Assembly (NCBI RefSeq): GCF_003344865.1
Contig: NZ_CP031165.1
Coordinates: 2,485,910-2,549,909 of the forward strand
DNA from: Euzebya pacifica
Lineage (GTDB): Bacteria > Actinomycetota > Nitriliruptoria > Euzebyales > Euzebyaceae
Length of the DNA stretch: 64,000 nucleotides
Direction: 5' to 3'
Part shown: positions 1-64,000 of the stretch, one piece after another
Position numbering within the stretch: position 1 is the stretch's first letter
How the letters are laid out: every line of letters begins with the position of its first letter
The notes under the pieces: generated by a model
The model's database searches: none
What the model saw: only the letters and a program-made list of their open reading frames with translations
What the model was told of the DNA's origin: nothing
Made by a program: the position numbers and the translations under genes

Positions 1-1
1 C

Positions 2-1186
2 GAGGCACGGGACCACGTCGGATCCAGCACCACGGCGTCGTGCAGCTGGACCGTCAGCAGCGCCGATGGGACGCCGCCGACCGACCCGCCCCCTCCACCA
101 CCCGGTCCCGCGCCGCCGCCACCGAGCGGCGGTGGCGCACCACCCGCGCCTGCCCTGAGCGAAGAGCCGACCGAGGAGCCGGAAGAACCCGCGGCCGCGC
201 CGCCGACGGAGCCGACATCCCCCGACAGCGTCGAACGGGTCGACGACCCGTCCCCGCTCGCGGCCGCGACCAGCATCTCCCGCCTCCGCTTCGCCGACGC
301 CGACGCCACCCGAGCGGCCGCTGACGGACGCCCGGCCCAGCACGCGGTCCTCGTCCGCGACGACGCCTTCGCCGATGCGCTGGCCGGCGCATCGCTGAGC
401 GGAGATGGGCCACTCCTGCTGACCGACGGCACGACCCTGTCGACCGAGACGGCCGAGGAGCTGCGGCGGGTCCTGCCTGCCGGAGCGACCGTCTACCTCC
501 TGGGCGGGGTCGGGGCGCTGTCGGCCGAGGTCGAGGACCGGGTGACCGCGCTCGGTTACCTGCCCGTCAGGCTGGCCGGGGCGACGAGGGTCGAGACGTC
601 GATCGCCGTGGCCGACGAGCTGCTCCGCCTCGGCAGCAGCCCCGCCCGTGTCATGCTGGCCCGCGCCGACGGGCCCGCCGACAACCCCACGGCTGCATGG
701 GCCGACGCCGTCAGCGGCGGTGCACACGGCGCCAGGACGGGCACACCGGTGCTGCTCACCCCCAGCGCCACCCCGCACCCGGCGGTGATGGACTGGCTGG
801 CCGACCACGGCGCCGCGCCCGTCCTGCTCGGCGGCACGGCTGCCCTGTCGGACGCCCACGACGAGCTGGCCGGCGCCACACGTGTGGAGGGTCCCGACCG
901 GGCCTCCACGGCGATCGCCGTCGGCGAGCGGCTCTGGGGCGTCGCGAGCCCCTTCGCCGCGGTCACCGTGATCGGTGGCTGGGACGTGGACGGCTGGGCT
1001 CGCGGGCTGGCCGCCGCTGGCCTCGCCGCCGACAACGACGCGCCGCTGGTGCTGGTCGGCGACGACGTCCTCCCGGCATCGACCGCGGCCGCCACGCGGT
1101 GCGCGACCCTCTTCCTCGTCGGCGGGACCGACACCATCTCGGCTGGCGTCGAGGCGTCGATGCGGGAGGCGTGTCCGACGCAATAG
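2..1186 (+). CDS. Cell-wall-binding repeat (CWB2) surface protein, 3' part
   Basis: This is the C-terminal part of an exported protein whose start lies left of the window; the frame is open from base 2. The first ~20 visible residues are the end of an unidentified domain. A Pro/Glu-rich linker of about 70 residues follows, then three cell-wall-binding type 2 (CWB2) repeats to the stop. Typical CWB2 marks are visible: FADALAGA, VYLLGGVGALS, RLAGATRVETSIAVAD and APVLLGGTAALS. CWB2 repeats usually occur as C-terminal triplets that hold exoproteins on the Gram-positive wall through anionic polymers. The enzymatic or adhesive domain, if any, is not visible, so no specific function can be given. 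Confidence 0.85.
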   Translation, partial: EARDHVGSSTTASCSWTVSSADGTPPTDPPPPPPGPAPPPPSGGGAPPAPALSEEPTEEPEEPAAAPPTEPTSPDSVERVDDPSPLAAATSISRLRFADADATRAAADGRPAQHAVLVRDDAFADALAGASLSGDGPLLLTDGTTLSTETAEELRRVLPAGATVYLLGGVGALSAEVEDRVTALGYLPVRLAGATRVETSIAVADELLRLGSSPARVMLARADGPADNPTAAWADAVSGGAHGARTGTPVLLTPSATPHPAVMDWLADHGAAPVLLGGTAALSDAHDELAGATRVEGPDRASTAIAVGERLWGVASPFAAVTVIGGWDVDGWARGLAAAGLAADNDAPLVLVGDDVLPASTAAATRCATLFLVGGTDTISAGVEASMREACPTQ

Positions 1187-1194
1187 CCGCCCGT

Positions 1195-1200
1195 TAGGCT
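1195..1200 (+). promoter_or_regulatory. -10 element, probable leaderless promoter
   Basis: TAGGCT lies exactly 7 nt before the ATG of the DUF1707 gene, and no Shine-Dalgarno sequence is present. Transcription from this -10 would start at or next to the A of the ATG. Confidence 0.55.
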
Positions 1201-1207
1201 GGCCCGG

Positions 1208-1675
1208 ATGTCCGATGCCCAGCAGCAGCCCCTCCCCGACGGCGTTCCCGAGGTCCGGATCGGTGACGCCGAACGCGACCGGGTCATCCGCGACCTGCAG
1301 GCCCACTACCGCGACGGCCGGCTCGGCCTCGGCGAGTTCGAGGACCGGGTCGAGCAGGTTGCCGCCGCGCGGACGGCCAGCCAGCTGGACCACGTCCTCG
1401 TCGACCTGCCGGTGCTGCAGGACGGGCAGCCGGTGACGACCCAGCCTGCATCGACGGGTGTCACGGGAGCGGACACACGCTCGGGCCTGTCCGCGGCCGA
1501 CCGCAACGCCGTGGTGCGTCTGGCGGTGCTGTCGGTGTTCTTCGTCGTCCTGTGGGCCGTGACCAGCGGGGTCGGCAGCCACTTCTGGCCGATCTACCCC
1601 ATCCTCGGCATCGGCATGGGCACGGCGTTCCAGGTGTTCTCCGCCGACGAGGACGACGACACCGCCGAGTCCTGA
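1208..1675 (+). CDS. DUF1707 and 2TM-domain membrane protein
   Basis: A 155-residue protein. Residues ~17-67 match DUF1707, a short helical domain common at the N-terminus of actinobacterial membrane proteins (key stretch IGDAERDRVIRDLQAHY, then GRLGLGEFEDRV). The linker is polar. Residues ~100-145 form two hydrophobic segments (LAVLSVFFVVLWAVT and WPIYPILGIGMGTA) typical of the 2TM domain. The acidic tail DEDDDTAES is probably cytoplasmic. The start is the ATG 7 nt after a TAGGCT -10 hexamer. The family's biochemical role is unknown; a regulatory or scaffold function at the membrane is usually assumed. Confidence 0.85.
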   Translation: MSDAQQQPLPDGVPEVRIGDAERDRVIRDLQAHYRDGRLGLGEFEDRVEQVAAARTASQLDHVLVDLPVLQDGQPVTTQPASTGVTGADTRSGLSAADRNAVVRLAVLSVFFVVLWAVTSGVGSHFWPIYPILGIGMGTAFQVFSADEDDDTAES

Positions 1676-1740
1676 CCGAGTCCTGACCGGACCGGCCACC
1701 GCCCGCCCTGACCCGGCCGGCCGGCCACCGCTCGCCTGAC

Positions 1741-1827
1741 CCGACGCGTGTCGGGTGTTGGGCCGCCCGTCGAAGGAACCCGACAACCGGTCGCGGTTCC
1801 GCCCCCGCCGAACCCGACGCGTGTCGG
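1741..1827. repeat. Two copies of a 14-bp hairpin palindrome
   Basis: CCGACGCGTGTCGG occurs at 1741-1754 and again at 1814-1827. Each copy is embedded in a roughly 72-bp imperfect direct repeat that also shares GGGCCGCCCGTCG. Each palindrome can form a 5-bp stem with a GCGT loop. They lie between two converging genes, so they may act in termination or as REP-like elements; no function is proven. Confidence 0.5.
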
Positions 1828-1881
1828 AAACGGGGCCGCCCGTCGTGGATACCCGACACGCGGTCGGTGCCGAAAACGCCG

Positions 1882-1917
1882 AACGGGTCGGCCGTCCCGG
1901 AGGACGACCGACCCGTT
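1882..1917. terminator. Bidirectional terminator-like hairpin between converging genes
   Basis: AACGGGTCGG (1882-1891) and CCGACCCGTT (1908-1917) form a perfect 10-bp stem. The hairpin sits 18 nt past the stop of the minus-strand fasciclin gene and downstream of the plus-strand DUF1707 gene. Read on the minus strand, a short T run (GCGTTTTCGG) follows; on the plus strand only two T follow. Confidence 0.6.
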
Positions 1918-1934
1918 TCCGGAAGGACCGGGTG

Positions 1935-3143
1935 CTAGCTGCTGGGCAGCAGCACGGAGTCGATCAGGTGCACGGTCGCGTTGGCGGTCTGGACGTCGGG
2001 GACGACGATCTCGGCCTGGCCAGCGACGGTCGTGCCGTCGATGGTGATGGTCTCGCCGGTGAAGGTCTCGTAGTCACCGGACAGGTCAGCGGAGGCGATG
2101 CGCTCGCCGACGATGACGTGCAGGCCGAGGACCTGGGTCAGCAGACCGGACGGGTCGTCCAGCGCAGCCTGCAGGGTGGCCTCGTCCAGGGCGGCGAAGG
2201 CGCAGTCGGTGGGAGCGAAGACCGTGAGGGCCTCAGCGGAGTTCAGGGTGTCACCCAGGCCAGCCGCACCAACGGCGGTGACCAGGGTGGTCAGGACCGG
2301 GTTGGAGGAAGCGGCGGTGGCGACGGGGTCGTCGGCCATGCCCTCGAGGGTGCCCTCGGACTGGCCACCCTGGACGGCGGCGACGATGGCGTCGGTGTCG
2401 CAGACGGTGGAGGAGTCCGCCGCAGCGGCGGCGTCGGTGCCCTCTTCGGTCATGGCCTCGTCGGTCATGGCCTCGTCACCAGCAGCGCCGGAGACGCTCG
2501 GCGGCACCAGGACGGTGTCGATGAGGTGCACGGTGGCGTTGGCGGTCTCGATGTCGGGGACGACGATCTCGGCCTGGCCAGCGACGGAGGTGCCGTCGAT
2601 GGTGATGGTCTCGCCGGTGAAGGTCTCGTAGTCACCGGACAGGTCAGCGGAGGCGATCTGCTCGCCAGCGATGACGTGGAAGCCGAGGACCTGGGTCAGC
2701 AGACCGGTCGGGTCGGCAAGGGCCGCCTCGAGGGTTGCCTGGTCGAAGTTGGCGAAGGCGCAGTCGGTGGGAGCGAAGACCGTGAGGGCCTCAGCGGAGT
2801 TGAGGGTGTCGACGAGGCCGGCCTCGGACACGGCGGTGACCAGGGTGGTCAGGACGGGGTTGGAGGAGGCGGCGGTGGCGACGGGGTCGTCGGCCATGCC
2901 GGCCAGCGTGCCCTCTTCGGCACCGCTCTCGACGGCGGTGACCAGGCCATCGGCGTCACAGATGGTGGAGGAGTCGGCCGCGGTGGCCTCCTCCGTCATC
3001 TCTTCGTCCATGGCGGCCTCGGTGGCCGTTTCGGAGGCGCCTGTGGCGGTCTCCTCTGAGGAGTCATCTGCTGCACAGGCTGCGGCGACCACGGCAAGGA
3101 CCATGACCAGGAGCAGCGTGCGGAGCTTGAGCATCGAACGCAT
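1935..3143 (-). CDS. Lipoprotein with two tandem fasciclin (FAS1) domains
   Basis: A 402-residue secreted lipoprotein. The start is the ATG of MRSMLKLRTLLLVM, preceded by AAAGG 9 nt upstream; a longer reading frame upstream has no signal peptide. The lipobox is VVAAAC (Cys about 20). An acidic Ser/Thr/Glu linker follows, then two FAS1 domains (~residues 55-205 and ~250-400). Each carries the FAS1 signatures LTVFAPTDCAFA, LLTQVLGFHV and NATVHLIDTVL. The two domains are nearly identical, with a 186-residue period. FAS1 domains mediate cell adhesion or matrix contacts. It lies 3' of the racemase operon on the same strand, with 160 nt between. No TANNNT hexamer is seen before the start, unlike many genes here, so an alternative sigma factor is possible. 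Confidence 0.92.
   Translation of the reverse strand: MRSMLKLRTLLLVMVLAVVAAACAADDSSEETATGASETATEAAMDEEMTEEATAADSSTICDADGLVTAVESGAEEGTLAGMADDPVATAASSNPVLTTLVTAVSEAGLVDTLNSAEALTVFAPTDCAFANFDQATLEAALADPTGLLTQVLGFHVIAGEQIASADLSGDYETFTGETITIDGTSVAGQAEIVVPDIETANATVHLIDTVLVPPSVSGAAGDEAMTDEAMTEEGTDAAAAADSSTVCDTDAIVAAVQGGQSEGTLEGMADDPVATAASSNPVLTTLVTAVGAAGLGDTLNSAEALTVFAPTDCAFAALDEATLQAALDDPSGLLTQVLGLHVIVGERIASADLSGDYETFTGETITIDGTTVAGQAEIVVPDVQTANATVHLIDSVLLPSS
1948..2978 (-). repeat. Internal duplication encoding the two FAS1 domains (558-bp period)
   Basis: Bases ~1948-2420 and ~2506-2978 are near-identical copies offset by 558 bp. Matching points include CGAT(C/G)AGGTGCACGG at 1961 and 2519, and CAGA(C/T)GGTGGAGGAG at 2401 and 2959. 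Long stretches match even at synonymous positions, which points to recent duplication or ongoing gene conversion. Confidence 0.85.
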
Positions 3144-3303
3144 GTTGCGTTGCCTTTCATCGGGTGGGGGCACAGCAGGGCTGGCCCGTTCGGGGATCTG
3201 GCGGCAGGCGGTGCGCAGCCGGAGGGGCGTTGCGCTGGCGGCGCCTGACACCACTGGTTCGGACGCGGTCCGAGGATGGATTGGTGACCCCGAGAAACTT
3301 TTC

Positions 3304-4380
3304 CTACGCCGGTAGGAGGGCCCGGCCCATGAACCGCCTGGCCACGAACGGCGAGGTCATCGCGCGGACGAGCGCGCCGTACCCCAACCCGAAGGACAGC
3401 TGGCTGCCCACCACCAGTGGATGGGCGGTGCGCACCAGGAGGTGGTCGCTGCTGCAGCCGATGACGGCCACGCCGTCGGGCGGGACCAGCCCCTCGGGAT
3501 CGATGTCCTGTCGACCGATGGCAAGGATCGACTGGGCGATGGGCCCGCAGTCCAACGGCGCCTCACCGGGACCGTTGGCGGTCTCGCCCCGGCGTCCCCA
3601 CGGCGCCGACGGCTTCATGCCCGACTCGATGACCTCTGCGACCAGCGTGAACGCGTCCTGGTGGAGTCCGGCGATCGGGCGTCGGTCCAAGGGGTCCCTG
3701 CCGAGCAGCAGGGCCTCACCCAGGCGCAGGTCGTTGACCCGTCCGACATCCGGCGTGTGCAGCGCCCAGGACAGGTTCGCGGAGTTGCCGCCCGACACGA
3801 CCTCCAGCGGATGGCCGAGGGTGGTCTCGCAGTCACCGACCAGCCGGTCCAGCACCGCCATGTTCACCTCGTCGGGCACCACCCCGTTGCGACAGGCGAG
3901 GTTGGCGCCGAGGCCGCGTACCTCCAGGTGCGGCAACGACATCGCGCAGGCCAGGACCGCGGGCAGGTCCTCGGGCATGATCCCCTCCCGCAGGTCACCG
4001 AGCTCCACCGCGAGGATCACCCCGTGATTCCGACCCGAACGACCTGCCGCCCTCGACAGGCAGGCAAGGATCACCGGTTCGGTGTTGAAGCTGGTGTCGG
4101 CCCACGCCACCACCCGAGCGGTCTCGCTGGCCATCGGGGTGCGCAGCTGGGTCGCCGGCGCGGCAACCCCGGCCCGTCGCATCGCCGCCAGCGTGGCAAC
4201 GCGGGAGTCGGCAAGCCCCCGGGCACCGCCGGCCAGCATCGCCTCGACGATCGGGATGCTCCCCCGAACGGCCTTAGTCACCGCCGTGACACCGATGCCG
4301 CGTCGCTCGAGGCGACTGACGAGCGAGGCGGTGTTGTCCTCGATGTGGGCCAGGTCGATCTCCAGCCGCGGGGCCCTCAC
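3304..4380 (-). CDS. Alanine/ornithine racemase-family PLP enzyme
   Basis: A 358-residue protein resembling the alanine racemase N-terminal TIM-barrel fold, of the alanine/ornithine racemase and YhfX-like group. Near the N-terminus, LEIDLAHIEDNT and VTAVTKAVRG contain the probable PLP-binding lysine (about residue 36). EVVSGGNSANLSWAL is the phosphate-cup loop, and LRLGEALLLGRDPLD is a family signature. It starts with GTG overlapping the stop of the DUF1611 reading frame (GTGA), so the two are translationally coupled. DUF1611 proteins act on N-acylated D-amino acids or dipeptides in characterised systems, so the pair probably handles D-amino acids; the substrate cannot be read from sequence. 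Confidence 0.8.
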   Translation of the reverse strand: MRAPRLEIDLAHIEDNTASLVSRLERRGIGVTAVTKAVRGSIPIVEAMLAGGARGLADSRVATLAAMRRAGVAAPATQLRTPMASETARVVAWADTSFNTEPVILACLSRAAGRSGRNHGVILAVELGDLREGIMPEDLPAVLACAMSLPHLEVRGLGANLACRNGVVPDEVNMAVLDRLVGDCETTLGHPLEVVSGGNSANLSWALHTPDVGRVNDLRLGEALLLGRDPLDRRPIAGLHQDAFTLVAEVIESGMKPSAPWGRRGETANGPGEAPLDCGPIAQSILAIGRQDIDPEGLVPPDGVAVIGCSSDHLLVRTAHPLVVGSQLSFGLGYGALVRAMTSPFVARRFMGRALLPA

Positions 4381-5488
4381 CCGGTCCCGGCCGGCACCAG
4401 CGGTCGAAGGGTCGGGAAGGCGGTGACGACCATGGTGACCAGGTCCTCCACCGGACGGGTCAGCGCATCGGTGACCGGGATCGACAGCCGACGTTGGAAG
4501 TCCACGATGGCGGCGCTGATCTCGTCGTCCGACAGGCGCTCGTGGTTGATCGTCATGCCGATCACGGTGGTGTCGGCGAACGCCTGGATCAGCGCGATCT
4601 CGCTTTCAGGGGTCGGCATGGCCACGTCGGGGAAGTCGCTGAGGACCGTCCGGCCCGGGGCGTGCTGGAGGATCACGCCGTCCGGACGGCTGCCGCGCAG
4701 CATCATCGTCGAGGGCCAGGGTGGCTCAGCGCACCCTGGCCCTCGACGATGATCACGTCGGGGGACGCGGACCGGAAGGCGTCGAGCACGACGCCCTCCA
4801 TCTCGCCGATGCCGAACTGCGCCGGGATTGCATCCAGCGCGATCCCGAAGCGGGCTCCCTGGATCAGGCCCGTCTGTCCGGTGCTGACCATGACCGCGTG
4901 GATGCCCGCGTCCCGGAGCGCGTCGACGAGGATCGTCGCGGTGGTCCGCTTGCCGATGGCGCCGTCGGTGCCGAGGACCGCGATCACCGGGCAGGTGACC
5001 TCCTCGATCCGGCCGGTGAACATGCGCAGGTCCTTCGTCGCCCGCGGCCGGCGGATGTCACGGATCTCCACCTCGTTGGCGATGGCGGCACCAGCGAACT
5101 CGGGGTCGTCGTTGAGGAACTCGTGCAGGCCGTTCACGAGGTCGAGTCCGGCGGCGATGGCCGCCAGCAGGACCGTGCGGCTGGCCGCGTCGAGCAGCCC
5201 GCTGGACGGCGCGACACCGATGATCATCGCGTCGGGTCGTGTGCCCGTCCGAGCCACCTCGAGGTCCAGGGCCTCCTGCAGCGAGGCGACGACGGGGATG
5301 CCGTTGGCGCGACCGTCCAGCAACGTGCCGGCGTCATGTCCTGCCTGCCCGCTGTCGATGACGCTCAGTACCTCGTAGGTCTCGCTGTGGCGCACGAGGC
5401 CGTTGGCGGTCTTGCCGTCGATCCCGCCGAAGTGGTGGTCGCAGTAGACGACGGCGGTGGGTCTGGGCAGGGGGATGGGCGTGGACAA
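4377..5488 (-). pseudogene. DUF1611 (DgcN-like) gene with a frameshift
   Basis: The reading frame from the TTG at 5488 (GAGGAG five nt upstream; protein begins with STPIPLPRPTAVVYCDHH) runs to a TGA at 4703-4705. The missing C-terminus continues in another frame from about 4704 to 4377 (MMLRGSRPDGVILQHAPG, then MPTPESEIALIQAF). Both parts are DUF1611, a P-loop family of ~340-370 residues that includes the D-glutamate N-acetyltransferase DgcN. The P-loop region GTDGAIGKRTTA and IVEGQGALSHP lie in the first part. A one-base loss near 4739-4744 would explain the break, giving about 371 codons if restored. The break falls inside a perfect inverted repeat (4702-4753), so sequencing or assembly error, a real mutation or recoding are all open. 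The following racemase gene overlaps by 4 nt. Confidence 0.8.
4702..4753. repeat. Perfect 22-bp inverted repeat at the DUF1611 frameshift
   Basis: The arms 4702-4723 and 4732-4753 are exact reverse complements, separated by the 8-nt loop GCTCAGCG. This is long for a coding region and coincides with the frameshift. It can fold into a very stable hairpin in DNA or RNA. Confidence 0.95.
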
Positions 5489-5638
5489 GCTGGCTCCTCG
5501 GCTCGAGAGCGCGGAGGCGACAGGATCGAGACAGCCAGAAGATGGCCGAGGGTCAGCGAGGAGTCTCCACTGGGGGAACAGCCAACAGTAGCCGTTCGGC
5601 CGCTGGGGCCGTCGGCCGGTTTCCCCCACCACACGTGG

Positions 5639-6790
5639 TCAGCCGGCGGGCAGCAGGACCCGGTCGATCAGGTGGACCGTGGCGTTGGCGGTCTGGATGT
5701 TCGGCACGACGATCCGGGCCTGGCCGTTGAGGGTCACCACGTTGTCCTCGACGGTGTAGGGCAGCGGTGGCCCGGCCACGGTCGGCAGCTCGCCGCCGCC
5801 GAGCTGGTCCAACGTCAGCCGTCCCTGCACGACGTGGAACTGCAGGATTCGTGCGAGCAGGCCCTGGGGGTCGGCCATCGCCGCCTGCAGGGTCGAGGGG
5901 TCGAGCATCGCGAACGCGCAGTCGGTGGGCGCGAACACCGTCAGGGCGTCGGCGCTGTTGAGCGTGTCCACGAGGTCGGCGCCCACGATCGCCTCGACCA
6001 GCGTGGTCAGCACCGGGTTGCTGGACGCGGCCACCGCAACGGGGTCGTCGGCCATGCCGACGATGGTGCCGTCAGCCGGGCCGGCGTTGATCGCCGCGGT
6101 CAGCGCAGCGGTGTCGCATGCGGCCGTCGAGTCGGGTGGGCCCGTCTCGACCGCCTCGACCTGCACGGGGCCCTGGACCCCGTCGGGCACGATGACGTGG
6201 TCGACGAGGTGGATCGTCGCGTTGGCCGTCTGGATGTCGGCCACCTGCACCGTCGCCTGTCCCGCGAGGACGATCCGGTCGCCCTCGCGGGTGTAGGGGA
6301 TCGTGCGGCCGGTGAAGGTCGTCAGCTCACCGCCGGTCAGCTCGGCGGACCCCAGCCGTTCGCCCGGCACGATGTGGGCACCCAGGATCTGCGTCAGCAG
6401 CCCGGCGGGGTCGGCCAGGGCCGCCTCCCGCAGCTCGGGGTCCAGCATCTCGAACGCGCAGTCGGTCGGCGCGAAGACCGTGACCGCCTCGGCGTTCTCC
6501 AGCGTGTCGGTCAGCTTCGCGGTGGCCGCGGCCGCCACGGCGCGGGACAGGACGGGGTTGGCCATGGCGGCCGTCATGACGGGCACCTCGGCCATGGCCT
6601 CGCGGCTGCCGTCCTCGTCAGCGAGGTCGATCGCCGACTCCACGCCTTCGGCGGTGCAGACCGTGGTGCTGTCCACGACCGCGGTCCCTGTGGGCTGCAA
6701 CGGCGCCTCGGGAGCCGACGAGCACGCCGCGAGGACCACCATCCCCACCAGGAGGAACAGTCGCAGACGCTGGTGGGGGCTGGGGGGCAT
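5639..6790 (-). CDS. Lipoprotein with two fasciclin (FAS1) domains
   Basis: A 383-residue lipoprotein. It starts MPPSPHQRLRLFLLVGMVV and has the lipobox VLAAC at about residue 22. Two FAS1 domains follow (~45-200 and ~230-380), each with LTVFAPTDCAFE/M, a hydrophobic LLTQILGAHIV-type helix and an NATIHLVDHVIVP-type ending. Its two domains have diverged, unlike those of the paralogue at 1935-3143. It lies between the molybdoenzyme (upstream, 114 nt) and the DUF1611 gene on the same strand. Fasciclin lipoproteins next to sulfite-oxidase-type enzymes recur in actinobacteria; in mycobacteria fasciclins are SigK targets. The ribosome site is weak. Confidence 0.9.
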   Translation of the reverse strand: MPPSPHQRLRLFLLVGMVVLAACSSAPEAPLQPTGTAVVDSTTVCTAEGVESAIDLADEDGSREAMAEVPVMTAAMANPVLSRAVAAAATAKLTDTLENAEAVTVFAPTDCAFEMLDPELREAALADPAGLLTQILGAHIVPGERLGSAELTGGELTTFTGRTIPYTREGDRIVLAGQATVQVADIQTANATIHLVDHVIVPDGVQGPVQVEAVETGPPDSTAACDTAALTAAINAGPADGTIVGMADDPVAVAASSNPVLTTLVEAIVGADLVDTLNSADALTVFAPTDCAFAMLDPSTLQAAMADPQGLLARILQFHVVQGRLTLDQLGGGELPTVAGPPLPYTVEDNVVTLNGQARIVVPNIQTANATVHLIDRVLLPAG

Positions 6791-6904
6791 GGGCGCTCGG
6801 AGGTCGGATGCTCCGTGGGGCCTACCGCGGAGGAGAGGGGAATGGTGGGCGTCCCGGCGCCGGGGCACAAGTCCGCAGCCCGGCCGCCGCGACGTCCCCT
6901 CGGA

Positions 6905-8584
6905 TCAGGCGCCCTCGGCGACGGTGACCAGCAGCGTCATCCAGCCGGACGCGCCGTTGGGGAACGGCGGCTGACGCTCCTCGGTCTGCACCTCGCCGTT
7001 GGCGTTCGTGGCGCGGACCGTCAGCCGGTGCGACCCCGGGGTGGCGTCGGACCAGGCCCAGCGCCACTGACGCCACGTGTCGGCGTTGGCCTCCAGGGCG
7101 AGCTCCGCCTCGTTCCACTCGCCGTCGTCGACGCGGATCTCGACCTTCTGGATGCCGACCGTCTGGTCCCAGGCAACACCGGCGACGACGACCTCGCCGG
7201 GCGCAACACGCTCCAGCGGGGCAGGCACGTCGATGCGGGACTGCGTCTTGATGGGGGCTCGTTCGTCCCAGCCCCGCTGCACCCAGTACATGTCGAAGTC
7301 GGCGAAGGTGGTCAGCTCGATCTCGGTCAACCACTTGGTGGCCGAGACGTAGCCGTAGATGCCGGGCACGACCAGACGCGCCGGGAACCCGCGCTCGGCG
7401 GGCAGCGGCTGGCCGTTCATCAGCAGTGCGACGATGGCGTTGCGGCCGTCGGTGGCGACGTCGACGGGGAACCCGCCGGTCCAGTCGTCGACCGAGCGGC
7501 CGACGACCTGGTCGGCACCGGCCTGCACACCGGCTTCCTCCAGCAGGTTGGCCAGCGGCACGCCGGTCCAGCGGGCGCTGGACACCAGGTCGCCACCGAC
7601 CTCGTTGGACACACAGGTGAGGGTGATGTCGGCTTCCATCAGGTCGGGGCGGCGCAGCAGCTCCTCGTAGCCGAACTCCAGCTCCTGGTCGACCATGCCG
7701 TGGATCCGCAGCGACCAGCCGTCGGGGTCCACCCGCGGGACCACCAGGGCGGCATCGACCCGGTAGAACTCGTCCTCGGGTGTGACGAAGGGGGCGAGGC
7801 CGTCGATGCCGAAGTCCACGCCGTCGGGCAGCGGCGGCAGCGGGCTGTCGACCTGTCCGAGCGCGCGTTCGGTCGCGCTGCCGACGGCGTCGGGGCTGGC
7901 CGACGTGGCGCCGGCGATCTCGCTGGCGATCGATGCCCGGGCGGCCTCGACGGCCTGACCCTGGCGGCCGGCCAGCGTGCGACCACCGATGGCCGCCGCA
8001 GCTGACGCCAGGGCGACGCTGCCGGCAAGGCCCAGGAAGACCCGACGGTCGGCGGCACCGGCGCGCATGCCGTTGGACCGGTTCTCGGTGCCGGTGCTCG
8101 CAGACGGCTGGTCCCCGGTCGGGTCGTCGGTCGCCGGTGCGGGGTCGGTGGACGCTGCCGCAGCCTTCCGCACGAGGAGGCCGAGCAGGGCCACGCCGAC
8201 CACGGCCGTGACCACGCTCGGCACGCCGTCGGTGATCGAGGTCTGGAACGCGGTCGCCGCGATCCCGACCAGGCCGAGTGCGACGACGCCCGCCGCTGCG
8301 ATGCGGAAGCGGGTCCGGGCAAGCGCACCGAGCACCCCACCGAGGATCAGCACGAGGGCGAGGGTGCCGCCGATCAGCGCCGGCTTGTCGTTGCTGCCGA
8401 GGTTCTCGATGGCCCAGCGCTCGACCGGGCCGGGAACGAGGTCGATCACCGACAGCCCCACCGCCTCGACGGGCGAGGTCCAGCCCGGGACGATCCCCGC
8501 GGCCAGCTCACCGGCGGCAAGGGCCGCGACGGTGGCGAGCAGCCCGGAGAGGACGGCGGAACGGCGTGGGGTCAGGAGGCGCAT
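6905..8584 (-). CDS. Membrane-anchored sulfite-oxidase-type molybdopterin oxidoreductase
   Basis: About 559 residues. The first ~140 contain four hydrophobic segments, then a Ser/Thr/Pro linker and a further hydrophobic stretch at ~185-205. From about 270 to 430 is the oxidoreductase molybdopterin domain, with Cys 324 in TLTCVSNEVGGDL as the expected molybdenum ligand and PGIYGYVSATKWLTEIEL near its end. A Mo-co dimerisation-type beta domain closes the protein (~445-555). The catalytic part therefore faces the cell exterior. I chose the ATG at 8584, preceded by GGTGGG; an in-frame GTG at 8593 is possible. The natural electron donor is unknown. A fasciclin lipoprotein gene follows directly. 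Confidence 0.87.
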   Translation of the reverse strand: MRLLTPRRSAVLSGLLATVAALAAGELAAGIVPGWTSPVEAVGLSVIDLVPGPVERWAIENLGSNDKPALIGGTLALVLILGGVLGALARTRFRIAAAGVVALGLVGIAATAFQTSITDGVPSVVTAVVGVALLGLLVRKAAAASTDPAPATDDPTGDQPSASTGTENRSNGMRAGAADRRVFLGLAGSVALASAAAAIGGRTLAGRQGQAVEAARASIASEIAGATSASPDAVGSATERALGQVDSPLPPLPDGVDFGIDGLAPFVTPEDEFYRVDAALVVPRVDPDGWSLRIHGMVDQELEFGYEELLRRPDLMEADITLTCVSNEVGGDLVSSARWTGVPLANLLEEAGVQAGADQVVGRSVDDWTGGFPVDVATDGRNAIVALLMNGQPLPAERGFPARLVVPGIYGYVSATKWLTEIELTTFADFDMYWVQRGWDERAPIKTQSRIDVPAPLERVAPGEVVVAGVAWDQTVGIQKVEIRVDDGEWNEAELALEANADTWRQWRWAWSDATPGSHRLTVRATNANGEVQTEERQPPFPNGASGWMTLLVTVAEGA

Positions 8585-8662
8585 GTCACCCACCAGTTCG
8601 TCGCCGACCGTCGCCCGGATGGCCGTCGGCTCAGAACCGGGCGCGACGAACGCTGCTGGGAC

Positions 8663-9499
8663 TCAGAGCTCGTCGATGGCCCAGTCCAGCGCGGTCCGGG
8701 CGAGGGCCGCCTGGGTGGCCCGCACGGCCGCGCCCCCGGGTCCAGGCCAAGCCGGCCTGGCCGCCGCGGCGAGCAGCAGGCCAGCGGTCTTGGCCAGCCA
8801 GCCACCGACGTCGTCGACCGGCGGCACCTCGCGACGTCGGTCGGTGTGGGCCACGTCGACGGCGATCGACAGTCGGTCCACGTCGGCGTTGCCCACGAAC
8901 GCGTCGGACCAGTCCACGATCGTGACCCGTCGTCCGGCGGCGTGGACGTTGCCGCTGCCGAGGTCGCCGTGGACCAGCGACTGCCCCGCGATGGACACCC
9001 GGCTGGCCGCCTCCTGCAGCGCCGCGTGGTGGCCGCGTGTGTCCTCGGTCGTGATCAGCCCCTGCCACGGGTCGACGTCGGCGACCGTTGGCAGCCAGGG
9101 CGGTGGGGTCAACGCCGACAGCGACGCGACCGCCGCCCACACGGGCTTCATCCGCGACGGCCACGGCGGCGTCCAGCCGTCGTCGTCCAGGCGGGCCTGG
9201 ACCATCCACGGGACCTCGTCGGTCGGATCCCCGGCCAGCACGCTCGGCAGCGACCGGTGCTCCAGGGTCATCAGCAACGCAACCTCGGCAGCCACGGCCT
9301 CGCCGGCTTCGGGCGACCCGTCGCTGGCCTTGACGAACACCGGGCCGACCCCGGCGATGCCGGCCACCATGCGCACGCCCGGTGCGGTGCCGTCGATCGC
9401 CCGGATGTCGCCGCCCAGCGGGCCGATCTCGGCCTCGATGCGCTGCAGGACACGGTGCAGCGCTTCCCTGCGGACGGCGTCGGCTGGCTCAGCAGGCAT
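8663..9499 (-). CDS. Aminoglycoside phosphotransferase/choline-kinase-like protein
   Basis: A 278-residue cytoplasmic protein of the protein-kinase-like APH fold. LVHGDLGSGNVHAAG carries the catalytic aspartate (Brenner-type motif) and VTIVDWSDAFVG the metal-binding aspartate. VGPVFVKAS near residue 55 supplies the ATP-site lysine. The ATG at 9499 overlaps the end of the upstream Ser/Thr kinase gene by 11 nt, so the two genes form an operon. The substrate cannot be predicted; with no resistance genes around it, a housekeeping small-molecule kinase is more likely than antibiotic resistance. Confidence 0.75.
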   Translation of the reverse strand: MPAEPADAVRREALHRVLQRIEAEIGPLGGDIRAIDGTAPGVRMVAGIAGVGPVFVKASDGSPEAGEAVAAEVALLMTLEHRSLPSVLAGDPTDEVPWMVQARLDDDGWTPPWPSRMKPVWAAVASLSALTPPPWLPTVADVDPWQGLITTEDTRGHHAALQEAASRVSIAGQSLVHGDLGSGNVHAAGRRVTIVDWSDAFVGNADVDRLSIAVDVAHTDRRREVPPVDDVGGWLAKTAGLLLAAAARPAWPGPGGAAVRATQAALARTALDWAIDEL

Positions 9500-11375
9500 A
9501 GGGGCTCCCGTCCAGCGCGTCGACGTCGTCGACCAACCAGCGGCCGTCGACCTCGACCATCCGCCAGCGGAGCCGCCAGTCCGAGCAGGTCTGCCCGTCA
9601 GGACCCAGCTCGGCGGCCTGCAGCGACCGGAACGTGATCGTCGTGTCGACCCCGTTGCCCGTCGACGCGACCGCCTCGACGGCAGGGGAGAGGATCGTGC
9701 TGGTCTGGTTGCCGTCGCTGAACTGCGTGAAGCCGACCTGCTGCTGCAGGCCGACCGTGTAGGCGTCGAACGCCAGCCCGTAGTCGCCCAGGTTGATGCC
9801 GTCGTGCCACTGCTGGAGGGTCGCGGCGACGGCCGGTCCCTGCGGATGGTCGACCAGCAGCGCCACATCGGGCGCGGGGGGTGGCGGTGGCGCGGGAGGA
9901 ACCGTGGGCGGCACCGTCGGTTCGCCCGTGGGGCCCGGTGGCGGCGGGGCCGGGGGGATCGTCGGGGCGGACGTGGCGACCGGTTCCAGGGTCGGCCCGG
10001 GGTCGGGGTCGGGGTCGTCGGAGGGGCCGGGATCGGTCGTGGTCGCGACGTCGGATGGATCGGTCACCGCGACCTCGGTGTCGTCCCCGCCCAGCTGCAG
10101 CCAGGCGAACACGCCGCCGGCCAGGACGACGATCCCGACGAGCACGCCGATCACGATCGCCCCGGCCGTCGACCGTCCGCGTGTGGGCTGCTCTGGGGGC
10201 GGGACGTAGCCGGAGGCAGCCTGCGACGGGTAGGGGCCGGCGTATCCAGCGGCGGCGGGCTGGGCGGGCCACGACTGCGTCGGCGTCCGCTGGTCCGCGG
10301 ACGCGGTGATGCCATCCCGGTCCAGGGGAGTGGTGGGCGCGAACGACGGCTCGGACGCCAGCGGGGCCGTCGGGACGTCGGCAGGGGAGGGCTCGCCTGA
10401 CCCGGCCCCGGCCGGCCCCACGGCGGGTTCGTCGGTGTGCAGCGGGGTGCCCAGGACCAGGCCGGGGAGCGCCAGCGTGCGCTCGGCCTCGCGGCCGGCG
10501 TCCAGCGCCTCCGGCAGCGTCATCCGCGAGGGCGCCACCCCGGTGGCGCGCTGGGCGTCCTGCAGCTGCTGGCCGAACGCGATCGCGTTGGGCGTGCGCA
10601 ACGCCGGGTCCTTGGCCAACGCCCGGTCGATCGCCTCCGCCAGCGGCTGGGGGACCCCGTTGTCGACCAGGTCGGGCGGTTCCTCGCGAACCATGCGCGC
10701 GATGACCTGTGCGACCGACTCGTCCCCCGGCCGCACGAACGGGGGGTGGCCCACGAGCAGCGCGAAGAGGGTTGCGGCGAGGGCGAAGACGTCGGTCCGC
10801 TCGTCGGGGCGGGCCCCGTCGAGGACCTCCGGTGGCGAGAAGGCCACCGTCATCGTCATCTGTCCGGTGCTGGTCAGCGTGGCGGTGTCCGGGCCGGTCA
10901 CCGACGCGATGCCGAAGTCGGTCAGTACCGGCGAGCCGAAGTCGTCCAGCAGCACGTTGTCCGGCTTGACGTCGCGATGGATGATCCCTGCCGCATGCGC
11001 GGTCGCCAACGCCCCCGCGAGGCTGACCCCGATGTTTGCCACGTCCTGCCACGGCAGCGGCCCGGACGCCTCGAGGCGGTCCCCGAGCGACCCTCGCTCG
11101 TGGAAGGCCATCACCAGGTACGGGCGGTTGTCCTCGGTGAACCCGGCCTGGTGCAGCGTGACGATGTGCGGGTGGCTCGACAGCTGACCGGTCGTGGCGG
11201 TCTCTCGCTCGAACCGGCGGCGTGCCCGGTCGTCCAGCCGGCTCGACGCCCCGGTCAGGACCTTGATGGCGACGTCCCGTCCGAAGCCCTGCTGCGGTGC
11301 CCGGTAGACCACGCCGAATCCGCCTCGACCGATCTCGGTCAGGTCGTCGAACCCGGGCACACTGGTGGCGGACAT
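9489..11375 (-). CDS. Receptor-type serine/threonine protein kinase
   Basis: A 628-residue Hanks-type kinase. Residues ~8-265 hold the kinase domain: glycine loop IGRGGFGVVYRA, DVAIKVLTG lysine, HRDVKPDNVLLDD catalytic loop and LTDFGIASV. A Pro/Ala-rich juxtamembrane region, one membrane segment (IVIGVLVGIVVLAGGVFAW, ~430-450) and a Thr/Pro-rich stalk follow. A C-terminal extracytoplasmic domain (~520-628) looks like an NTF2/SnoaL-type fold (VAATLQQWHDGINLGDYGLA). No PASTA repeats are present, so it is not a PknB orthologue. The start ATG has TAGCCT 8 nt upstream and no Shine-Dalgarno. It shares a 116-nt divergent intergenic region with RNase Z. Confidence 0.92.
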   Translation of the reverse strand: MSATSVPGFDDLTEIGRGGFGVVYRAPQQGFGRDVAIKVLTGASSRLDDRARRRFERETATTGQLSSHPHIVTLHQAGFTEDNRPYLVMAFHERGSLGDRLEASGPLPWQDVANIGVSLAGALATAHAAGIIHRDVKPDNVLLDDFGSPVLTDFGIASVTGPDTATLTSTGQMTMTVAFSPPEVLDGARPDERTDVFALAATLFALLVGHPPFVRPGDESVAQVIARMVREEPPDLVDNGVPQPLAEAIDRALAKDPALRTPNAIAFGQQLQDAQRATGVAPSRMTLPEALDAGREAERTLALPGLVLGTPLHTDEPAVGPAGAGSGEPSPADVPTAPLASEPSFAPTTPLDRDGITASADQRTPTQSWPAQPAAAGYAGPYPSQAASGYVPPPEQPTRGRSTAGAIVIGVLVGIVVLAGGVFAWLQLGGDDTEVAVTDPSDVATTTDPGPSDDPDPDPGPTLEPVATSAPTIPPAPPPPGPTGEPTVPPTVPPAPPPPPAPDVALLVDHPQGPAVAATLQQWHDGINLGDYGLAFDAYTVGLQQQVGFTQFSDGNQTSTILSPAVEAVASTGNGVDTTITFRSLQAAELGPDGQTCSDWRLRWRMVEVDGRWLVDDVDALDGSPYAC

Positions 11376-11383
11376 CGAGCAGA

Positions 11384-11389
11384 AGGCTA
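11384..11389 (-). promoter_or_regulatory. -10 element, probable leaderless promoter of the kinase gene
   Basis: On the minus strand TAGCCT is followed by 8 nt and the ATG at 11375; no Shine-Dalgarno sequence is seen. Confidence 0.5.
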
Positions 11390-11478
11390 GAGGCCACGAC
11401 CCGCCCACGGGTACTCGTGACTCGACCGGCGTCGCTTCGTAAGGAACGTCCTGCGGTCGGCACCCGCCCCTGTGGGTC

Positions 11479-11484
11479 TACGGT
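11479..11484 (+). promoter_or_regulatory. -10 element, probable leaderless promoter of rnz
   Basis: TACGGT followed by 7 nt (TGTCCAG) and the ATG at 11492, without a Shine-Dalgarno sequence. Confidence 0.55.
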
Positions 11485-11491
11485 TGTCCAG

Positions 11492-12427
11492 ATGACGCGC
11501 GAACTCGTCGTCCTCGGGACGGCCAGCCAAGCACCCACCCGTGACCGGAACCACAACGGCTACCTGTTGCGCTGGGACGACCTCGGGCTGCTGTTCGACC
11601 CCGGCGAGGGCACGCAGCGACAGATGCTGCTGGCCGACGTGCGGACCTCCATGATCAGCCATGTCCTCATCACCCACGAGCACGGGGACCACTGCCTCGG
11701 ACTGCCCGGGGTCATGCAGCGGATGGTCCTCGAGCAACGCCGCGATCCGGTGGTGCTCGTCTACCCCCAGGCGGCCGAGCCGTACATCGACCGTCTGCTC
11801 GGGGTCGGGCAGTACGACGGCGGCCCGGACATCCTCCGCGTGGCCGTCCCCGACGAGGGCGCCGTGCTGGGCCTGGGTGAGGACCGCAGCCTCGTCGCCG
11901 CGCCGCTGGACCATCGGGTCCCCGCGATCGGCTACCGGCTGGAGGAGCCGACGACCACCCGGTTCGTGCCCGCGCTGCTGGAACGCGCCGGGCTGTCGGG
12001 ACCGATCGTCGGACGGCTCCGGTCGGAGGGCCACGTGGACCTCGACGGGCGGGTCGTCGAGCTCGCGGACGTCAGCGAGTCCGTGGACGGGCAGTCGATG
12101 GCGTTCGTCATGGACACTCGGGTCTGCGAGTCGGCCGCCGAGCTGCTGGACGGGGTCGACCTCGGCGTGGTCGAGGCCACGTTCCGCATGGGGGACGAGG
12201 ACCTGGCCGAGCGGTACGGCCACATGACGGCGGACCAGGCCGGCCGGCTGGCCGCCGATGCGCGGGTGCGGCGGCTGGTCGTCACGCACTTCTCCCAGCG
12301 ATATCCCGACACCGAGGGCTTCGCCGTCGAGGCCGCCCGGCACCACCCCGACGTCGTCGCCGCCGTGGACCTGAGCCGGATCGCGGTGCCCGAACGAGCC
12401 GACACCGTGACCCGGGCGCCGGCCTGA
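11492..12427 (+). CDS. rnz: Ribonuclease Z (tRNA 3' endonuclease)
   Basis: A 311-residue metallo-beta-lactamase-fold enzyme that cuts the 3' trailer of tRNA precursors lacking an encoded CCA. The zinc motif is THEHGDHCLGLPG (HxHxDH, about residues 60-67), with VLGTASQAPTRDRN at the N-terminus, a late HMTADQAGRLA histidine and VVTHFSQRY near the end. Length fits bacterial RNase Z. The reading frame is open further upstream, but the ATG at 11492 lies 7 nt behind a TACGGT hexamer and begins the conserved region. The stop overlaps the start of the next gene (TGATG). The tRNA-Val at 51593 lacks a complete encoded CCA, so it would be a substrate. Confidence 0.92.
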   Translation: MTRELVVLGTASQAPTRDRNHNGYLLRWDDLGLLFDPGEGTQRQMLLADVRTSMISHVLITHEHGDHCLGLPGVMQRMVLEQRRDPVVLVYPQAAEPYIDRLLGVGQYDGGPDILRVAVPDEGAVLGLGEDRSLVAAPLDHRVPAIGYRLEEPTTTRFVPALLERAGLSGPIVGRLRSEGHVDLDGRVVELADVSESVDGQSMAFVMDTRVCESAAELLDGVDLGVVEATFRMGDEDLAERYGHMTADQAGRLAADARVRRLVVTHFSQRYPDTEGFAVEAARHHPDVVAAVDLSRIAVPERADTVTRAPA

Positions 12428-14013
12428 TGCGGCCGGCCCCGAGCAGCTCCCACCGGGTCCGGTCCCACACGAGCCCGGCGGGCCTGTCCACGATCGTGCT
12501 CGTGCTCGGCCTCCTCCTGGGAGGGGGACACGTCCTGGCCGCGGTCCAGCCCGGCGGCGGCGTCGACGCCCCGGATCAGCTCGTGGGACGGTTCGACGGT
12601 GTCAACCGGGCCGACACCGCCGCACGGGCTGCGCTGGACGGGTGGGGGACACGCGACCGGGTCGTGCTGGTCGACGGCGCCACCTGGACCGACGCGCTGG
12701 TCGGTGCCCACTTGGCCGCCCGGCTGGACGTGCCCGTCCTCGTGTCCGGGCCGTCGGTGCCCAGCGAGACGCTGTCGACGGTCGAACGGATGGGGGTCGA
12801 GGACGTCGTGGCGGTCGGCGCCGTCGCCGTGCCCGACGGGACGGCCGTCCAGCGCCTGACCGCCGCCGACCCGGTTGCGCTGGCGGTCGCCGCCCTGGAC
12901 CTGGTCCCGTCCGTTGCGGGCCAGCCGCTGGTGCTCGTCAGCGCGGCCGGCTTCGCCGATGCGCTTGCCGCAGCCAACCTGGCCCCTGCGGGACTCCTGC
13001 TGACCGAACCGGATCGGCTGGCCCCCGCCGCCGCCGAGGCGATCCGGCGCCACGAACCCTCCACGGTCGTGCTGGTGGGCGGCACCGCGGCGCTGTCGGA
13101 TCAAGTGGCCGATGACGTCCGCGCCCTCGGGGTCGCGGTGCAACGGGTGGCAGGGCCGACTCGGGTCGACACGGCCCTGGCCGCGCACCGACCCGGTTCC
13201 GACGTGGTCGTGGTCGCCAGCGCCGACGGGTTCGCCGACGCCGTCGCGATGGTCCCGTGGGCGGCCCGTCGCACCGCCGGCCTGCTGCTGACCCCGCACG
13301 ACGAGCTGCCCAGCCACGTCGACGTCGCGTTGCGCGAGGGCGCCACCGCCTCGATCGTCATCGCCGGAGGCACCGCCGTCGTGGGGAACTTCGTGGACCG
13401 TCAGGCCGCGGCGGCCGTGACCGACCAGCCCCCGCCCGGGTTCGTCGGTGCGGTCCGGGCGCTGACACAGGAGGAGCAGACCGCGATGACGGGGGTCAGC
13501 TGGCACGAGGGGTGTCCGGTCCCGCTGCAGGACCTGGTGGTCGTCGACCTTGCCCACTGGGACGCGGACGGCAACGTCGTCGACGACGGCCTGCTGGTGG
13601 TCCACCACGAGGTCGGCGCCGACGTCCTCGGGGTCATGGCGACCGCCTTCGACGCCCGCTTCCCCCTCACCCGCGTGCGGCCCGTCCGCGAGTACGGCGG
13701 CGACGACGACGCGTCGATGGCTGCGGACAACACCTCGGCGTTCAACTGCCGGGTGGTCGCCGGCACCTCGACGTGGTCAACGCATTCGTGGGGCACGGCA
13801 GTCGACATCAACCCCGTGGAGAACCCCTGGGTGCGTGGGGAGGCTGTCGAACCGCCCGCCGGTCGGGACTGGCTGGACCGGGCCGACGTGCGACCGGGCA
13901 TGGTGGTGGAGGGCGGGCCGATCGTCGCCGCGTTCGATGCCCTCGGATGGGGCTGGGGCGGCCGCTGGTCCAGCAGCCGCGACTACCAGCACTTCAGCCG
14001 GTCGGGGCGGTGA
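12427..14013 (+). CDS. CWB2-repeat protein with M15-type peptidase domain
   Basis: A 528-residue exported protein. A signal anchor at ~20-40 (TIVLVLGLLLGGGHVLA) is followed by three CWB2 repeats (~50-340; marks FADALAAANLAP, TVVLVGGTAALSDQV, RVAGPTRVDTAL). A C-terminal M15 peptidase domain (~345-528) has the zinc-ligand pattern WSTHSWGTAVDINP (HxxxxxxD) and YQHFS (final His). M15 enzymes of this subgroup (VanY and L-alanyl-D-glutamate peptidases) cut peptidoglycan stem peptides. CWB2 modules at the N-terminal side are unusual, because they are more often C-terminal. It overlaps the rnz stop by one nt and converges with the YczE-type gene (20-nt overlap). A second M15 protein lies at 14825. 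Confidence 0.9.
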   Translation: MRPAPSSSHRVRSHTSPAGLSTIVLVLGLLLGGGHVLAAVQPGGGVDAPDQLVGRFDGVNRADTAARAALDGWGTRDRVVLVDGATWTDALVGAHLAARLDVPVLVSGPSVPSETLSTVERMGVEDVVAVGAVAVPDGTAVQRLTAADPVALAVAALDLVPSVAGQPLVLVSAAGFADALAAANLAPAGLLLTEPDRLAPAAAEAIRRHEPSTVVLVGGTAALSDQVADDVRALGVAVQRVAGPTRVDTALAAHRPGSDVVVVASADGFADAVAMVPWAARRTAGLLLTPHDELPSHVDVALREGATASIVIAGGTAVVGNFVDRQAAAAVTDQPPPGFVGAVRALTQEEQTAMTGVSWHEGCPVPLQDLVVVDLAHWDADGNVVDDGLLVVHHEVGADVLGVMATAFDARFPLTRVRPVREYGGDDDASMAADNTSAFNCRVVAGTSTWSTHSWGTAVDINPVENPWVRGEAVEPPAGRDWLDRADVRPGMVVEGGPIVAAFDALGWGWGGRWSSSRDYQHFSRSGR

Positions 14014-14761
14014 CCCCGGGGGGTCGACGCAGGCCGCCCTCGCGGACCCGTCGATCCAGCGCGATGCCCATCTGGACGGCCGGCCCGATCAGCAGCGCGA
14101 AGGCCACCGTGCCCACCCCGAACGTGCCGCCGAGGAACCACCCTGCGGTCAACGCCGTCAGCTCGATGGCGCCCCGGACCACACCGACGGGCAGACCGGT
14201 GCGGTCGTGGAGGCCCGTCATCAGCCCGTCACGTGGACCGGGGCCGTGCGCAGTGCCCAGGTACAGGCCGCTGCCCAGCCCGATCAGCGCCAGGCCGGCG
14301 AGCAGCACCCCGATCCGGCCGCCGATGGGGGCGATCTCGGGGACCATCAGCAGCGTCGCATCGATGGCGACACCGATGACGACGATGTTCAGCAGCGTGC
14401 CGAGGCCCAGCCGTGTCCGCAGCGGGATCCAGATCAGCAGCAGGAAGAACCCGATCACGATGCTGGCCACGCCGATCGACAGCGGCGTGTGGATGCTGAC
14501 GCCCTCGGCGAAGACCGTCCAGGGCGAGTTGCCGAGGTCGGACCGCACGATCAGCGCATCGCCCGTGCCGAAGATCCACAGCCCCACGACGAGCCGGGCG
14601 AGGCGAGCGGGAGAGGTGCGCCAGGCCGACAGCACCGTCGGGTCCTGACGGGCCACGGACGGGGCCGAGCGGTCGGTGGTGTCCACGTCGACGGGCGGTA
14701 CGGCGGCGGCGGTCCGTGGGTCCGGCGCGGAGGGCCGGGTGCCGAGGGAGAAACGGCTCAT
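13994..14761 (-). CDS. YczE/YitT-type integral membrane protein
   Basis: A 255-residue protein. After a hydrophilic N-terminus of ~50 residues come five to six hydrophobic segments, among them LVVGLWIFGTGDALIV, IVIGFFLLLIWIPL, LLNIVVIGVAIDATLL and IGVLLAGLALIGLGSGLYLG. The pattern DLGNSPWTVFAEG and GPGPRDGLMTG matches the YczE/YyaS/YitT family of uncharacterised membrane proteins, some of which sit beside regulators or transporters. The start is the ATG at 14761; TATCGT lies 9 nt upstream on the minus strand. It diverges from the M15 lipoprotein gene with only 63 nt between the starts. Confidence 0.8.
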   Translation of the reverse strand: MSRFSLGTRPSAPDPRTAAAVPPVDVDTTDRSAPSVARQDPTVLSAWRTSPARLARLVVGLWIFGTGDALIVRSDLGNSPWTVFAEGVSIHTPLSIGVASIVIGFFLLLIWIPLRTRLGLGTLLNIVVIGVAIDATLLMVPEIAPIGGRIGVLLAGLALIGLGSGLYLGTAHGPGPRDGLMTGLHDRTGLPVGVVRGAIELTALTAGWFLGGTFGVGTVAFALLIGPAVQMGIALDRRVREGGLRRPPGVTAPTG

Positions 14762-14811
14762 CGTTGCATGACGATACCGGCGGGTCGGCCGCCACTTCAC
14801 CGGCCACTCGG

Positions 14812-14817
14812 TACCGT
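14812..14817 (+). promoter_or_regulatory. -10 element, probable leaderless promoter of the M15 lipoprotein
   Basis: TACCGT, then 7 nt (CGATGGG), then the GTG at 14825. An overlapping ATG at 14820 is out of frame and hits a stop at once, so the -10 spacing decides the start. Confidence 0.5.
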
Positions 14818-14824
14818 CGATGGG

Positions 14825-15820
14825 GTGACGGCCCACCCCTCGACGCCCCGACCAGCACGTGCCCGGCTGTGCCTCCTCCTGCTGGCGCTGGCCTTCGCCG
14901 CGGCAGCCTGCACGACCGCCCCGGCGTCGGACACGCCCGGCACGCCACCCGGCGACGTCGCCGCACAGGTCACGACTGTGCCCGTGCCACCCATCCCGGA
15001 CCCGGACGCGTCGGCTGCCCCCACGCCGGGGCCCGGGCCGACGCCCCCGCCGTCGCCCGCTCCGCTGCCGACCGGTCCGGCCGTGCCGTCCCCGACCGCC
15101 ACCCCGGATCCCGACGGCCTGCACCGGCCCGAGTGGCTGCACACCCGGCCGCTGGAGATCGGTCCCGACGGATGGGCGTTGCCGCAGGACACCCCCGCCG
15201 AGCTCGTCGACCGTCGCATCCCCACCATCGACCTGCTGCCCCCACCGACCGACGACGGCTTCGTCGCCACCGTCGAGGCGGTGCCCGACGATGTGGTCGC
15301 ACGGTCGACGTGGACCGAGGAGTGTCCCGTCGGACTCGACGAGCTGCGCTACGTCACCGTGTCCTTCTGGGGCTTCGACGACCGCCATCACACCGGCGAG
15401 CTGATCGTCAACGCCAGCTGGGCGGAGGAGATCGTCGACGTCTTCCGCCAACTCCACGCCATCCGGTACCCGATCGAGGAGATGCGGATCGTCTCCGCAG
15501 CCGAGCTGGAGGGCCCCCCGACGGGTGACGGCAACGACACGACCGCGTTCGTCTGCCGGCCCGTCCGTGGATCGTCGACGTGGTCGCAGCACGCCTACGG
15601 GCTGGCCGTCGACATCAACCCGTTCGTCAACCCCTATCAGCGGGGCGAGCGGATCCTCCCCGAGCTCGCCGGCGCCTACCTGGACCGCGACCACGTCCGC
15701 CCGGGCATGCTCGCCGAGGGGCACGTGGCGGTTGCGGCGTTCGACGCGCTCGGCTGGGGCTGGGGTGGTCGGTGGAACAGCCTGATCGACTGGATGCACT
15801 TCAGCGCCAACGGCCGCTGA
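14825..15820 (+). CDS. M15-type peptidoglycan peptidase lipoprotein
   Basis: A 331-residue lipoprotein. The signal peptide ends at lipobox FAAAAC (about residue 29), followed by a ~75-residue Pro/Thr/Ala-rich spacer able to cross the wall. The M15_4-type domain lies at ~150-331, with ligands in WSQHAYGLAVDINPF (HxxxxxxD) and WMHFS. It is a paralogue of the C-terminal domain at 12427-14013; both end in a GWGWGGRW stretch shortly before the last His. The expected role is cleavage of peptidoglycan stem peptides at the cell surface. It starts with GTG, 7 nt after TACCGT. It converges with the matrixin-like gene, with only 4 nt between the stops. Confidence 0.9.
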   Translation: MTAHPSTPRPARARLCLLLLALAFAAAACTTAPASDTPGTPPGDVAAQVTTVPVPPIPDPDASAAPTPGPGPTPPPSPAPLPTGPAVPSPTATPDPDGLHRPEWLHTRPLEIGPDGWALPQDTPAELVDRRIPTIDLLPPPTDDGFVATVEAVPDDVVARSTWTEECPVGLDELRYVTVSFWGFDDRHHTGELIVNASWAEEIVDVFRQLHAIRYPIEEMRIVSAAELEGPPTGDGNDTTAFVCRPVRGSSTWSQHAYGLAVDINPFVNPYQRGERILPELAGAYLDRDHVRPGMLAEGHVAVAAFDALGWGWGGRWNSLIDWMHFSANGR

Positions 15821-15824
15821 TCGG

Positions 15825-17552
15825 TCAGCCGACGAACGTCCCGTAGTGGCCCAGCAGGTCCTGGGGGAGGAGGGTCGGACCGCCGACCGCCCATCCCTCG
15901 TCGAAGCCGTGGGCCGCGAGGAACGCCTCGACCGCCGGGTCGACCGTCGGACCGACGAGCAACAAGGGGGCATCCAGCAACCCTGCGCCAGCGCCTGCGG
16001 CCAGCCCGTCGAGCACCGCGTCGGTCGGCGCGAGGACGACGGGACCGCCAACGCCCCCGGCCGTCAGGGTGGCGACGGCCAGCGACAGCGCCGTGGCATC
16101 GGGTGCGTCGACGCGCTCCAGGTTGATCCCGCGTGACGCCAACGCCGACAGGGTCAGCTCCGCGCCCGATCCGACCACCGTCACCGTCGTCGCCCGGTCG
16201 GACTCGAGCAGGGCGACCACGTCGGGGGATACACCGGTGTCGTCGAGCAGCAGCAGCGGTCGGTCGGTGGTCCCGGCCAGCCCGGCGGCGATCGCCAGCG
16301 TGGGGTCGTCGGCGTCGGTGGTGCTGATGACCGCACCGGTCCCCGACGCCGTCCAGCCGAGCTCGGCGAGGTGGAGGGCAGCCGTCACCGCGTCCCCGTC
16401 GACCCGGCGAAGCGAGAGCTCCCAGTCGTGGGCCATCTGCCGGCAGCTGGTGGGCCAGTCCCCGACCAGCACGAGCGTGCCGCGTCGTCGGAGCACCCGG
16501 TTGACCTCGGCCCGGGCAGGGCCGGTGAGGCAGGCGTCGCCGTCCGGTTGGCCAGCCAGCCACGCGGCATCGGTGCGGCCCGCGAAGGCGGCCGACGCGG
16601 CGGCGATCCCCGGGTCGGCGGTGTCGACGACCACGGCGACGTCCCTGCCGTCGTCGGGGGACATGGCGAACGACGTCCGTGCCACCGTCTCCAGCCTGTC
16701 GCCACCGAACAGCGGCCGGATCGTCGGATAGGTGGCGCGCAGCCCCGCGAGGTCCCCGTCGCCCAGCGCGGCCTGGCAGGCCCACGCCTGCCAGAACATG
16801 ATCCGGCATCGCAGGTCGTCCCCGCCCATGCCGTCCCGCCAGCAGTCGTCCGCGGCGTTGCACAGGTGGCCGAGCCCGACGACGTGGCCCATCTCGTGGC
16901 GGATCGCCCGGACCAGGTCGTCGCGCGACTCCACCCGCGGGCAGACACCGATGTCGGCCTCGAGGATCTGGGTTCCGAGCGCCCCGTAGCGACGCAGGCC
17001 GAGGCCGCCGTCGGTGAACAGGTAGGCGTTGGCGTTGGTCAGCCCCTCGCACGACTCCTCGAGGAAGACCGTGGACCGGCCGTCGGCCACGACCCGGCCG
17101 TCCGTCACGTAGCCCTCGAACCAGGAGGCCCAACGGGTCCCGGCATGGCCGTCCCAGGCACGGACGCCCTCGTGGACCGCGTCCTCGTCGAACCGGGCGA
17201 CGACGTCGTCGTCGAGGTGGTACCGCCAGGGCAGGGCGTTGTCGCCCATCAGCACCGGGGCCTCCATCACGATGCCGCTCACCCAGTCCGGACCGACACG
17301 AGGCAGCGGCGGGGTGTGGAGGTTCTCACCCGGTGAGGTCAACGTGCGTGCGGGACGCCCCGCCGGAGGCCCCAGCCGGCCATCGGCGCGTGCGCCGAGG
17401 GCGGACGACGGGGGGTCCTGCAGCGGCACGACGGCCGTCGAGTCGGGAAGGTCGTGCGTGCGATCGGGACGCTCGTCGAGCAGCAGCCACGAGGCGCCGA
17501 GGACCAGCAGCACCACCACGGCCACCGTCAGCGATCGCACCGGTACCGACAC
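15825..17552 (-). CDS. Matrixin-like secreted metalloprotease with CWB2-like C-terminus
   Basis: About 575 residues. An N-terminal signal anchor (SLTVAVVVLLVLGASWLLL) leads into a zincin domain at ~115-270. Its zinc motif is HEMGHVVGLGHL (HExxHxxGxxH), and the later CRIMFW provides the methionine turn, so the matrixin (M10) type fits best. The remaining ~300 residues contain degenerate CWB2-like repeats (TLVLVGDWPTSC, TVTVVGSGAELTL, PLLLVGPTVDPAVEAFL). The start is ambiguous among adjacent GTG codons; the one at 17552 is 6 nt after TATCGT. It is probably an envelope protease anchored by its repeats. Compare the much larger metzincin at 46880. Confidence 0.85.
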   Translation of the reverse strand: MSVPVRSLTVAVVVLLVLGASWLLLDERPDRTHDLPDSTAVVPLQDPPSSALGARADGRLGPPAGRPARTLTSPGENLHTPPLPRVGPDWVSGIVMEAPVLMGDNALPWRYHLDDDVVARFDEDAVHEGVRAWDGHAGTRWASWFEGYVTDGRVVADGRSTVFLEESCEGLTNANAYLFTDGGLGLRRYGALGTQILEADIGVCPRVESRDDLVRAIRHEMGHVVGLGHLCNAADDCWRDGMGGDDLRCRIMFWQAWACQAALGDGDLAGLRATYPTIRPLFGGDRLETVARTSFAMSPDDGRDVAVVVDTADPGIAAASAAFAGRTDAAWLAGQPDGDACLTGPARAEVNRVLRRRGTLVLVGDWPTSCRQMAHDWELSLRRVDGDAVTAALHLAELGWTASGTGAVISTTDADDPTLAIAAGLAGTTDRPLLLLDDTGVSPDVVALLESDRATTVTVVGSGAELTLSALASRGINLERVDAPDATALSLAVATLTAGGVGGPVVLAPTDAVLDGLAAGAGAGLLDAPLLLVGPTVDPAVEAFLAAHGFDEGWAVGGPTLLPQDLLGHYGTFVG

Positions 17553-17558
17553 CACGCC

Positions 17559-17564
17559 ACGATA
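17559..17564 (-). promoter_or_regulatory. -10 element of the matrixin-like gene
   Basis: TATCGT on the minus strand, 6 nt before the GTG at 17552. No Shine-Dalgarno sequence. Confidence 0.4.
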
Positions 17565-17706
17565 CTCGCGGTCCCCGGCCACGGATCGTGGCGTCGCGTG
17601 GTCAGGCGTCCACGCGAATGGTTGTCGGGTTGCGCGACGGGGCCGGTCGACCGACCCTGAGTCCTTCGCGGCCGGACGACTCGGCCCAGGACGAAGGACC
17701 CACGAG

Positions 17707-18885
17707 ATGACTGCCCGGCCGACCGACACCCGACTCGACGCGATCCGGGCGTCCGTGGCACGGCGGGAGCAGGCCTACCTCGACCTCCTTCGTGACCTCG
17801 TCGCCATCGACTCGGGTTCGCTGGACCACGAGGGGGTCCGGCGGATCACCGATGTGCTCGAGGGCATCCTCATCGCCGAGCGCTTCGCCGTCGAGCACGT
17901 GCCCGTGGGGGCGCTGCACGTCCTCGTCGGTCGACGTGCGGGGACGGGCCCGACCATCCTCCTCAACGCGCACATGGACACCGTCTACGACCGGGGCACC
18001 GCGGCCGAGCGGCCCTTCGAGATCGTCGACGGGCACGTCCGGGGCGCTGGCGTCGCCGACGACAAGTGCGGGATCGTGGCGGCCCTGATCGCGGTGCAGG
18101 CGCTGGACGAGGTGGGCAGCGACGCCGACCTGATGGTGGTGTTCACCCCCGACGAGGAGCTGGGCTCGCCCTTCTCCGCGCCGGTGACCGCCCGTCTGGC
18201 CGCCGAGGCCGACGTGGCGTTGTGCCTGGAGGCTGGCCGCGAGGACGGGTCGCTGGTCAGCGCCCGCAAGGGTGGCGCGAACCTTCGTGCCCAGCTGACC
18301 GGACGCGGAGCCCATTCCGGGGTCGAACCCCACAAGGGCATCAACGCCGCCCTGCACATGGCGCACGCCATCGTCGGCCTGGAGGCGCTCAACGACTTCG
18401 ACCGGGGTACCACCGTCAACGTCGGGGTCGCGCGGGCCGGCAGCCGTTCCAACATCGTGCCGGCCGAGGCCACGATGTGGATCGACCTGCGGGCCTGGAC
18501 CGTGGAGGAGTACGACACGCTCCTGGCCGAGGCCCAACGGGTGGTGTGCGCGCCGCACGTCGACGGGGTGCAGGTGGCGACCCGGCTCGAGGCATCCTCC
18601 CCACCCATGGAGGCCACACCTGCGGTCACCGCGCTCGGCGACCTGGCCTGTGCCCTGGGGGCCGAGCTCGGCATCGACGGCATTCGCCACGTCCACACCG
18701 GGGGCATGGGCGACGCCAACATCGTTGCGACCGCTGGGATCCCGGTGCTGGACGGTCTGGCCCCCGTCGGTGGCGACGACCACACTCCCGCGGAGTGGTT
18801 GGACGCCGCCTCCATCGTGCCGCGGGTCACCCTGCTGGCCGCGCTGATCGACCGCTTGGCGGTGGACGGGGTTCCGGCCCCATGA
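17707..18885 (+). CDS. M20-family metallopeptidase (glutamate carboxypeptidase-like)
   Basis: A 392-residue cytoplasmic zinc exopeptidase of the M20/ArgE/DapE/CPG2 superfamily. Visible catalytic features are LLNAHMDTVYD (first His and general-base Asp), GVADDKCGIVA (bridging Asp) and FTPDEELGSPFS (catalytic and zinc Glu). The dimerisation (lid) domain begins at RKGGANLRAQLTGRGAHSG, and GGDDHTPAEWLD holds the last zinc His. Length and motifs fit the carboxypeptidase G2-like branch, which releases C-terminal glutamate from peptides or folates. The ATG at 17707 is preceded by GAAGGA at suitable distance. The exact substrate is undetermined. Confidence 0.87.
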   Translation: MTARPTDTRLDAIRASVARREQAYLDLLRDLVAIDSGSLDHEGVRRITDVLEGILIAERFAVEHVPVGALHVLVGRRAGTGPTILLNAHMDTVYDRGTAAERPFEIVDGHVRGAGVADDKCGIVAALIAVQALDEVGSDADLMVVFTPDEELGSPFSAPVTARLAAEADVALCLEAGREDGSLVSARKGGANLRAQLTGRGAHSGVEPHKGINAALHMAHAIVGLEALNDFDRGTTVNVGVARAGSRSNIVPAEATMWIDLRAWTVEEYDTLLAEAQRVVCAPHVDGVQVATRLEASSPPMEATPAVTALGDLACALGAELGIDGIRHVHTGGMGDANIVATAGIPVLDGLAPVGGDDHTPAEWLDAASIVPRVTLLAALIDRLAVDGVPAP

Positions 18886-18902
18886 CCCCTCCTCCCCGCC
18901 GC

Positions 18903-18908
18903 TAGGCT
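18903..18908 (+). promoter_or_regulatory. -10 element, probable leaderless promoter of the MFS gene
   Basis: TAGGCT, 7 nt, then GTG at 18916. This spacing favours 18916 over the in-frame GTG at 18910 as the start. Confidence 0.55.
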
Positions 18909-18915
18909 CGTGGGC

Positions 18916-20412
18916 GTGACCGCCGCCGAGCCCCTTCGCATGGGGACCGCCGCTGGCCGCTGGGCCGTCACGGCCACGGTGGCCGGATCGGCCGTGGCGA
19001 TGGTCGCCGGCACCGTCGTCAACGTCGCGCTGCCCGACATCGCCGACGGGCTCGACACCGGCACGCTCGGCGTGCAGTGGATCCTCAACAGCTACATGCT
19101 CGCCCTGGCGTCCCTCATCCTCATCGGGGGTGCGCTCGGCGACACGTTCGGGCGACGTCGGATCTACGTGCTGGGCACCGTCGTGTTCGGCGTGGCCAGC
19201 GTGGCCGCAGCCGCGGCACCGACGATCGGCACGCTGCTGGCCGCCCGGGTGCTGATGGGCATCGGCGGTGCGCTGCTGACGCCCGGCAGCCTGGCAATCC
19301 TGGAGGCGTCCTTCGCCGAGGAGGACCGGTCCGCAGCCATCGGGGCGTGGTCCGGCTTCGGCGGTATCGCCGCGGCGGTCGGCCCGCTGGTCGGCGGGCT
19401 GCTGCTGGACGTCGGGGGATGGCGGTCCCTGTTCCTTCTCAACGTGCCCGTCTGCGCCCTGGCCGTGGTGCTGACCGTCCGCCACCTGCCCGAGAGCAAG
19501 GACCCCTCCGCTGACGGCAGCCGGCTGGACTGGCTCGGCACGATCACCGCTGCCGTCGGCCTCGGCGCCCTGACCTACGGGCTGATCGGGCTGGGGGACG
19601 GGGTCTCCGCCCTGTCGGTGGGTGCGGCGAGCATCGGTGCGGTGGTCCTTGTCGGCTTCGTCGTCGTCGAACGACGGGTGCCCGCCCCGCTGGTGCCCCT
19701 CGGCATGTTCGCCGACCGGACGTTCTCCGTCGCCAACGGCATCACGTTCGTGGTCTACGCCGCGCTCGGTGGCGTCTTCTTCCTGCTGGTGGTGTTCCTC
19801 CGCGAGGTCCTCGGGTTCAGCGGCGTGCAGGCAGGGGCGGCAACCCTGCCCATCACGTCGCTCATGCTGCTGCTGTCCGCCCGGTCCGGACGGCTGGCAA
19901 GTCGCATCGGCCCTCGCATCCCGCTGACCATCGGGCCGCTGCTCCTGGCGGCGGGCATGGTCGGCTACAGCCTGCTGGGGGAGGGGTCGAGCTACCTCCG
20001 CGACGTGCTGCCGGCCATGCTGGTGTTCGGTGCGGGGTTGGTCCTGCTGGTCGCCCCGGTCACCGCGACGGTGCTGGCCGCGGCGGACTCGGCGAAGGCC
20101 GGCGTTGCCTCGGGCATCAACAACGCGGTGGCCCGGACCGCTGGCCTGCTCGCCGTGGCGGTCCTGCCGCCGGCTGCGGGACTCGGCCCCGGGGCCTTCG
20201 ACAACCCCGCCCGTTTCGCCGCGGGTTTCTCGCGGGCCATGCTGTTGACGGCGGCGCTGGCGTTCGTCTCGGCGATCATCGCCTTCCTCGGCCTGCCGTC
20301 GACCCTGCGGACCCCGCGACGGGGCCCCGATCCCGGTCCCCACGAACGCACGTACTGCAACCTCGACGCGCCCCCGTCGGGCGGTACGCGCCCGGTCGAG
20401 TCCTCGCGATAG
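18916..20412 (+). CDS. MFS drug-exporter-type transporter (DHA2, 14 TM)
   Basis: A 498-residue polytopic membrane protein of the major facilitator superfamily, EmrB/QacA (DHA2) type. Signatures include VVNVALPDIADGL near TM1, WILNSYMLALASLILIGG, the loop GDTFGRRRIYVLG between TM2 and TM3, and LLTPGSLAIL with IAAAVGPLVGGLLLD (antiporter motif C region). It is predicted to export toxic compounds by proton antiport; the substrate is unknown. There is no adjacent TetR- or MarR-type regulator. The C-terminal ~35 residues are hydrophilic. Confidence 0.88.
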   Translation: MTAAEPLRMGTAAGRWAVTATVAGSAVAMVAGTVVNVALPDIADGLDTGTLGVQWILNSYMLALASLILIGGALGDTFGRRRIYVLGTVVFGVASVAAAAAPTIGTLLAARVLMGIGGALLTPGSLAILEASFAEEDRSAAIGAWSGFGGIAAAVGPLVGGLLLDVGGWRSLFLLNVPVCALAVVLTVRHLPESKDPSADGSRLDWLGTITAAVGLGALTYGLIGLGDGVSALSVGAASIGAVVLVGFVVVERRVPAPLVPLGMFADRTFSVANGITFVVYAALGGVFFLLVVFLREVLGFSGVQAGAATLPITSLMLLLSARSGRLASRIGPRIPLTIGPLLLAAGMVGYSLLGEGSSYLRDVLPAMLVFGAGLVLLVAPVTATVLAAADSAKAGVASGINNAVARTAGLLAVAVLPPAAGLGPGAFDNPARFAAGFSRAMLLTAALAFVSAIIAFLGLPSTLRTPRRGPDPGPHERTYCNLDAPPSGGTRPVESSR

Positions 20413-20461
20413 CCTTCCTGATCGCCCACGAGGTCCGTGGGACCCCGATCGAAGGACCGTG

Positions 20462-20803
20462 ATGAACGCCCGCCTGCCAGAGGTCGACCCCAACGAGGCC
20501 GTCGAGCTGGTCGACGACGGCGCGCTCCTGCTGGACGTCCGCGAGATGGACGAGTGGCAGGCAGGACATGCCCCCGACGCCCGTCACGTGCCCATGGCCA
20601 CCATCCCGCAGGTGATGCGGGACCTGCCCACCGACGTGCCGATCGTGGCGATCTGCCGGTCCGGTCGCCGATCGGCCGAGGTGACGGTCTACATGAACAA
20701 CGCCGGGTTCGACGTCCGCAACCTCGAGGGCGGCATGCAGGAGTGGAGCGCCACGGGCCACCCCGTAGTCACCGACGACGGCTCGCCCGGCATGGTCATC
20801 TGA
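20462..20803 (+). CDS. Single-domain rhodanese-like protein
   Basis: A 113-residue single rhodanese domain. The active-site loop is AICRSGRRS with the catalytic cysteine at about residue 67, preceded by LLLDVREMDEWQAGHAPDA, the standard N-terminal rhodanese motif, and followed by LEGGMQEWSATGHPV. Such proteins move sulfane sulfur as persulfide, for example to molybdopterin or tRNA thiolation systems, or detoxify sulfide and cyanide. GAAGGA precedes the ATG by 5 nt. Confidence 0.9.
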   Translation: MNARLPEVDPNEAVELVDDGALLLDVREMDEWQAGHAPDARHVPMATIPQVMRDLPTDVPIVAICRSGRRSAEVTVYMNNAGFDVRNLEGGMQEWSATGHPVVTDDGSPGMVI

Positions 20804-20825
20804 GGCGTCGGACCGGCCCCGAAGC

Positions 20826-22361
20826 TCAGCGGGGCGGGAGCCCTCCCAGCGCGCGCACCGTATCGAGGGTGTCGACCTCGGCCGGGCTCTTGTCGTCGCG
20901 GTAGCCGATCACCCGCGCGAACCGCAGGGCCACGCCGCCCGGGTACCGACGTGAGGTCTGCACCCCGTCGAGGGCGATCTCGACGACCTGCTCGGGGCGG
21001 ACGTGGACGGCCCGCTGGTCCCGATGGGTCTCCAGCTCCAGGAACCGGGCGGTCTGCCACTCCAGCATCGCGTCGGTCATGCCCTTGAACGTCTTGCCGA
21101 GCATGACGAACTCGGGCTGGCCGTCGGGGCCGTCGATGCGGGCGCCGAGGTGGATGTTGGACAGCCAGCCCTGCCGACGGCCCGACCCCCACTCCACCGC
21201 CAGCACGACCAGGTCGAGGGTCTTGACCGGCTTGACCTTGCGCCACTGCTTGCCACGACGGCCGGCGGCGTAGGGGGCGTCCAGCGCCTTGACCATCACG
21301 CCCTCGTGCCCGCGGTCGAGCGACTCGACGGCGACGGCCTCGCCGGCCGCGGCGTCCTCGACGATGACCGAGGGGATGCGCAGGTGGTCGGGGACCAGCG
21401 CGGTCAGGCGCTGGCGGCGGGCCGAGAGCGGCTGGTCGATCAGGTCCTCGCCGTCGACGTGCAGCAGGTCGAAGAAGAACGGGCTGAGCGCCGGCCGCTC
21501 GCCTTCGTCCCGGCTGAAGGCGCTCATCGTGTCCTGGAAGGCCCACGGCAGGCCGTCGGTCCCCATCGCCAGCACCTCGCCGTCGAGGATGGCCTGCTGC
21601 ATGGGAAGGGCCCGGGCGGCGGCCACGACATCGGCGGAGCGGCTGGTGATGTCGTTGAGGTTGCGGGTGAACACCACCACGTCCTCGCCGTCGACGTGCA
21701 CCTGGATGCGGGCGCCGTCGAGCTTCCACTCCACCACGGCCGTACCGAGCTCCTCAACGACCTCGGTAACCGACTCGGTGGTGGACGCCAGCATCGGCTG
21801 CACCCCGCGGCCGACGACCAGCCCGACCGCCTCCAGCGCAGGACGCCCGCCGGTCAACGCAAGGGTGGCCACCTCACCGAGGTCGGCGGACAGCATGAGG
21901 GCGCGGCGGACCACGGTCTCGGGGACGTCGGCCGCCTTGGCGATGCCCTTGGCGACCATGCCGGCAGAGGCGCCGTGTCGCATCTCGCCCATCACCAGGT
22001 GGCGCAGGAACGCCTGCTCGGCGCTGGTGGCCCGTGCGAGCAGGCCGTTCAGGGCGGTCATCCGTGCGCCCCGTGAGCCGGGCCCGCCGGCGGTGGCCAG
22101 CACCTCCAGGGCTGCGTCGACGTCGTCGAGGGTGAGGGACGCGTCCTCGGCTGGTGCGGTGTCGGCGTCGCGGACCGCGGCCCAGCCGACCTCCAGGCGA
22201 TCCTGCGGCGGGTCGCCGGCCAGGTAGCGGGCGGCCAGGTCGGCACGGTCGCCGGCGGCCAGCAACGCCTCGACGATGATGCGGACCTTCTCGTTGCGTC
22301 CCGGCTCGTCGGCCAGGGCGTCGGAGGCCGCGACCAGATCTGCCAGCCGGCCGGTCGTCAC
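20826..22361 (-). CDS. lig: ATP-dependent DNA ligase
   Basis: A 511-residue ligase. The N-terminal ~190 residues are the helical DNA-binding domain. The adenylation motif [13 protein letters not shown] (KxDG, catalytic Lys about 213) follows, then [12 protein letters not shown] (motif III region), [18 protein letters not shown] (motif IV) and [16 protein letters not shown] (motif V). The OB domain ends the protein. Size and order match the stand-alone actinobacterial LigB type, which is accessory to the essential NAD-dependent LigA and lacks Ku/LigD polymerase domains. The GTG start overlaps the stop of the uracil-DNA glycosylase gene (GTGA), so the two repair enzymes are co-translated. Confidence 0.92.
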
Positions 22362-23065
22362 CCGCGCTCCGTGGCTCGGGACAGCGACCAGTCGACCGGG
22401 CTGGCTCCCAGCGCCTCGAGCGCGGCGTTGGTCCGGCTGAAGGGACGCGACCCGAAGAACCCGCGGGCCGCCGACATGGGGGAGGGGTGGGCCGACTCGA
22501 TCGCTGGCGCATCCAGCAGCCACTCCTTGGTGGAGCGGGCGTCGCGTCCCCACAGAATCGCCACCAGCGGGGCGCTGCGCATGGCCAGGGCCCGGACGGC
22601 CTGTTCGGTGATGGCCTCCCAGCCCTTGCCGCGGTGCGAGCCCGGGTCGCGTGGCGCCACGCTCAGGCAGCGGTTGAGGAGCATGACGCCCTGGTCGACC
22701 CACGGCGACAGGTCACCGTCGGTGGGCTTGGGCACGTCGAGGTCCTCCGACAGCTCGGCGAAGATGTTCTGCAACGAGCGGGGGAGGGGGCGGACCCCCG
22801 GTGCGACGCTGAACGACAGGCCGACGGCGTGACCGGGCGTGGGGTAGGGGTCCTGGCCGAGGACCAGCACCTTGACCTCCTCGAACGGGACGGCGAAGGC
22901 GGCGAACACCCGGTCGGGGGCGGGGAGGAAGGACCGGCCGGCCGCCAGCTCGCCACGGAGGAAGTCCCCCATCGCGGCGATGTCGTCGGCGACTGGTTCC
23001 AGCGCCACGTCCCAGCCCGGTCCGACGACGTCAGCAAGCGGTGTTCGTCCCATGTGGTCGGCCAT
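22358..23065 (-). CDS. ung: Uracil-DNA glycosylase (family 1)
   Basis: A 235-residue base-excision repair enzyme that removes uracil from DNA. The catalytic water-activating motif is [17 protein letters not shown] (GQDPY, Asp is the base). [16 protein letters not shown] corresponds to the LLN-L-V region. [14 protein letters not shown] is the HPSPLS minor-groove intercalation loop with catalytic His. I chose [10 protein letters not shown] at 23065; the ATG four codons later is also possible. Upstream lies a cluster of GTGCAC hexamers (23128-23215) that could be an operator. Its stop overlaps the ligase start by 4 nt. Confidence 0.93.
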
Positions 23066-23127
23066 GCTCGGGCCGACGGCCGGGTCACGCAACCCAGCCG
23101 CTTGGAACCGCTCGTGCGCCGGCCCAC

Positions 23128-23215
23128 GATGTGCACCTGTGCCGGCGGGCTGGCCGAGGTGCACCACTCCCCGCCGCAGTCGTGCACTTCAGCCGCCCAC
23201 CCAACCGAGCTGCAC
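23128..23215. promoter_or_regulatory. Cluster of four GTGCAC-type boxes upstream of ung-lig
   Basis: GTGCAC occurs at 23131-23136, 23159-23164 and 23182-23187, with the near-match CTGCAC at 23210-23215; the spacing is 28, 23 and 28 bp. GTGCAC is itself a palindrome, and the outer copies sit in inverted context (GATGTGCAC and TGCACATC). The cluster lies in the 194-nt gap between ung (5' end) and rskA (3' end). The regular arrangement suggests binding of a dimeric regulator in the ung promoter region; no regulator is identified. Confidence 0.4.
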
Positions 23216-23259
23216 ATCTCGGGCCGCCGAGGCTGACTGATGCCCGGCTGCCCGACTGC

Positions 23260-23994
23260 TCACGCGCCCAGCTGCACCTGCACCGTGCCGGTCGGCATGT
23301 CCAGCGGGGCGTCGCGGGGTTCGACGGTCAGGCCGAGGCCGTCCAGGCCGGCGTGCTGGGTGGTCAGGGGGACGCCGTTGTGCAGCTCGCCGACGGCGAT
23401 GGGGGTGCCGTCGATGATGGCCCACAGGACGTACATCAGCTGCTCGTCGAGGACGGGCAGGCCGTCGGCGACCGTCACGGCCGCGTGGTGGTCATCGGAG
23501 ATCACCGCGGTCACGACTCCACCGTCGGGCAGACCGGCGTCGAAGCGGGCGGCGTCCGTGGCGGCCACGAGCGTGGCGACCTCGGTGTTGGTGGTCTCCA
23601 GCGCATCGAGCCGGTTGGACAGGTCCGACACGAGGACGCCCAGACCCACCGACACGGCAACTGCCGCGGCGGCAGCGACCATCGACAGGCGGGTGACCCA
23701 CGACCGGGAGGCCGGGGCGGCGACGGGACGCACCGACGGTGCCTCGTCGATCGCGGTCACGACCGGACGTTCCTGGCGGACGTTGTCGATCTCCGACATC
23801 ACGGCCCGACGCAACCCCTCGGGCGGGGTCTCAGCAGCCGCGGCACCGAGCATGGCGCCGACCTCGAGGAGGGAGGCGACCTCGGCCTGCGTGGCAGGCG
23901 ACGTGGCCATGTAGGCCTCGAAGGCCGCGCGCTCGTCGTCGTCCAGCGCGTCCATGACGTACGCACCGGTCAGGGCATGCAGGTCCTTGCTCAT
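23260..23994 (-). CDS. rskA: Anti-sigma factor, RskA family
   Basis: A 244-residue membrane-spanning anti-sigma factor. The cytoplasmic N-terminal zinc-less anti-sigma domain begins MSKDLHALTGAYVMDALDDD (DDDERAAFEAYM is typical of RskA). One membrane segment lies at ~105-125 (LSMVAAAAAVAVSVGLGVLV). The extracytoplasmic RskA domain ends the protein (YVLWAIIDGTPIAVGELH). It would hold the cognate ECF sigma factor at the membrane until regulated proteolysis releases it. The ATG overlaps the sigma gene stop (ATGA), giving 1:1 coupled synthesis. Confidence 0.9.
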   Translation of the reverse strand: MSKDLHALTGAYVMDALDDDERAAFEAYMATSPATQAEVASLLEVGAMLGAAAAETPPEGLRRAVMSEIDNVRQERPVVTAIDEAPSVRPVAAPASRSWVTRLSMVAAAAAVAVSVGLGVLVSDLSNRLDALETTNTEVATLVAATDAARFDAGLPDGGVVTAVISDDHHAAVTVADGLPVLDEQLMYVLWAIIDGTPIAVGELHNGVPLTTQHAGLDGLGLTVEPRDAPLDMPTGTVQVQLGA

Positions 23995-24647
23995 CGTGTC
24001 TCCACCTCCATCGCGTCTCGCAGCCGGATCAGGCCGTCTCGCATTCGTGTCTTGACAGTTCCCAGCGGGGTGTCCAGCAGGGCGGCCACCTCTCGGTAGG
24101 TGTTGCCGCCGTAGTACGCCATCTCTATCGCTTCTCGTTGTACATCGGTCAGGTTCTTCAGGGCCTCGCGGACCTGTTGTGTCTCGAACCTGGTCTCCAC
24201 CGCATCGGCAACGCTGTCGAACGGGCGCTCGCGACTCTCTCGCGACACCCGCTCCTCCCGATCTCGGGAGGACTGCACGCTGCGGACCCGGTCGACCGCT
24301 CGTCGGTGCGCCATCGTGAGGATCAACGACTTGGCGCTTCCACGATCGGTATCGAACCTCGTCGCGGTTCTCCACACCTCCACCATCACGTCCTGCGCGA
24401 CCTCCTCGCTCTGCGAGGGATCACGGAGGACCCGGCGGATGACACCGTAGACCTGGGGCACCATCTGGTCGTAGAGGGCCTCGTAGGCCGCGCGATCGCC
24501 ACGTGCGACTCGGGCGAGCAGCACGTCGGGATCACGGGACTCTGCGACGCGGTCGTCGGGTACAGACGACAGGTGGCGTTGGGACTCGGGCATCGACTGT
24601 TGTTCGGCGCCGCCACGGGTGCCGGATTGCCCTTTGCGTGAGAACAT
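23991..24647 (-). CDS. sigK: ECF RNA polymerase sigma factor, SigK-like
   Basis: A 218-residue ECF sigma factor. Region 2 (~45-115) contains YDQMVPQVYGVIRRVLRD and the RDPSQSEEVAQDVMVEVW helix; region 4 (~155-210) contains REAIEMAYYGGNTYREVA and TPLGTVKTRMRDGLIRL. Pairing with an RskA-type anti-sigma identifies the SigK/SigL group. In mycobacteria SigK drives fasciclin genes (mpt70, mpt83). This window carries two fasciclin lipoprotein genes 17-22 kb away, so a similar regulon is plausible. The ATG at 24647 has TACGCT 7 nt upstream on the minus strand, so transcription is probably leaderless and by a housekeeping-type sigma. Confidence 0.85.
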   Translation of the reverse strand: MFSRKGQSGTRGGAEQQSMPESQRHLSSVPDDRVAESRDPDVLLARVARGDRAAYEALYDQMVPQVYGVIRRVLRDPSQSEEVAQDVMVEVWRTATRFDTDRGSAKSLILTMAHRRAVDRVRSVQSSRDREERVSRESRERPFDSVADAVETRFETQQVREALKNLTDVQREAIEMAYYGGNTYREVAALLDTPLGTVKTRMRDGLIRLRDAMEVETR

Positions 24648-24654
24648 CCCTCGG

Positions 24655-24660
24655 AGCGTA
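24655..24660 (-). promoter_or_regulatory. -10 element, probable leaderless promoter of the sigma gene
   Basis: TACGCT on the minus strand, 7 nt (CCGAGGG), then the ATG at 24647. Confidence 0.5.
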
Positions 24661-24696
24661 GTGGTCGGGGCGCGGCGGGGCCGCGAGCGGGCTGCC

Positions 24697-27168
24697 ATGA
24701 TCGGCCGTCCTGTGTCACCAGCGCGTCCAACCGCCCGCCCCGATCTGCCCTCCCTGCCCGTGCAGGAGGTGCTGGGTGACGTCGTCGACGCGCTCGACGA
24801 CGCGGGTGTGGCCGTCCTCGAGGCGCCGCCCGGTGCCGGCAAGACGACGCTCGTGCCGTTGGCGATGCGCGACGCCCGATGGCTGACCGGCCGGATCGTG
24901 GTGCTCGAACCCCGTCGGATCGCCGCACGCGCGGCAGCCGAACGCATGGCCGACCTGCTCGGCGAACCCGTCGGCCGCACCGTCGGCGTCACCACTCGCG
25001 AGGACAAGCGCACCTCGGCCGCCACGGTCGTCGAGGTCGTCACCGAAGGGGTGCTGGTCCGGCGGCTGCAGCACGACCCGACCGCCGAGGGCATCGGGGC
25101 GGTCGTCCTCGACGAGTTCCACGAACGGTCCATCGAGGCCGACCTGGCGTTGGCGTTCTCGCTGGAGTGCCGACGAGCCATCCGTGACGACCTGCGCCTG
25201 CTGGTCATGTCGGCGACGCTGGAGGGGTCGAGGGTTGCAGCGCTGCTCGGCAACGCGCCGGTCGTGACCAGCCGCGGCCGGGTGTACGACGTGGAGACCC
25301 GCCACGAGCCGGTGCCCGTCGACGCCGACATCGGCCAGGCGACCGCGGCCGCCGTGCGACGGACGCTGCCGGGAACCGACGGCGACCTGCTGGTGTTCCT
25401 TCCCGGCCAGCGGGAGATCCGGCGGGCCGCGGGGGCCCTGTCGGGCATCGACGCGGAGGTCCTGCAGCTGTACGGGGCGCTGCCGGCCGCCGAGCAACGG
25501 CGCGCCCTGCAGCCCGTGGCCGGACGACGTCGGGTGGTCCTGTCCACCGACATCGCCGAGTCGTCCCTGACGGTCCCGGGTGTCCGTGTCGTCGTCGACG
25601 CCGGGTGGGCCCGCCGCCCCCGCTTCGATCCCACGTCGGGCATGTCGCGCCTCCACACGGTCAGGGTCAGCCGGGCCAGCGCCGACCAGCGACGCGGTCG
25701 GGCTGCGCGAGAGGGCGAGGGCGTCTGTGTCCGGCTGTGGCCCGAGCACGAGGCGCTGGCCGGCCACGCACCCCCGTCCATCGCGGAGGAGGACCTGGCG
25801 CCGACCGCGCTGGAGGTGGCGGCATGGGGCACCGACGTGGTGGACCTGTCGCTGCTGGACCAACCGCCGGCGGCCACGTGGGAGGCGGCCCGTGACCTGC
25901 TGCTCGGCCTGGACGCCCTGGGGACCGACGGCCGGCTGACCGACCACGGCCGTGCGATGGCTGACCTGCCCGTCCACCCCCGGCTGGCCCACATGGCCCT
26001 GCGAGCCGATCGGCCACAACAACGGCTCGCCGCCGAGCTGGCGGCGTTGCTCGGCGAACGCGACGTGATGCTGGGCGGCGACGCCGACCTGGAGCGTCGG
26101 GTGCGGGCGCTCCGGGGCGAGCGGGTCGGCGCCGTTCGCGCCCCCACGATGACGCGGGTGCGCCGCGACGCCGACCGGCTGCACCGCCGGATCGGCGGTG
26201 GCACCGGGGCGCCGTTGACCGACGTGGGACCGCTGGTGGCGCTGGCCTACCCCGACCGGATCGCCCGTTCCCGTGGCCAGCGCGGCGTGTTCACCATGGC
26301 CGGCGGGCGGGGCGCCACCCTGCCCGAACGCGATCCGCTTGCCGGTGAGGCGCTGCTGGCGATCGCCCACGTGGACCGTGGGACGACACAGGCGCGGGTG
26401 TACCTCGCAGCAGGCCTGGACGAGGCGGCCGTCGAGCCCATGGTTCGGGTCGGGGACCACGTCGCGTGGGAAGGGGGCGACGTGGTTGCCCGTCGACAAC
26501 GACGGCTCGGCGCCCTCGTGCTGTCGGAGAGCCCGCTGGCCACCCCCGATCCCGACCGGCTGCTCGCCGCCCTGCTGGAGGGGGTGCGGGCCACCGAGCT
26601 CCGTGCGCTCGGGTGGAGCCGGTCGGCGCAGGACCTTCGCGACCGCCTGCGCCACCTCCACCACGGGGCAGCCGCCGACGGCTGGCCGGCCGTCGACGAC
26701 GACACGTTGCTGGCCGAGCTGGAGGAGTGGCTGGCCCCGTTCCTGACCCGGGCGCGACGACGCAGCGACCTCGAACGGGTCGACCTGCACACCGCGTTGA
26801 TGTCACGGGTGCCCTATGCGCTGCACGGCCGGCTGGACGAGGCGGCACCGACGCACCTGGCCGTCCCCAGCGGGTCACGCATCCGGGTCGACTACAGCGG
26901 TGAGCAGCCGGTCCTGGCCGTCAAGCTGCAGGAGATGTTCGGCGCGACCGACGGTCCGAGGATCGCGGGTGAGCCCGTCCTGCTGCACCTGCTGTCCCCG
27001 GCACAGCGGCCGGTGCAGGTCACCGACGACCTCGCCGGGTTCTGGGAGCGGGGCTACCCGGAGGTCCGCGCCGAGCTGCGCGGTCGCTACGCCAAGCACC
27101 CGTGGCTCGAGGACCCACTGGCGGCCACGCCGACGCGGCACACCAAGCGTCGCGCGGCCGGGGGCTGA
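24697..27168 (+). CDS. hrpB: ATP-dependent helicase HrpB
   Basis: An 823-residue DEAH/RHA-type helicase. Motif I is EAPPGAGKTTLVPLAM, motif II LDEFHERSIEADL (the DExH form usual in HrpB), motif III MSATLEG and motif VI SADQRRGRAAREGEG. The HA2 region lies at ~380-470, and the HrpB-specific C-terminal domain ends near HPWLEDPLAATPTRH, where the typical ending PKHxWPDDP is recognisable. Its cellular role in bacteria is poorly defined (RNA metabolism is assumed; the paralogue HrpA resolves stalled ribosomes). It diverges from the sigma gene with 49 nt between the starts; no clear RBS is seen. Confidence 0.92.
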   Translation: MIGRPVSPARPTARPDLPSLPVQEVLGDVVDALDDAGVAVLEAPPGAGKTTLVPLAMRDARWLTGRIVVLEPRRIAARAAAERMADLLGEPVGRTVGVTTREDKRTSAATVVEVVTEGVLVRRLQHDPTAEGIGAVVLDEFHERSIEADLALAFSLECRRAIRDDLRLLVMSATLEGSRVAALLGNAPVVTSRGRVYDVETRHEPVPVDADIGQATAAAVRRTLPGTDGDLLVFLPGQREIRRAAGALSGIDAEVLQLYGALPAAEQRRALQPVAGRRRVVLSTDIAESSLTVPGVRVVVDAGWARRPRFDPTSGMSRLHTVRVSRASADQRRGRAAREGEGVCVRLWPEHEALAGHAPPSIAEEDLAPTALEVAAWGTDVVDLSLLDQPPAATWEAARDLLLGLDALGTDGRLTDHGRAMADLPVHPRLAHMALRADRPQQRLAAELAALLGERDVMLGGDADLERRVRALRGERVGAVRAPTMTRVRRDADRLHRRIGGGTGAPLTDVGPLVALAYPDRIARSRGQRGVFTMAGGRGATLPERDPLAGEALLAIAHVDRGTTQARVYLAAGLDEAAVEPMVRVGDHVAWEGGDVVARRQRRLGALVLSESPLATPDPDRLLAALLEGVRATELRALGWSRSAQDLRDRLRHLHHGAAADGWPAVDDDTLLAELEEWLAPFLTRARRRSDLERVDLHTALMSRVPYALHGRLDEAAPTHLAVPSGSRIRVDYSGEQPVLAVKLQEMFGATDGPRIAGEPVLLHLLSPAQRPVQVTDDLAGFWERGYPEVRAELRGRYAKHPWLEDPLAATPTRHTKRRAAGG

Positions 27169-27296
27169 CCGGCGGTTCGCCAGACGTCGCACCGACCCAC
27201 CCGGGGGTCGACCCCGAGACCGACCCGGGACACCCGGGGGTGAACACGGGGGACCACCCCGATTCGCCCGCGGTGACGCCGGGCCACGGTGTGAAC

Positions 27297-28427
27297 ATGA
27301 CGACACCTCGCCCCACCGCCCCCACCCCTCCCACCGGCCAGCAGGGCCCCACGCCCCCGCGACCTGGTCAGCCCCCGTACCCGCCGGGCCCCGTTCCGCC
27401 CGGTCACCCGTCCTGGTCCGTACCGGCGCGATCGGGGCCCGGCTCGTCCATCGGCGACGCAGGCCCCGATCGCGCCGATGGGTACCCGCCGAACCGTCCG
27501 GGTCCGCGGCCCGGCCCGTATCCCGGCCCCCAGGCCGGTCCCCATGCCGGCGCTCGCCCGGGCCAGCACCCCGGGCCCGTGCCGACGCCGCGGGAGCCGT
27601 CGGTGCTCAGCCCGGCGGCGGAGGCGCTCGGGTACAGCGGCGGCATCCTGACCACCCTCGCGGTGCTCTACGAGCTCGGGGACGTGTGGACCGACCTCGG
27701 CGGCGGTGCCCAGACCCTGCTCCTCGCCCTGGCGACCATCGCCCTGTCGACCGCCGCTGGGTTCGTCGGCGCGGGGGACCGCATCGCCGCCCGCCTCTCG
27801 ACCACCCTGTGGCTGCTGGCCGGCATGACCGGGACCCTGACCTCCTACATCCTGTTCGACCGGGTGGCCGGGCTCGGGGCCGACGCGGGCCTGCTGGCCG
27901 CCGGTGGGACCGCCTCGGCCGCCGCCACCGCCCTGTGGCGACGGACCGACCGGGGGTTCTTCGGCGCGTTGGCCTTCCTCGGCGGACTCGTCGCCGTCTT
28001 CGGTGGCGTGGGGCTTGCCGGCGGTGGCGACGCCGCCCGCGCGACCGCCATCTGGACGGTCGGGATCGTCTGGGTCACCGCCGGGGTGGCCGTGCCACGC
28101 CTGCGGGAGCTGGCACCGCTGTCCCTCGGCGCGCTGGCTGCCTGCTCCGCGGCGCAGGCCGTCGTCGCCGACGCCGGCACCCCGGGCCTGCTGCTCGGCC
28201 TGCTGACCGCCGTCGTCCTGACCGGGGCGGCGATCAGCCTCGGCACCACCCGGCACTGGGTCTGGGCCGGGTTCGCCGGGCTGGTCTTCGTCCCCCAGGC
28301 CATCCTCGAGTGGGTGCCGGTCGACATCGCGTGGCCGCTCGCAATGATGACCGCCGGCATCGGCATGATGAGCGGCTGCATCACCCTCGTCCTGCGTCGC
28401 CGTCGTGGCCCGGGCGACGCCGGGTGA
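27297..28427 (+). CDS. Polytopic membrane protein with Pro-rich N-terminus
   Basis: About 376 residues, unrecognised. The first ~100 are a Pro/Gly/Arg-rich, probably disordered cytoplasmic tail. The rest contains about ten hydrophobic segments (ILTTLAVLYELGDVW, TLLLALATIALSTAAGFV, WLLAGMTGTLTSYILF, ALAFLGGLVAVFGGVGLA, LAMMTAGIGMMSGCITLVL and others), reminiscent of DUF2157-type proteins. The tail is partly encoded by a REP-like palindrome (27420-27485) that has intergenic relatives at 59948-60210, so part of this tail may derive from an inserted repeat. The start is uncertain: GTG at 27291 or further upstream is possible. No substrate can be predicted. Confidence 0.65.
   Translation: MTTPRPTAPTPPTGQQGPTPPRPGQPPYPPGPVPPGHPSWSVPARSGPGSSIGDAGPDRADGYPPNRPGPRPGPYPGPQAGPHAGARPGQHPGPVPTPREPSVLSPAAEALGYSGGILTTLAVLYELGDVWTDLGGGAQTLLLALATIALSTAAGFVGAGDRIAARLSTTLWLLAGMTGTLTSYILFDRVAGLGADAGLLAAGGTASAAATALWRRTDRGFFGALAFLGGLVAVFGGVGLAGGGDAARATAIWTVGIVWVTAGVAVPRLRELAPLSLGALAACSAAQAVVADAGTPGLLLGLLTAVVLTGAAISLGTTRHWVWAGFAGLVFVPQAILEWVPVDIAWPLAMMTAGIGMMSGCITLVLRRRRGPGDAG
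27420..27485. repeat. REP-like palindrome inside a coding sequence
   Basis: CCGGCGCGATCGGGGCC (27423-27439) pairs with GGCCCCGATCGCGCCG (27462-27477). The outer GTACC/GGTAC ends extend the pairing, with a 22-nt loop between the arms. The 26 bases at 27452-27477 recur exactly at 60112-60137 within the intergenic repeat cluster. This is a member of the same repeat family, read through as part of the disordered tail of a membrane protein. Confidence 0.75.
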
Positions 28428-28473
28428 CCCGTCCCGAACCACCGAGGGCTGACCCGTCCCGGACGACTCCCGG

Positions 28474-29523
28474 TCAGCGAAGGCCGCGGCGGCGGATGAC
28501 CACCCCGATGGCGGTGCTGACCGTGGCCAGCAGCCCGGCAGCGGTCAGGCGCAGCCGGCCGATGTCGTCCGACCCGTACACCTTCACGTTCGCGTTGAGC
28601 AGCGCCTTGCTGTTCAGCGTCGTCCCCGGCACCGCTGGCACCGACAGCACCGGGTCGGCTGGGGCCGGGACCCCGGACGCCGATGGCACGGCAGCCGTGG
28701 GACCGGTGGCGAGGGCCTGTTCGGTCGGCGGGCCCGACGGCAACGTGGCGGCAGCGGCCTCGGGCGTGGCCTCGACCGTGGCGACCGGCCCCGTGGGCGG
28801 TGCCTGCGCGAACCCCGCCGAGCGGGCGGCCACGAGCGCCGGCAGCCGGGTGACGAGGTCGACCCCGTAGCGGCCCGGACAGACCGTCTGGCTCATCTCC
28901 CGGTGCGGGACGATCGTCGGCGTCACGACCGTCGTCCCCGCGGGATGGCGGTTGGATCCCCTCGACACGAACTCCGTCGTGCCCTGCGGGTTGATCCCGT
29001 AGCGGCCAGCGAGCCACGCCAGCAGCTCGGTCATGGCCGCCTCGGCCTCGGCGGTCGGTGGTTCCTCCTCGTGGTTGCCGATGAAGCAGCAGAGCTGGGC
29101 GAACCCCTGGCTGCCCCCGGTCGCCGACCCCTTGATCGGCAGGTCGATCGACCCCTCTCGCCCCTCCCAGATCGTGCCGAACCGGTCGACGAAGAAGTTG
29201 TAGGCCACGTCGGGCCAGCCCTTGTCGGGACCGGTGTGGGTGCGGTGGAACGACCGGATCATCCCGACCACGTCGCCCCGGTCGTAGGTGTTGCCCGAGG
29301 CGGTGTGGTGCACCAGCAGGAACCGGACGTCGCCCGGCGCCTCGGCCTCCAGGGGCCCCTGCGGTGGCAGGTCGCCGCCCCACGCCGATCGAGGACGGAT
29401 CGTCGGTGAGACCGGCTGGGCGAGGACCGGCATCGTCCCGAACACGCCCACGCCAGCCCCGGCAGCGAGCAGCTGCAGCAGGCGTCGGCGGGTGGGGCGG
29501 ACAGGGTGTGGGTCGTGGCGCAC
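28474..29523 (-). CDS. Secreted peptidoglycan-recognition N-acetylmuramoyl-L-alanine amidase
   Basis: A 349-residue exported amidase. The N-terminus has a Tat-like motif (TRRRLLQLLAAGAGVGVFG). The amidase_2/PGRP domain lies at ~45-215, with zinc ligands in FLLVHHTASGN (first His) and PHREMSQTVCPG (His, with Cys in the third ligand position). The rest is an Ala/Pro/Thr-rich spacer and a C-terminal membrane helix (LTAAGLLATVSTAIGVVI) ending RRRGLR, so the enzyme is probably tethered. It cleaves the bond between muramic acid and the stem peptide. The GTG start at 29523 lies 7 nt after TATCGT. It diverges from the YpfJ-type peptidase gene. Confidence 0.88.
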   Translation of the reverse strand: MRHDPHPVRPTRRRLLQLLAAGAGVGVFGTMPVLAQPVSPTIRPRSAWGGDLPPQGPLEAEAPGDVRFLLVHHTASGNTYDRGDVVGMIRSFHRTHTGPDKGWPDVAYNFFVDRFGTIWEGREGSIDLPIKGSATGGSQGFAQLCCFIGNHEEEPPTAEAEAAMTELLAWLAGRYGINPQGTTEFVSRGSNRHPAGTTVVTPTIVPHREMSQTVCPGRYGVDLVTRLPALVAARSAGFAQAPPTGPVATVEATPEAAAATLPSGPPTEQALATGPTAAVPSASGVPAPADPVLSVPAVPGTTLNSKALLNANVKVYGSDDIGRLRLTAAGLLATVSTAIGVVIRRRGLR

Positions 29524-29530
29524 CGATGCC

Positions 29531-29536
29531 ACGATA
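29531..29536 (-). promoter_or_regulatory. -10 element, probable leaderless promoter of the amidase gene
   Basis: TATCGT on the minus strand, 7 nt, then GTG at 29523. The spacing picks this GTG over the in-frame GTG at 29532. Confidence 0.5.
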
Positions 29537-29587
29537 CGGGGCCAGCCCTCTACAGTGTCGAGGTCAACGAACCGGGAGTGGACGAAC

Positions 29588-30466
29588 ATGCGATGGCAGC
29601 GCGGGCGAGGGATGTCGTCCGATATCGAGGACAGGCGCGGACAGCGGGTCTCCACGGGCAAGGTCGCTGGTGGAGGCGGGCTCATCGGCGTCGTCATCGC
29701 GATCGCCGTGGCGCTCTTCGGTGGCGGCGGTGGCGCAGACCTCGGGGCAGTCCTCGAGCAGCTCGACGTGGCCGCGCCAGCCGCGCCGGCCGACCAGAAC
29801 GTGCAGGCCCAGGCCCCCGACACCGTCAGCGAGCAGGACGAGTTCGTGTCCTTCGTGCTCGACGACGTCCAGAACTTCTGGGACCGCAGCTTCGCCGACG
29901 CCGGTCGGACCTACGACCGCTCGACGCTCGTGCTGTACGAACGCGGGACGGCCACCGCTGGCTGTGGCTACGGGGAGGCGGCCATCGGCCCCTTCTACTG
30001 CCCGGCAGACCAGAAGGTCTACATCGACCTGTCGTTCTTCGACGACCTCGCCACCCGCTTCGGCGCGCCGGGTGACTTCGCCCAGGCCTACGTGATCGCC
30101 CACGAGATCGCCCACCACGTCCAGAACGTCCTCGGCATCTCCGACCAGGTCCGTGCCCAGCAGCAGGGCGCCTCGCAGTCGGAGGCCAACGACCTGTCCA
30201 TCCGGCTGGAGCTGCAGGCCGACTGCCTGTCCGGTGTGTGGGCACACTCTGCCTACGGTCGTGACGCCCTGTCACCCGGTGACCTGGAAGAAGGCCTTGG
30301 CGCTGCCTCCGCGGTCGGCGACGATGCCATCCAGTCCAGCGCCGGTGCACCGGTCAACCCCGAGACGTGGACCCACGGATCCTCCGAGCAGCGGATCAGC
30401 TGGTTCAACACCGGGTTCGAGACCGGCGACGTGAACGCCTGCGACACCTTCAGCGGAAACCTCTGA
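29588..30466 (+). CDS. YpfJ-type neutral zinc metallopeptidase
   Basis: A 292-residue protein with one N-terminal membrane segment (GLIGVVIAIAVALFGGGGG, ~30-50) and a large outer domain. The zinc motif AHEIAHHVQNVLGI (HExxH) at ~178 and the downstream glutamate-bearing ELQADCLSGVWAH define the YpfJ/putative neutral zinc metallopeptidase family. CGYGEAAIGPFYCPADQKVY is the usual upstream signature. The family function is unknown. A TACAGT hexamer at 29551 and a GGGAG ribosome site indicate a transcript with a short leader. The giant coiled-coil gene follows after 8 nt and is probably co-transcribed. Confidence 0.9.
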   Translation: MRWQRGRGMSSDIEDRRGQRVSTGKVAGGGGLIGVVIAIAVALFGGGGGADLGAVLEQLDVAAPAAPADQNVQAQAPDTVSEQDEFVSFVLDDVQNFWDRSFADAGRTYDRSTLVLYERGTATAGCGYGEAAIGPFYCPADQKVYIDLSFFDDLATRFGAPGDFAQAYVIAHEIAHHVQNVLGISDQVRAQQQGASQSEANDLSIRLELQADCLSGVWAHSAYGRDALSPGDLEEGLGAASAVGDDAIQSSAGAPVNPETWTHGSSEQRISWFNTGFETGDVNACDTFSGNL

Positions 30467-30474
30467 TCCCCCCG

Positions 30475-33400
30475 ATGCCCGACTCCTCCGACGATCCCAT
30501 CCGCGACGCCGTCCTCGCCATCCTCCAGGGCGTGGACGCCAACCGCGACGCCACCCAGCAGCTGCTGACCGCCACCGAGTCGCTGCTGACCGAAGCCGAG
30601 GACGCCGCCGAGCGGGTCAGCGCCGCCGGCGTCGGGTCCGTGCAGCGACTCGACGACGCCACCCACAGCGCCGTCGAACGGCTCGAGGTGGCGGTCCAGA
30701 CCGCCGCAGCCACCCACGCCGGCGCAGTGCGCGACACCGGCGACGACGTCGTCCGCCAGGTCGAGGAGCGGCTGGCCCAGCAGGTCGCCGACACCACCGC
30801 CATGGTCCGTGGCATCGCCGACCAGCTCGACATGTCCGTGGCCGGGGTGGCCGAGCAGCTGCAGGTCCTCGCCAGCGACGACCTCGGCACGCTGCACACG
30901 CGGACCACCGAGGTGGCCGACCGGCTGGCAGAAGCAGCCGCGAACCTCGTCGACCGCCTCGAGGTCGCCGCCGAGGTCTACCGAACCGCGACCGACGACT
31001 CCGCCGCCGGCATCCAGGGCAGCGTCACCGAGGCCGTCAGCACCGTGCAGGAGGCCACGTCTGCGCTGCACGACGCCGCCGCCGACGCCAGCCGCGCCAT
31101 CGAGGTGGCCGCCCGCGACAACGCCGAGGTCGCGGCCCGCATCGAGGGGCTGGTCAGCACCGCCGCGGAGTCCTCGGCCCGCAGCCTGTCCAACGCCCGC
31201 GACGAGCTGGCCCGGGTGACCGCCCAGGCCGCCCGCGAAGCCGCTGACACCATCGCTGCGCAGGCGCACGGCCTGACCGACCGGCTGGCCGAGGAGGTCG
31301 GGGCATCTGCCGAACGCCTCGACATCGCCATCGTCGAGGCGGTGCAGCGCCTCGAGCAGGCCACCGCCGCCACCGAGCAGGCCTCGACCGTCGCGACCGG
31401 ACAGCTCCGCGATGCCCTTGCCGAGACCGGCAACCAGGTCGATGTCGCCACCTCGTCGCTGAAGGACGCCGCCGCGCGTGCCGCGGCCGACGCCGGCGAG
31501 TCGATCGTGACCTCCGCGCAGGGCGTCAGCGACGCCATGACCCGCGAGGTCGAGCGAACCAGCGAACGCCTCAGCCTCGCCGTGCGGTCCGCGGTGGAGC
31601 GCATGGAGGCCGCCACCACGGCGGCGGACCAGTCCGGCGGCAGCATCGCCAACCGGATCGCCCAGTCGGGCACCAAGAGCGTTGCCGCGATCACGGAGTC
31701 GACCGACCGGCTCGTCGGCGAGCTGGCCGACGGGCTGACCCGCTTCGACGTGTCCGCCAACGCCGCCGTCGAGGCGATGAGCAGCGGCACCGGTGCGCAG
31801 GTCCAGGCCATCACCGACGCGGTCCGGTCTGCCGTCACGCGCATCGACACGGTGACGACGCGGCACGAGGACGCCTCCGGACGGGCGGCCGCCGACCTCC
31901 ACACGGCGATGGAACGGGTTCAGTCGGAGCTGGCCGCCACCGGCCGGCAGACCGTCGAGGGCGTCAGCACCGCCGGGGTCGAGGCCGCCAAGCGCATCGG
32001 CGAGGCGAGCGCCGTCGTCGAACGGGTCGTCGACGCCATCGGCACCCGCGCAGAAACCGCCGTCACCAACGCCGAACAGCGGCTCAGCGACACCGCCGAC
32101 CGCCAGCTGTCCCGGCTCACCGATGCCGTGCAGGACGCAGTCGACCAGCTGGGCACCGGCATGGAGGACGGCGTTCGCAGCGTCGGCGTGGCGACCGCCG
32201 ACCTCAACGACCGGCTGACCGGGGCTGCCGACCGGCTCGAGCAGGCCACCAGCGGTGCGGCGACCCGCATCGAACGCACCGGAGAGGCTGCCCTCACGCG
32301 GGTCATCGCCGACGCCGGCGAGCTCGTCCAGCGGCTGCAGACCAGCACCGGTGAGTCCACGACCCGGCTGACCGCGACCGCCGACCACGTGGAGGAGCGG
32401 CTGACCGCCGCCGTCACCACCCACGCCACCCGTGTCACCGACGGGGCCGAGACCGCCGTCCAGCGGCTTCTGACCGCGTCGGCCTCCGCCATCACCGACA
32501 TGGGGGACCGGGCCGCCACGATCGGCCAGCGGGCCGCCGACGACGCGGCCGCCCATGTGGCCCGCGTCGCCGACGCCGGTGAGCGACTGGCCGCCCAGAT
32601 CGAGGACCGCACACGGGAGCTGGGGCAGACCGGCGAGCGCATCGAGTCCGCCGCAGCCGCCGCGGCGAACGCGGGAACGCAGGCCGCCCGCAGCGCCGAC
32701 CGGCTGCACGACATCACCGAACGCCTCGCTGCCGAGGCCGACGCCACCACCCAGCGCAGCGTCGAGCAGCAGGACCGGATCGCCGCACAGCTGGCCGACG
32801 CCGTCGACGAGGCCGTCCGGACCGCAACCAAGGCCATCTCCCGCGACACCGACCAGCTGAGCACCGCCGTCACGTGGGCGGCTCGTACCGTCGAGGAGGC
32901 CGTCAGCGGGATCACCGCGGAGATGGTCACCCTGCAGGACGCCGCCGACGCCACGGCCAGCCGGGTCGAAGCCGAGTCGTCCTCGGCCCGCGCCGAGCTG
33001 AAGGACCTCATCGGCCAGCTGCAGGCGACCCTCACCGACCACGTCGAGGCGGCCGTCACCCCGTTGGCCGCCCAGCTGAACCGTTCGGTCGGCCACCACG
33101 AGAAGCTGGCCCTCACCGCCGAGACCGTCGAGCGTTCCCTCAGCGAACGCACGCAGCTGCTGCAGAAGCGCGAGGAACAGGTTGAGCGGATGGAGCAGAC
33201 GGTCAGTGACGCCGCGCAGCTGGTCTCGGCGGCCAACCGCAACCTGCGGGAGGAGCAGGACGCCGCGGCCTCCGTTGCCCAGCAGGTCGCCGCCCAGATG
33301 GGCGACTCGGCCAAGCGGGCCGAGCAGCTGCTGCACGACCTGTCGATGGTCGCCCACCGGTTGGAGGATGCGGCGGTCGCTGCCGAGCTGGGGCGTGAGG

Positions 33401-33522
33401 CGCTGGAGGAGGCCATCGTCCGTGCGACCGCGCTGCGGGACATCCCGCCGCCGCCGACGGCACGGCCCGAACCGCCGACGCCACCGCCGGGCGCCGTGCC
33501 TCGCGTCCCTCCCCCTCGGTAG
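30475..33522 (+). CDS. Giant alanine-rich coiled-coil protein (1015 aa), function unknown
   Basis: I do not recognise a named family. The protein is almost entirely amphipathic helix from residue ~5 to ~980, rich in Ala, Thr, Glu, Asp, Arg and Gln. It has no cysteine, a single tryptophan (VTWAARTVEEAV), and no signal peptide or membrane segment. Similar units recur, for example SAERLDIAIVEAVQRLEQAT, SERLSLAVRSAVERMEAAT and AADRLEQATSGAATRIE. The composition recalls apolipoprotein- or chemoreceptor-signalling-type bundles without the conserved hairpin tip of chemoreceptors. A Pro-rich tail closes it (ATALRDIPPPPTARPEPPTP). It starts 8 nt after the YpfJ-type peptidase, so the two are probably one transcript. 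A structural or scaffold role in the cytoplasm is the most that can be inferred. Confidence 0.8.
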   Translation: MPDSSDDPIRDAVLAILQGVDANRDATQQLLTATESLLTEAEDAAERVSAAGVGSVQRLDDATHSAVERLEVAVQTAAATHAGAVRDTGDDVVRQVEERLAQQVADTTAMVRGIADQLDMSVAGVAEQLQVLASDDLGTLHTRTTEVADRLAEAAANLVDRLEVAAEVYRTATDDSAAGIQGSVTEAVSTVQEATSALHDAAADASRAIEVAARDNAEVAARIEGLVSTAAESSARSLSNARDELARVTAQAAREAADTIAAQAHGLTDRLAEEVGASAERLDIAIVEAVQRLEQATAATEQASTVATGQLRDALAETGNQVDVATSSLKDAAARAAADAGESIVTSAQGVSDAMTREVERTSERLSLAVRSAVERMEAATTAADQSGGSIANRIAQSGTKSVAAITESTDRLVGELADGLTRFDVSANAAVEAMSSGTGAQVQAITDAVRSAVTRIDTVTTRHEDASGRAAADLHTAMERVQSELAATGRQTVEGVSTAGVEAAKRIGEASAVVERVVDAIGTRAETAVTNAEQRLSDTADRQLSRLTDAVQDAVDQLGTGMEDGVRSVGVATADLNDRLTGAADRLEQATSGAATRIERTGEAALTRVIADAGELVQRLQTSTGESTTRLTATADHVEERLTAAVTTHATRVTDGAETAVQRLLTASASAITDMGDRAATIGQRAADDAAAHVARVADAGERLAAQIEDRTRELGQTGERIESAAAAAANAGTQAARSADRLHDITERLAAEADATTQRSVEQQDRIAAQLADAVDEAVRTATKAISRDTDQLSTAVTWAARTVEEAVSGITAEMVTLQDAADATASRVEAESSSARAELKDLIGQLQATLTDHVEAAVTPLAAQLNRSVGHHEKLALTAETVERSLSERTQLLQKREEQVERMEQTVSDAAQLVSAANRNLREEQDAAASVAQQVAAQMGDSAKRAEQLLHDLSMVAHRLEDAAVAAELGREALEEAIVRATALRDIPPPPTARPEPPTPPPGAVPRVPPPR

Positions 33523-33543
33523 GGGACGGGCCGCAGCGTCCGC

Positions 33544-34479
33544 TCAGGCGGCGGAGGCCACCGCGGGTGGTGCCGGAGGGGCGTCCTCTTCGGTGATACC
33601 CGGCAGCGCCGCGAGCTCCTCCCAGGCGGCCCGGTGGATCGCGTCCATCTCGGCCTGGGTGAAGGTGGCGGCCTGGACCGGCCGCTCGTCGTGCAGCATC
33701 GCCGTGAGGGACCGCGCCACCGCCTCGCCGAGCAGGGCGTAGCCAGCGGGGTTGGGGTGATAGTGGTCGGCGGCGAACAGCTCCTTGCCGCGCCGCCGCA
33801 GCGTGTCGCCCACCTCGCACCGGATGTCGATGTAGCGGGCCTGCGGCAGCCGTTGGGCCAACCGCCGCTGGATGGTGTGCAGCGTGTCGCCCATCGCGGA
33901 GGCGATCTCGCGCAGCGGCATGGTCAGCAGCGGAGCGGAGCCGACGGGGGGCAGGCCGGTGAAGACCACGGGCGCGCCGCCGGTCCGCTCGTGGGCCTGG
34001 ACGGTCAACGCCTCGATCCGGCGGGCGAACTCCCACGGCGGGGTGCCACCGGTGGCGTCGTTGGCGCCGATCAGGACGATGACGAGGTCGGTGTTGTGGT
34101 CCAGCTTCGGGACCTGCTCGCGGATGACGTCGTCGACCTTGCTGGACGCGATGCCGTGGCTGCGCATCCGGATCGGACGGCCGAGATGGGCGGCCAGGCG
34201 ATAGGCGGTCTGGGCCGGCAGCGACTGGCTGGCCCGGGGGGCACCGACACCTTGGACGAGGGAGTCGCCGAGGAAGGTCACCCGCAGCGGTTCGCCCTGG
34301 ACCCACGGCGGCTGCACGGTGATGTCGACGGTGTAGTCGGGCCGGGGCAACATCGCGTTGGCCCGGATGCGTCGGACCTGTCGGCTGATGAGCAGCCCGA
34401 AGGTGCTCGGGACGGCCACGACGGCACCGACGGCCAGCGCGGTCAGGCTGCCCTGCGGTACGCGGGGTGCCCTGGCCAT
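33544..34479 (-). CDS. SGNH/GDSL-family hydrolase with membrane anchor
   Basis: A 311-residue esterase-type protein. A hydrophobic N-terminal segment (SLTALAVGAVVAVPSTFGLL) anchors or exports it. The catalytic blocks are FLGDSLVQGVGA (block I Ser), VLIGANDATGG (block III Asn) and DHYHPNPAGYALLG (block V Asp-x-x-His). It probably acts on an acyl ester at the cell surface; the substrate is unknown. The ATG at 34479 has a strong GAGGAG ribosome site 6 nt upstream, so it is chosen over an in-frame start at 34554. A GTTGT-N10-ACAAC inverted repeat lies ~30-45 nt upstream. Confidence 0.87.
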   Translation of the reverse strand: MARAPRVPQGSLTALAVGAVVAVPSTFGLLISRQVRRIRANAMLPRPDYTVDITVQPPWVQGEPLRVTFLGDSLVQGVGAPRASQSLPAQTAYRLAAHLGRPIRMRSHGIASSKVDDVIREQVPKLDHNTDLVIVLIGANDATGGTPPWEFARRIEALTVQAHERTGGAPVVFTGLPPVGSAPLLTMPLREIASAMGDTLHTIQRRLAQRLPQARYIDIRCEVGDTLRRRGKELFAADHYHPNPAGYALLGEAVARSLTAMLHDERPVQAATFTQAEMDAIHRAAWEELAALPGITEEDAPPAPPAVASAA

Positions 34480-34505
34480 GTCGCCTCCTCGGTGTGTGTC
34501 CGTTG

Positions 34506-34525
34506 GTTGTACAAACGGTAACAAC
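34506..34525. promoter_or_regulatory. Possible operator: GTTGT-N10-ACAAC
   Basis: Perfect 5-bp inverted half-sites 10 bp apart, with the palindrome TTGTACAA (34507-34514) overlapping. It sits just upstream of the SGNH hydrolase gene together with a minus-strand TACCGT hexamer (34515-34520), so it overlaps the likely promoter. No regulator is encoded next to it. Confidence 0.35.
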
Positions 34526-34615
34526 ACGCCGAACTTGAGGCATTCCTCGTTCACAGGCCTGTCAGGTGACCGCCAGATTGCATCACCGGTGACCCGTCCG
34601 AACGGGCTGGTCGGC

Positions 34616-34635
34616 GGAGGGGCGATGGCCCCTCC
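34616..34635 (-). terminator. Hairpin after the ferredoxin-NADP reductase gene
   Basis: GGAGGGGC (34616-34623) and GCCCCTCC (34628-34635) form a perfect 8-bp stem with a 4-nt loop, 5 nt past the stop codon. No U-run follows, so it is either an actinobacterial L-shaped terminator or an mRNA-stabilising hairpin. Confidence 0.45.
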
Positions 34636-34639
34636 CGGG

Positions 34640-35647
34640 CTACTGGTCCTTGCTCTTGTCCGAGGAATGGCCGGGGAAGACGCCCTTGTCGGGGTCGATG
34701 TAGGGGGCGGCGTTGTTGACGGCGGTCGCGGCCTCGCCGAACCCGACGCTGATGAGCTTCACCTTGCCGTCGTAGGTGGTGATGTCACCGGCCGCGAACA
34801 CCCGGTTGAGGTTGGTGTGCATCGAGGTGTCCACGACGACCTGGCGCTTGTCCTGCTCGAGGCCCCAGCGCTTCAGCGGGCCGAGGTCGGCGGTGAACCC
34901 CAGGGCGGCCACGACGGCCTGGCACTTGATCGTGCGCTTCTCGTCGGTGCGGTTGTCGAAGATGTCGACGGACTCGATGCGCTCGTTGCCGTTGATGCGG
35001 GACACCTCGTGGAAGGTGTGGACGTCGATCCGCTCGTCGGCGATCACGTCGTCGACGGTGGTCTCGTGGGCACGGAACCGGTCACGACGGTGGATCAGCG
35101 TGATGGAGCGGGCGATGTTGCGCAGGTTGAGCGCCCAGTCGAACGCGCTGTCGCCGCCACCCACGATCAGGACGTCCTTGTCCTGCATGACGTCGAGTTT
35201 CGGGACGAAGTACTGCAGGCCCCGTCCCTCCCAGTTGTCGGAGTCGGGCAGCGGCCTGGGGGTGAACGTGCCGATGCCACCGGTGATCACGACGGCCTTG
35301 CAGCGCAGCCTCGCCCCCTTGTGGGAGGTGACGTCCACGTAGTCGTCCTGCAGGTCCATGTCCTCGGCACGGTGGCCGAGGTAGTAGGTCGGATCGAACT
35401 GGTTGGCCTGCGCCACGAGGTTGTCGACCAGGGTCTGTCCCTTGACCCGGGGGAACCCCGCGACGTCGAGGATGTCCTTTTCCGGGTACATCGCGCTGAC
35501 CTGCCCGCCCGGCTCGATCAGGGAGTCCATGATCGCCACGGAGAACCCACGGAATCCGGCGTAGTACGCGCCGTACAGACCGGCGGGGCCGGCCCCAATG
35601 ATCAGCAGGTCGACCTCGGTGGGCGACTCGGTGGACTGTTCGGTCAT
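34640..35647 (-). CDS. Ferredoxin/flavodoxin-NADP+ reductase, TrxR-like type
   Basis: A 335-residue flavoprotein. The FAD-binding motif LLIIGAGPAGLYGAYYAG is at ~14-31, the NADPH-binding motif VLIVGGGDSAFDWALN at ~165, and AAGDITTYDGKVKLI is the second FAD contact. The CxxC active site of thioredoxin reductases is absent between them, which identifies the TrxR-like ferredoxin-NADP reductase group (as in Bacillus YumC). It moves electrons between NADPH and ferredoxin or flavodoxin. AGGAG lies 6 nt before the ATG. It diverges from the ACT-domain gene. Confidence 0.92.
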   Translation of the reverse strand: MTEQSTESPTEVDLLIIGAGPAGLYGAYYAGFRGFSVAIMDSLIEPGGQVSAMYPEKDILDVAGFPRVKGQTLVDNLVAQANQFDPTYYLGHRAEDMDLQDDYVDVTSHKGARLRCKAVVITGGIGTFTPRPLPDSDNWEGRGLQYFVPKLDVMQDKDVLIVGGGDSAFDWALNLRNIARSITLIHRRDRFRAHETTVDDVIADERIDVHTFHEVSRINGNERIESVDIFDNRTDEKRTIKCQAVVAALGFTADLGPLKRWGLEQDKRQVVVDTSMHTNLNRVFAAGDITTYDGKVKLISVGFGEAATAVNNAAPYIDPDKGVFPGHSSDKSKDQ

Positions 35648-35736
35648 GGCATCTCCTGTGGCTCGCTACCTCTCGCGTTGGCCAGAACCTAGAGCACCCG
35701 GCGTCACGGACCCAACCGAACCGCGCTCGGGGTCAG

Positions 35737-35742
35737 TACGGT
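35737..35742 (+). promoter_or_regulatory. -10 element, probable leaderless promoter of the ACT gene
   Basis: TACGGT, 8 nt, then the ATG at 35751; no Shine-Dalgarno sequence. Confidence 0.45.
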
Positions 35743-35750
35743 ATGGACCC

Positions 35751-36425
35751 ATGCGTTTCGCCCTGCGTCTCTCCCTTCCCGATCGACGAGGTGCGCTGAG
35801 CGCCGTGGCAAGCGCCATCGGCCGCGCCGGCGCCAACATCGTCTCCCTGGACGTGGTCGGGATCGCCGACGGCATGGCCATCGACGACGTGACGGTGCAG
35901 TCCGACGTGCCGGCGGACATCCTCCGTCGCGCCGTGGAGGAGGTGCCGTCGGTGGTCGTGGAGGCCATCCGCGAGACCGACACCTTCCGGGACCCGACGG
36001 CCCCGTTGGGGCTGGCCAGCGAGATGGTTGCCGCTGGGTCCGGGGCGGTCCCGATGCTGGTCAACGGCCTGATCGACGCCCTGTGGGTGTCGTGGGCGAT
36101 GGTCGTCGCCGCCAGCATCACGGGCCCCCAGGTGCTGCACGCCTCCGGTGACGTCCCCGGCATCGACGAGCTCGAGACCCCGTGGCTGCCCATCGAGGAC
36201 CTGCGACGGCTCACCCGTGCGCCGTGGATGCCCGCGGCCTGGCGTGATCAGCACGACCTCGAGGTCGTGGCGGCCCCGCTGTCGCAGCGCAACACCGCGC
36301 TGCTGGTCGGCCGGACCGAGGGCCCCCGTTTCCTCGACAGCGAGCTGACCCAGCTGCAACGGCTGGCCCGCATCGCCGTCAAGGTCGAGGTCATGGCCGG
36401 CAACGGCAACGGCGCCGCTCGGTAG
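35751..36425 (+). CDS. ACT-domain protein with GAF-like C-terminus
   Basis: A 224-residue cytoplasmic protein. Residues 1-75 form an ACT domain (FALRLSLPDRRGALSAVASA, IGRAGANIVSLDVVG), a small-molecule (usually amino-acid) binding fold. The remainder (~100-220) has the pattern of a GAF-like sensory domain (LEVVAAPLSQRNTALLVGR, FLDSELTQLQRLARIAV). No catalytic or DNA-binding domain is visible, so it is probably a ligand sensor or regulatory subunit. It stands alone between two genes on the opposite strand. Confidence 0.75.
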   Translation: MRFALRLSLPDRRGALSAVASAIGRAGANIVSLDVVGIADGMAIDDVTVQSDVPADILRRAVEEVPSVVVEAIRETDTFRDPTAPLGLASEMVAAGSGAVPMLVNGLIDALWVSWAMVVAASITGPQVLHASGDVPGIDELETPWLPIEDLRRLTRAPWMPAAWRDQHDLEVVAAPLSQRNTALLVGRTEGPRFLDSELTQLQRLARIAVKVEVMAGNGNGAAR

Positions 36426-36454
36426 GGCACCCCGGCCCGGTCCTCGACCGGTCG

Positions 36455-38863
36455 TCAGCCGGTGGCGAGCCGGTCGAGCTGCCACTGGGTGTAGCTCGAC
36501 ACCGCCACCGGGCCGCCGAGGATCCGCATCGCGCCGATGCTGCCGGCGTTGCTGGCGAACCAGGCGGCGGTCGCCGGGTCGGTGTCCAGCGTCATCGACG
36601 GGACCAGCATCAGCCTGCCCTGCCGTGCTGCGGCCAGCGGGCCCCCGGCAAGGGCGTCGGGGAAGTCGTCACCGCGGGCCACGATCACCTCCGCCGACAG
36701 GGTCATCTGCTGGGCCAGCCAGTCGTTGACCGCCCCGGACGTGGCGTACCGGCCGCCGCCACCGAGCCGGGTGACGACGACTCCGAGCGCGCGCAGCTGG
36801 TCGGTCACGGCAGCCGACAGCTGGCCGTCGCTGTCGATCACGACCACCTCGTCGACCCCGCGAAGCACGTCGGCCGCGGCCGGGTGCAGCTCCGCGGGCT
36901 GGGTCAGGAGGACCGGCATGCCGAGCAGCCCGCCCGGGCCGGCGGCGATCAGCGCATCGGGGAAGGTGAACGCCGGGACGAGGAACGCCCGGCTCGGACC
37001 GTCGCCCCCGCCGGCTGACTGCACCGCACGGGCCATCACGGCGGCGGTGTCGAAGCGGCTGTCACCTGCCAGCCGGCTGACGGCGAACCCGGCGGCCTCC
37101 AGCTGGGTGACGACCTCGGGGGCGATGACCGCCTCGCCGCCCAGCAGGCGGACCGACGACACGCCCAGGTCCCGAAGCGCCTGGACGGTCTGGGCCGGGA
37201 CCGACGACGTCCCGGTCAGCAGCAGCGGACCGCCCAGCGCCGCCGCCAGCGGGCCCCCGGCCAGGGCGTCGGGGAAGCTGGAGGAGACCGCCAGCACCGC
37301 GGTCGAGGAGCCGGAGGGGTGGGCCGCTCGGGCGATCGCCACGGCCGTGTCGATGCGGCCCGCCCCCTGCAGCCTGGAGGTGGTGGTGAAGGAGTAGTCG
37401 TGCACGACCTGCAGCGACGTGGCGACGGTGCGGATGGCGCTGTCGCAGCACGGCGAGTTGCGCAGCACCCCGTCGACGACCATCTGGGAGGACCCGCCGC
37501 CGTCGAGGCTCAGGGCCTCCACGGCGCCGAGGGAGATCATGTACTCGGCCAGCTCACCGATGGTGAAGCCGTGGGTGATGCCGGGCCGGCGCCCGTCGGC
37601 GGTGACCATCAGCAGCCGCCCGTCGGCGGTGACGCCGATGGCGGTCCGCGGGGCCCGGACGTCGGAGTGGATCTGGGGCTCGAATCCCTCCGACACCCAG
37701 TCGCCCGGGTCGGTCGGGCGGCTGTCCTTGACGATCATCGGCCCGCCCGCCAGCCCGTGGAGGACCTGTGCCCACGCCTCGTCCCGGGTCGGGTCCAGCG
37801 CCGTGGACGTGGTCGACAGCCCGACCTGGTCGCCGACCTCAACCCCGTCCAGCGCACCAGCGTCGGCGCCGGTGGCCACGACGATGACCTCACCACCGCC
37901 GGCCTCGAAGGTGCCGGCGCTGTCACGGGAGATGCCGATGACCGTCCCGCCGATGCCACCGGCAGCTGGCCACGCCCCCGCGGCGATGCGCAGGACGGCA
38001 AGGTCGACGGGCGGCTGCTCGGGCTCGGCACCCGGCAGGGGAGGGGGCGCCGGCTGGTCGGGGTCGGTCGGGGCGGGCGTCGGCTCGGGCTCCGGCGGCG
38101 GGGGCTGCCGCGGTTCGGTCACGGCCACCGGCCCGCCGTGGTCGGGGGTGTAGGCCAGCAATGAGTCGATGCCGTCGGCGAACAGCTCGTCGTACTCGCG
38201 ATGCCCCCGGTTGATGCCGTCCACGTCCAGGTTGGCGCCGTTGGCCAGGACCAACGTCTGCGTCGTGTCGATCCGGTCGATCACGACCCGGCCGTCGGCG
38301 GTCCAGCCGACGGTGCCGCGGGGGCCCACCCCCTGGCTCTCGGCATCGCTGACCAACCGACCGTCGATGGCGAAGAAGCCGTTGGGTTCGCCGTACGGGT
38401 CGCGCAGCCAGAACCCGCCGTTGGTGGCCGCCACCGATCCGGCCAGCGGATCACCGCTCTGGGCAGCGACGGTCGCCGTGCCCCTGACCGAGCCGCCCGC
38501 GAGCGTCGGCCGGACGCTGACGTCGGCGCCGGGGTCGAGGTGGAGGATCTGCACGTCGACGTTCTTGCCGTCCGACAGCGTCGTGCGGCGCGCGTCCAGC
38601 CGCACCCCGGGCCAGACCGGACCGCCGCCGGGGGCTGGCTCGCCCTCGAAGCCCGCGAACGCCGATCCCTCGGGGCCGGGCAGCCAGCCGTCGTCCACCA
38701 GGCCGCCCTCGGGGGCGGTGGACCCTCCGCCCGTGGCCTCGTGGGTGTCCACCGAGCGGGCAGGGTCACCGTCCGCAGCGGGTGCCGGGACCAGCCCGCC
38801 GAGCAGGGCGAACGGGATCAGGAGGACAACGAGGGTGGATCGGGGTGTGGGGAGGAAGCGCAT
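36455..38863 (-). CDS. Secreted phosphodiester glycosidase (NAGPA) domain protein with three CWB2 repeats
   Basis: An 802-residue exoprotein. The signal peptide MRFLPTPRSTLVVLLIPFAL ends near residue 30. After a linker come a phosphodiester glycosidase (NAGPA-type) domain at ~65-490, with NGGFWLRDPYGEPNGFF, VTADGRLLMVTADGR and EALSLDGGGSSQMVVDG as family marks, interrupted by a Pro-rich insertion at ~240-275. Three CWB2 repeats follow (~500-800; FPDALAGGPLAAALGG, VRLLGGEAVIAP, SRLAGDSRFDTAAVMARA). The family cleaves phosphodiester-linked sugars; on a wall-anchored protein, teichoic acids or phosphorylated glycans are likely targets. The start was chosen for its signal peptide. Confidence 0.88.
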   Translation of the reverse strand: MRFLPTPRSTLVVLLIPFALLGGLVPAPAADGDPARSVDTHEATGGGSTAPEGGLVDDGWLPGPEGSAFAGFEGEPAPGGGPVWPGVRLDARRTTLSDGKNVDVQILHLDPGADVSVRPTLAGGSVRGTATVAAQSGDPLAGSVAATNGGFWLRDPYGEPNGFFAIDGRLVSDAESQGVGPRGTVGWTADGRVVIDRIDTTQTLVLANGANLDVDGINRGHREYDELFADGIDSLLAYTPDHGGPVAVTEPRQPPPPEPEPTPAPTDPDQPAPPPLPGAEPEQPPVDLAVLRIAAGAWPAAGGIGGTVIGISRDSAGTFEAGGGEVIVVATGADAGALDGVEVGDQVGLSTTSTALDPTRDEAWAQVLHGLAGGPMIVKDSRPTDPGDWVSEGFEPQIHSDVRAPRTAIGVTADGRLLMVTADGRRPGITHGFTIGELAEYMISLGAVEALSLDGGGSSQMVVDGVLRNSPCCDSAIRTVATSLQVVHDYSFTTTSRLQGAGRIDTAVAIARAAHPSGSSTAVLAVSSSFPDALAGGPLAAALGGPLLLTGTSSVPAQTVQALRDLGVSSVRLLGGEAVIAPEVVTQLEAAGFAVSRLAGDSRFDTAAVMARAVQSAGGGDGPSRAFLVPAFTFPDALIAAGPGGLLGMPVLLTQPAELHPAAADVLRGVDEVVVIDSDGQLSAAVTDQLRALGVVVTRLGGGGRYATSGAVNDWLAQQMTLSAEVIVARGDDFPDALAGGPLAAARQGRLMLVPSMTLDTDPATAAWFASNAGSIGAMRILGGPVAVSSYTQWQLDRLATG

Positions 38864-38956
38864 CTGCCCATCGATGCTGCCGCAGTTCGCTGCCCCCGTG
38901 GCAGAACCCATGCCGTGAGCGCGCCCGCCCGATTCCCGCCCCGGCCGTCGGCCTCC

Positions 38957-38962
38957 TACGCT
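38957..38962 (+). promoter_or_regulatory. -10 element, probable leaderless promoter of the WS/DGAT-xdhC-miaE-MTHFS-otsB operon
   Basis: TACGCT, 7 nt (GTCGGGT), then the ATG at 38970. This would be the only promoter for five overlapping genes. Confidence 0.55.
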
Positions 38963-38969
38963 GTCGGGT

Positions 38970-40406
38970 ATGGCTGTCGATCGGCTCAGCGTCCTCGACT
39001 CCTCCTTCCTGGAGCTGGAGTCACCCAACCACCACATGCACGTGGGTGGCCTCGGCATCTTCGAGGCCGGACTCAGGTACGCCGACGTCGTCCGTGTCCT
39101 GCGTGACCGCATCGAGCAGGTCCCCAACGCCCGCCGTCGTGTCCGTGCCCTCCCTGCCGTCGCGGGACGGCCGCTGTGGGTGGACGACCCCGACTTCGAC
39201 CTGACCTACCACGTGCGTCACGCTGCCCTGCCGGCGCCCGGCGATGCCCATCAGCTCGGCGAGTTCCTGTCGCGGCTGATGGGCCGAGCGCTGGACCGCG
39301 ACCGGCCGCTGTGGGAGATCTACGTGATCGACGGGCTCGAGGGCGACCGCGTCGGCATGTTCCGCAAGGTCCACCTCGCGATGGCCAACGGCGAGGCGGG
39401 CGACCCGTTCAGCGTGCTGCTGGACGAGGGTCGCAACGAGCTGCAACCAGAGGTCGGTCGGTTCAACCGGGCATGGCACCCCGACCGCCCGCCGCCCCGG
39501 TCCGCGGTGCTGGCCGATGCGATGGGCTCGCGCCTCGAACGCGTCCGGCAGGTCGGCCTGGCCGCGGTCGAGTCGCTGGACCCCCGGGTCGGGCTGCCCC
39601 GGGCCGGCGCGGTGGCCGAGTCCGCCTTCGGGTTGGTGACCCGCCTCGTGCAGGGTGCCCCGACGTCGCCGCTGAACCGTCGCCTGTCCCCACACCGCCG
39701 GTTCGCGACCGCGACCTGCCAGCTCGACGACCTGCGCATCGTCCGACGCGCGTTCGGTGGATCGATCAACGACATCGTCGTGACGGTCGTCGGTGACGCG
39801 GTCGGACGGCTGCTGCGCTGGCGGGGTCACGAGACCAAGGACCTCGACCTCAAGATCATGGTCCCCGTCCGGGTCCACGAGGGGGCGACTCACCAGCCGG
39901 GGCTGGGTGAGGCGTTCACCGTCGGCGACGGGGTCGTCGGCGTCCTCGCGCCCCTGCCGGTCATGGAGATGGATCCGGTCGCCCGGTTGTACCGGATCAT
40001 GGGCGAGCTGGCCGGCCTGAAGGAGTCCCGCCAGGCCGTTGCCGCTGACCAGCTGGTCCGGGTTGCCGGCTATGCGCCGCCCGCCATGCATGCCCTGGCC
40101 GCCCGTGTGGTCTCCGGCGAGCAGCGGTACAACATCGCCCTGTCCAACGCGCCGGGCCCCCAGACCCCCCGGTTCCTCGCCGGCAACCTGCTGGAGGAGT
40201 CCTACCCGTTCATCCCGCTGGCCGGTGACTCGGCGCTGTCGTTGGCCGTGTCCTCCTACGACGGCCGGATGCACTTCGGGCTGCTCGGCGACCGGGACAC
40301 CCTCTTCGACATCGACCGCCTCTCGGACTTCGTCACCGAGTCCGTGGCCGATCTGCGGCACGCTGCCGAGGTGCACCTCGCCGCTGAACAGGAGTCGACC
40401 TCGTGA
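38970..40406 (+). CDS. WS/DGAT-family acyltransferase with degenerate active site
   Basis: A 478-residue member of the wax ester synthase/diacylglycerol acyltransferase family: LDSSFLELESPNHHMHVGGL at the N-terminus, RPLWEIYVIDGL, SINDIVVTVVGDAVGRLL and YNIALSNAPGP are all family blocks. At the catalytic site, where active enzymes have HHxxxDG (commonly KVHHAMVDG), this protein has KVHLAMANG: the second His is Leu and the Asp is Asn. It may therefore be catalytically inactive or have changed chemistry. It is the first gene of an operon with xdhC-, miaE-, cyclo-ligase- and otsB-like genes; the next start overlaps its stop (GTGA). Confidence 0.85.
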   Translation: MAVDRLSVLDSSFLELESPNHHMHVGGLGIFEAGLRYADVVRVLRDRIEQVPNARRRVRALPAVAGRPLWVDDPDFDLTYHVRHAALPAPGDAHQLGEFLSRLMGRALDRDRPLWEIYVIDGLEGDRVGMFRKVHLAMANGEAGDPFSVLLDEGRNELQPEVGRFNRAWHPDRPPPRSAVLADAMGSRLERVRQVGLAAVESLDPRVGLPRAGAVAESAFGLVTRLVQGAPTSPLNRRLSPHRRFATATCQLDDLRIVRRAFGGSINDIVVTVVGDAVGRLLRWRGHETKDLDLKIMVPVRVHEGATHQPGLGEAFTVGDGVVGVLAPLPVMEMDPVARLYRIMGELAGLKESRQAVAADQLVRVAGYAPPAMHALAARVVSGEQRYNIALSNAPGPQTPRFLAGNLLEESYPFIPLAGDSALSLAVSSYDGRMHFGLLGDRDTLFDIDRLSDFVTESVADLRHAAEVHLAAEQESTS

Positions 40407-41209
40407 ACGTCTATGACGCCCTTGCCAACGCCCGTGGCCGCGGCCGCCGGGTCGTCCTGCTGACGGTGCTCGCCGTCAGCGAGGACGCGTCGTCCCACAG
40501 CGGGGCCAAGATGGTCGCCGACGCCGACGGGTCCGTCGCCGGATCACTGGGCTGCTCGGAGTTCGACACCGCCGGTGTGGAGCTCGCCGGGGAGGCGCTG
40601 CGGGTCGGTGGACCGATCCGTCGACGCGTGACCTTCGGCGGGCACGACGAGGAGGAACGCAGCATCGAGGTGTTCGCCGAGGTCCACGAACCGGAGGCAG
40701 CCGTCCTGGTCTTCGGGGCCAACCCCGTCGGGTGTGCCGTCGCGCGGCAGGCCGACATGATCGGCCGGCGGGTCACGGTGGTGACTCCCGGTGGGACCAC
40801 CGACGTGCCACCGGCGGTGGAGGTCAAGGCCGACGACCCCGGACGCTTCCTGCTGGTCGCCCCTCCGGGTCCGAACGACGCCGTGCTGCTCAGCGACCAC
40901 GACGCCCCCTACGTCGATGAGGTCCTGCGTGTGGCGTTGGCCAGCGAAGCCGGCTTTGTCGGCATGCTGGGGTCGCGTCGCCACGCCCCCGGCGCGGTCC
41001 GCCGCCTGCGCGAGGCCGGCACCCCCGAGGCCCACATCGCCCGGCTCCGCGCGCCCGTTGGCCTGGACATCGGCAGCCGCACCCCCGAGGAGATCGCCCT
41101 GTCGATCGTCGCGGAGATCCTCGCCGCGGAGAACGGCCGCGACGGCGGCCGCATGGGGCTGGACTGGTCGCAGGGGACCGACGGCGACGGCGAGGAGGAG
41201 GCGCGGTGA
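40403..41209 (+). CDS. XdhC/CoxI-family protein
   Basis: A 268-residue protein of the XdhC family: an N-terminal XdhC/CoxI domain (LLTVLAVSEDASSHSGAKM, SLGCSEFDTAG) and a C-terminal Rossmann domain (AVLVFGANPVGCAVARQAD, GFVGMLGSRRHAPGAVRRL, GLDIGSRTPEEIALSIVAEI). XdhC proteins bind molybdenum cofactor and help insert its sulfurated form into xanthine dehydrogenase-type enzymes. No xanthine dehydrogenase or CO dehydrogenase is nearby, so its client is elsewhere. GTG start, overlapping both neighbours by 4 nt. Confidence 0.87.
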   Translation: MNVYDALANARGRGRRVVLLTVLAVSEDASSHSGAKMVADADGSVAGSLGCSEFDTAGVELAGEALRVGGPIRRRVTFGGHDEEERSIEVFAEVHEPEAAVLVFGANPVGCAVARQADMIGRRVTVVTPGGTTDVPPAVEVKADDPGRFLLVAPPGPNDAVLLSDHDAPYVDEVLRVALASEAGFVGMLGSRRHAPGAVRRLREAGTPEAHIARLRAPVGLDIGSRTPEEIALSIVAEILAAENGRDGGRMGLDWSQGTDGDGEEEAR

Positions 41210-41850
41210 CCGGCCCGGAGGACCGTGTGCTGACCGTCCGCGACCCGCTGATCCCCGACGAACGGGTCGACGCGCTGCGCATCGCCACCCCACCCGGCTG
41301 GGAGGAGGTGGCCCTGGCCGACCTGCGTTCGACCATGAGCGACCACGCCCACGCCGAGAAGAAGGCGGCGCTGTCGGCGCTTTCGATGCTGAACCGCTAC
41401 CCCGACCGCGACGACATCGTCTACCGGATGGCCAAGCTGGCCCGCGAGGAGATCCGCCACCTCGACCAGGTGCTGACCCACATGCGGGCCCGCGGCTGGA
41501 CGTTGATGGCCGACCGGCCCGACCGCTTCGCCAAGGCCCTGCTGGCCGAACGCCGTGGCGGCGCGGGCGAGGCCGAGCTGTGCGACAAGCTGCTGGTCGC
41601 CGCGCTCATCGAGGCACGGTCGTGGGAACGGCTGAATCTGCTGTCGCTGGCGCTGGAGGATGCCGGCGACCCGCGCCTGGCGGCCTTCTACGACGAGCTC
41701 GCCCGTTCCGAGGCCGGCCACTACCGGGTGTTCGTGGAGCTGGCGCTGGCCGAGTGCCCCACCGAGGACGTCGTCGGACGCCTGTCCTACCTCGCGGAGG
41801 TGGAGGCCGCCGTCATCGCAACGTTGCCACACCAGCCGCGCATCCATTGA
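41206..41850 (+). CDS. miaE: MiaE-like tRNA hydroxylase (diiron)
   Basis: A 214-residue ferritin-like four-helix protein. The diiron ligands are visible as DHAHAEKKAA (Glu), EEIRHLDQVL (Glu, xxHis), LLVAALIEARSWERL (Glu) and ARSEAGHYRVFVEL (Glu, xxHis), the pattern of MiaE. MiaE hydroxylates the isopentenyl side chain of 2-methylthio-N6-isopentenyladenosine at tRNA position 37. MiaA/MiaB partners are not in the window. The start is GTG, overlapping xdhC by 4 nt; the stop overlaps the next ATG by one base (TGATG). Confidence 0.85.
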   Translation: MTGPEDRVLTVRDPLIPDERVDALRIATPPGWEEVALADLRSTMSDHAHAEKKAALSALSMLNRYPDRDDIVYRMAKLAREEIRHLDQVLTHMRARGWTLMADRPDRFAKALLAERRGGAGEAELCDKLLVAALIEARSWERLNLLSLALEDAGDPRLAAFYDELARSEAGHYRVFVELALAECPTEDVVGRLSYLAEVEAAVIATLPHQPRIH

Positions 41851-42644
41851 TGGCCGGCCCGGGACGGGGCCGTACACCGAAGGACCACGCCCACGACGCC
41901 GGCGGTGACCCCGAGGTCCTGGCCGCGAAGGCGGCCCTGCGCGAGGAGGCATGGCAGGCCGTCGTGGATGCCGAGGCCGCCCGGTTCCCCGGGGCGTTCC
42001 ACCGGATCCCCAACTTCGTCGGCGCCGAGGCGGCAGCGGAAGCGTTGCGTGACACGGCCGCGTGGGCCGACGCGGTGACGGTGAAGTCCAACCCCGACAG
42101 CCCCCAGTGGCCGGTCCGGCAGCGGGCGCTGGAGGACGGCAAGACCGTCTTCATGGCGGTGCCACGCCTGGCCGAGGCGCATCCCTTCGTGGCGCTGCGA
42201 CCCGACGAGATCCCGGTCACGCCGCGAAAGGCCGCCTCGATCAAGGGGTCCTCGGTCCACGGGGTCCCCGTGGCGGTCGAGGCGCTGGAGCCCGTCGACC
42301 TGGTCATCACGGGCTGCGTCGCCGTCGACGAGGCCGGTGGACGCCTGGGCAAGGGCGGCGGCTTCGCCGACCTGGAGTTCGCGATCGCCCAGGAGGCCGG
42401 GATGATCACCGAGGACACGATCGTGGCGACCACCGTGCACGACTGCCAGGTCGTCGACGTCGGGCGCATCCCCGTGACCGAGCACGACGCGCCCCTGGAC
42501 CTGATCGTCACCCCCACGCGGGTGATCGAGGTCCGCGGACGACGTCCACGTCCGGCGGGGATCCGTTGGGACGAGCTGACCGACGACAAGATCGCGGCCA
42601 TCCCGCTGCTGCAGCGCCTGGCCGTCCGGAAGGACCGAACGTGA
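41850..42644 (+). CDS. 5-formyltetrahydrofolate cyclo-ligase-like protein
   Basis: A 264-residue member of the 5-formyl-THF cyclo-ligase (MTHFS) superfamily, in the branch shared with archaea and vertebrate MTHFSD. FPGAFHRIPNFVGAEAAA, AVTVKSNPDSPQWPVRQ and LVITGCVAVDEAGGRLGKGG (nucleotide/phosphate loop GxGGGFAD) are visible. Classical members close 5-formyl-THF to 5,10-methenyl-THF using ATP; this branch is less well characterised. A basic, hydrophilic N-terminal ~30 residues precedes the domain. Translation is coupled to miaE by TGATG. Confidence 0.8.
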   Translation: MAGPGRGRTPKDHAHDAGGDPEVLAAKAALREEAWQAVVDAEAARFPGAFHRIPNFVGAEAAAEALRDTAAWADAVTVKSNPDSPQWPVRQRALEDGKTVFMAVPRLAEAHPFVALRPDEIPVTPRKAASIKGSSVHGVPVAVEALEPVDLVITGCVAVDEAGGRLGKGGGFADLEFAIAQEAGMITEDTIVATTVHDCQVVDVGRIPVTEHDAPLDLIVTPTRVIEVRGRRPRPAGIRWDELTDDKIAAIPLLQRLAVRKDRT

Positions 42645-43387
42645 CCATCGACTGGCCCGCGGGCCCCCTCGACCGCGCCTGCCTGGTGCTGGACTTCGAC
42701 GGCACCCTCGCCCCGATCGTGTCGGACCCGGCGACGTCGGCCATGCCGGACTCGACGCGGACGGTGCTGGCCTCGCTGGTCGGCCGCGTCGGTCGGCTGG
42801 CGATCGTGTCGGGTCGGCCCGCAGGGTTCCTGGCCGAACGCGTCGGCGTCGACGGCGCCGAGCTGGTCGGCCTGTACGGGCTGGAGCGGGTGGTCGACGG
42901 ATCGGTCGAACCGGACCCCCGCGTCGCCCCCTACCTGGATGCCCTGGCGGCGGCGAAGGTGGCGATGGGGGAGGAGGTCGCCCGCTGGGAGGGTGCGGAG
43001 CTGGAGGACAAGGGTCGGGCGTTCGCCGTGCACTGGCGTCGGGCCGCTGACCGGGACGCGGCAGCGGTGGCGCTGGAGGCCATGGCCCGGCGTGTGGCCG
43101 GCGAGCTCGCGGTGGAGGACGGGAAGATGGTCGTCGAGCTGCGGCCGCCCGTGGCGGCCGACAAGGGCACCGCCGTCGCCCTGCTGGCCGACGGCTTCGA
43201 CGACGTCTGCTTCGCCGGGGACGACCTCGGCGACCTGCCGGCCTTCGCCGAGGTCCGCTCCCGTGGGGGGCTTGCCGTCGCCGTCGACCACGGCGAGGAG
43301 ACCGACCCCCGCGTGCGTGCGGCCGCCGACGTCGTCGTCGACGGCACCGCCGGCTTCGCCGACTGGCTGGCCGCCCGCCTGGCCTGA
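42641..43387 (+). CDS. otsB: Trehalose-6-phosphate phosphatase (OtsB)
   Basis: A 248-residue HAD-superfamily phosphatase. Motif I LVLDFDGTLAPIVSDP contains the nucleophile and acid Asp pair, motif II is IVSGRP, motif III Lys is in VAADKGTAVALL, and motif IV FAGDDLGDLPAF binds Mg. Together with VVELRPP these are the marks of OtsB, which removes phosphate from trehalose-6-phosphate. GGAAGG precedes the GTG start, which overlaps the previous stop by 4 nt. The synthase gene (otsA) lies on the opposite strand 0.8 kb away with one gene between, so the pathway is complete here. Confidence 0.92.
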   Translation: MTIDWPAGPLDRACLVLDFDGTLAPIVSDPATSAMPDSTRTVLASLVGRVGRLAIVSGRPAGFLAERVGVDGAELVGLYGLERVVDGSVEPDPRVAPYLDALAAAKVAMGEEVARWEGAELEDKGRAFAVHWRRAADRDAAAVALEAMARRVAGELAVEDGKMVVELRPPVAADKGTAVALLADGFDDVCFAGDDLGDLPAFAEVRSRGGLAVAVDHGEETDPRVRAAADVVVDGTAGFADWLAARLA

Positions 43388-43438
43388 ACCGATCGGCCAA
43401 CCCGCGCCGCCAACGGTCCCGGGACGGGGTGGACCGAC

Positions 43439-44140
43439 CTACTTCAGGACGGTACCGAACGCGTCGGCGTCGTTGATGGACAGGCTGGACGGCGTCTCGG
43501 CGGAGTCGTAGTACAGGACGTGGTTGCCGTCGCCGTAGTAGGCCTCGCTGAACTGCAGGACGATCTCGTGCCTGGTGGTGGCGGTGTTGTCGGCCAGCTT
43601 GCTGTACAACCCCGTGAACTGGAAGTAGGCGGTCTGCAGCTCGCTGTCGTGGGTGACGGTCATCATTTCGGCGGTGTCGGCTGCGGCGTTGCCGTAGTTG
43701 TCGTAGACGGTCGTGCCACCGATGCTCAGGCGGACCCGCATGTTGGGGTTGGCGGCCAGGGCCGCGTCCAGGGGGTTGCCGAGGTACATCGCGGCGGACA
43801 TCTCGTCGATCACGCCGGTGAAGGCCCCATGGATGGTGTGGGAGAACCGGGGATCGGTGTCGTCCACGAACGTGACGCCGGGCACCACGTTGACGTTGAC
43901 GCCTCCGCTGCGCCGGTCACCGGACGTCGGCGCCTCGTCGGTCAGGCCGATGGCCTGGAGGTTCCCCAGATTGCCCCCGAGGCCGGTGAGGTACTTGGTG
44001 TCGTGGCAGGCCAGGACCTCGGTGGCGGGGTCGTTGGGGAAGATGTCGTAGCAGTCGCCCTCGGCAGCGCCGGCGACGGCACCGCCCAGCGGCAGGACCA
44101 GCGCGAGGGCTGCAGCGGCGAACGTGGGGAATGACTTCAT
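43439..44140 (-). CDS. Secreted protein of unknown function
   Basis: A 233-residue exported protein. The signal peptide MKSFPTFAAAALALVLPLGG ends near AGA-AEG. The mature part has two Cys near its start (DCYDIF, LACHDTKYL) that could form a disulfide, and is otherwise rich in Asn, Thr, Asp and aromatic residues with a beta-strand look (MRVRLSIGGTTVYDNYG, TRHEIVLQFSEAYYGDGN). I recognise no family. The ATG at 44140 has AAGG 8 nt upstream. It lies 83 nt downstream of otsA on the same strand, so co-transcription with otsA is possible. Confidence 0.75.
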   Translation of the reverse strand: MKSFPTFAAAALALVLPLGGAVAGAAEGDCYDIFPNDPATEVLACHDTKYLTGLGGNLGNLQAIGLTDEAPTSGDRRSGGVNVNVVPGVTFVDDTDPRFSHTIHGAFTGVIDEMSAAMYLGNPLDAALAANPNMRVRLSIGGTTVYDNYGNAAADTAEMMTVTHDSELQTAYFQFTGLYSKLADNTATTRHEIVLQFSEAYYGDGNHVLYYDSAETPSSLSINDADAFGTVLK

Positions 44141-44223
44141 GGCCTGGACCTTCCGAGGACGTTGGGGTTGGTCGGCCAGTTCGACGCGGTGGGGGGTCAT
44201 TCCTCCCCGGAGGATCGAAGTCG

Positions 44224-45702
44224 TCAGTCGCCGACGGCCACGTCCAGGGCGCGACGTTGTGCGCTCAGCCAGTCAGCCGGGGTGCCCGACGACGCGGCGT
44301 CCTTCAGGGCAGCGGCCCGGCGGGCTCGCTCCTCGGCCCCCATCTCCAGGGCGTGTTCGAGCGCGTCCACGGTCTGTTCGACGTCGAAGGGGTTGACGAA
44401 GACCGCATCGGTCATCGTGTCGGCCGCCCCGGCGTTGCGGGACAGGACGAGCACCCCGTCGCGTTCGTTGAGGGCCGGCCCCTCCTTGGCCACCAGGTTC
44501 GTCCCGTCGATCACGGGGTTGGTCAGCAGCACGTCGTAGGACTGCATCGACGCCACGACTCGCGGGAAGCTGTTGTCGACGTCGATCTCCAGGACCGACT
44601 CGCCGTGGCGTCCGCAGATCTCCTCGCCCAGATCGATGCAGCGCTGCAGGTACTCGCGGTACTCCGGTACCCCCTGTCGGGAGGGGTTGAGCAGCACACG
44701 GAAGTGCACGCGGTCGACCAGGTCGGGGCGACGCTGCAGCAGCAGGTCGTAGGCGACCAGGCCACGGAGGATGTTCTTGGACAGGTCCGTGCGGTCGGCC
44801 CGCACGATCAGCTGGCGGTCGCCGACCTGCTCGACCAGGGCGTCGCGTTCGGCGATCGCCGCGTCGGATGCCGCCACCTCGGCCAGGCTGTCGGCGTCGA
44901 TGCCGAGCGTGAAGTCCTTCAGCAGCAACCGGCCACGCGGCGACGCGACCCACGTCCCGTCCGGCGTCGGTTCCACCGCCGGGCAGCCGCCCAGCTGGAC
45001 CAAGCAGGAGCGCAGGGTGTCGGTCCACTCCGACGCCGACAGGCCGACGACGTCGCAGGCAACGAGCCCGTCGAGGATCGCGGTGACCATGGGGTCGGGG
45101 AGCCGCCGGAAGTACGTCGGGTGGACCCACGGCGTGTGGATGTAGTGCAGGATCCTTGCGCCCGGGATCGCCGCGCGGATGTGCGGGGCGGCGGTCAGCA
45201 GGTGGTAGTCCTGCAGGTGGATCTCTGGGGTCGGGTCGTCCCCGGCCTCGGCGACGACGGCCTCGGCAACCTGGCGGTTGACGTCCTGGTAGGCCGCCCA
45301 CGCGTCGGTCCAGCCGTCACCGAGCGGGTAGTACGGCTCGGACCACAGCTGGTGCAGGGTGAACCACAGCAGCCGGTTGGCGACCTTGTTGTAGTAGTCG
45401 TCGTAGACCTCGCCGACGTCGACGAGACGCAGGGTGAAGCGGCCCTGGCCGGTGTCGGCCGTGAACGCCTGCCCGTCGTGGGCGGCCGACATCTCGCGGT
45501 CGCCGTCCTCCAGCGCCACCGACACCCAGGTTCCCGGCCGCTCCTGCAGGGCGCCGCCGAGCGCCACGATCAGCCCGCCGGCGCCCCGTGAGGGTGTCCA
45601 CGAGCCGTCGTCGGCCTGCGACCACGACACGGGGCCGCGGTTGGACGCAACGATCAGCTTGCCGGTGCTCGCCGGATCGGTCTCCATCGCGTCAGCGCTC
45701 AT
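44224..45702 (-). CDS. otsA: Trehalose-6-phosphate synthase (GT20 family)
   Basis: A 492-residue GT20 glycosyltransferase. IVASNRGPVSW and SRGAGGLIVALGGAL form the N-terminal donor loop. IHLQDYHLLTAAPHI and ILHYIHTPWVHPTYFRRLP are the central motifs, VGLSASEWTDTL follows, and the C-terminal sugar-nucleotide site is LVAKEGPALNERDGVLVLSR. It joins UDP- or GDP-glucose to glucose-6-phosphate. The sequence is a divergent OtsA; a related glucosylglycerol-phosphate synthase cannot be excluded, although the nearby otsB supports trehalose. The ATG overlaps the lipoate-ligase-like stop (ATGA). Confidence 0.88.
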   Translation of the reverse strand: MSADAMETDPASTGKLIVASNRGPVSWSQADDGSWTPSRGAGGLIVALGGALQERPGTWVSVALEDGDREMSAAHDGQAFTADTGQGRFTLRLVDVGEVYDDYYNKVANRLLWFTLHQLWSEPYYPLGDGWTDAWAAYQDVNRQVAEAVVAEAGDDPTPEIHLQDYHLLTAAPHIRAAIPGARILHYIHTPWVHPTYFRRLPDPMVTAILDGLVACDVVGLSASEWTDTLRSCLVQLGGCPAVEPTPDGTWVASPRGRLLLKDFTLGIDADSLAEVAASDAAIAERDALVEQVGDRQLIVRADRTDLSKNILRGLVAYDLLLQRRPDLVDRVHFRVLLNPSRQGVPEYREYLQRCIDLGEEICGRHGESVLEIDVDNSFPRVVASMQSYDVLLTNPVIDGTNLVAKEGPALNERDGVLVLSRNAGAADTMTDAVFVNPFDVEQTVDALEHALEMGAEERARRAAALKDAASSGTPADWLSAQRRALDVAVGD

Positions 45703-46427
45703 CGGTCGGCGGCGAGCAGCCGGTCCTGGACGGCCCGGACGATCGAGGCGTCGCTCACCGGTGGGGTCAGCAGGTCGTCGATGCCGACCGCGGCTGCCTC
45801 GATGGCCTCGCGGGCCACCTCGACGTCCAGGGCCTCGATCAGCGGGCCGGGCCGCCAGGTGCGGTGGATGCCGCACTGGATCAGCGCGCCGGACTGGCGG
45901 CGACGCTGGGACAGCCCGACCAGCTTGCGGCCGCTCGCGATCACCTCGCCCTTGCCGAGGGAGGCGTAGCAGACCTCGGCGAGCGGACGCAGGTGCTCGG
46001 GGCCCAGCCGGCTGGCGGTGGCCGCGCCGGTGTGGACGGCCAGGTCGTGCACACCGAGGTCGGCCAGGGCGGCCATCCACGCCGCACCGATCGGGGCGAA
46101 CACGGCCCCGAGGTCGGCGTCGTCCAGCCAGGGGTGGCCAGCCGGCAGGACGACGTCGCACGACAGCAGCTCGGCGTCCATCAGGACCGCACCGCCGCCG
46201 GAATGGCGCTGCAGCCGGGTGTGCCCAGCGACGGGCTTGGCGTCGCGCTGGCCGCGGCCGAGCACGATCGCCTCGTCGGTCGAGACGTACCAGCGGATGC
46301 GGGGACGACCGTCGTTGCCGGCCTCCTCCAGCAGCTCGGGGCTTCTGGCCAGCAGCTCGTCGGACGGGCCGCGCTCGAGGCCGAGCAGGATCCAGTCATC
46401 GGCGGAACGCGCCGCGGGGGCGGTCAT
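45699..46427 (-). CDS. Lipoate/biotin protein ligase-family protein
   Basis: A 242-residue member of the LplA/LipB/BirA-fold family. LQRHSGGGAVLMDAELLSCDVV is the conserved RxSGGG-AV loop, and ASGRKLVGLSQRRRQSGALIQ carries the conserved Lys (about residue 168) that binds the acyl-adenylate. Such proteins attach lipoate or octanoate to carrier domains of dehydrogenase complexes. No lipoylated carrier gene is in the window. GAGGAG lies 8 nt before the ATG. It is translationally coupled to otsA, a combination with no obvious metabolic logic. Confidence 0.82.
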   Translation of the reverse strand: MTAPAARSADDWILLGLERGPSDELLARSPELLEEAGNDGRPRIRWYVSTDEAIVLGRGQRDAKPVAGHTRLQRHSGGGAVLMDAELLSCDVVLPAGHPWLDDADLGAVFAPIGAAWMAALADLGVHDLAVHTGAATASRLGPEHLRPLAEVCYASLGKGEVIASGRKLVGLSQRRRQSGALIQCGIHRTWRPGPLIEALDVEVAREAIEAAAVGIDDLLTPPVSDASIVRAVQDRLLAADR

Positions 46428-46509
46428 CGTGTTGCTCCTCGGTGTGGTGTGTTGGGGCGGTGACGTGGCGGTTCGTCACCCGTGGTGGTTCGTCAACAGG
46501 GGCGGGCGG

Positions 46510-46809
46510 TCAGCCGATCTCGGCAACCATGCCGAACTTGTCCTCGTACCCGGTCATGTTGGTGTTCAGCGCCCGGATGACCTTGCCGACCATCGTCGGG
46601 GCGATCTTGACACGCGAGACGACCTCCGCCTGCACCTTGCCCGGCTCGCCGCCCGGCATGATCTGGCAGAAGTCGAGGGTGAACTCGTGCGCCGAGTGGC
46701 TGACGACGAGGAAGTTGGCGTAGGTGCCGAACCGCTCGTCGTCGTCGACCTTGATGTTGACGCGGGGCTGCTGGGGCGGCTGGGGCTGCTGCGGGTCGGT
46801 GTCGCTCAT
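46510..46809 (-). CDS. DUF3467 small protein
   Basis: A 99-residue protein with a Gln/Pro-rich N-terminus (TDPQQPQPPQQPRVNIKVD) and a DUF3467 core (TYANFLVVSHSAHEFTLDFC, VVSRVKIAPTMVGKVIRAL). The family is widespread and uncharacterised. The ATG lies 7 nt after TACCAT on the minus strand and has no Shine-Dalgarno. It diverges from the giant metzincin gene, whose own TATCGT hexamer is 30 nt away. Confidence 0.88.
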   Translation of the reverse strand: MSDTDPQQPQPPQQPRVNIKVDDDERFGTYANFLVVSHSAHEFTLDFCQIMPGGEPGKVQAEVVSRVKIAPTMVGKVIRALNTNMTGYEDKFGMVAEIG

Positions 46810-46816
46810 GGCCAGC

Positions 46817-46822
46817 ATGGTA
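46817..46822 (-). promoter_or_regulatory. -10 element, probable leaderless promoter of the DUF3467 gene
   Basis: TACCAT on the minus strand, 7 nt (GCTGGCC), then the ATG at 46809. Confidence 0.5.
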
Positions 46823-46846
46823 GGGCGCCGGTCGAGGGTCGGGTGT

Positions 46847-46852
46847 TATCGT
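46847..46852 (+). promoter_or_regulatory. -10 element of the metzincin gene (leadered)
   Basis: TATCGT, 27 nt before the GTG at 46880. The resulting transcript would have a leader of about 20 nt containing TTGGAG, a usable ribosome site. This contrasts with the leaderless genes. Confidence 0.4.
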
Positions 46853-46879
46853 CACAGCACGCATCCGATTGGAGCGGGC

Positions 46880-49800
46880 GTGAGGGCACACCGCCAGATC
46901 CGTGCGGGTCTGCCCCGCACCGCCGCGGTGTGGGTGGTCGTGCTGCTGGGGCTGACGGCGCCGCCCGACGTGGCGGCCCAGGACGAACCCGAACCGGTCA
47001 TGGACGTCCTCCGCACCGCCGACGGCGCGGTTCCACCGGAGGACTTCGGGACCGCCATCGGCCACGTGGTCGACGACGCCGGACGGATCGTGGCGTTCGC
47101 CACCAGCGTCGGCGGGGTGCTGAACGACCAACCGGACGACAACGACGCCAGCGACGTCTACATCTGGGACCGGACGGACGGCCGGACCCGGTTGATCTCG
47201 ACCGCCAACGGCAGCGACGCCGCCGCGGACGGTCCCGCCACCAACCCCAGGATCAGCCGGGACGGCCGCTACGTCTTCTACCTGTCGGACTCCACCAACG
47301 GCGCTCCCCAGCCCAACACCAGGGACGACGGATCGCGGCTGGGCACGATGCTGCTGCGCTACGACGTCGACCGGGGCACCACCGAGCTGGTGACCCGCTC
47401 GGTCGACGACCGGCGGGCGTGCGGCCAGGTCAACAGCAACGAGTCCGTCTTCGGGGCCCGTGCGCCGTTCGAGATCGCCGACGACGGGTCGGCCGTCGCG
47501 TTCACCGCCAGGTGTCCGGACCTCGTCTACCCCGCGGAGGACACGACCGCGTGGTTCAACGACGAGCTGTACCTCTGGCGCGAGGGCCACGGCGTCGACT
47601 GGCTCAGCGAGGGCATCCCCGCGCCGACTGCCCAGGACCCCCACGTCGGATCGGGTGTGCGGCACGTCGTCCGCGGCATCTCCAGCGACGGGGCGGTCGT
47701 CACGTTCTCGGCCCAGACCAGCGGACAGCGTTGGCAGGCCTTCGACCGATCCGCGTTCGAGGAGACCGCCAACTTCTTCCTCTACACGTGGCGCGCCGGC
47801 CTGATCGAACCCGTCTTCTTCAACAACGACCTGAGCCCCGTCGGGTCGTCGTTCCATGCGATGGCCCTCGCCGGGGACGGTCGCACGTGGGCGGTCATCC
47901 CGCGCGAGGCGTCCCAACGGTGTGGCCCGACACCGGCGGTGTGTGTCCGTCGTGGTGACTCGATCGCCGCGGACATCGGCCCCATCGACCTTCCCGGCCC
48001 GCTGTCGCAGTCCGGCATCGCGCTGGCCCGCAACGGCGCTGGACTGGTCCTCGAGACGATCGGCGAGCGAAGTGACTCCGGGGCGTGGTTCCACGATCTG
48101 GAGACCGGTGAGAACATCCTGGTGACACGGACCCCCGACGGCGAACCGGTTGACACGCTGCAGCCGACCGAGCTGATCGGCTTCAACCAGCGGGACCGTG
48201 CCGTGGTCAGCGACGACGGGACGGCGGTCGTGTTCCGTGGGGACCCGGCCCTCTTCGGGTTCGGCAACGCCGACGAACCCTTCTCGCGTCCCGAGGGCAG
48301 CGCCGACCTGTTCGTCTTCGACGTGCCGACGCGGACGGTCGGGCTCGTCGCCCAGCCCGGAACCGCGTCCACCGGCGGATTCGTGCACATCAGCTCCTTC
48401 GGGCAGGTCATCACCGGTTCCGGCGAGGTCGTGGTGTTCCTGAGCTCCCAGCAGCTCAACGACGACGACACCGACGACGGGGTCGACCTCTACGCCTGGG
48501 GCGGGCCGGTCGAGCTGCCTGACCCCGACCCGGTCGTGGAGGCCATCGAGGTCAACCAGGGCATCCAGACACGGGTGGCACGGGCCGGCGCAATCGACTC
48601 CACCGTCGACTATCCCGACCAGGACGTGCCGTTCGTCGTCGGGCGGGACACCTTGGTCCGCCTGTACCCGTTCGCAGGGGAGGGTGCCGATCCTGCGGTG
48701 TACGACGTCGACCTCCGCCTGCAGGTCGAGCTCGACATCGCCCCAGGGGTGCTGCCGCCGCAGGTCGTGCTGGAGACGACGACGGTGATCCGGCCCAACG
48801 TCTTCGGTGAACCGCGCCCCGTGGTCGGCCCGGCGGATGCGGAGCTGGACCGCCAGCTGCTGGTCATGCGGGCCGACCCGTCCAGGACGGTGGAGTTCGT
48901 GCTCGACGGCGACGCAGTGCTGTCGGAGGGCGAGGTCGTCGGCGCGGACCTGGTGCCCCGCGAGCTGATCCGCGGCGTGTGGCTGACCCCGTGGCACGAG
49001 TTCGAGGACCGCGCCGTCGGCGGCACTGTCCGTGTTGACCTTCAGCCGGCCGAGGACCTTCGGGTGCACCTGCTCAACTTCACCGGTCCGCACTTCAGGA
49101 ACCTGACAGACGAGTTCGGGCGTCCCGGCGCGAACGCCGACATCGGACGCTTCCGCCGTGAGGTCGTGCCGTACCTGGAACGCACCACGCCCTTCGCCGG
49201 CGTGGCCGTGGCGTCGGCCACCGACGTGGTCCTGCAGGACCCCTCCCGTCCGTTCCGGGCCCGGGGTGCCGATGGGCGTGTCCGGCAGCTGGCCCCGGCC
49301 AACGACTGCCTCCGGGCGCTGCACCTGGCGGCCCTGGCGGCCGCGGGCAACGTCGCCCCGACCGCGCCTGCCGACTACACCGTCACCCTCGGGTACGGCA
49401 CCACGTTCCGCGCCTGCTTCGGCCTCGCCTATGGCTTCGACGGGGCACGGCTGGGCGCGTCGGCGGCCACGCGCTACGGCAACGCCTGGCCGATGGTGAC
49501 GGCGTCCCTTGGGGACTCCGCGGCCCACGAGCTGGGACACACCATGGGGATTCGCCATGCCGACGGCAGCCATCGGGAAGCCGATGCCGAGGCGTGGCCC
49601 TACGGCCGCGGCTGGATCAACCCCTCGACCAGCGGTCCCGAGCGGCAGGCGTTCGGCGCGTTGATGACCGACCTCAGCGGGCAGCTGATCGCCACGCCGC
49701 TGGGCACGGCGGTCCTGTCCAACAGCTGGACGGCGTCGGTGCTGGACTTCTGTCCGACCACGGGGGAGCGGACCGCACCGTGCACCAACGGCGACGCCCA

Positions 49801-51520
49801 GCAGGGGGCCGAGCTGATGAGCTACGGCAGCTCGCCCCCGGCGGTGGACCTGTCGCCGCTGGTCACGACGGTCAGGGACCGGTGGCCCTCGGACCTGACG
49901 TGGCGGCGGATGGTTGCGGCGATGGGTGGGCTGCCGACCACCACGCCGTTCCCGCCGTCCTCACCGGCCCCGGAGGCGTCTGCTCCTGCGCCCCGGCAGG
50001 CACCGCCCGGGGCGGACGGCGCGCTGGTGGTGTCGGTGCTCGAGCAGGACGGCGAACGGTTCCTGCTGCCGGCCGACCACGTGTCGGGCCGGGGCGCGAT
50101 CGTGGAGGCCGAGTCCGACGACCTCGTCGTGGAGGCCCGGGACGCCGACGGCGGAGTGCTCGCGGCCGCGCCGGTGATCGAGGGCGTGCAGGAGGAGGCA
50201 GAGGCGGTGCTGCACGTCGCCGTCCTGCCCGCGATGGCCGACGTCACGTCGCTCGTGCTGGTGGAGGACGGCGACGACGCCATCGCGTGGCCCGCCTCGG
50301 CCAACGCGCCCACGGTGTCGCTGACCGTGCCCGAGACGGTCACGGCCGACCGCGCGACCGTCGAGCTCGCGGTCGACGACGCCGACGCCGACGACGTGCT
50401 GGGGGCCACCCTGTCGATCTCCGTCGACGGTGGGGAGACCCGGTCGCTGCTGCGGCACCTCGATCCGGCCGAGACCGGTCCGGCCACGATCGACCTGTCC
50501 GGCTTCCCGACCGGGCCGGCGATCCTCCGTGCTGCCGTCTCCGACGGGCTGCTGGTCGACATCGCGGATGCGGACCTGGTCATCGGCCCGCTGCGCCGGT
50601 TGTCCGGTGACTCGCGTGTTGCGACGGCCATCGAGGTGTCCCGTGCCAGCCATCCCGAGGACGGGTCTGCGGCCACCGCGGTGCTTGCCCGCGCCGACGG
50701 GTTCGCCGATGCGCTGTCGGGTGCGACGCTGGCCACGCAGGTCGCCGGACCGCTGCTGCTGAACCCGACCGACCGGCTGGCCGACGAGGTCGCGGCCGAG
50801 CTGACCCGGCTGGACGTGGACGAGGTCGTCCTGCTCGGTGGGGTGTCGGCGCTGTCGGCGCAGGTGGCCGCGGACCTCGGTGCCATGGGCGTCACCGTCG
50901 AACGGGTGGCCGGGGACTCGCGCTTCGCCACCGCGGGCGCGGTCGCCGACCGGGTCGACAGCGCGCACGCGTTCCTGGTGGAGGGGGCGAACGCCGACCC
51001 CGGGCGGGGCTGGCCGGACGCGGTCTCGGCCTCGGCGCTCGCGGCCTTCCGTGGTGACCCCGTGCTCCTTGCCACACGGGACGAGCTGCCCGCAGCGACC
51101 GCCGAGGCGCTGACTCGCAACGGTATCGGCGCGGTGACGATCGTGGGTGGCACGGCCGCCGTCGGGGATGCGGTCGCAGCGGCGTTGACCGACCTCGGGA
51201 TCGCCGTGGAACGGGTGGCCGGCCCTAGCCGCTTCGCCACCTCCGGCGAGGTCGCGGCGCTGGCCCAGCAGCTCGGAGCCGACGGCAACCGGGTGTGGCT
51301 GGCGACCGGCTCGAACTTCCCCGACGCCCTGGCCGCCGGCCCTGCCGCTGCAGCCGACGGTGGCGTGCTGCTGCTGGTCGACCGCGACACGCTGGACGGT
51401 TCCCCCGCGGTGGGGGAGTGGATCGAGGACCACCCGGACCTGTCCCAGGTGACGCTCGTCGGTGGCACGGCCGCGATCAGCGACCAGGTGGCCGCCGACC
51501 TCGAGGCCCGGGCTGGCTGA
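46880..51520 (+). CDS. Giant secreted metzincin-type metalloprotein with propeller-like repeats and CWB2 anchor
   Basis: A 1546-residue exoprotein, the largest gene in the window. The signal peptide ends near TAPPDVAAQD. Residues ~40-540 are WD40/PD40-like (TolB-type) repeats with recurring patterns such as SRDGRYVFYLSD, SSDGAVVTFSAQT and SGSGEVVVFLSS. A central region (~550-1050) carries the zinc motif AAHELGHTMGIRHADG (HExxHxxGxxH) and a methionine-turn candidate AELMSYGSS. Beta-rich spacer modules (~1060-1240) precede three CWB2 repeats to the end (ATAVLARADGFADALSGA, EVVLLGGVSALSAQV, VTLVGGTAAISDQV). It starts with GTG after TTGGAG. The likely role is a wall-anchored protease or adhesin. 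Confidence 0.9.
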   Translation: MRAHRQIRAGLPRTAAVWVVVLLGLTAPPDVAAQDEPEPVMDVLRTADGAVPPEDFGTAIGHVVDDAGRIVAFATSVGGVLNDQPDDNDASDVYIWDRTDGRTRLISTANGSDAAADGPATNPRISRDGRYVFYLSDSTNGAPQPNTRDDGSRLGTMLLRYDVDRGTTELVTRSVDDRRACGQVNSNESVFGARAPFEIADDGSAVAFTARCPDLVYPAEDTTAWFNDELYLWREGHGVDWLSEGIPAPTAQDPHVGSGVRHVVRGISSDGAVVTFSAQTSGQRWQAFDRSAFEETANFFLYTWRAGLIEPVFFNNDLSPVGSSFHAMALAGDGRTWAVIPREASQRCGPTPAVCVRRGDSIAADIGPIDLPGPLSQSGIALARNGAGLVLETIGERSDSGAWFHDLETGENILVTRTPDGEPVDTLQPTELIGFNQRDRAVVSDDGTAVVFRGDPALFGFGNADEPFSRPEGSADLFVFDVPTRTVGLVAQPGTASTGGFVHISSFGQVITGSGEVVVFLSSQQLNDDDTDDGVDLYAWGGPVELPDPDPVVEAIEVNQGIQTRVARAGAIDSTVDYPDQDVPFVVGRDTLVRLYPFAGEGADPAVYDVDLRLQVELDIAPGVLPPQVVLETTTVIRPNVFGEPRPVVGPADAELDRQLLVMRADPSRTVEFVLDGDAVLSEGEVVGADLVPRELIRGVWLTPWHEFEDRAVGGTVRVDLQPAEDLRVHLLNFTGPHFRNLTDEFGRPGANADIGRFRREVVPYLERTTPFAGVAVASATDVVLQDPSRPFRARGADGRVRQLAPANDCLRALHLAALAAAGNVAPTAPADYTVTLGYGTTFRACFGLAYGFDGARLGASAATRYGNAWPMVTASLGDSAAHELGHTMGIRHADGSHREADAEAWPYGRGWINPSTSGPERQAFGALMTDLSGQLIATPLGTAVLSNSWTASVLDFCPTTGERTAPCTNGDAQQGAELMSYGSSPPAVDLSPLVTTVRDRWPSDLTWRRMVAAMGGLPTTTPFPPSSPAPEASAPAPRQAPPGADGALVVSVLEQDGERFLLPADHVSGRGAIVEAESDDLVVEARDADGGVLAAAPVIEGVQEEAEAVLHVAVLPAMADVTSLVLVEDGDDAIAWPASANAPTVSLTVPETVTADRATVELAVDDADADDVLGATLSISVDGGETRSLLRHLDPAETGPATIDLSGFPTGPAILRAAVSDGLLVDIADADLVIGPLRRLSGDSRVATAIEVSRASHPEDGSAATAVLARADGFADALSGATLATQVAGPLLLNPTDRLADEVAAELTRLDVDEVVLLGGVSALSAQVAADLGAMGVTVERVAGDSRFATAGAVADRVDSAHAFLVEGANADPGRGWPDAVSASALAAFRGDPVLLATRDELPAATAEALTRNGIGAVTIVGGTAAVGDAVAAALTDLGIAVERVAGPSRFATSGEVAALAQQLGADGNRVWLATGSNFPDALAAGPAAAADGGVLLLVDRDTLDGSPAVGEWIEDHPDLSQVTLVGGTAAISDQVAADLEARAG

Positions 51521-51568
51521 CCGGTCGACGCAGACATCCCGGGTCGAACCCGTACCATGTTGCTCCGC

Positions 51569-51584
51569 GCCGTCCTCGGACGGC
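51569..51584 (+). terminator. Stable hairpin between the metzincin gene and tRNA-Val
   Basis: GCCGTC-CTCG-GACGGC, a 6-bp GC-rich stem with a CTCG tetraloop, nine nt before the tRNA. It lacks a T-run. It may terminate the upstream transcript or belong to the tRNA 5' leader. Confidence 0.35.
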
Positions 51585-51592
51585 ACGCTCTC

Positions 51593-51666
51593 GGGCGCTT
51601 AGCTCAGATGGCGAGAGCGCCTCGTTTACACCGAGGAGGTCGGGGGTTCGAGCCCCTCAGCGCCCA
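51593..51666 (+). tRNA. tRNA-Val (anticodon TAC)
   Basis: All arms are visible: acceptor GGGCGCT/AGCGCCC, D arm (AGCTCAGATGGCGAGAGC), anticodon stem CCTCG/CGAGG with loop TTTACAC (anticodon TAC, reading GUA), and T arm with GGTTCGAGCC. Discriminator A is at 51666, followed by CCG, so the full CCA is not encoded. A TACCAT hexamer at 51553-51558 may be its -10. The DNA immediately 3' drops in GC and carries accessory genes, so this tRNA may have been an integration site. Confidence 0.95.
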
Positions 51667-51704
51667 CCGACTGTTGTCGATTCGACAACGTCGCCGCGTG
51701 ACCG

Positions 51705-52225
51705 CTAGCTGTTCAAGAGCGTCGCAACGTCATTGACGATCAGTTGGGTTACCTCTAGACCCTCATGACACGTGTTGATCGTTTTGCTCATTCGTCGCGT
51801 CCGTCGCGACCGGTCGCCCTGCTTCTCCGGGCGCTGTAGGTCGAGTTCATGAGACACCTCGTTCCGAGCCACGAAGAGCACGCGGAGGCCACCTATTCGC
51901 TTGCGAATATCCTTGTGGTCGATGCCGAGCGCACCTGCAACTCGCTGAACCTCCTCGGCGGACTGATGGCCGTGAGTCTCGAATGAGTTGCTTCGAGGTC
52001 GCATCCATACCCGCCCCCGTGAAGACGAGGGCGGCTCGCAGGAGGTCGGCTTCGTTCTCGGGTAGACGCCCTCGGATGTCGCCTCCTTGCGATTTCCGAA
52101 GATCGCGGATCTGGGTGAGTCCCAAGCAGCGCATCGACCGAGTCATAGGCCCCAGCGAGGAACCTCTGAGCAGTCTCAGTGGTCCGGCCGAACTCAGCGG
52201 GCGAACGACCCCTTAGCGTGACCAT
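51705..52225 (-). pseudogene. Unrecognised gene broken by two frameshifts
   Basis: Three consecutive minus-strand frames together read like one protein of about 170 residues. The first is MVTLRGRSPAEFGRTTETAQ up to DALLG (~52225-52120). The second is LTQIRDLRKSQGGDIRGRLP to DATSKQLIRD (~52130-51980). The third is ETHGHQSAEEVQRVAGALGI to the stop at 51705 (NEVSHELDL, VTQLIVNDVATLLNS). Helix content and the R-N-x-x-(S/A)-H-type element (ARNEVSHEL) recall HEPN-type proteins, which is a weak resemblance. GC content is visibly lower than in neighbouring genes, which suggests horizontal origin. Two indels make decay likelier than sequencing error. Confidence 0.5.
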
Positions 52226-52245
52226 CACAAGTCAGCTGATAGAGG

Positions 52246-52485
52246 TCATGCCGCAGCTGACCCGGCCCAATGCAGTTGCGCGCTCTCGGCACCGCTAGCC
52301 AGCAACTGGTCGAACAACTCATCAAGGCGCTTCGCGACCGGCATTGTCAGCCACACCTGGCCGCAGGCCGGGCAGACCTCAACCGGCACGTCCAGTACGA
52401 GGGCCGTCCGGCCATCCCGTTCAGCCAGACGTGCTCGCCGCTCGGGCTGGCGCACCCCCTGATCGCATCGTCCGCAGCGGGTCAT
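52246..52485 (-). CDS. YgiT-type zinc-finger antitoxin-like protein
   Basis: A 79-residue protein with two CxxC pairs (MTRCGRCDQG and VEVCPACGQVW), the YgiT/MqsA-type zinc ribbon. A short helical tail (VAKRLDELFDQLLASGAES) follows. It lacks the C-terminal HTH of full MqsA, as is common for antitoxins paired with DUF4258 toxins. Its ATG overlaps the upstream toxin stop by 4 nt (ATGA), giving toxin-first order. Zinc-ribbon antitoxins of this kind bind and neutralise the toxin. Confidence 0.8.
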   Translation of the reverse strand: MTRCGRCDQGVRQPERRARLAERDGRTALVLDVPVEVCPACGQVWLTMPVAKRLDELFDQLLASGAESAQLHWAGSAAA

Positions 52486-52778
52486 GGCTTCCTCACCTTG
52501 TAGTCGGCGCTCCAGCGCTCCTTGTCGGGTTCATACACCGTCACGATACGCTCCTCCTCACGGATGTCATCCACGACCACAACCACGTGGAGCGGTCGGG
52601 TCCACTCGATGATGAGCACCAGCTCCTTGACACCGTCATCGACCGCCGCTTCCTCGATGACCGCTCCACCGCCGAGCAGCTCCTCGAACTCGGCCAGCGT
52701 CATGTCGATCGAACGCACCTTGTCGAAGACGTGGTCGGTGAGGACCACGCTGTAGCCCTCGCGCCGGGCTGGAGTCAT
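52482..52778 (-). CDS. DUF4258-type toxin of a toxin-antitoxin pair
   Basis: A 98-residue protein with the DUF4258 pattern: an N-terminal His helix (VVLTDHVFDKVRSIDMTLAE), a beta core (LHVVVVVDDIREEERIVTVY) and an ending EPDKERWSADYKVRKP (the YxPDxxxW signature). Members paired with YgiT-type zinc-finger proteins are considered RelE/MqsR-like mRNA interferases. It is followed by the zinc-ribbon gene with 4-nt overlap, and lies in the lower-GC segment next to tRNA-Val. A GGGAG site lies ~8-10 nt before the ATG. Confidence 0.8.
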   Translation of the reverse strand: MTPARREGYSVVLTDHVFDKVRSIDMTLAEFEELLGGGAVIEEAAVDDGVKELVLIIEWTRPLHVVVVVDDIREEERIVTVYEPDKERWSADYKVRKP

Positions 52779-53092
52779 GGTCAGAGTCTCCCATGCGGGT
52801 GCGACAACCCCTCAAAACCGAGACAGGCCGGAAGTGGAGACGCGGTGAAGGCCCTGTCAGGGCCACGCGGACCGCTTGCTGACGCTCGCGATGGTCCTGC
52901 TCGTGGGGAATAGGGTCGACTGGACCCCCGGCTGGGGCCGCCCACCAGTCGAACCGTGGCCGAGGCGCCCGAGGAGGCGTTCTTCGGCTTGCTCGCCCAC
53001 CGTGACGATGGGGCCCTCGAGCGGTCGACCGACAGCGCGCTCGACTTGGCCGTACCGGCCACTCGAGCCGGGCCTTGCCCGATCCATGGCGG
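52779..53092. other. 314-bp stretch without a supportable gene
   Basis: This holds the 5' region of the toxin-antitoxin pair (ribosome site GGGAG near 52788) and the region 3' of the MFS gene. GC content rises from left to right across it, as if the edge of the accessory segment lies here. Open frames exist on both strands, but none has a plausible start and conserved content. Confidence 0.5.
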
Positions 53093-54502
53093 TCACGGCA
53101 GCCGGAGGAACGTCGCGACCAGGAGTGCGGCGGTGATGGTGATGGCGGCGTTGACGGCGATGGCGACCTGCAGCCCGGGAAGCAGGGCAGCGGCCACCAC
53201 GCTGGTGGCGATGGCGGACATGACGGGGGTACCGAGGGCGATGCCCACCTGCTGACTCATCGTGACCAGCCCGGTGGCGAGGCCCTGTTGGTCTGCCCCG
53301 ACCCCGGCGGTGGAGGCCACGGTGTAGGCGACGATCGCGACGAGGTTGGCGATGCCGCCGAGGAACGTCAGGACCAGCAGCGGAACCAGCCACACGCGGT
53401 TGCCGCCGGCGAACGCCAGCGGTGCAGTCGCGCCGGCTTGGCACATCAAGCCGAAGACAATGGCCGTCTTGGCGTTGGTCCGGTCGATCACCTTGGGAGC
53501 GACGAGGCCGCCGAGGACGGTACCGACGCCGAGAACCCCGAGGACGAGCCCGGCGGTGACGGGGCTGTAGCCGAGCACCTGCTGCAGGTAGAGCGTCAGG
53601 ATGAACACCAGTGAGGTGAAGGTCCCGAAGGCCAGCAGCCCGGCGGCGTTGCCCCAGGCGATGTTGCGCTGCCGCAAGAGGGCCGGTTCGACGAGGGGCT
53701 GGGCCACGCGGGACTCGATGGTGAGGAAGATCGCGAACAGGGCGACCGCGCCCAGGACCGGCCCCCAGGTTCCGGGGTGGGCCCAGCCGTGGTGCCCAGC
53801 GGTGTCGATGCCGAACACCAGCGCGACCAGGGCCAGGGTGATGGTGACCGCACCGGGGACGTCGAGCGCGGGGCGGGGGCCGCGGGCGGGGTCGCGCAGC
53901 ACGAACGGCGCGGTGGCGACGACCGCGATCGCGACGACAACGTTGACGAAGAACGCCCAGCGCCACGACACCGTCCCTGTGAGCAGGCCGCCGAGCACGG
54001 CTCCGCCGGTGAACCCCGCGGCCATGAGCGCGCCGTTGAGGCCGAGGGCACGGGACCGCGCCGGCCCCTCCGCGAACATCGTGGTCATCAGCGACAGCGC
54101 GGTGGGGGTGACCATCGCGGTCGCGAGTCCCTGCCCGACGCGGGCGGTGATCAGTAGTACGGGCTCCGTGGCGAGGCCGCCGGCCAGGGAAGAGAGGCCG
54201 AGCAAGACGATCCCGATCACGAACAGGCGCTTGCGGCCGTACAGGTCGGCGACCCGTCCGAAGAACAGGGTGAAGCCGGCGGCGCACAGGGCGAAGGACG
54301 TGACGATCCACTGCAGTGCGGAGGTGGCGAATCCGAGCTCGCTGCCGATGTGTGGCAAGGTGACGTTGAGGATGGAGAAGTCCACGGCGAGGGTGAAGTT
54401 CGCGGTCAGCAGGACCGCCATCGCGATCCGCTCCGCGGAGGTGAGGGGTTGGGCGCGCGCGTTCGCGGTCGATGATGGTGGGACGGTGTCGATGTCGGTC
54501 AT
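53093..54502 (-). CDS. MFS drug-exporter-type transporter (DHA2)
   Basis: A 469-residue, 14-TM major facilitator. Signatures are AVDFSILNVTLPHIGSELG in TM1, LQWIVTSFALCAAGFTLFFG, the loop GRVADLYGRKRLFVIG, and GFTGGAVLGGLLTGTVSWRW (antiporter motif C region). It is predicted to export drugs or metabolites by proton antiport. The start MTDIDTVPPS at 54502 is the first sensible one. It diverges from an MmyB-type regulator gene (116 nt between starts), a common local-regulator arrangement. It is not closely similar to the MFS protein at 18916. Confidence 0.88.
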   Translation of the reverse strand: MTDIDTVPPSSTANARAQPLTSAERIAMAVLLTANFTLAVDFSILNVTLPHIGSELGFATSALQWIVTSFALCAAGFTLFFGRVADLYGRKRLFVIGIVLLGLSSLAGGLATEPVLLITARVGQGLATAMVTPTALSLMTTMFAEGPARSRALGLNGALMAAGFTGGAVLGGLLTGTVSWRWAFFVNVVVAIAVVATAPFVLRDPARGPRPALDVPGAVTITLALVALVFGIDTAGHHGWAHPGTWGPVLGAVALFAIFLTIESRVAQPLVEPALLRQRNIAWGNAAGLLAFGTFTSLVFILTLYLQQVLGYSPVTAGLVLGVLGVGTVLGGLVAPKVIDRTNAKTAIVFGLMCQAGATAPLAFAGGNRVWLVPLLVLTFLGGIANLVAIVAYTVASTAGVGADQQGLATGLVTMSQQVGIALGTPVMSAIATSVVAAALLPGLQVAIAVNAAITITAALLVATFLRLP

Positions 54503-54618
54503 GGACCGCAGGTTCCGACGCCATGGGGTGGGTAGCCACCACCCTCGCGTGGGGAGTCCGTGGTCGCCTGGCACTGGCAGGGGTAGGTTCCGCTGCGCCG
54601 GCGCGCCACAATGGGGGC

Positions 54619-55506
54619 ATGGAACGACCGTCATCGGACGCGGTGCCCGCCGGGGCTGACGTCCATCGCCCGGTCACGGAGCTGGGTGAGTTCCTGCGTT
54701 CTCGCCGGGACCGGATCACCCCCGAGGAGGCCGGCGTGCGCAGCTATGGCCGCCGGCGGGTTCCGGGGCTGCGACGTGAGGAGCTGGCGCAGCTGGCAGG
54801 GGTCTCGGTGACCTACCTGACCCGGCTGGAGCAAGGACAGTCGCACAACGCCTCCGACGCCGTCATCGACGCGCTCGCCCGCGCCCTGCGGCTCGACCCC
54901 GACGAGCGGGCCCACGTGGACGCACTCGTGCATCCGAGGCCCGTTCGCCGGTCCCACCCGTACAGGCCGGAGACGGCCAGACCCGGCGCGGTGCAGCTGT
55001 TGCGTTCGATGGGCGAGGTGCCCGCGGTGCTCCTCGGGCGGTTCAACGACATCCTTGCCTGGAACCGCGCCGGGCACCTGTTGCTCGCCGGGCACCTCGA
55101 CGACGACGCACCCTCGAGGGTCGAGGGTCGGCCCAACCAGCTCACGCTGCTGTTCCTCGATCCCCACACCCGAGACCTGTACGTCGACTGGGCGGAAGAG
55201 GCCGCACGGGCGGTCGCCTCCCTGCGGTACGTGGCCGCGCAGTTCGCCGACGACCGGCGCCTGGCGGGGCTGGTGGGTGAGCTGAGCGTGAAGAGCCCCG
55301 AGTTTGCCTGCCTCTGGGCTGGCCACGACGTGCGGTTGTGCACCAGCGGCGCCAAGCGCCTCCGGCACCCGACGGTCGGGGTTCTGGAGCTGGGGTTCGA
55401 GGTCCTGCATCTGCCCGAGGGGAACGGGCAGCGCCTCCTCACCCACACCGCAGCGCCCGGAAGTGCCTCCTCAGCAGCGCTGCGCCTGCTCGTGTCGACC
55501 GCGTAG
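54619..55506 (+). CDS. XRE-type regulator with MmyB-like ligand-binding domain
   Basis: A 295-residue transcription regulator. An N-terminal XRE helix-turn-helix (~18-85; ELGEFLRSRRDRITPEEAG, LRREELAQLAGVSVTYLTRL, GQSHNASDAVIDALARAL) is followed by an MmyB-type domain (~110-285; GRFNDILAWNRAGHLLL, PEFACLWAGHDVR, HPTVGVLELGFEVLHLPEG). The MmyB domain binds a small molecule in characterised members. It diverges from the MFS exporter gene and is the probable regulator of it. An imperfect GGGTGG/CCACCC palindrome in the shared region (about 54525-54545) is a candidate site. Confidence 0.9.
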   Translation: MERPSSDAVPAGADVHRPVTELGEFLRSRRDRITPEEAGVRSYGRRRVPGLRREELAQLAGVSVTYLTRLEQGQSHNASDAVIDALARALRLDPDERAHVDALVHPRPVRRSHPYRPETARPGAVQLLRSMGEVPAVLLGRFNDILAWNRAGHLLLAGHLDDDAPSRVEGRPNQLTLLFLDPHTRDLYVDWAEEAARAVASLRYVAAQFADDRRLAGLVGELSVKSPEFACLWAGHDVRLCTSGAKRLRHPTVGVLELGFEVLHLPEGNGQRLLTHTAAPGSASSAALRLLVSTA

Positions 55507-55533
55507 GCCGCCGTCGCAATCCGTGGGCCGCAC

Positions 55534-56316
55534 TCACAGCTGGCGGAGCGCACCGCCATCAACGGCCCACTCTGCACCGGTCACTTGTGAGGCCCTGGGG
55601 GAGAGCAAGTAGGCGATCACGCCGGCGACGTCCTCTGGGCGGCCGACCCGGCCCGTCGGCAGCCGCCGCTCGTCACGGACGAAGGTCTCGACGGCGGTGT
55701 CGGGGTCGGTGTCGAAGCGGTCGGCCAGCTGCTCGGCAAACCCGCCCGGCGCGTCGAACAACGCCGTCCGGGTCGGACCGGGCGAGACGACGTTGGAGCG
55801 GATGCCGTCCGGTCCGAACTCGATCGCAAGCGACTTCGACAGTGACAGCAGCGCGGCCTTCGACGCCGCATAGGCGGCCATCGTCGGGTCGGGCATCCGG
55901 CCTGCCTCGCTGCCGATGTGCACGAGGCTTCCACGGGTCTCCCGCAGGGCGGGGACCACCGCGCGAGCAAGGCGGGCGGGGGCGAACAGGTTCGTTTCGA
56001 ACGTCGATCGCCACTCCTCGTCGGCGAAGCCAAGGAGGGACGGGCGCGTCTCGAAGCGCGCGGCGTTGTTCACCAGGGCGTCGATGCGCCCATACCAGGC
56101 CAGGGTTCGGGTCATCACATGGTCCCCCGCGGCCGGGTCGGACAGGTCCGCGGCCACGAAGTCGACCGTGTCGGGGAGTACCCCGGGCTGGGGCTCGCTG
56201 CGGGCCACGGCCACGACACGGGCGCCTTCGGCCACCAGCTCGTGGGCGGTGGCGAGGCCGATGCCGCTGGTGCCGCCGGTCACGATGACGACGTGGCCGT
56301 CAAGGTCGAGGTTCAC
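55534..56316 (-). CDS. SDR-family oxidoreductase
   Basis: A 260-residue classical short-chain dehydrogenase. The NAD(P) site is VTGGTSGIGLATAHEL (~10-25), and LVNNAARFE is the NNAG-type motif. The catalytic Ser lies in LVHIGSEAG, and YAASKAALLSLSKSLA is the YxxxK pair. ISPG-type VVSPGPTRTALFD and the ending ASQVTGAEWAVDGG are typical. The substrate is not predictable. It starts with GTG after AAGG at 8 nt. Confidence 0.9.
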   Translation of the reverse strand: MNLDLDGHVVIVTGGTSGIGLATAHELVAEGARVVAVARSEPQPGVLPDTVDFVAADLSDPAAGDHVMTRTLAWYGRIDALVNNAARFETRPSLLGFADEEWRSTFETNLFAPARLARAVVPALRETRGSLVHIGSEAGRMPDPTMAAYAASKAALLSLSKSLAIEFGPDGIRSNVVSPGPTRTALFDAPGGFAEQLADRFDTDPDTAVETFVRDERRLPTGRVGRPEDVAGVIAYLLSPRASQVTGAEWAVDGGALRQL

Positions 56317-56398
56317 GAGATGCCCTTCTTGACGTGGATGGAGACCCCTCGTCAGGGAGGGGGACGCGCCGGCCACATCGAGTGAGAACCGGACACGC

Positions 56399-56497
56399 TC
56401 AGACCCTGCGGCGGTCTCCAGGTCGCAACCAGAACCCCACGCTGCCCAGCACCGTCAGGGACACCAACGCCGCAGCGGCCACCGTCGCCGGCGTCAA
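56399..56497 (-). CDS. Possible 32-residue single-membrane-helix microprotein
   Basis: A short frame starting with TTG that overlaps the stop of the upstream NAD(P)-binding gene by 2 nt (TTGA), with GGGAG just upstream. It encodes TPATVAAAALVSLTVLGSVG, then FWLRPGDRRRV: one hydrophobic helix and a basic tail (positive-inside). It could be a real coupled microprotein or the surviving 3' end of a decayed membrane-protein gene. Too short for firm assignment. Confidence 0.25.
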   Translation of the reverse strand: MTPATVAAAALVSLTVLGSVGFWLRPGDRRRV

Positions 56498-57180
56498 CGG
56501 GCTCCCGAATGGGCCAGCGCCGACTCGCTCATCCGGCTGACGATGGCCGGCGCCTCACCGACGAGCGTGTCGTCGGTCAACGCCTCGACCATGAACAGCG
56601 CGAAGTCCGTCCGACGGGTCCGGTTGCTCTCCAGCACCGGGTCACCGACGTGCTGCGACCACACGGGCAGGCCCTCGCTCGGCCCCTCCTCCAGATCGCT
56701 TCCGCGCACCACCGTCCAGCGGCGGTCGCTGGCGAAGATCCGCCGGCACGCCTCCACCTGGTCGTCGATGTCGACGAACCGGAAGAACCGAGCCAGCACC
56801 GTCACGATCGGAAGGGTCAGGCGCAGGCGCCACGAGTATCGGTCCTGACCGTCCCTCGTGATGTGCCAACCACAGGAGAACACCACCCGTGCGTCCGGTT
56901 CGGCATGGTCCAGGACGGCTTGGGCAGTCCCGGACGAATAGCCCTTCACCCCGAACGGCACCAGGACGACCAACACGCCGTCGCAGCCGGCAACCGCCTT
57001 CGCGATGACCGCTGGATCGTCGGTCCGCCCCGGCACGATCGTGATCCGGTCGGCCACGTCGGCGAGCTTGTCGGTGCTCTTCGGCCGACAGACGCCGACC
57101 ACCTCGTGTCCACGCTCCAGCGCGTGCTCGATCATGTAGCGGCCCAGCTTGCCGGACGCGCCGATGATGCAGACCCTCAT
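56494..57180 (-). CDS. NAD(P)-binding (NmrA/epimerase-like) protein
   Basis: A 228-residue Rossmann-fold protein of the atypical/extended SDR group. IIGASGKLGRYMIEHALERG is the dinucleotide site, followed by VVGVCRPKSTDKLADV and DGVLVVLVPFGV. No clear YxxxK pair is seen, so it may be an NmrA-like sensor or a redox enzyme using another mechanism. In the promoter region lies the inverted repeat GTACGGTT-N11-AACCGTAC. Genes of this family are often controlled by HxlR-type regulators, which bind GTAC-type sites, but no such regulator is encoded next to it. Confidence 0.8.
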   Translation of the reverse strand: MRVCIIGASGKLGRYMIEHALERGHEVVGVCRPKSTDKLADVADRITIVPGRTDDPAVIAKAVAGCDGVLVVLVPFGVKGYSSGTAQAVLDHAEPDARVVFSCGWHITRDGQDRYSWRLRLTLPIVTVLARFFRFVDIDDQVEACRRIFASDRRWTVVRGSDLEEGPSEGLPVWSQHVGDPVLESNRTRRTDFALFMVEALTDDTLVGEAPAIVSRMSESALAHSGAR

Positions 57181-57197
57181 CCCTCTGTCCTTACTTA

Positions 57198-57231
57198 GTA
57201 CGGTTGGTCAGGACAGAACCGTACACCGTAC
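57198..57231. promoter_or_regulatory. Operator-like inverted repeat GTACGGTT-N11-AACCGTAC plus an extra half-site
   Basis: Arms 57198-57205 and 57217-57224 are exact inverted repeats. ACCGTAC is repeated once more at 57225-57231. It lies 18 nt upstream of the NAD(P)-binding gene start on the minus strand, that is, over its promoter. The GTAC-containing half-sites resemble HxlR-family operators. Confidence 0.55.
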
Positions 57232-57359
57232 GAACGCGGTCGTGCCAAGAGAATTCTTCGACTGGGTCACGCCGCCCCTGTCGATCTGTCCGATCCTGTT
57301 CGTGGTGATGGTGAGCGGCGGGGACGACCCGGCCGCTGGACCCACCACGAGGAGATGCC

Positions 57360-57737
57360 ATGCCGCACTACATGCTCAGCGTCCACATGGACCCCACCCA
57401 GGAGCGCCCACCCATGACCGAGGAGGACATGGCCGGCCACATGACGGCGCTCGAGGCGCTGGAGACCGACATGCACGACAAGGGCGCCTGGCTGTTCTCC
57501 GCGCGCATGCACGGCCCCGAGTCCGCCTCGGTGGTGCATCACCGCGACGGCACGCGGGCGGTCACCGACGGCCCCTACATCGAGACCAAGGAACACCTCG
57601 GCGGCTTCTACGTGATCACCGCCGCCGACCTCGACGAAGCGCTGGAGTGGGCCGACCGGACCAGCGCAACGGTCGGGATGCCGATCGAGGTGCGGCCGTT
57701 CGCCGGCTTCTCCGAGGAGCCCCACCGCACCCAGTGA
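57360..57737 (+). CDS. YCII/DGPF-domain protein
   Basis: A 125-residue YciI-like (YCII/DGPF) protein: HYMLSVHMDPTQERP at the start, HMTALEALETDMHDKGAWLF, and the DGPYIETKEHLGGFYVITAA signature. The strictly paired ECF42-type sigma gene follows with a GTGA overlap. In ECF42 systems the DGPF protein is the conserved partner; the mechanism differs from anti-sigma control. AGGAG precedes the ATG by 5 nt. Confidence 0.9.
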   Translation: MPHYMLSVHMDPTQERPPMTEEDMAGHMTALEALETDMHDKGAWLFSARMHGPESASVVHHRDGTRAVTDGPYIETKEHLGGFYVITAADLDEALEWADRTSATVGMPIEVRPFAGFSEEPHRTQ

Positions 57738-59047
57738 CCGTCCCGGACACCGAATGGGTGGGGCGGACCTTCCAGCAGGAGGCCGGACGGTCCCTTGCGG
57801 CCCTGGTCGCCGCCTTCGGGGACGTTGACCTCGCCGAGGACGCCATGCAGGAGGCGTTCGCGCGGGCCCTGGACCGCTGGCCGGAGGTCGGACTGCCGGC
57901 CAATCCGGGTGGGTGGATCACCACCACCGCCCGCCGCTGCGCCATCGACATCCTTCGTCGTGACCGGCGCGGCAGTGACCTCCTCGCCCGTGCCCACCCG
58001 GTCGACCTCATCGGTGGGCCGCCCGGCGGGGACCACGATCGCGGTCGAGGGGTCACCGCCAGCGACGACGGGCACCCATCACAGGAGGAGGTCGTGGTGG
58101 ACGAACGACTGCGGCTGCTCTTCATGTGCTGCCATCCCGCGCTGCCGCTCGACGGCCGGGTGGCCCTCACCCTGCGACTGCTCGGTGGCCTGTCGACCGC
58201 CGAGGTGGCACGGGCGTTCCTCGTCAGCGAGCCGACGATGGCGCAACGCCTGGTCAGGGCGAAGCACAAGATCGTGGCCGCGACGATCCCGTTCGCGATG
58301 CCGGCCGAAGCCGACCTCCCCGAGCGGCTCGACGCCGTCCTCGGTGTCGTCTACCTCATCCACAACGCCGGATCGAACGCCCCGGAGGACGGAAGTCGCC
58401 CCTCGCCGCGCCGTGAGGCCATGCGGCTCGCCCGCCTGCTCCACGAGCTGATGCCCGACGAGCCGGAGGTGACCGGGTTGCTCGCCCTCCTCCTGCTGGC
58501 CGACGCCCGGCAGCACGCACGCTGGGACGACGACGGCCGGCTGGTGCTCCTGCGCGACCAGGACCGATCCCGGTGGTCACCACGGCTGGTCGCGGAGGGA
58601 CAGGCGCTGGTCCGGTCGTGCCTGCGCCGCAACCGGCCCGGCCCGTATCAGGTGCAGGCCGCCATCAGCGCGGTGCACGCCGACGCGGTGAGGGTCGAGG
58701 ACACCGACTGGCCACAGGTCCTGGCGCTGTACGACCACCTGGCCGAGCTCGACCCCAGCCCGGTCGTGTCGCTGAACCGTGCCGTGGCCGTGGCAGAGGT
58801 CCACGGGGCGGCGTCGGCGCTGGCGCAGGTCGAGGCCCTGGGCGGGCTGGAGGGCTACCCGCCGTGGCACGTCACCCGCGGCGAGTTCCTGGCCCGTCTG
58901 GGCAACCCCGACGGCGCACGCGAGGCCCTCCGACGCGCGCTCGACCTCGCCTCGGACGACGGCACCCGCCGTCACCTGCAGCGCCGGCTCGCCGAGCTGG
59001 ACGGACCGCCCGCCACCGGGGGCGCTCAGACGGCGTCGACCTCGTAG
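57734..59047 (+). CDS. ECF42-type RNA polymerase sigma factor with C-terminal extension
   Basis: A 437-residue sigma-70 family protein. Sigma region 2 lies at ~10-80 (DVDLAEDAMQEAFARALDRW, GWITTTARRCAIDILRR), region 4 at ~130-190 (RVALTLRLLGGLSTAEVARA, VSEPTMAQRLVRAKHKI). A long C-terminal helical, TPR-like domain of ~230 residues follows (VYLIHNAGSNAPED, LLALLLLADARQHARWD, LALYDHLAELDPSPVVSLNR), which defines ECF42. In this group the extension is needed for activity and the neighbouring DGPF protein replaces an anti-sigma. It starts with GTG, overlapping the DGPF stop by 4 nt. Confidence 0.92.
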   Translation: MTVPDTEWVGRTFQQEAGRSLAALVAAFGDVDLAEDAMQEAFARALDRWPEVGLPANPGGWITTTARRCAIDILRRDRRGSDLLARAHPVDLIGGPPGGDHDRGRGVTASDDGHPSQEEVVVDERLRLLFMCCHPALPLDGRVALTLRLLGGLSTAEVARAFLVSEPTMAQRLVRAKHKIVAATIPFAMPAEADLPERLDAVLGVVYLIHNAGSNAPEDGSRPSPRREAMRLARLLHELMPDEPEVTGLLALLLLADARQHARWDDDGRLVLLRDQDRSRWSPRLVAEGQALVRSCLRRNRPGPYQVQAAISAVHADAVRVEDTDWPQVLALYDHLAELDPSPVVSLNRAVAVAEVHGAASALAQVEALGGLEGYPPWHVTRGEFLARLGNPDGAREALRRALDLASDDGTRRHLQRRLAELDGPPATGGAQTASTS

Positions 59048-59838
59048 GTCCAAACCCGGAAGTTGGTCAGCTCGTGGGGGCCGAAGCTGGAGATCAGCGC
59101 CACGTCTGCCGCATCACGGCCCCGTGAGACCACGATCCGGCCGATCCGGGGGCTGTTGTTGCGCGGATCGAAGGTGCACCACCCCTGGTCGAGGTACACC
59201 TCGATCCAGGCGCTGAAGTCCATCGGATCCAGGACGGGCGGCAGGCCGATGTCGCTGATGTGGCCGTTGACGTAGCGGGTGGGGATGTTGAGCGCACGGC
59301 ACAGGGCGACCGCCAGGTGCGCGAAGTCACGGCACACCCCCACCCCCTCCTCGAACGTCTCCTGTGCCGTCCGGGTTGCCCGGGCCTCGCCGTAGTCGAA
59401 CCGGACGTGCTGGTGCACGAAGTCGCAGATCGCCTGGACCCGCGACCAGCCCGGCGCCAGGTGGCCGAACATGTCCCACGCCGTCTGGCTCAGCAGGTCG
59501 GTCTCGCAGTACCGGCTGCCCTGCAGGTAGACCAGCGTCTCCGACGGCAGGTCGGGGACGGCGACCTCCCTGGCCGCGGGGTAGGCGACGTCGAAGAGCC
59601 CGTCGACCGACACCGTCGCGTCACCCCACAACGAGAACGCCCCAGCCGGTGCGACGAGGCGACGGGCCCGGTTGCCGTGCAGGTCGATGTGGGTGGAGCT
59701 GGGCACGGCGGGCGTGGTGAAGAACGACTCCGGCGCGCGCAGGTCACGCATCAGGTCGGGATGCACCGACAGCAGGCAGATCAGCGGCGTCGGGGCCTCG
59801 CAGGTGATCCCGATCTCGTAGCCGTAGCGAACCAACAT
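59026..59838 (-). CDS. Transglutaminase-like cysteine peptidase-fold protein
   Basis: A 270-residue protein. The N-terminal domain (~1-125, YGYEIGITCEAPTPLICLLS) is followed by a transglutaminase-like core with catalytic triad candidates: Cys in EEGVGVCRDFAHLAVALCR, His in RYVNGHISDIG or the following SAWIEVYLDQGW region, and Asp in WCTFDPRNN. It resembles bacterial proteins often coded beside circularly permuted ATP-grasp and alpha-E genes, which are absent here. The reaction is unknown (peptide hydrolysis or crosslinking). It converges with the ECF42 gene (22-nt overlap). REP-like repeats lie upstream of the ATG at 59838. Confidence 0.85.
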   Translation of the reverse strand: MLVRYGYEIGITCEAPTPLICLLSVHPDLMRDLRAPESFFTTPAVPSSTHIDLHGNRARRLVAPAGAFSLWGDATVSVDGLFDVAYPAAREVAVPDLPSETLVYLQGSRYCETDLLSQTAWDMFGHLAPGWSRVQAICDFVHQHVRFDYGEARATRTAQETFEEGVGVCRDFAHLAVALCRALNIPTRYVNGHISDIGLPPVLDPMDFSAWIEVYLDQGWCTFDPRNNSPRIGRIVVSRGRDAADVALISSFGPHELTNFRVWTYEVDAV

Positions 59839-59947
59839 CGGGTGCCCATCAAGCCGTGGTGCCGGATGCGGTTGCGTCCGACACCACCATCCTCGCAGCT
59901 TCGGGGGAGGTGCTGACGAGTCGTTGATACGGAGTAGCCGATGGGCG

Positions 59948-60210
59948 GATCGTGCCGGTACCCACGCAACGGTTGGGCCCCGATCGCGCCGGTGGCCACC
60001 CGGTTCGGCCGGGCGGATCGTGCCGGTACCCACGTAGGGGTGGGTTGGGCCCCGATCGCGCCGGTGGCCACCGGGGCCGGGCGGCGGCGGATCGCGCCGA
60101 TCATCGGCCCACGGCGACGCAGGCCCCGATCGCGCCGGTGGCCTTTCGGGTCGGCCGAGCGGATCGCGCCGGTGGCCACCCCGACCGGCCACCCCGATCG
60201 CGCCGACCGG
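59948..60210. repeat. Cluster of eight REP-like repeats (34-38 bp period)
   Basis: Copies of GATCG(C/T)GCCGGT(G/A)(G/C)CCAC start near 59948, 59982, 60016, 60054, 60090 (degenerate), 60128, 60162 and 60196 (degenerate). The spacing is 34, 34, 38, 36, 38, 34 and 34 bp. Copies 1 and 3 share one variant (GATCGTGCCGGTACCCAC), and the others mostly have GATCGCGCCGGTGGCCAC. Flanks GGCCCC or GGGCGG alternate. The unit is partly palindromic. Most of the 383-bp gap between the transglutaminase-like gene and the VOC gene consists of it. No spacer uniqueness or cas genes, so it is not CRISPR. Confidence 0.8.
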
Positions 60211-60221
60211 GGGAGGGTGGG

Positions 60222-60641
60222 TCAGGCCTGCTCGGCGGGGGTGGTCTGCTCGATGCGGACCATGTTGCCGGCGGGGTCGCGGAAGGCGCAGTCGCGGGGT
60301 CCCCAAGGCTGCTCGGTCGGCTCCTGCATGACCTCGGCGCCCGACGCCTCTGCGGCTTCGAACACCTTGTCGAGGTCGTCGGTACGGAACACGACCATGC
60401 CGAACACCCCCTTGGTGACCAGCTCGGCGATGGTGTCGCCGTCGGCCTCCGAGCGGCCGCCGTAGGGGTCGGACAGGACGATGTCGGTCCCGGGTTGGTC
60501 GGGGATGCCCAGCGTCACCCAGCGGTGGCCGCCGGAGCTGACGTCGTTGCGGACCTCCAGGCCCAGGGCATCGCGGTAGAAGCCGAGCGCGGCCTCGTGG
60601 TCGGTGACGGTGACGTGGCAGTAGCGAAGTGCGAGAGTCAT
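60222..60641 (-). CDS. VOC-family (glyoxalase/bleomycin resistance fold) protein
   Basis: A 139-residue VOC protein: YCHVTVTDHEAALGFYRDAL at the start, a central TLGIPDQPGTDIVLSDPYGG, and WGPRDCAFRDPAGNMVRIEQ at the end. These supply the His and Glu metal-ligand positions. The fold covers dioxygenases, glyoxalases and binding proteins; the substrate is unknown. It lies 10 nt downstream of an AraC-type regulator on the same strand, a frequent pairing. Its own TAGCGT hexamer 7 nt before the ATG overlaps the regulator's TAG stop codon. Confidence 0.88.
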   Translation of the reverse strand: MTLALRYCHVTVTDHEAALGFYRDALGLEVRNDVSSGGHRWVTLGIPDQPGTDIVLSDPYGGRSEADGDTIAELVTKGVFGMVVFRTDDLDKVFEAAEASGAEVMQEPTEQPWGPRDCAFRDPAGNMVRIEQTTPAEQA

Positions 60642-60648
60642 GCGCTGC

Positions 60649-60654
60649 ACGCTA
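60649..60654 (-). promoter_or_regulatory. -10 element of the VOC gene, overlapping the upstream stop codon
   Basis: TAGCGT on the minus strand, 7 nt before the ATG at 60641. Its first three bases are the TAG stop codon of the AraC-type gene (60652-60654). Confidence 0.5.
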
Positions 60655-61101
60655 GTGAGCGGAAATCCCCGACGCTTCTCCGATCCTGCTCGACCGGCGA
60701 CCAGGGGATCGTGGTGGTCGGGTGTTGGCCTTGGCGACACAGGTCGGCATCGCCTTCTCGGCGGGGTGCTCCTGTGCGCGGTACTCGCTCGGTGACATCC
60801 CCACGACCTCGGTGAACCGGCTGCTGAACGACCCCAGGGACGAGCAGCCGACCGCCATGCAGGCGTCGGTCACGCTGGTTCCGGCCCGCAGCAGGGTCAT
60901 GGCCCGCTCGATGCGCCGGGTCATCAGGTAGGCGTAGGGCGTCTCGCCGTACACCGCCCGGAACCGGCGGGAGAAGTGAGAGGGGGACATCAGCGCCCGC
61001 CGGGCGACCGCCGCCACGTCCAGCGGCCGGTCGTACTCCCGGTCCATGAAGTCACGGGCCCGTCTGAGGTTGGCCAGGTCAGCCAGCGTCTCGGGTTGCA
61101 T
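60652..61101 (-). CDS. Small AraC-family regulator
   Basis: A 149-residue protein consisting mostly of the double helix-turn-helix of AraC regulators (~10-110): RPLDVAAVARRALMSPSHFS, RRFRAVYGETPYAYLMTRR, VTDACMAVGCSSLGSFSSRF and VGMSPSEYRA. There is no ligand-binding domain, so sensing would rely on a partner; the VOC gene directly downstream is the obvious candidate and target. The C-terminal ~35 residues are basic and low-complexity. The ATG at 61101 has TAGCCT 7 nt upstream. Confidence 0.9.
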   Translation of the reverse strand: MQPETLADLANLRRARDFMDREYDRPLDVAAVARRALMSPSHFSRRFRAVYGETPYAYLMTRRIERAMTLLRAGTSVTDACMAVGCSSLGSFSSRFTEVVGMSPSEYRAQEHPAEKAMPTCVAKANTRPPRSPGRRSSRIGEASGISAH

Positions 61102-61108
61102 GGCCCCG

Positions 61109-61114
61109 AGGCTA
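61109..61114 (-). promoter_or_regulatory. -10 element, probable leaderless promoter of the AraC-type gene
   Basis: TAGCCT on the minus strand, 7 nt (CGGGGCC), then the ATG at 61101. Confidence 0.55.
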
Positions 61115-61137
61115 GACGTCCGGGACCGCATGCAACG

Positions 61138-62109
61138 TCACACCTCGATGACAACCTTTCCCCGTGCATGGCCCAGTCGGAGGTAGCGCAGGGCGTCGGG
61201 GACGTCGGCGAACGGCACCACACGGTCGATCACCGGTGACACGGCCCCGTCGGCCACCAACCCGATCACCGCCGCCAGGTCGGCCGCGTTCGGCTTCCAG
61301 CCCACCACGCCGATGGTCCGGCGCTGCAGGTGGTTGGCCAGCACGCCGAGCAGGACGTGGGTGGCGGGGCCGAGCAGCTTCCCGCCGCCCCCGCCGACCA
61401 GCACGAGGCGGCCGTCGGGGACCAGCGTCCGCAGGAACCGCCGCAGGGGATGGGTCCCCTTGGTGTCGATGAGGACGTCGTACGCCGTTCGTTCCTCGGT
61501 GAAGTCCGTCACTGTGTAGTCGACCACGGCAGCGGCGCCGAGCGAGCGGACCAGCTCGGCGTTGCCGCCGCTGCAGACCCCGGTGACGGTCGCGCCCGCG
61601 GCCACGGCCAGCTGCACCGCGAACGTGCCCACCCCACCGGACGCGCCGTTGACGAGCACCCGGTCGCCCGCACCGACCCGGCCGACGGCATGCACCGCCT
61701 TCCACGCCGTCTGCCCGGCCATCGGCACAGCTGCCGCCTGGATGTCGGTGACGCCGTCGGGCACGACGACCAGCCGGTCAGCCGACGCCACCGCCCGCTG
61801 CGCGCAGGCGCCGAGCTCGACCTCGCCGAGGACGCGGTCGCCCACGGCCAGGTCGGTCACCCCGTCACCGAGGGCGACGACCTCGCCGGTCAGGTCGGCG
61901 CCGAGGATCGCCCCGGCCCGAGGACGCCGCAGCCCGAGCGACACGCGAGCCACCAGCGGGTCGGACCCGAGGATCCGCCAGTCGTAGGGGTTCAGCGCCG
62001 CCGCCCGGATGTCCACCAGCACCTCGCCGGGGCCCGGGGCGGGGTCGGGCACGTCCTCCAGGCGCAGCACGTCGGGGCTGCCGTAGCGGTCGAACGTCCA
62101 GGCCTTCAC
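61138..62109 (-). CDS. Zinc-independent alcohol dehydrogenase/quinone reductase-like protein
   Basis: A 323-residue medium-chain dehydrogenase/reductase. The N-terminal GroES-like domain (MKAWTFDRYGSPDVLRLEDV, AAALNPYDWRILGSD, ILGADLTGEVVALG) is followed by the NADPH-binding VLVNGASGGVGTFAVQLAV (~150-168). It lacks the structural-zinc cysteine cluster and is closest to quinone oxidoreductases (QOR). It starts with GTG after AGGAG, and GTG overlaps the stop of the MMPL transporter gene (GTGA), so both belong to one operon. Confidence 0.88.
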   Translation of the reverse strand: MKAWTFDRYGSPDVLRLEDVPDPAPGPGEVLVDIRAAALNPYDWRILGSDPLVARVSLGLRRPRAGAILGADLTGEVVALGDGVTDLAVGDRVLGEVELGACAQRAVASADRLVVVPDGVTDIQAAAVPMAGQTAWKAVHAVGRVGAGDRVLVNGASGGVGTFAVQLAVAAGATVTGVCSGGNAELVRSLGAAAVVDYTVTDFTEERTAYDVLIDTKGTHPLRRFLRTLVPDGRLVLVGGGGGKLLGPATHVLLGVLANHLQRRTIGVVGWKPNAADLAAVIGLVADGAVSPVIDRVVPFADVPDALRYLRLGHARGKVVIEV

Positions 62110-64000
62110 GAGATCTCCTCCAGCGAGCGCGGGCGGGTGGTCACGTCGATGACGGGAACCGCTGGGGCGGATGCGACCGCGTGGTCGAGGTCGACGTGGG
62201 GCAGCAGACGATCCAGCCAGCCGGGCAGCCACCAGTTGGCGCGGCCCATCAGCGCCATCGTCGCAGGCACGATCACCATCCGGACGATCGTGGCGTCGAG
62301 GACGATCGCCGTCGACAACCCGAGCCCCATCATCTTCACCAACGGCGAGGTGTTGCCGACGAAGCTGCCGAACACCGCCATCATGATCAGGGCGGCCGAG
62401 GTGATGACGCGGCCGGTACCGGCCATGCCCCGGGCGACGGACTCGGCGTTGTCGCCTGTCACCGCGTACTCCTCGCGGATGCGCGAGAGGAGGAAGACCT
62501 CGTAGTCCATGGACAGGCCGAACAGCACGGCGAAGAAGATGGTCGGCATGGGCGAGGCGATCAGGTAGGTGCCGTCCAGTCCGAACAGGCCACCGAACCA
62601 GCCCCACTGGAACACCGCGACGACGACGCCGTAGGCCCCGCCGATGGACAGCAGGTTCATCACCGCCGCCTTCAGCGGGACGGCGACGGAGCGGAACACG
62701 ACCATCAGCAGCAGGAACGATGCGGCAAGGATGGCGGCGACGAACACCGGCAGCGTGTCAGTCAGCTGGGTGGTCAGGTCGTCGGTCATCGCGGTCAGCC
62801 CGGCTACGTACAGCCCGTCGGGCGCGACAGCCCGGACGCGCTGCAACGTCGCCGACGTCGCGGGGTCCGCGGCGTCAGTGGCGGGTACGACCGGCACCAC
62901 GACCGCGTCGCCGCCCGGCGACGTCACGGGTTGCCCGACCATCACCACGCCGGGGTCGGCCCGTACCGCGGCCACGATCGTGGGTACGTCCTCGGCGGCC
63001 AGGCCGGTGTCGACCAGGTCCAGCACGAGCAACAACGGCGCGTTCGACCCCGGGCCGAAGCCCTCGGCCAGCAGGTCGTGGGCACGGCGATGGGTGGTCT
63101 CCACCGAGTCGTCCCCGGCGTCGGGGAAGCCGGTCTCCATGCGGATCGCCGGGGCCGCGAGCAGCACCAGCAGGGCCGTCGCGGCCAGCAGCCACGGCCA
63201 CGGGCGGCCGGAGACGCGATGCGCGAACTGCCACCAGCGGGTGTCCTCGCTCGGCACCGGCGCGCGGCCGCGCCCGATCAGGCGACCAGCGTCGATGCGG
63301 TCGCCGAGCAGCGTGAGGATGGCCGGCAGCAACGTCAGGGCGCTGGCGACGGCGAACAGCACCACGAGGGAGGTGGCCAAGCCGATCGATCCGAGGAACC
63401 CGAGGCCGGTCAGGACCAGGGCCGCCATGGCCACCACGACAGTCCCGCCGGCGAAGACCACCGCCGACCCGGAGGAGCCCATCGCGAGGGACAGCGCCTG
63501 TTCGTTGGGCAGCCCGGCGGTGCGGTGCTCGCGGTACCGGGCGACGACGAACAGGGCGTAGTCGATGCCGACCCCGAGGCCGATCATCGCGCCGATGGTT
63601 GGCGCGGAGGTGGAGGTGTCCATGACCGCGGCGAGCAGGGTGATCCCCCCGAGGCCGGCGGCCACGGCGGTCAGCGCGAGGGCGATCGGCACCAACGCTG
63701 CGACGACGGTGCCGAACGCGATGACGAGGATGACGAGGGCCGCCACCAACCCGATGGCCTCCGCGCCCGACGTCTCGGTCTCGGCGTTGATGAAGATCGC
63801 GTCACCACCGAGCTCTGCGGCGAGATCGGCGCTCCGGGCCGGTCCCACGGCTGCGTCGAGGGCGGCGAGCGGCGCCGGTCCGAGGTCCACCGACGGCGTG
63901 TCGAAGGCGATGGTGGCGAACCCGATCCGGCTGTCGTCCGACACGGTGCCGTCGACGAACGGATCGGAGACCGCGACCACGTGGTCGACGGCACGGATCC
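62106..64000 (-). CDS. MMPL/RND-type transporter, 5' end outside the window
   Basis: The C-terminal ~631 residues of an MMPL-family membrane transporter; the frame is open to the right edge. Two homologous membrane halves are seen, each with the family's GxxxDY element: GLGVGIDYALFVVARYREH and LFGLSMDYEVFLLSRIREEY. A periplasmic-type loop lies between (about 62770-63130). MMPL proteins in actinobacteria export lipids, siderophores or small molecules by proton antiport. The following quinone-reductase-like gene is translationally coupled. The substrate is unknown. Confidence 0.9.
   Translation of the reverse strand, partial: IRAVDHVVAVSDPFVDGTVSDDSRIGFATIAFDTPSVDLGPAPLAALDAAVGPARSADLAAELGGDAIFINAETETSGAEAIGLVAALVILVIAFGTVVAALVPIALALTAVAAGLGGITLLAAVMDTSTSAPTIGAMIGLGVGIDYALFVVARYREHRTAGLPNEQALSLAMGSSGSAVVFAGGTVVVAMAALVLTGLGFLGSIGLATSLVVLFAVASALTLLPAILTLLGDRIDAGRLIGRGRAPVPSEDTRWWQFAHRVSGRPWPWLLAATALLVLLAAPAIRMETGFPDAGDDSVETTHRRAHDLLAEGFGPGSNAPLLLVLDLVDTGLAAEDVPTIVAAVRADPGVVMVGQPVTSPGGDAVVVPVVPATDAADPATSATLQRVRAVAPDGLYVAGLTAMTDDLTTQLTDTLPVFVAAILAASFLLLMVVFRSVAVPLKAAVMNLLSIGGAYGVVVAVFQWGWFGGLFGLDGTYLIASPMPTIFFAVLFGLSMDYEVFLLSRIREEYAVTGDNAESVARGMAGTGRVITSAALIMMAVFGSFVGNTSPLVKMMGLGLSTAIVLDATIVRMVIVPATMALMGRANWWLPGWLDRLLPHVDLDHAVASAPAVPVIDVTTRPRSLEEIS

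Follow-up and report, generated by a model that had tools for sequence, protein, structure and literature searches.

The DUF1611 locus and its neighbors

The window analyzed here, a 64,000-nucleotide stretch of the Euzebya pacifica genome, contains a DUF1611 gene that is split into two pieces on the reverse strand. The N-terminal piece (4703..5488, minus strand) encodes 261 amino acids, from a TTG start at 5488 that lines up with the GTG start of the same-genus ortholog (genome G002) to a TGA stop at 4705-4703, and comprises DUF1611_N plus the first half of DUF1611_C (Pfam positions 2-102). The C-terminal piece (4377..4706, minus strand) lies in another frame, encodes 109 amino acids from an ATG at 4706-4704, and covers DUF1611_C positions 109-201. 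Pfam matches across the two pieces scored 89.1, 116.9, and 79.8 bits, with both DUF1611_N and DUF1611_C above their gathering scores. The last residues of the first open reading frame are ...VEGQGALSHPGPRR*, closing at 4703, and from 4706 the other frame continues as MMLRGSRPDGVILQ, the stop of the one and the ATG of the other overlapping as ATGA.

A profile search of both contigs of the 6.37-Mb genome (5.80 and 0.57 Mb) returned these two gene pieces as the only PF07755 matches; the assembly thus holds no intact DUF1611 copy. Plasmid records, when searched, yielded only a distant relative as a DUF1611 match, and among publications naming DUF1611 none was on the family itself, judging by titles and abstracts.

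Directly downstream lies an intact alanine-racemase-like gene (PF01168; 3304..4380, minus strand), whose GTG start overlaps the DUF1611 stop; this gene normally begins at the DUF1611 stop by way of such a GTGA overlap. Two genes that resemble FAS1-domain genes by eye, each with internally duplicated halves, are found at 1935-3254 and 5639-6868, and they bracket the DUF1611-racemase pair in G002 as well, the gene order common to both genomes being FAS1-like gene, DUF1611, racemase, FAS1-like gene. Across many phyla, an ornithine-racemase-like PF01168 gene accompanied DUF1611 in 79 of the 85 loci examined, and the two form a conserved, apparently uncharacterized pair. Both genes of the pair scored below the NCBIfam thresholds set for DgcN and Orr. 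The racemase gene is intact, with a dN/dS of 0.21 versus G002, which means either that it has a role of its own or that too little time has elapsed since its partner broke.

A perfect inverted repeat at the break

The break falls within an inverted repeat at 4702-4753, and the earlier note was right on its geometry: two arms of 22 nt each (4702-4723 and 4732-4753) are 100% complementary, with 22 of 22 positions paired, around a loop of 8 nt, and the reading frame switches inside one arm. In the direction of the gene, the upstream arm (4732..4753, minus strand) codes for IIVEGQG with its coding intact, the loop (4724..4731, minus strand) is the same as in G002, and the downstream arm (4702..4723, minus strand) carries the frameshift, with the stop at 4705-4703. 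In 1.66 Mb of sampled genome sequence (loops of up to 20 nt), only two perfect inverted repeats had 22-bp arms and the next longest had 16, and a third-order Markov copy of the sampled sequence contained none longer than 14 bp. The other 22-bp repeat (loop of 3 nt; L175:11358-11404, contig C1, ~2.09 Mb) lies where no frame codes convincingly, and no obvious T run follows it.

The DNA strand of the repeat stretch had a z score of -8.1 against dinucleotide shuffles, versus shuffle-like values of -1.0, -0.4, and +0.9 for the corresponding stretch in three relatives, and the RNA hairpin is very stable at -52.7 kcal/mol. A strong hairpin at a frame change invites the reading that programmed frameshifting there yields a full-length protein, a reading to which we give almost no credence: the frame change lies inside the hairpin and not upstream of it, no classic slippery heptamer was seen, and both hairpin and break are absent from all relatives compared, which are all in frame. 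The suggestion of hairpin-promoted recoding, made in the earlier note, accordingly finds no support. A shifted product would also be two residues short in a segment whose spacing is fixed, as set out below.

Intact relatives and a change confined to one arm

The homologs compared came from 80 loci spanning many phyla and from relatives of the same class, all read in six frames. The sole same-genus ortholog found, that of G002, is 88% identical in DNA and has an intact frame of 372 amino acids, close to the ~371 residues anticipated for the unbroken protein; its N-terminal part is 91% identical in amino acids to the first piece. Some 85 further relatives are likewise unbroken at the repeat site, and neither G002 nor the other close relatives carry the perfect repeat, in agreement with the expectation that relatives would have an intact frame and lack the repeat. 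The spacing SHP[A/T][Y/F]..S...LRG was free of gaps in 86 of 86 intact homologs, with D D replacing A Y in one of them.

This fixed spacing sets the net change relative to G002 at -7 nt, not -1; blastn writes it as +1 and -8, plus further substitutions. The loss of a single base proposed earlier was therefore wrong, and the reconstruction that went with it, GGCTACTCG -> GGCCCTCG, is unsupported by a net change of this size. Measured against the spacing of the 86 intact homologs, the restored reading SHPGYSTMMLRG falls two residues short. Nowhere else along the 1.1 kb of gene aligned with G002 is there an indel.

The two arms have diverged very unequally. Relative to G002, the upstream arm shows three substitutions and no indel, about the background of 12%; two are synonymous and the third is a Val-to-Ile change present in many homologs. 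The downstream arm differs in 12 alignment columns, indels (+1 and -8 nt) counted, and it mirrors the upstream arm exactly, including all three bases at which the upstream arm departs from G002. Twelve differences against three, together with the mirrored bases, indicate that the upstream arm likely served as template for the downstream arm, which was rewritten as the reverse complement of its partner. In G002, 15 of the 22 repeat pairs are kept when aligned with gaps of 1 and 8. Other repeats of this genome (arms of at least 12 nt in 88.6 kb aligned with G002) were nearly all shared; none had gaps, and at most two pairs were lost.

A linear alignment can of course be expressed as one insertion, one deletion, and a few substitutions, and the palindrome might then be an accident of independent mutations. 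When +1 and -8 changes and 12% substitutions were placed at random on the downstream side, however, none of 60,000 simulated combinations reached 22 bp and the longest repeat was 16 bp; with the 14-bp maximum of the Markov copy, this indicates that the repeat did not arise by chance, and we regard accidental origin as extremely improbable. A single template switch behind both the repeat and the frameshift, as the earlier note had conjectured, is instead well supported by the comparative sequence evidence: the changes lie in one arm and mirror the other, and the repeat is longer than any that the random trials produced.

Prior palindromy at the site appears to have been slight. Since the nearest relative is 12% diverged, we infer the immediate ancestor, and on a proxy for it the longest perfect stem was 5 bp; palindromy of the arms in G002 was no greater than in synonymous shuffles. 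With G002 palindromy this weak, the switch would have been primed by short complementarity and not by a strong existing palindrome. The motif was also considered as a specially palindromic hotspot, an idea rejected because its palindromy does not exceed synonymous-codon expectation. A general four-point template-switch scan of the difference clusters between the two genomes was tried and dropped as too permissive, true and reversed-decoy scores being alike; the direct repeat-by-repeat comparison of the two genomes was used in its place.

Proposed mechanism, age, and consequence of the break

As the assembly reads, the DUF1611 gene was probably inactivated recently by one fold-back template switch that made the downstream arm mirror the upstream arm. 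In the proposed sequence of events, the nascent coding strand would be extended through the upstream arm and the loop as far as the bases CACCC, and would then fold back on itself, most likely with CACCC pairing to GGGTG and the 8-nt loop between them. It would copy a further 17 bases or more off its own upstream arm before returning to the proper template. The downstream arm would come out as the exact reverse complement, 7 nt shorter on balance, and would bring in a premature stop. With replication starting near dnaA and the locus (2.49 of 5.80 Mb) in the first replichore, the nascent coding strand would be the lagging strand, an assignment for which the GC skew was too weak to offer confirmation. 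With the C-terminal part out of frame, the product is most likely a nonfunctional fragment of 261 residues, which would be inactive for want of about a third of the protein at its C-terminal end and of the conserved segment after SHP.

The separated C-terminal part shows no decay relative to G002, either in dN/dS or in branch counts. The first part had a dN/dS of 0.17; the second had 0.27 when read in its own frame, versus 1.7-2.1 in the two remaining frames; amino acid changes in the second part, polarized by near outgroups, numbered 2 on the branch of this genome and 7 on that of G002. Such absence of decay implies a recent break or, with lower probability, an artefact of assembly that has no counterpart in the cell.

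Fold-back copying is also possible in vitro, and an in vitro copy made at a weak hairpin during library preparation could have entered the consensus while the gene in the cell stayed intact, which would explain the undecayed C-terminal half directly. We consider this unlikely. The genome was assembled into two contigs, the first of which begins with dnaA and dnaN (by reading of translations), and a consensus error would require the identical multibase change in most reads. No comparable change was seen in the other repeats of the 88.6 kb, and the DUF1611 break was the only clean mid-gene frameshift among ~60 credible genes syntenic with G002 (of 70 candidate ORFs surveyed, 56 were intact over at least 93% of their length, and the others appear to be spurious or to reflect end effects).

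Constraint on the C-terminal part bears on another reading as well, in which the gene works in two pieces: with ATG 4706 overlapping the TGA at 4705-4703, translation may stop and restart, and chains of 261 and 109 residues may reassemble while translation of the racemase is kept. The ATGA overlap fits this reading, as do the lack of ATG codons at the corresponding place in G002 and the GTGA overlap by which the downstream racemase normally starts at the DUF1611 stop. If true, it would mean that an enzyme made as one chain became, through a single mutation, a two-piece enzyme with coupled translation, its racemase partner still being translated. It is nonetheless very unlikely, given that no Shine-Dalgarno-like sequence was seen just upstream of ATG 4706, that this ATG sits at the foot of the -52.7 kcal/mol RNA hairpin, and that the break wipes out the conserved segment following SHP; recency accounts equally well for the low dN/dS.

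Comparison with known systems

Template-switch mutations are, to our knowledge, known mainly from reporters or as small substitutions. The mechanism proposed for the DUF1611 gene is already known, and its understanding is unchanged by this case; the instance is new and unusually readable, a legible natural bacterial example in which the template arm, the recipient arm, the likely priming bases, and the outcome can all be read. The case also carries two cautions: reading a template-switch event as ordinary indels inflates one mutation into several, and the breakage of a gene in a conserved operon may date from very recent times.

As a protein, the broken gene belongs with the DUF1611/DgcN family (PF17396 and PF07755; PDB 2g0t, 2obn, 7xrj), both of whose Pfam domains are present, and the full-length G002 ortholog matches those solved structures. 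DgcN is described as a key gene of an irreversible racemization pathway for acidic D-amino acids (PMC12363236). Unlike DgcN, the gene described here is broken and is paired with an ornithine-racemase-like gene, and even the intact G002 ortholog scored 158 bits against the equivalog cut-off of 480 bits for the NCBIfam DgcN N-acetyltransferase (NF041892). By analogy, a role of the DUF1611-racemase pair in D-amino-acid turnover is plausible.

For the mutation itself, the closest parallel in bacteria is quasipalindrome correction, a mechanism established in E. coli: at imperfect inverted repeats the polymerase switches to copying the nascent strand, and the repeats come out perfect; documented cases include the E. 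coli thyA hotspot and the lacZ QP5/QP6 reporters, along with Ripley's T4 rIIB and yeast CYC1 (PMC7202029). The event proposed for DUF1611 resembles these cases in yielding a perfect repeat, in changing several bases of one arm at once, and in the gain or loss of a frameshift; it differs in being natural and seen between species, in its weak prior palindromy, and in a copied tract of at least 17 nt. Homogenization of inverted-repeat arms has also been described in S. cerevisiae genes, e.g., REG2, where a 5-bp ancestral arm became a 16-bp perfect arm (PMC8604942). There too, clusters of changes in one arm match the other arm and were found by comparing relatives. Unlike the reported S. cerevisiae cases, which are multinucleotide substitutions, the DUF1611 case also involves 7 nt lost on balance, which breaks the frame.

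Follow-up and report, generated by a model that had tools for sequence, protein, structure and literature searches.

Results

Organization of the locus

The window, by which we mean the whole stretch of 64,000 nucleotides of Euzebya pacifica DNA analyzed here, holds an open reading frame that starts with ATG and encodes a WS/DGAT-type protein with an altered catalytic motif, followed on the same strand by four closely packed genes. The features on which the analysis draws are as follows.

38970..40406, + strand: WS/DGAT-fold protein with a degenerate catalytic motif, 478 aa, gene 1 of the putative operon (open reading frame, Pfam, TIGR02946 and structural model)
39306..39317, + strand: PLWE block, residues 113–116, invariant in the 13 aligned copies
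39366..39392, + strand: KVHLAMANG, the degenerate HHxxxDG motif (HLxxxNG), residues 133–141
39372–39374, + strand: H135, the first His of the motif, kept
39375–39377, + strand: L136, in place of the second (catalytic) His of the motif
39387–39389, + strand: N140, in place of the motif Asp
39762..39779, + strand: SINDIV block, residues 265–270, intact in the window, with Asn replaced by His in two carriers
40403..41209, + strand: XdhC/CoxI-like protein (Pfam: PF13478, PF02625), overlapping the preceding WS/DGAT-type gene by 4 bases
41206..41850, + strand: MiaE-family protein (Pfam: PF06175), present only in some carriers
41850..42644, + strand: 5-formyltetrahydrofolate cyclo-ligase (5-FTHF) family protein (Pfam: PF01812)
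42641..43387, + strand: trehalose-phosphatase (Pfam: PF02358)
44224..45699, − strand: glycosyltransferase family 20 protein (GT20, trehalose-phosphate synthase-like), convergent, closing the locus on its distal side in many carriers

Genes two to five start at 40403, 41206, 41850 and 42641, each inside the end of the gene before it, with overlaps of 4, 4, 1 and 4 bases, respectively, and overlaps of this kind back the original prediction that the WS/DGAT-type gene is probably the first of a five-gene operon; a simple scan found neither a sigma-70-like promoter nor a terminator (chance expectation 0.1 and 1.0). The MiaE-family protein scores 149 bits against PF06175 and 101 bits against the NCBIfam MiaE equivalog, well under the cut-off of 320 bits, and is perhaps a different diiron hydroxylase. 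The trehalose-phosphatase and GT20 genes face each other across an open reading frame (43439–44200, − strand) that has no Pfam match, and the pair recurs in further genomes of the window's order. On the divergent side, the gene at 36455–38872 (− strand) encodes an NAGPA phosphodiester glycosidase domain with three CWB2 cell-wall-binding repeats; the C-terminal part of a larger open reading frame at 46724–51520 (+ strand) resembles this protein, as judged by eye.

A full-length WS/DGAT homologue lacking two motif residues

The protein matches the WS/DGAT catalytic domain PF03007 (1.1e-57, 196 bits against a cut-off of 23.6) and the C-terminal domain PF06974 (3.4e-24), and its residues 6–466 match NCBIfam TIGR02946 at 370 bits, where the cut-off is 310; it is a full-length member of the WS/DGAT sequence family, above the curated cut-offs. 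Since both Pfam and TIGR02946 match, the placement of the motif is not in doubt, and in alignments with solved WS/DGATs KVHLAMANG lies opposite KVHHSLVDG (6CHJ, Marinobacter) and KIHHAMVDG (7NXG, Acinetobacter). Where WS/DGAT enzymes carry HHxxxDG, the window protein thus reads HLAMANG, and the open reading frame bears out the replacement of KVHHAMVDG by KVHLAMANG, with the second His changed to Leu and the Asp to Asn, from which this work started. The PLW and ND blocks of the family are both present in the window (PLWE at 113–116, SIND at 265–268). The further statement that all other family blocks are intact therefore holds for the window protein but not for all of its orthologues, as the ND-block Asn is His (HD) in two of them, G012 and G008.

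In the accessible part of PMC11948995 the second His is described as directly responsible for WS/DGAT catalysis and the first as having a structural role; replacement of the motif histidines lowers activity (same source; also Stoveken 2009, by its title), and active WS/DGATs with Asn, Ser or Asp at the first His are described there and in the corresponding part of PMC5513132.

An AlphaFold2 model computed on 36 rows has a mean pLDDT of 81 and a pTM of 0.82, with weak loops at 160–164, 208–226, 305–320, 356–373 and 380–384. It superimposes on 6CHJ with Z 39.4 (rmsd 2.7, 352 residues aligned) and on 7NXG with Z 39.2 (rmsd 3.0, 371 aligned), so that the model keeps the two-domain CAT-like fold of the solved WS/DGATs. 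The third-ranked structure is a dehydratase (8S6L, Z 25.6), followed by NRPS condensation-type domains (Z 22.1 and below) and by maize GL2 complexes, of the CER2-like BAHD proteins, at Z 18.3 (9LPG_E, rmsd 4.3, 316 aligned, 12% identity) and 17.8. Similarity to the NRPS X-domain 4TX2 is a distant similarity of fold (Foldseek E 3.2e-13).

Fixation of the loss among orthologues

A match to the window protein was found in 47 of 61 genomes searched (the window's own and 60 relatives). The degenerate gene itself is carried by 14, the own genome included, all of them within the 30 genomes of the window's order. Twelve other copies are full length, at 55–97% identity; the copy of G026 lies in two pieces at the ends of two contigs (53% and 64% identity), which we take to be one gene, counted for the motif and left out of the trees. 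All 14 copies have lost the second His (Leu in 13, Val in one) and the motif Asp, and all 14 keep the first His; no carrier has a stop codon inside the match. The substitution is thus shared by the 13 orthologues from the same order, as one of the checks proposed with the original prediction required, and the opposite case, a relative with an intact motif in the same operon, does not occur among the 14 carriers. In a scan of one genome per species across 84,980 species, from which close records of the window's genome may be missing, 500 loci were confirmed and the best 80 kept; three of the 80 belong to the window's clade, on the same contigs as the copies of G025, G012 and G018, and the rest are at 37–43% identity.

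The copies form one clade. In a 67-row tree its 12 rows group together (SH-aLRT 100), the long stem measures 1.14 changes per column, and the adjoining sequences are Nitriliruptoria copies whose HH...DG is intact (support 93); in a 76-row tree, from which the motif stretch was removed and to which paralogues of the carriers were added, 13 clade rows form a single branch (support 100, stem 0.88) with no intact sequence inside it, both being quick trees without bootstrap. One further row labeled degenerate in the 76-row tree, L191, is no carrier: it reads KTHH, and the label comes from an insertion that shifts the motif column.

Loss of the second His in the wider subfamily

To place the clade among its relatives we use 110 distinct rows of at least 380 aa, mostly closest relatives thinned only of identical copies, so that the counts apply to this sample rather than to the family. 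Every one of the 110 rows has the first His, and 31 have the second. The 79 rows without it comprise the 13 clade rows and 66 others, which have at this position Gln (38), Pro (18), Asn (5), Ser (3), Leu (1) or Tyr (1). Among 71 actinomycete rows the first His is kept in every one, the second is kept in seven and lost in 64, and the motif Asp is kept in 68. The second His in 18 of 18 rows of the Nitriliruptoria outgroup of the 102-row alignment is a matter of construction, since those rows were chosen for HH and the HN row L019 was left out, a choice that does not enter the 110-row count; alignment A2 does without L065, whose stated coordinates extend across a stop.

A WS/DGAT subfamily of Pseudonocardiaceae and Geodermatophilaceae near SecA (L038–L114) has HQ, HP, HN or HS, mostly with DG. 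Losses of the second His lie on branches apart from the window's clade, in Geodermatophilaceae (HP), in a Pseudonocardiaceae group and in two single rows, and the starred branches of the tree force at least four changes of the second-His label. Two single losses, HN in L019 (G048) and HY in L146 (G010), stand among otherwise intact WS/DGATs, and indicate that loss of the second His keeps recurring. The commonest neighbor clusters at 72 actinomycete loci are, by representatives, SecA (52), SpoU methylase (41), RsgA (30), DUF6912 (25) and EPSP synthase (24). We take this SecA/EPSP-synthase locus to be probably that of M. tuberculosis Rv3234c/Rv3233c ('tgs3') and the place of R. jostii atf10.

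Loss of the second His has also been published: in the accessible part of PMC2667194, Atf4, Atf10 and Atf14 of R. jostii RHA1 have it changed to Lys, Ser and Pro. As it recurs both in the subfamily and in print, the His change on its own surprises less than at first sight; the unusual part is that the Asp is lost as well, throughout the clade.

Selection on the degenerate gene

Compared with its 97% identical orthologue, the degenerate gene has a dN/dS of 0.035 (NG86, one species pair), that is, strong purifying selection, in agreement with the earlier suggestion that a gene that stays open is probably under selection. In the same pair seven neighbors range from 0.032 to 0.144 (FNR 0.032, MiaE 0.033, LipB 0.084, XdhC 0.104, TPS 0.109, phosphatase 0.138 and NAGPA 0.144), and three intact WS/DGAT paralogues give 0.041, 0.068 and 0.098, so that, in that pair, constraint on the degenerate copy is no weaker than on the intact paralogues. 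Against orthologues of 79% and 75% identity the values are 0.27 and 0.23, where dS is high; at this distance the gene is about equal to XdhC and MiaE and below LipB and TPS.

The 13 clade rows, with a mean identity of 61% and a lowest pairwise identity of 54%, have 135 invariant columns, in 28 of which the invariant residue is the majority residue of neither outgroup. Counted in the same manner, the Nitriliruptoria outgroup has 6 such columns (18 rows), or 10.2 (6–23) in samples of 13 rows, and 13-row actinomycete samples have a mean of 23.1 (13–47) at 69% identity. The 28 columns suggest that the clade changed in a direction of its own, a sign and not proof of it, because the actinomycete control samples reach as high. 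Both outgroups conserve 114 columns, of which 71 persist in 90% or more of the clade.

Neighboring genes and paralogues

XdhC is the next downstream gene, among those looked for, in 11 of the 14 carriers, and is not directly downstream in G018, G012 and G008. Carrier loci have FNR, ACT or NAGPA on one side, then XdhC, MiaE, cyclo-ligase or phosphatase, and farther on TPS, LipB and DUF3467, in subsets that vary between carriers; in this survey the contigs of G027, G014 and G026 end early. Among 12 XdhC loci of non-carriers in the window's order the upstream side is readable in 10, and none of these 10 has a WS/DGAT gene there (in G023 and G029 a contig end upstream leaves no judgement); XdhC thus stays at the locus in genomes without the degenerate gene. 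For other WS/DGAT copies of the class we read 22 stretches, 19 of them distinct (three contig loci are repeats), with HH in 18 and HY in one; none of the 19 has XdhC, TPS, phosphatase or LipB of the window locus nearby, and one stretch matches the cell-wall protein weakly, at 35 bits. The same four genes were likewise absent from 74 further loci, mostly of actinomycete relatives and some of them short.

Because its genes come and go between carriers, the operon says little on function. A function read from the neighbors (XdhC, MiaE, cyclo-ligase, phosphatase and synthase) was accordingly dropped, as was a role in trehalose esters, suggested by the adjoining trehalose genes, for which further support was absent.

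Elsewhere in the window's genome, hundreds of kilobases from the degenerate gene, lie three more PF03007 genes, in each of which HH...DG is intact. When the 14 carriers were searched with Pfam, at least one other PF03007 match was found in 11. In G006 (one contig, 95% complete) and G013 (about 230 contigs, 96% complete) the degenerate copy is the single match; the other twelve carriers have two to six, and the two of G026 are the pieces of its degenerate gene. With no other PF03007 match in G006 and G013, the protein need not serve an intact paralogue, and these genomes speak against a role solely as regulator of an intact WS/DGAT.

Discussion

A conserved protein that may work without acyl transfer

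We favor, with a probability of about 0.5, the reading that the clade represents a non-catalytic acyl-CoA- or lipid-binding protein, or a partner protein, in the WS/DGAT fold, comparable to the CER2-like proteins. It would be an old, neofunctionalised protein that has given up the acyl transfer of its family and most likely still binds acyl-CoA or another lipid, in the cleft that separates its two CAT-like subdomains; it would act on behalf of another enzyme, as its partner or by binding lipid, much as CER2-like proteins and NRPS X-domains function without the canonical catalytic histidine. In the accessible text of PMC5489795, His mutants of CER2 complement fully. The parallel is imperfect, because some Asp changes in OsCER2 impaired function and partner binding (same source) and the window clade has lost its Asp; moreover, against the partner side of this reading, no consistent partner gene stands beside the gene in the carriers, XdhC itself being there in only 11 of 14.

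Next in rank is a change of chemistry, in which H135 would still work in another acyl-CoA reaction, for example hydrolysis of the thioester or transfer to some other acceptor. The pattern of the subfamily, where the first His is universal in the sample and the second is mostly lost, is the opposite of that in the active WS/DGATs described in the accessible literature; related folds differ in reaction, as in the dehydratase 8S6L and in the Cy domains, which use DxxxxD (PMC11546977, in part); and a yeast relative has its thioesterase activity only reduced on loss of the motif His (PMC5489795, in part). We nevertheless consider it rather unlikely, as the clade also lacks the Asp, normally a support of the active site, no new His or Cys specific to the clade was found (five His persist in 11 or more of the 13 rows, each of them also the majority residue of the Nitriliruptoria outgroup, and no Cys persists), and the first His may persist for structure only, the role given to it in PMC11948995 as far as that text is accessible. 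The same residues bear on whether the protein is an ordinary, perhaps slow, WS/DGAT with other catalytic residues. Its TIGR02946 score and its PLW and ND blocks are what such an enzyme would have, and the second-His rule is debated in related domains: according to the accessible part of PMC11546977, loss of the second His in NRPS condensation domains does not always abolish activity, its role is disputed, and a condensation enzyme with HQxxxDM is active. With the second His stated to be directly responsible for WS/DGAT catalysis (PMC11948995, in part), the Asp lost in 14 of 14 copies and the ND Asn lost in two carriers, an ordinary enzyme appears improbable.

The protein could instead regulate or chaperone an intact WS/DGAT paralogue in the same cell, as a heteromer or as a competitor for acyl-CoA, for which most carriers, with three intact genes in the window's genome, have a candidate. 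This proposal is already weakened by the two genomes that keep the gene with no other PF03007 match, and with the window's paralogues also so distant on the chromosome we think it a poor prospect. As for a decaying gene heading for loss, its absence beside XdhC in the 10 readable non-carrier loci would fit; but a dN/dS of 0.035, the uninterrupted reading frames of the carriers and the many columns held invariant despite identities down to 54% amount to a constraint on the gene that refutes decay in practice, and we give it next to no weight.

A wider reading, put forward tentatively and with more doubt than belief, is that a whole actinobacterial WS/DGAT subfamily has inverted the catalytic rule, so that the first His matters and the second is free, and that the window clade is the branch that has gone farthest, with a lipid carrier, partner protein or thioesterase-like enzyme that stands alone, is no acyltransferase and persists even where a cell has no other WS/DGAT.

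Significance

The three R. jostii paralogues (PMC2667194, in part) are an earlier published case of WS/DGATs without the second His. In the open-licence literature searched we found neither a clade-wide loss of the second His and the Asp at a conserved locus nor a report on whether relatives without the second His are active. WS/DGAT homologues are used in genome searches as a sign of oil- or wax-making capacity, and the curated family model would label the window protein a WS/DGAT enzyme; a conserved clade without these residues means that such calls can mislead. The subfamily also offers a natural test of the two histidines, the first being kept and the second often lost, the reverse of the active enzymes described in the accessible literature. 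Should the protein prove to act as a partner without catalysis, bacteria would have an equivalent of the plant CER2-like proteins.

Comparison with known systems

The closest known systems are the bacterial WS/DGATs AtfA/AbWSD1 (7NXG) and that of Marinobacter (6CHJ), with which the window protein has in common the family, the predicted two-domain fold (Z 39) and the PLW and ND blocks; unlike them, the window clade lacks the second His and the Asp of HHxxxDG. Atf4, Atf10 and Atf14 of R. jostii RHA1 are likewise WS/DGAT homologues with the second His replaced; there, in the accessible part of PMC2667194, only the second His is concerned, whereas here the Asp is lost too and the loss is fixed throughout the clade. 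The actinomycete HQ, HP, HN and HS relatives near secA and EPSP synthase belong to the same subfamily, at 37–43% identity to the window protein, but mostly keep the Asp, occupy a different locus and represent separate losses on the tree. Plant CER2-like proteins and maize GL2, of the BAHD family, have the common superfamily fold and, in the accessible part of PMC5489795, a dispensable canonical catalytic His; they differ in their low identity (about 12%), in having HxxxD and not HHxxxDG, and in their plant fatty-acid elongase partners. Finally, the NRPS X-domain (4TX2) likewise has a condensation-type fold with a degenerate motif and, according to the accessible part of PMC11546977, recruits other enzymes; it is part of a megasynthase and its motif is changed otherwise, to HRxxxDD, whereas HLAMANG stands in a separate protein of 478 aa.
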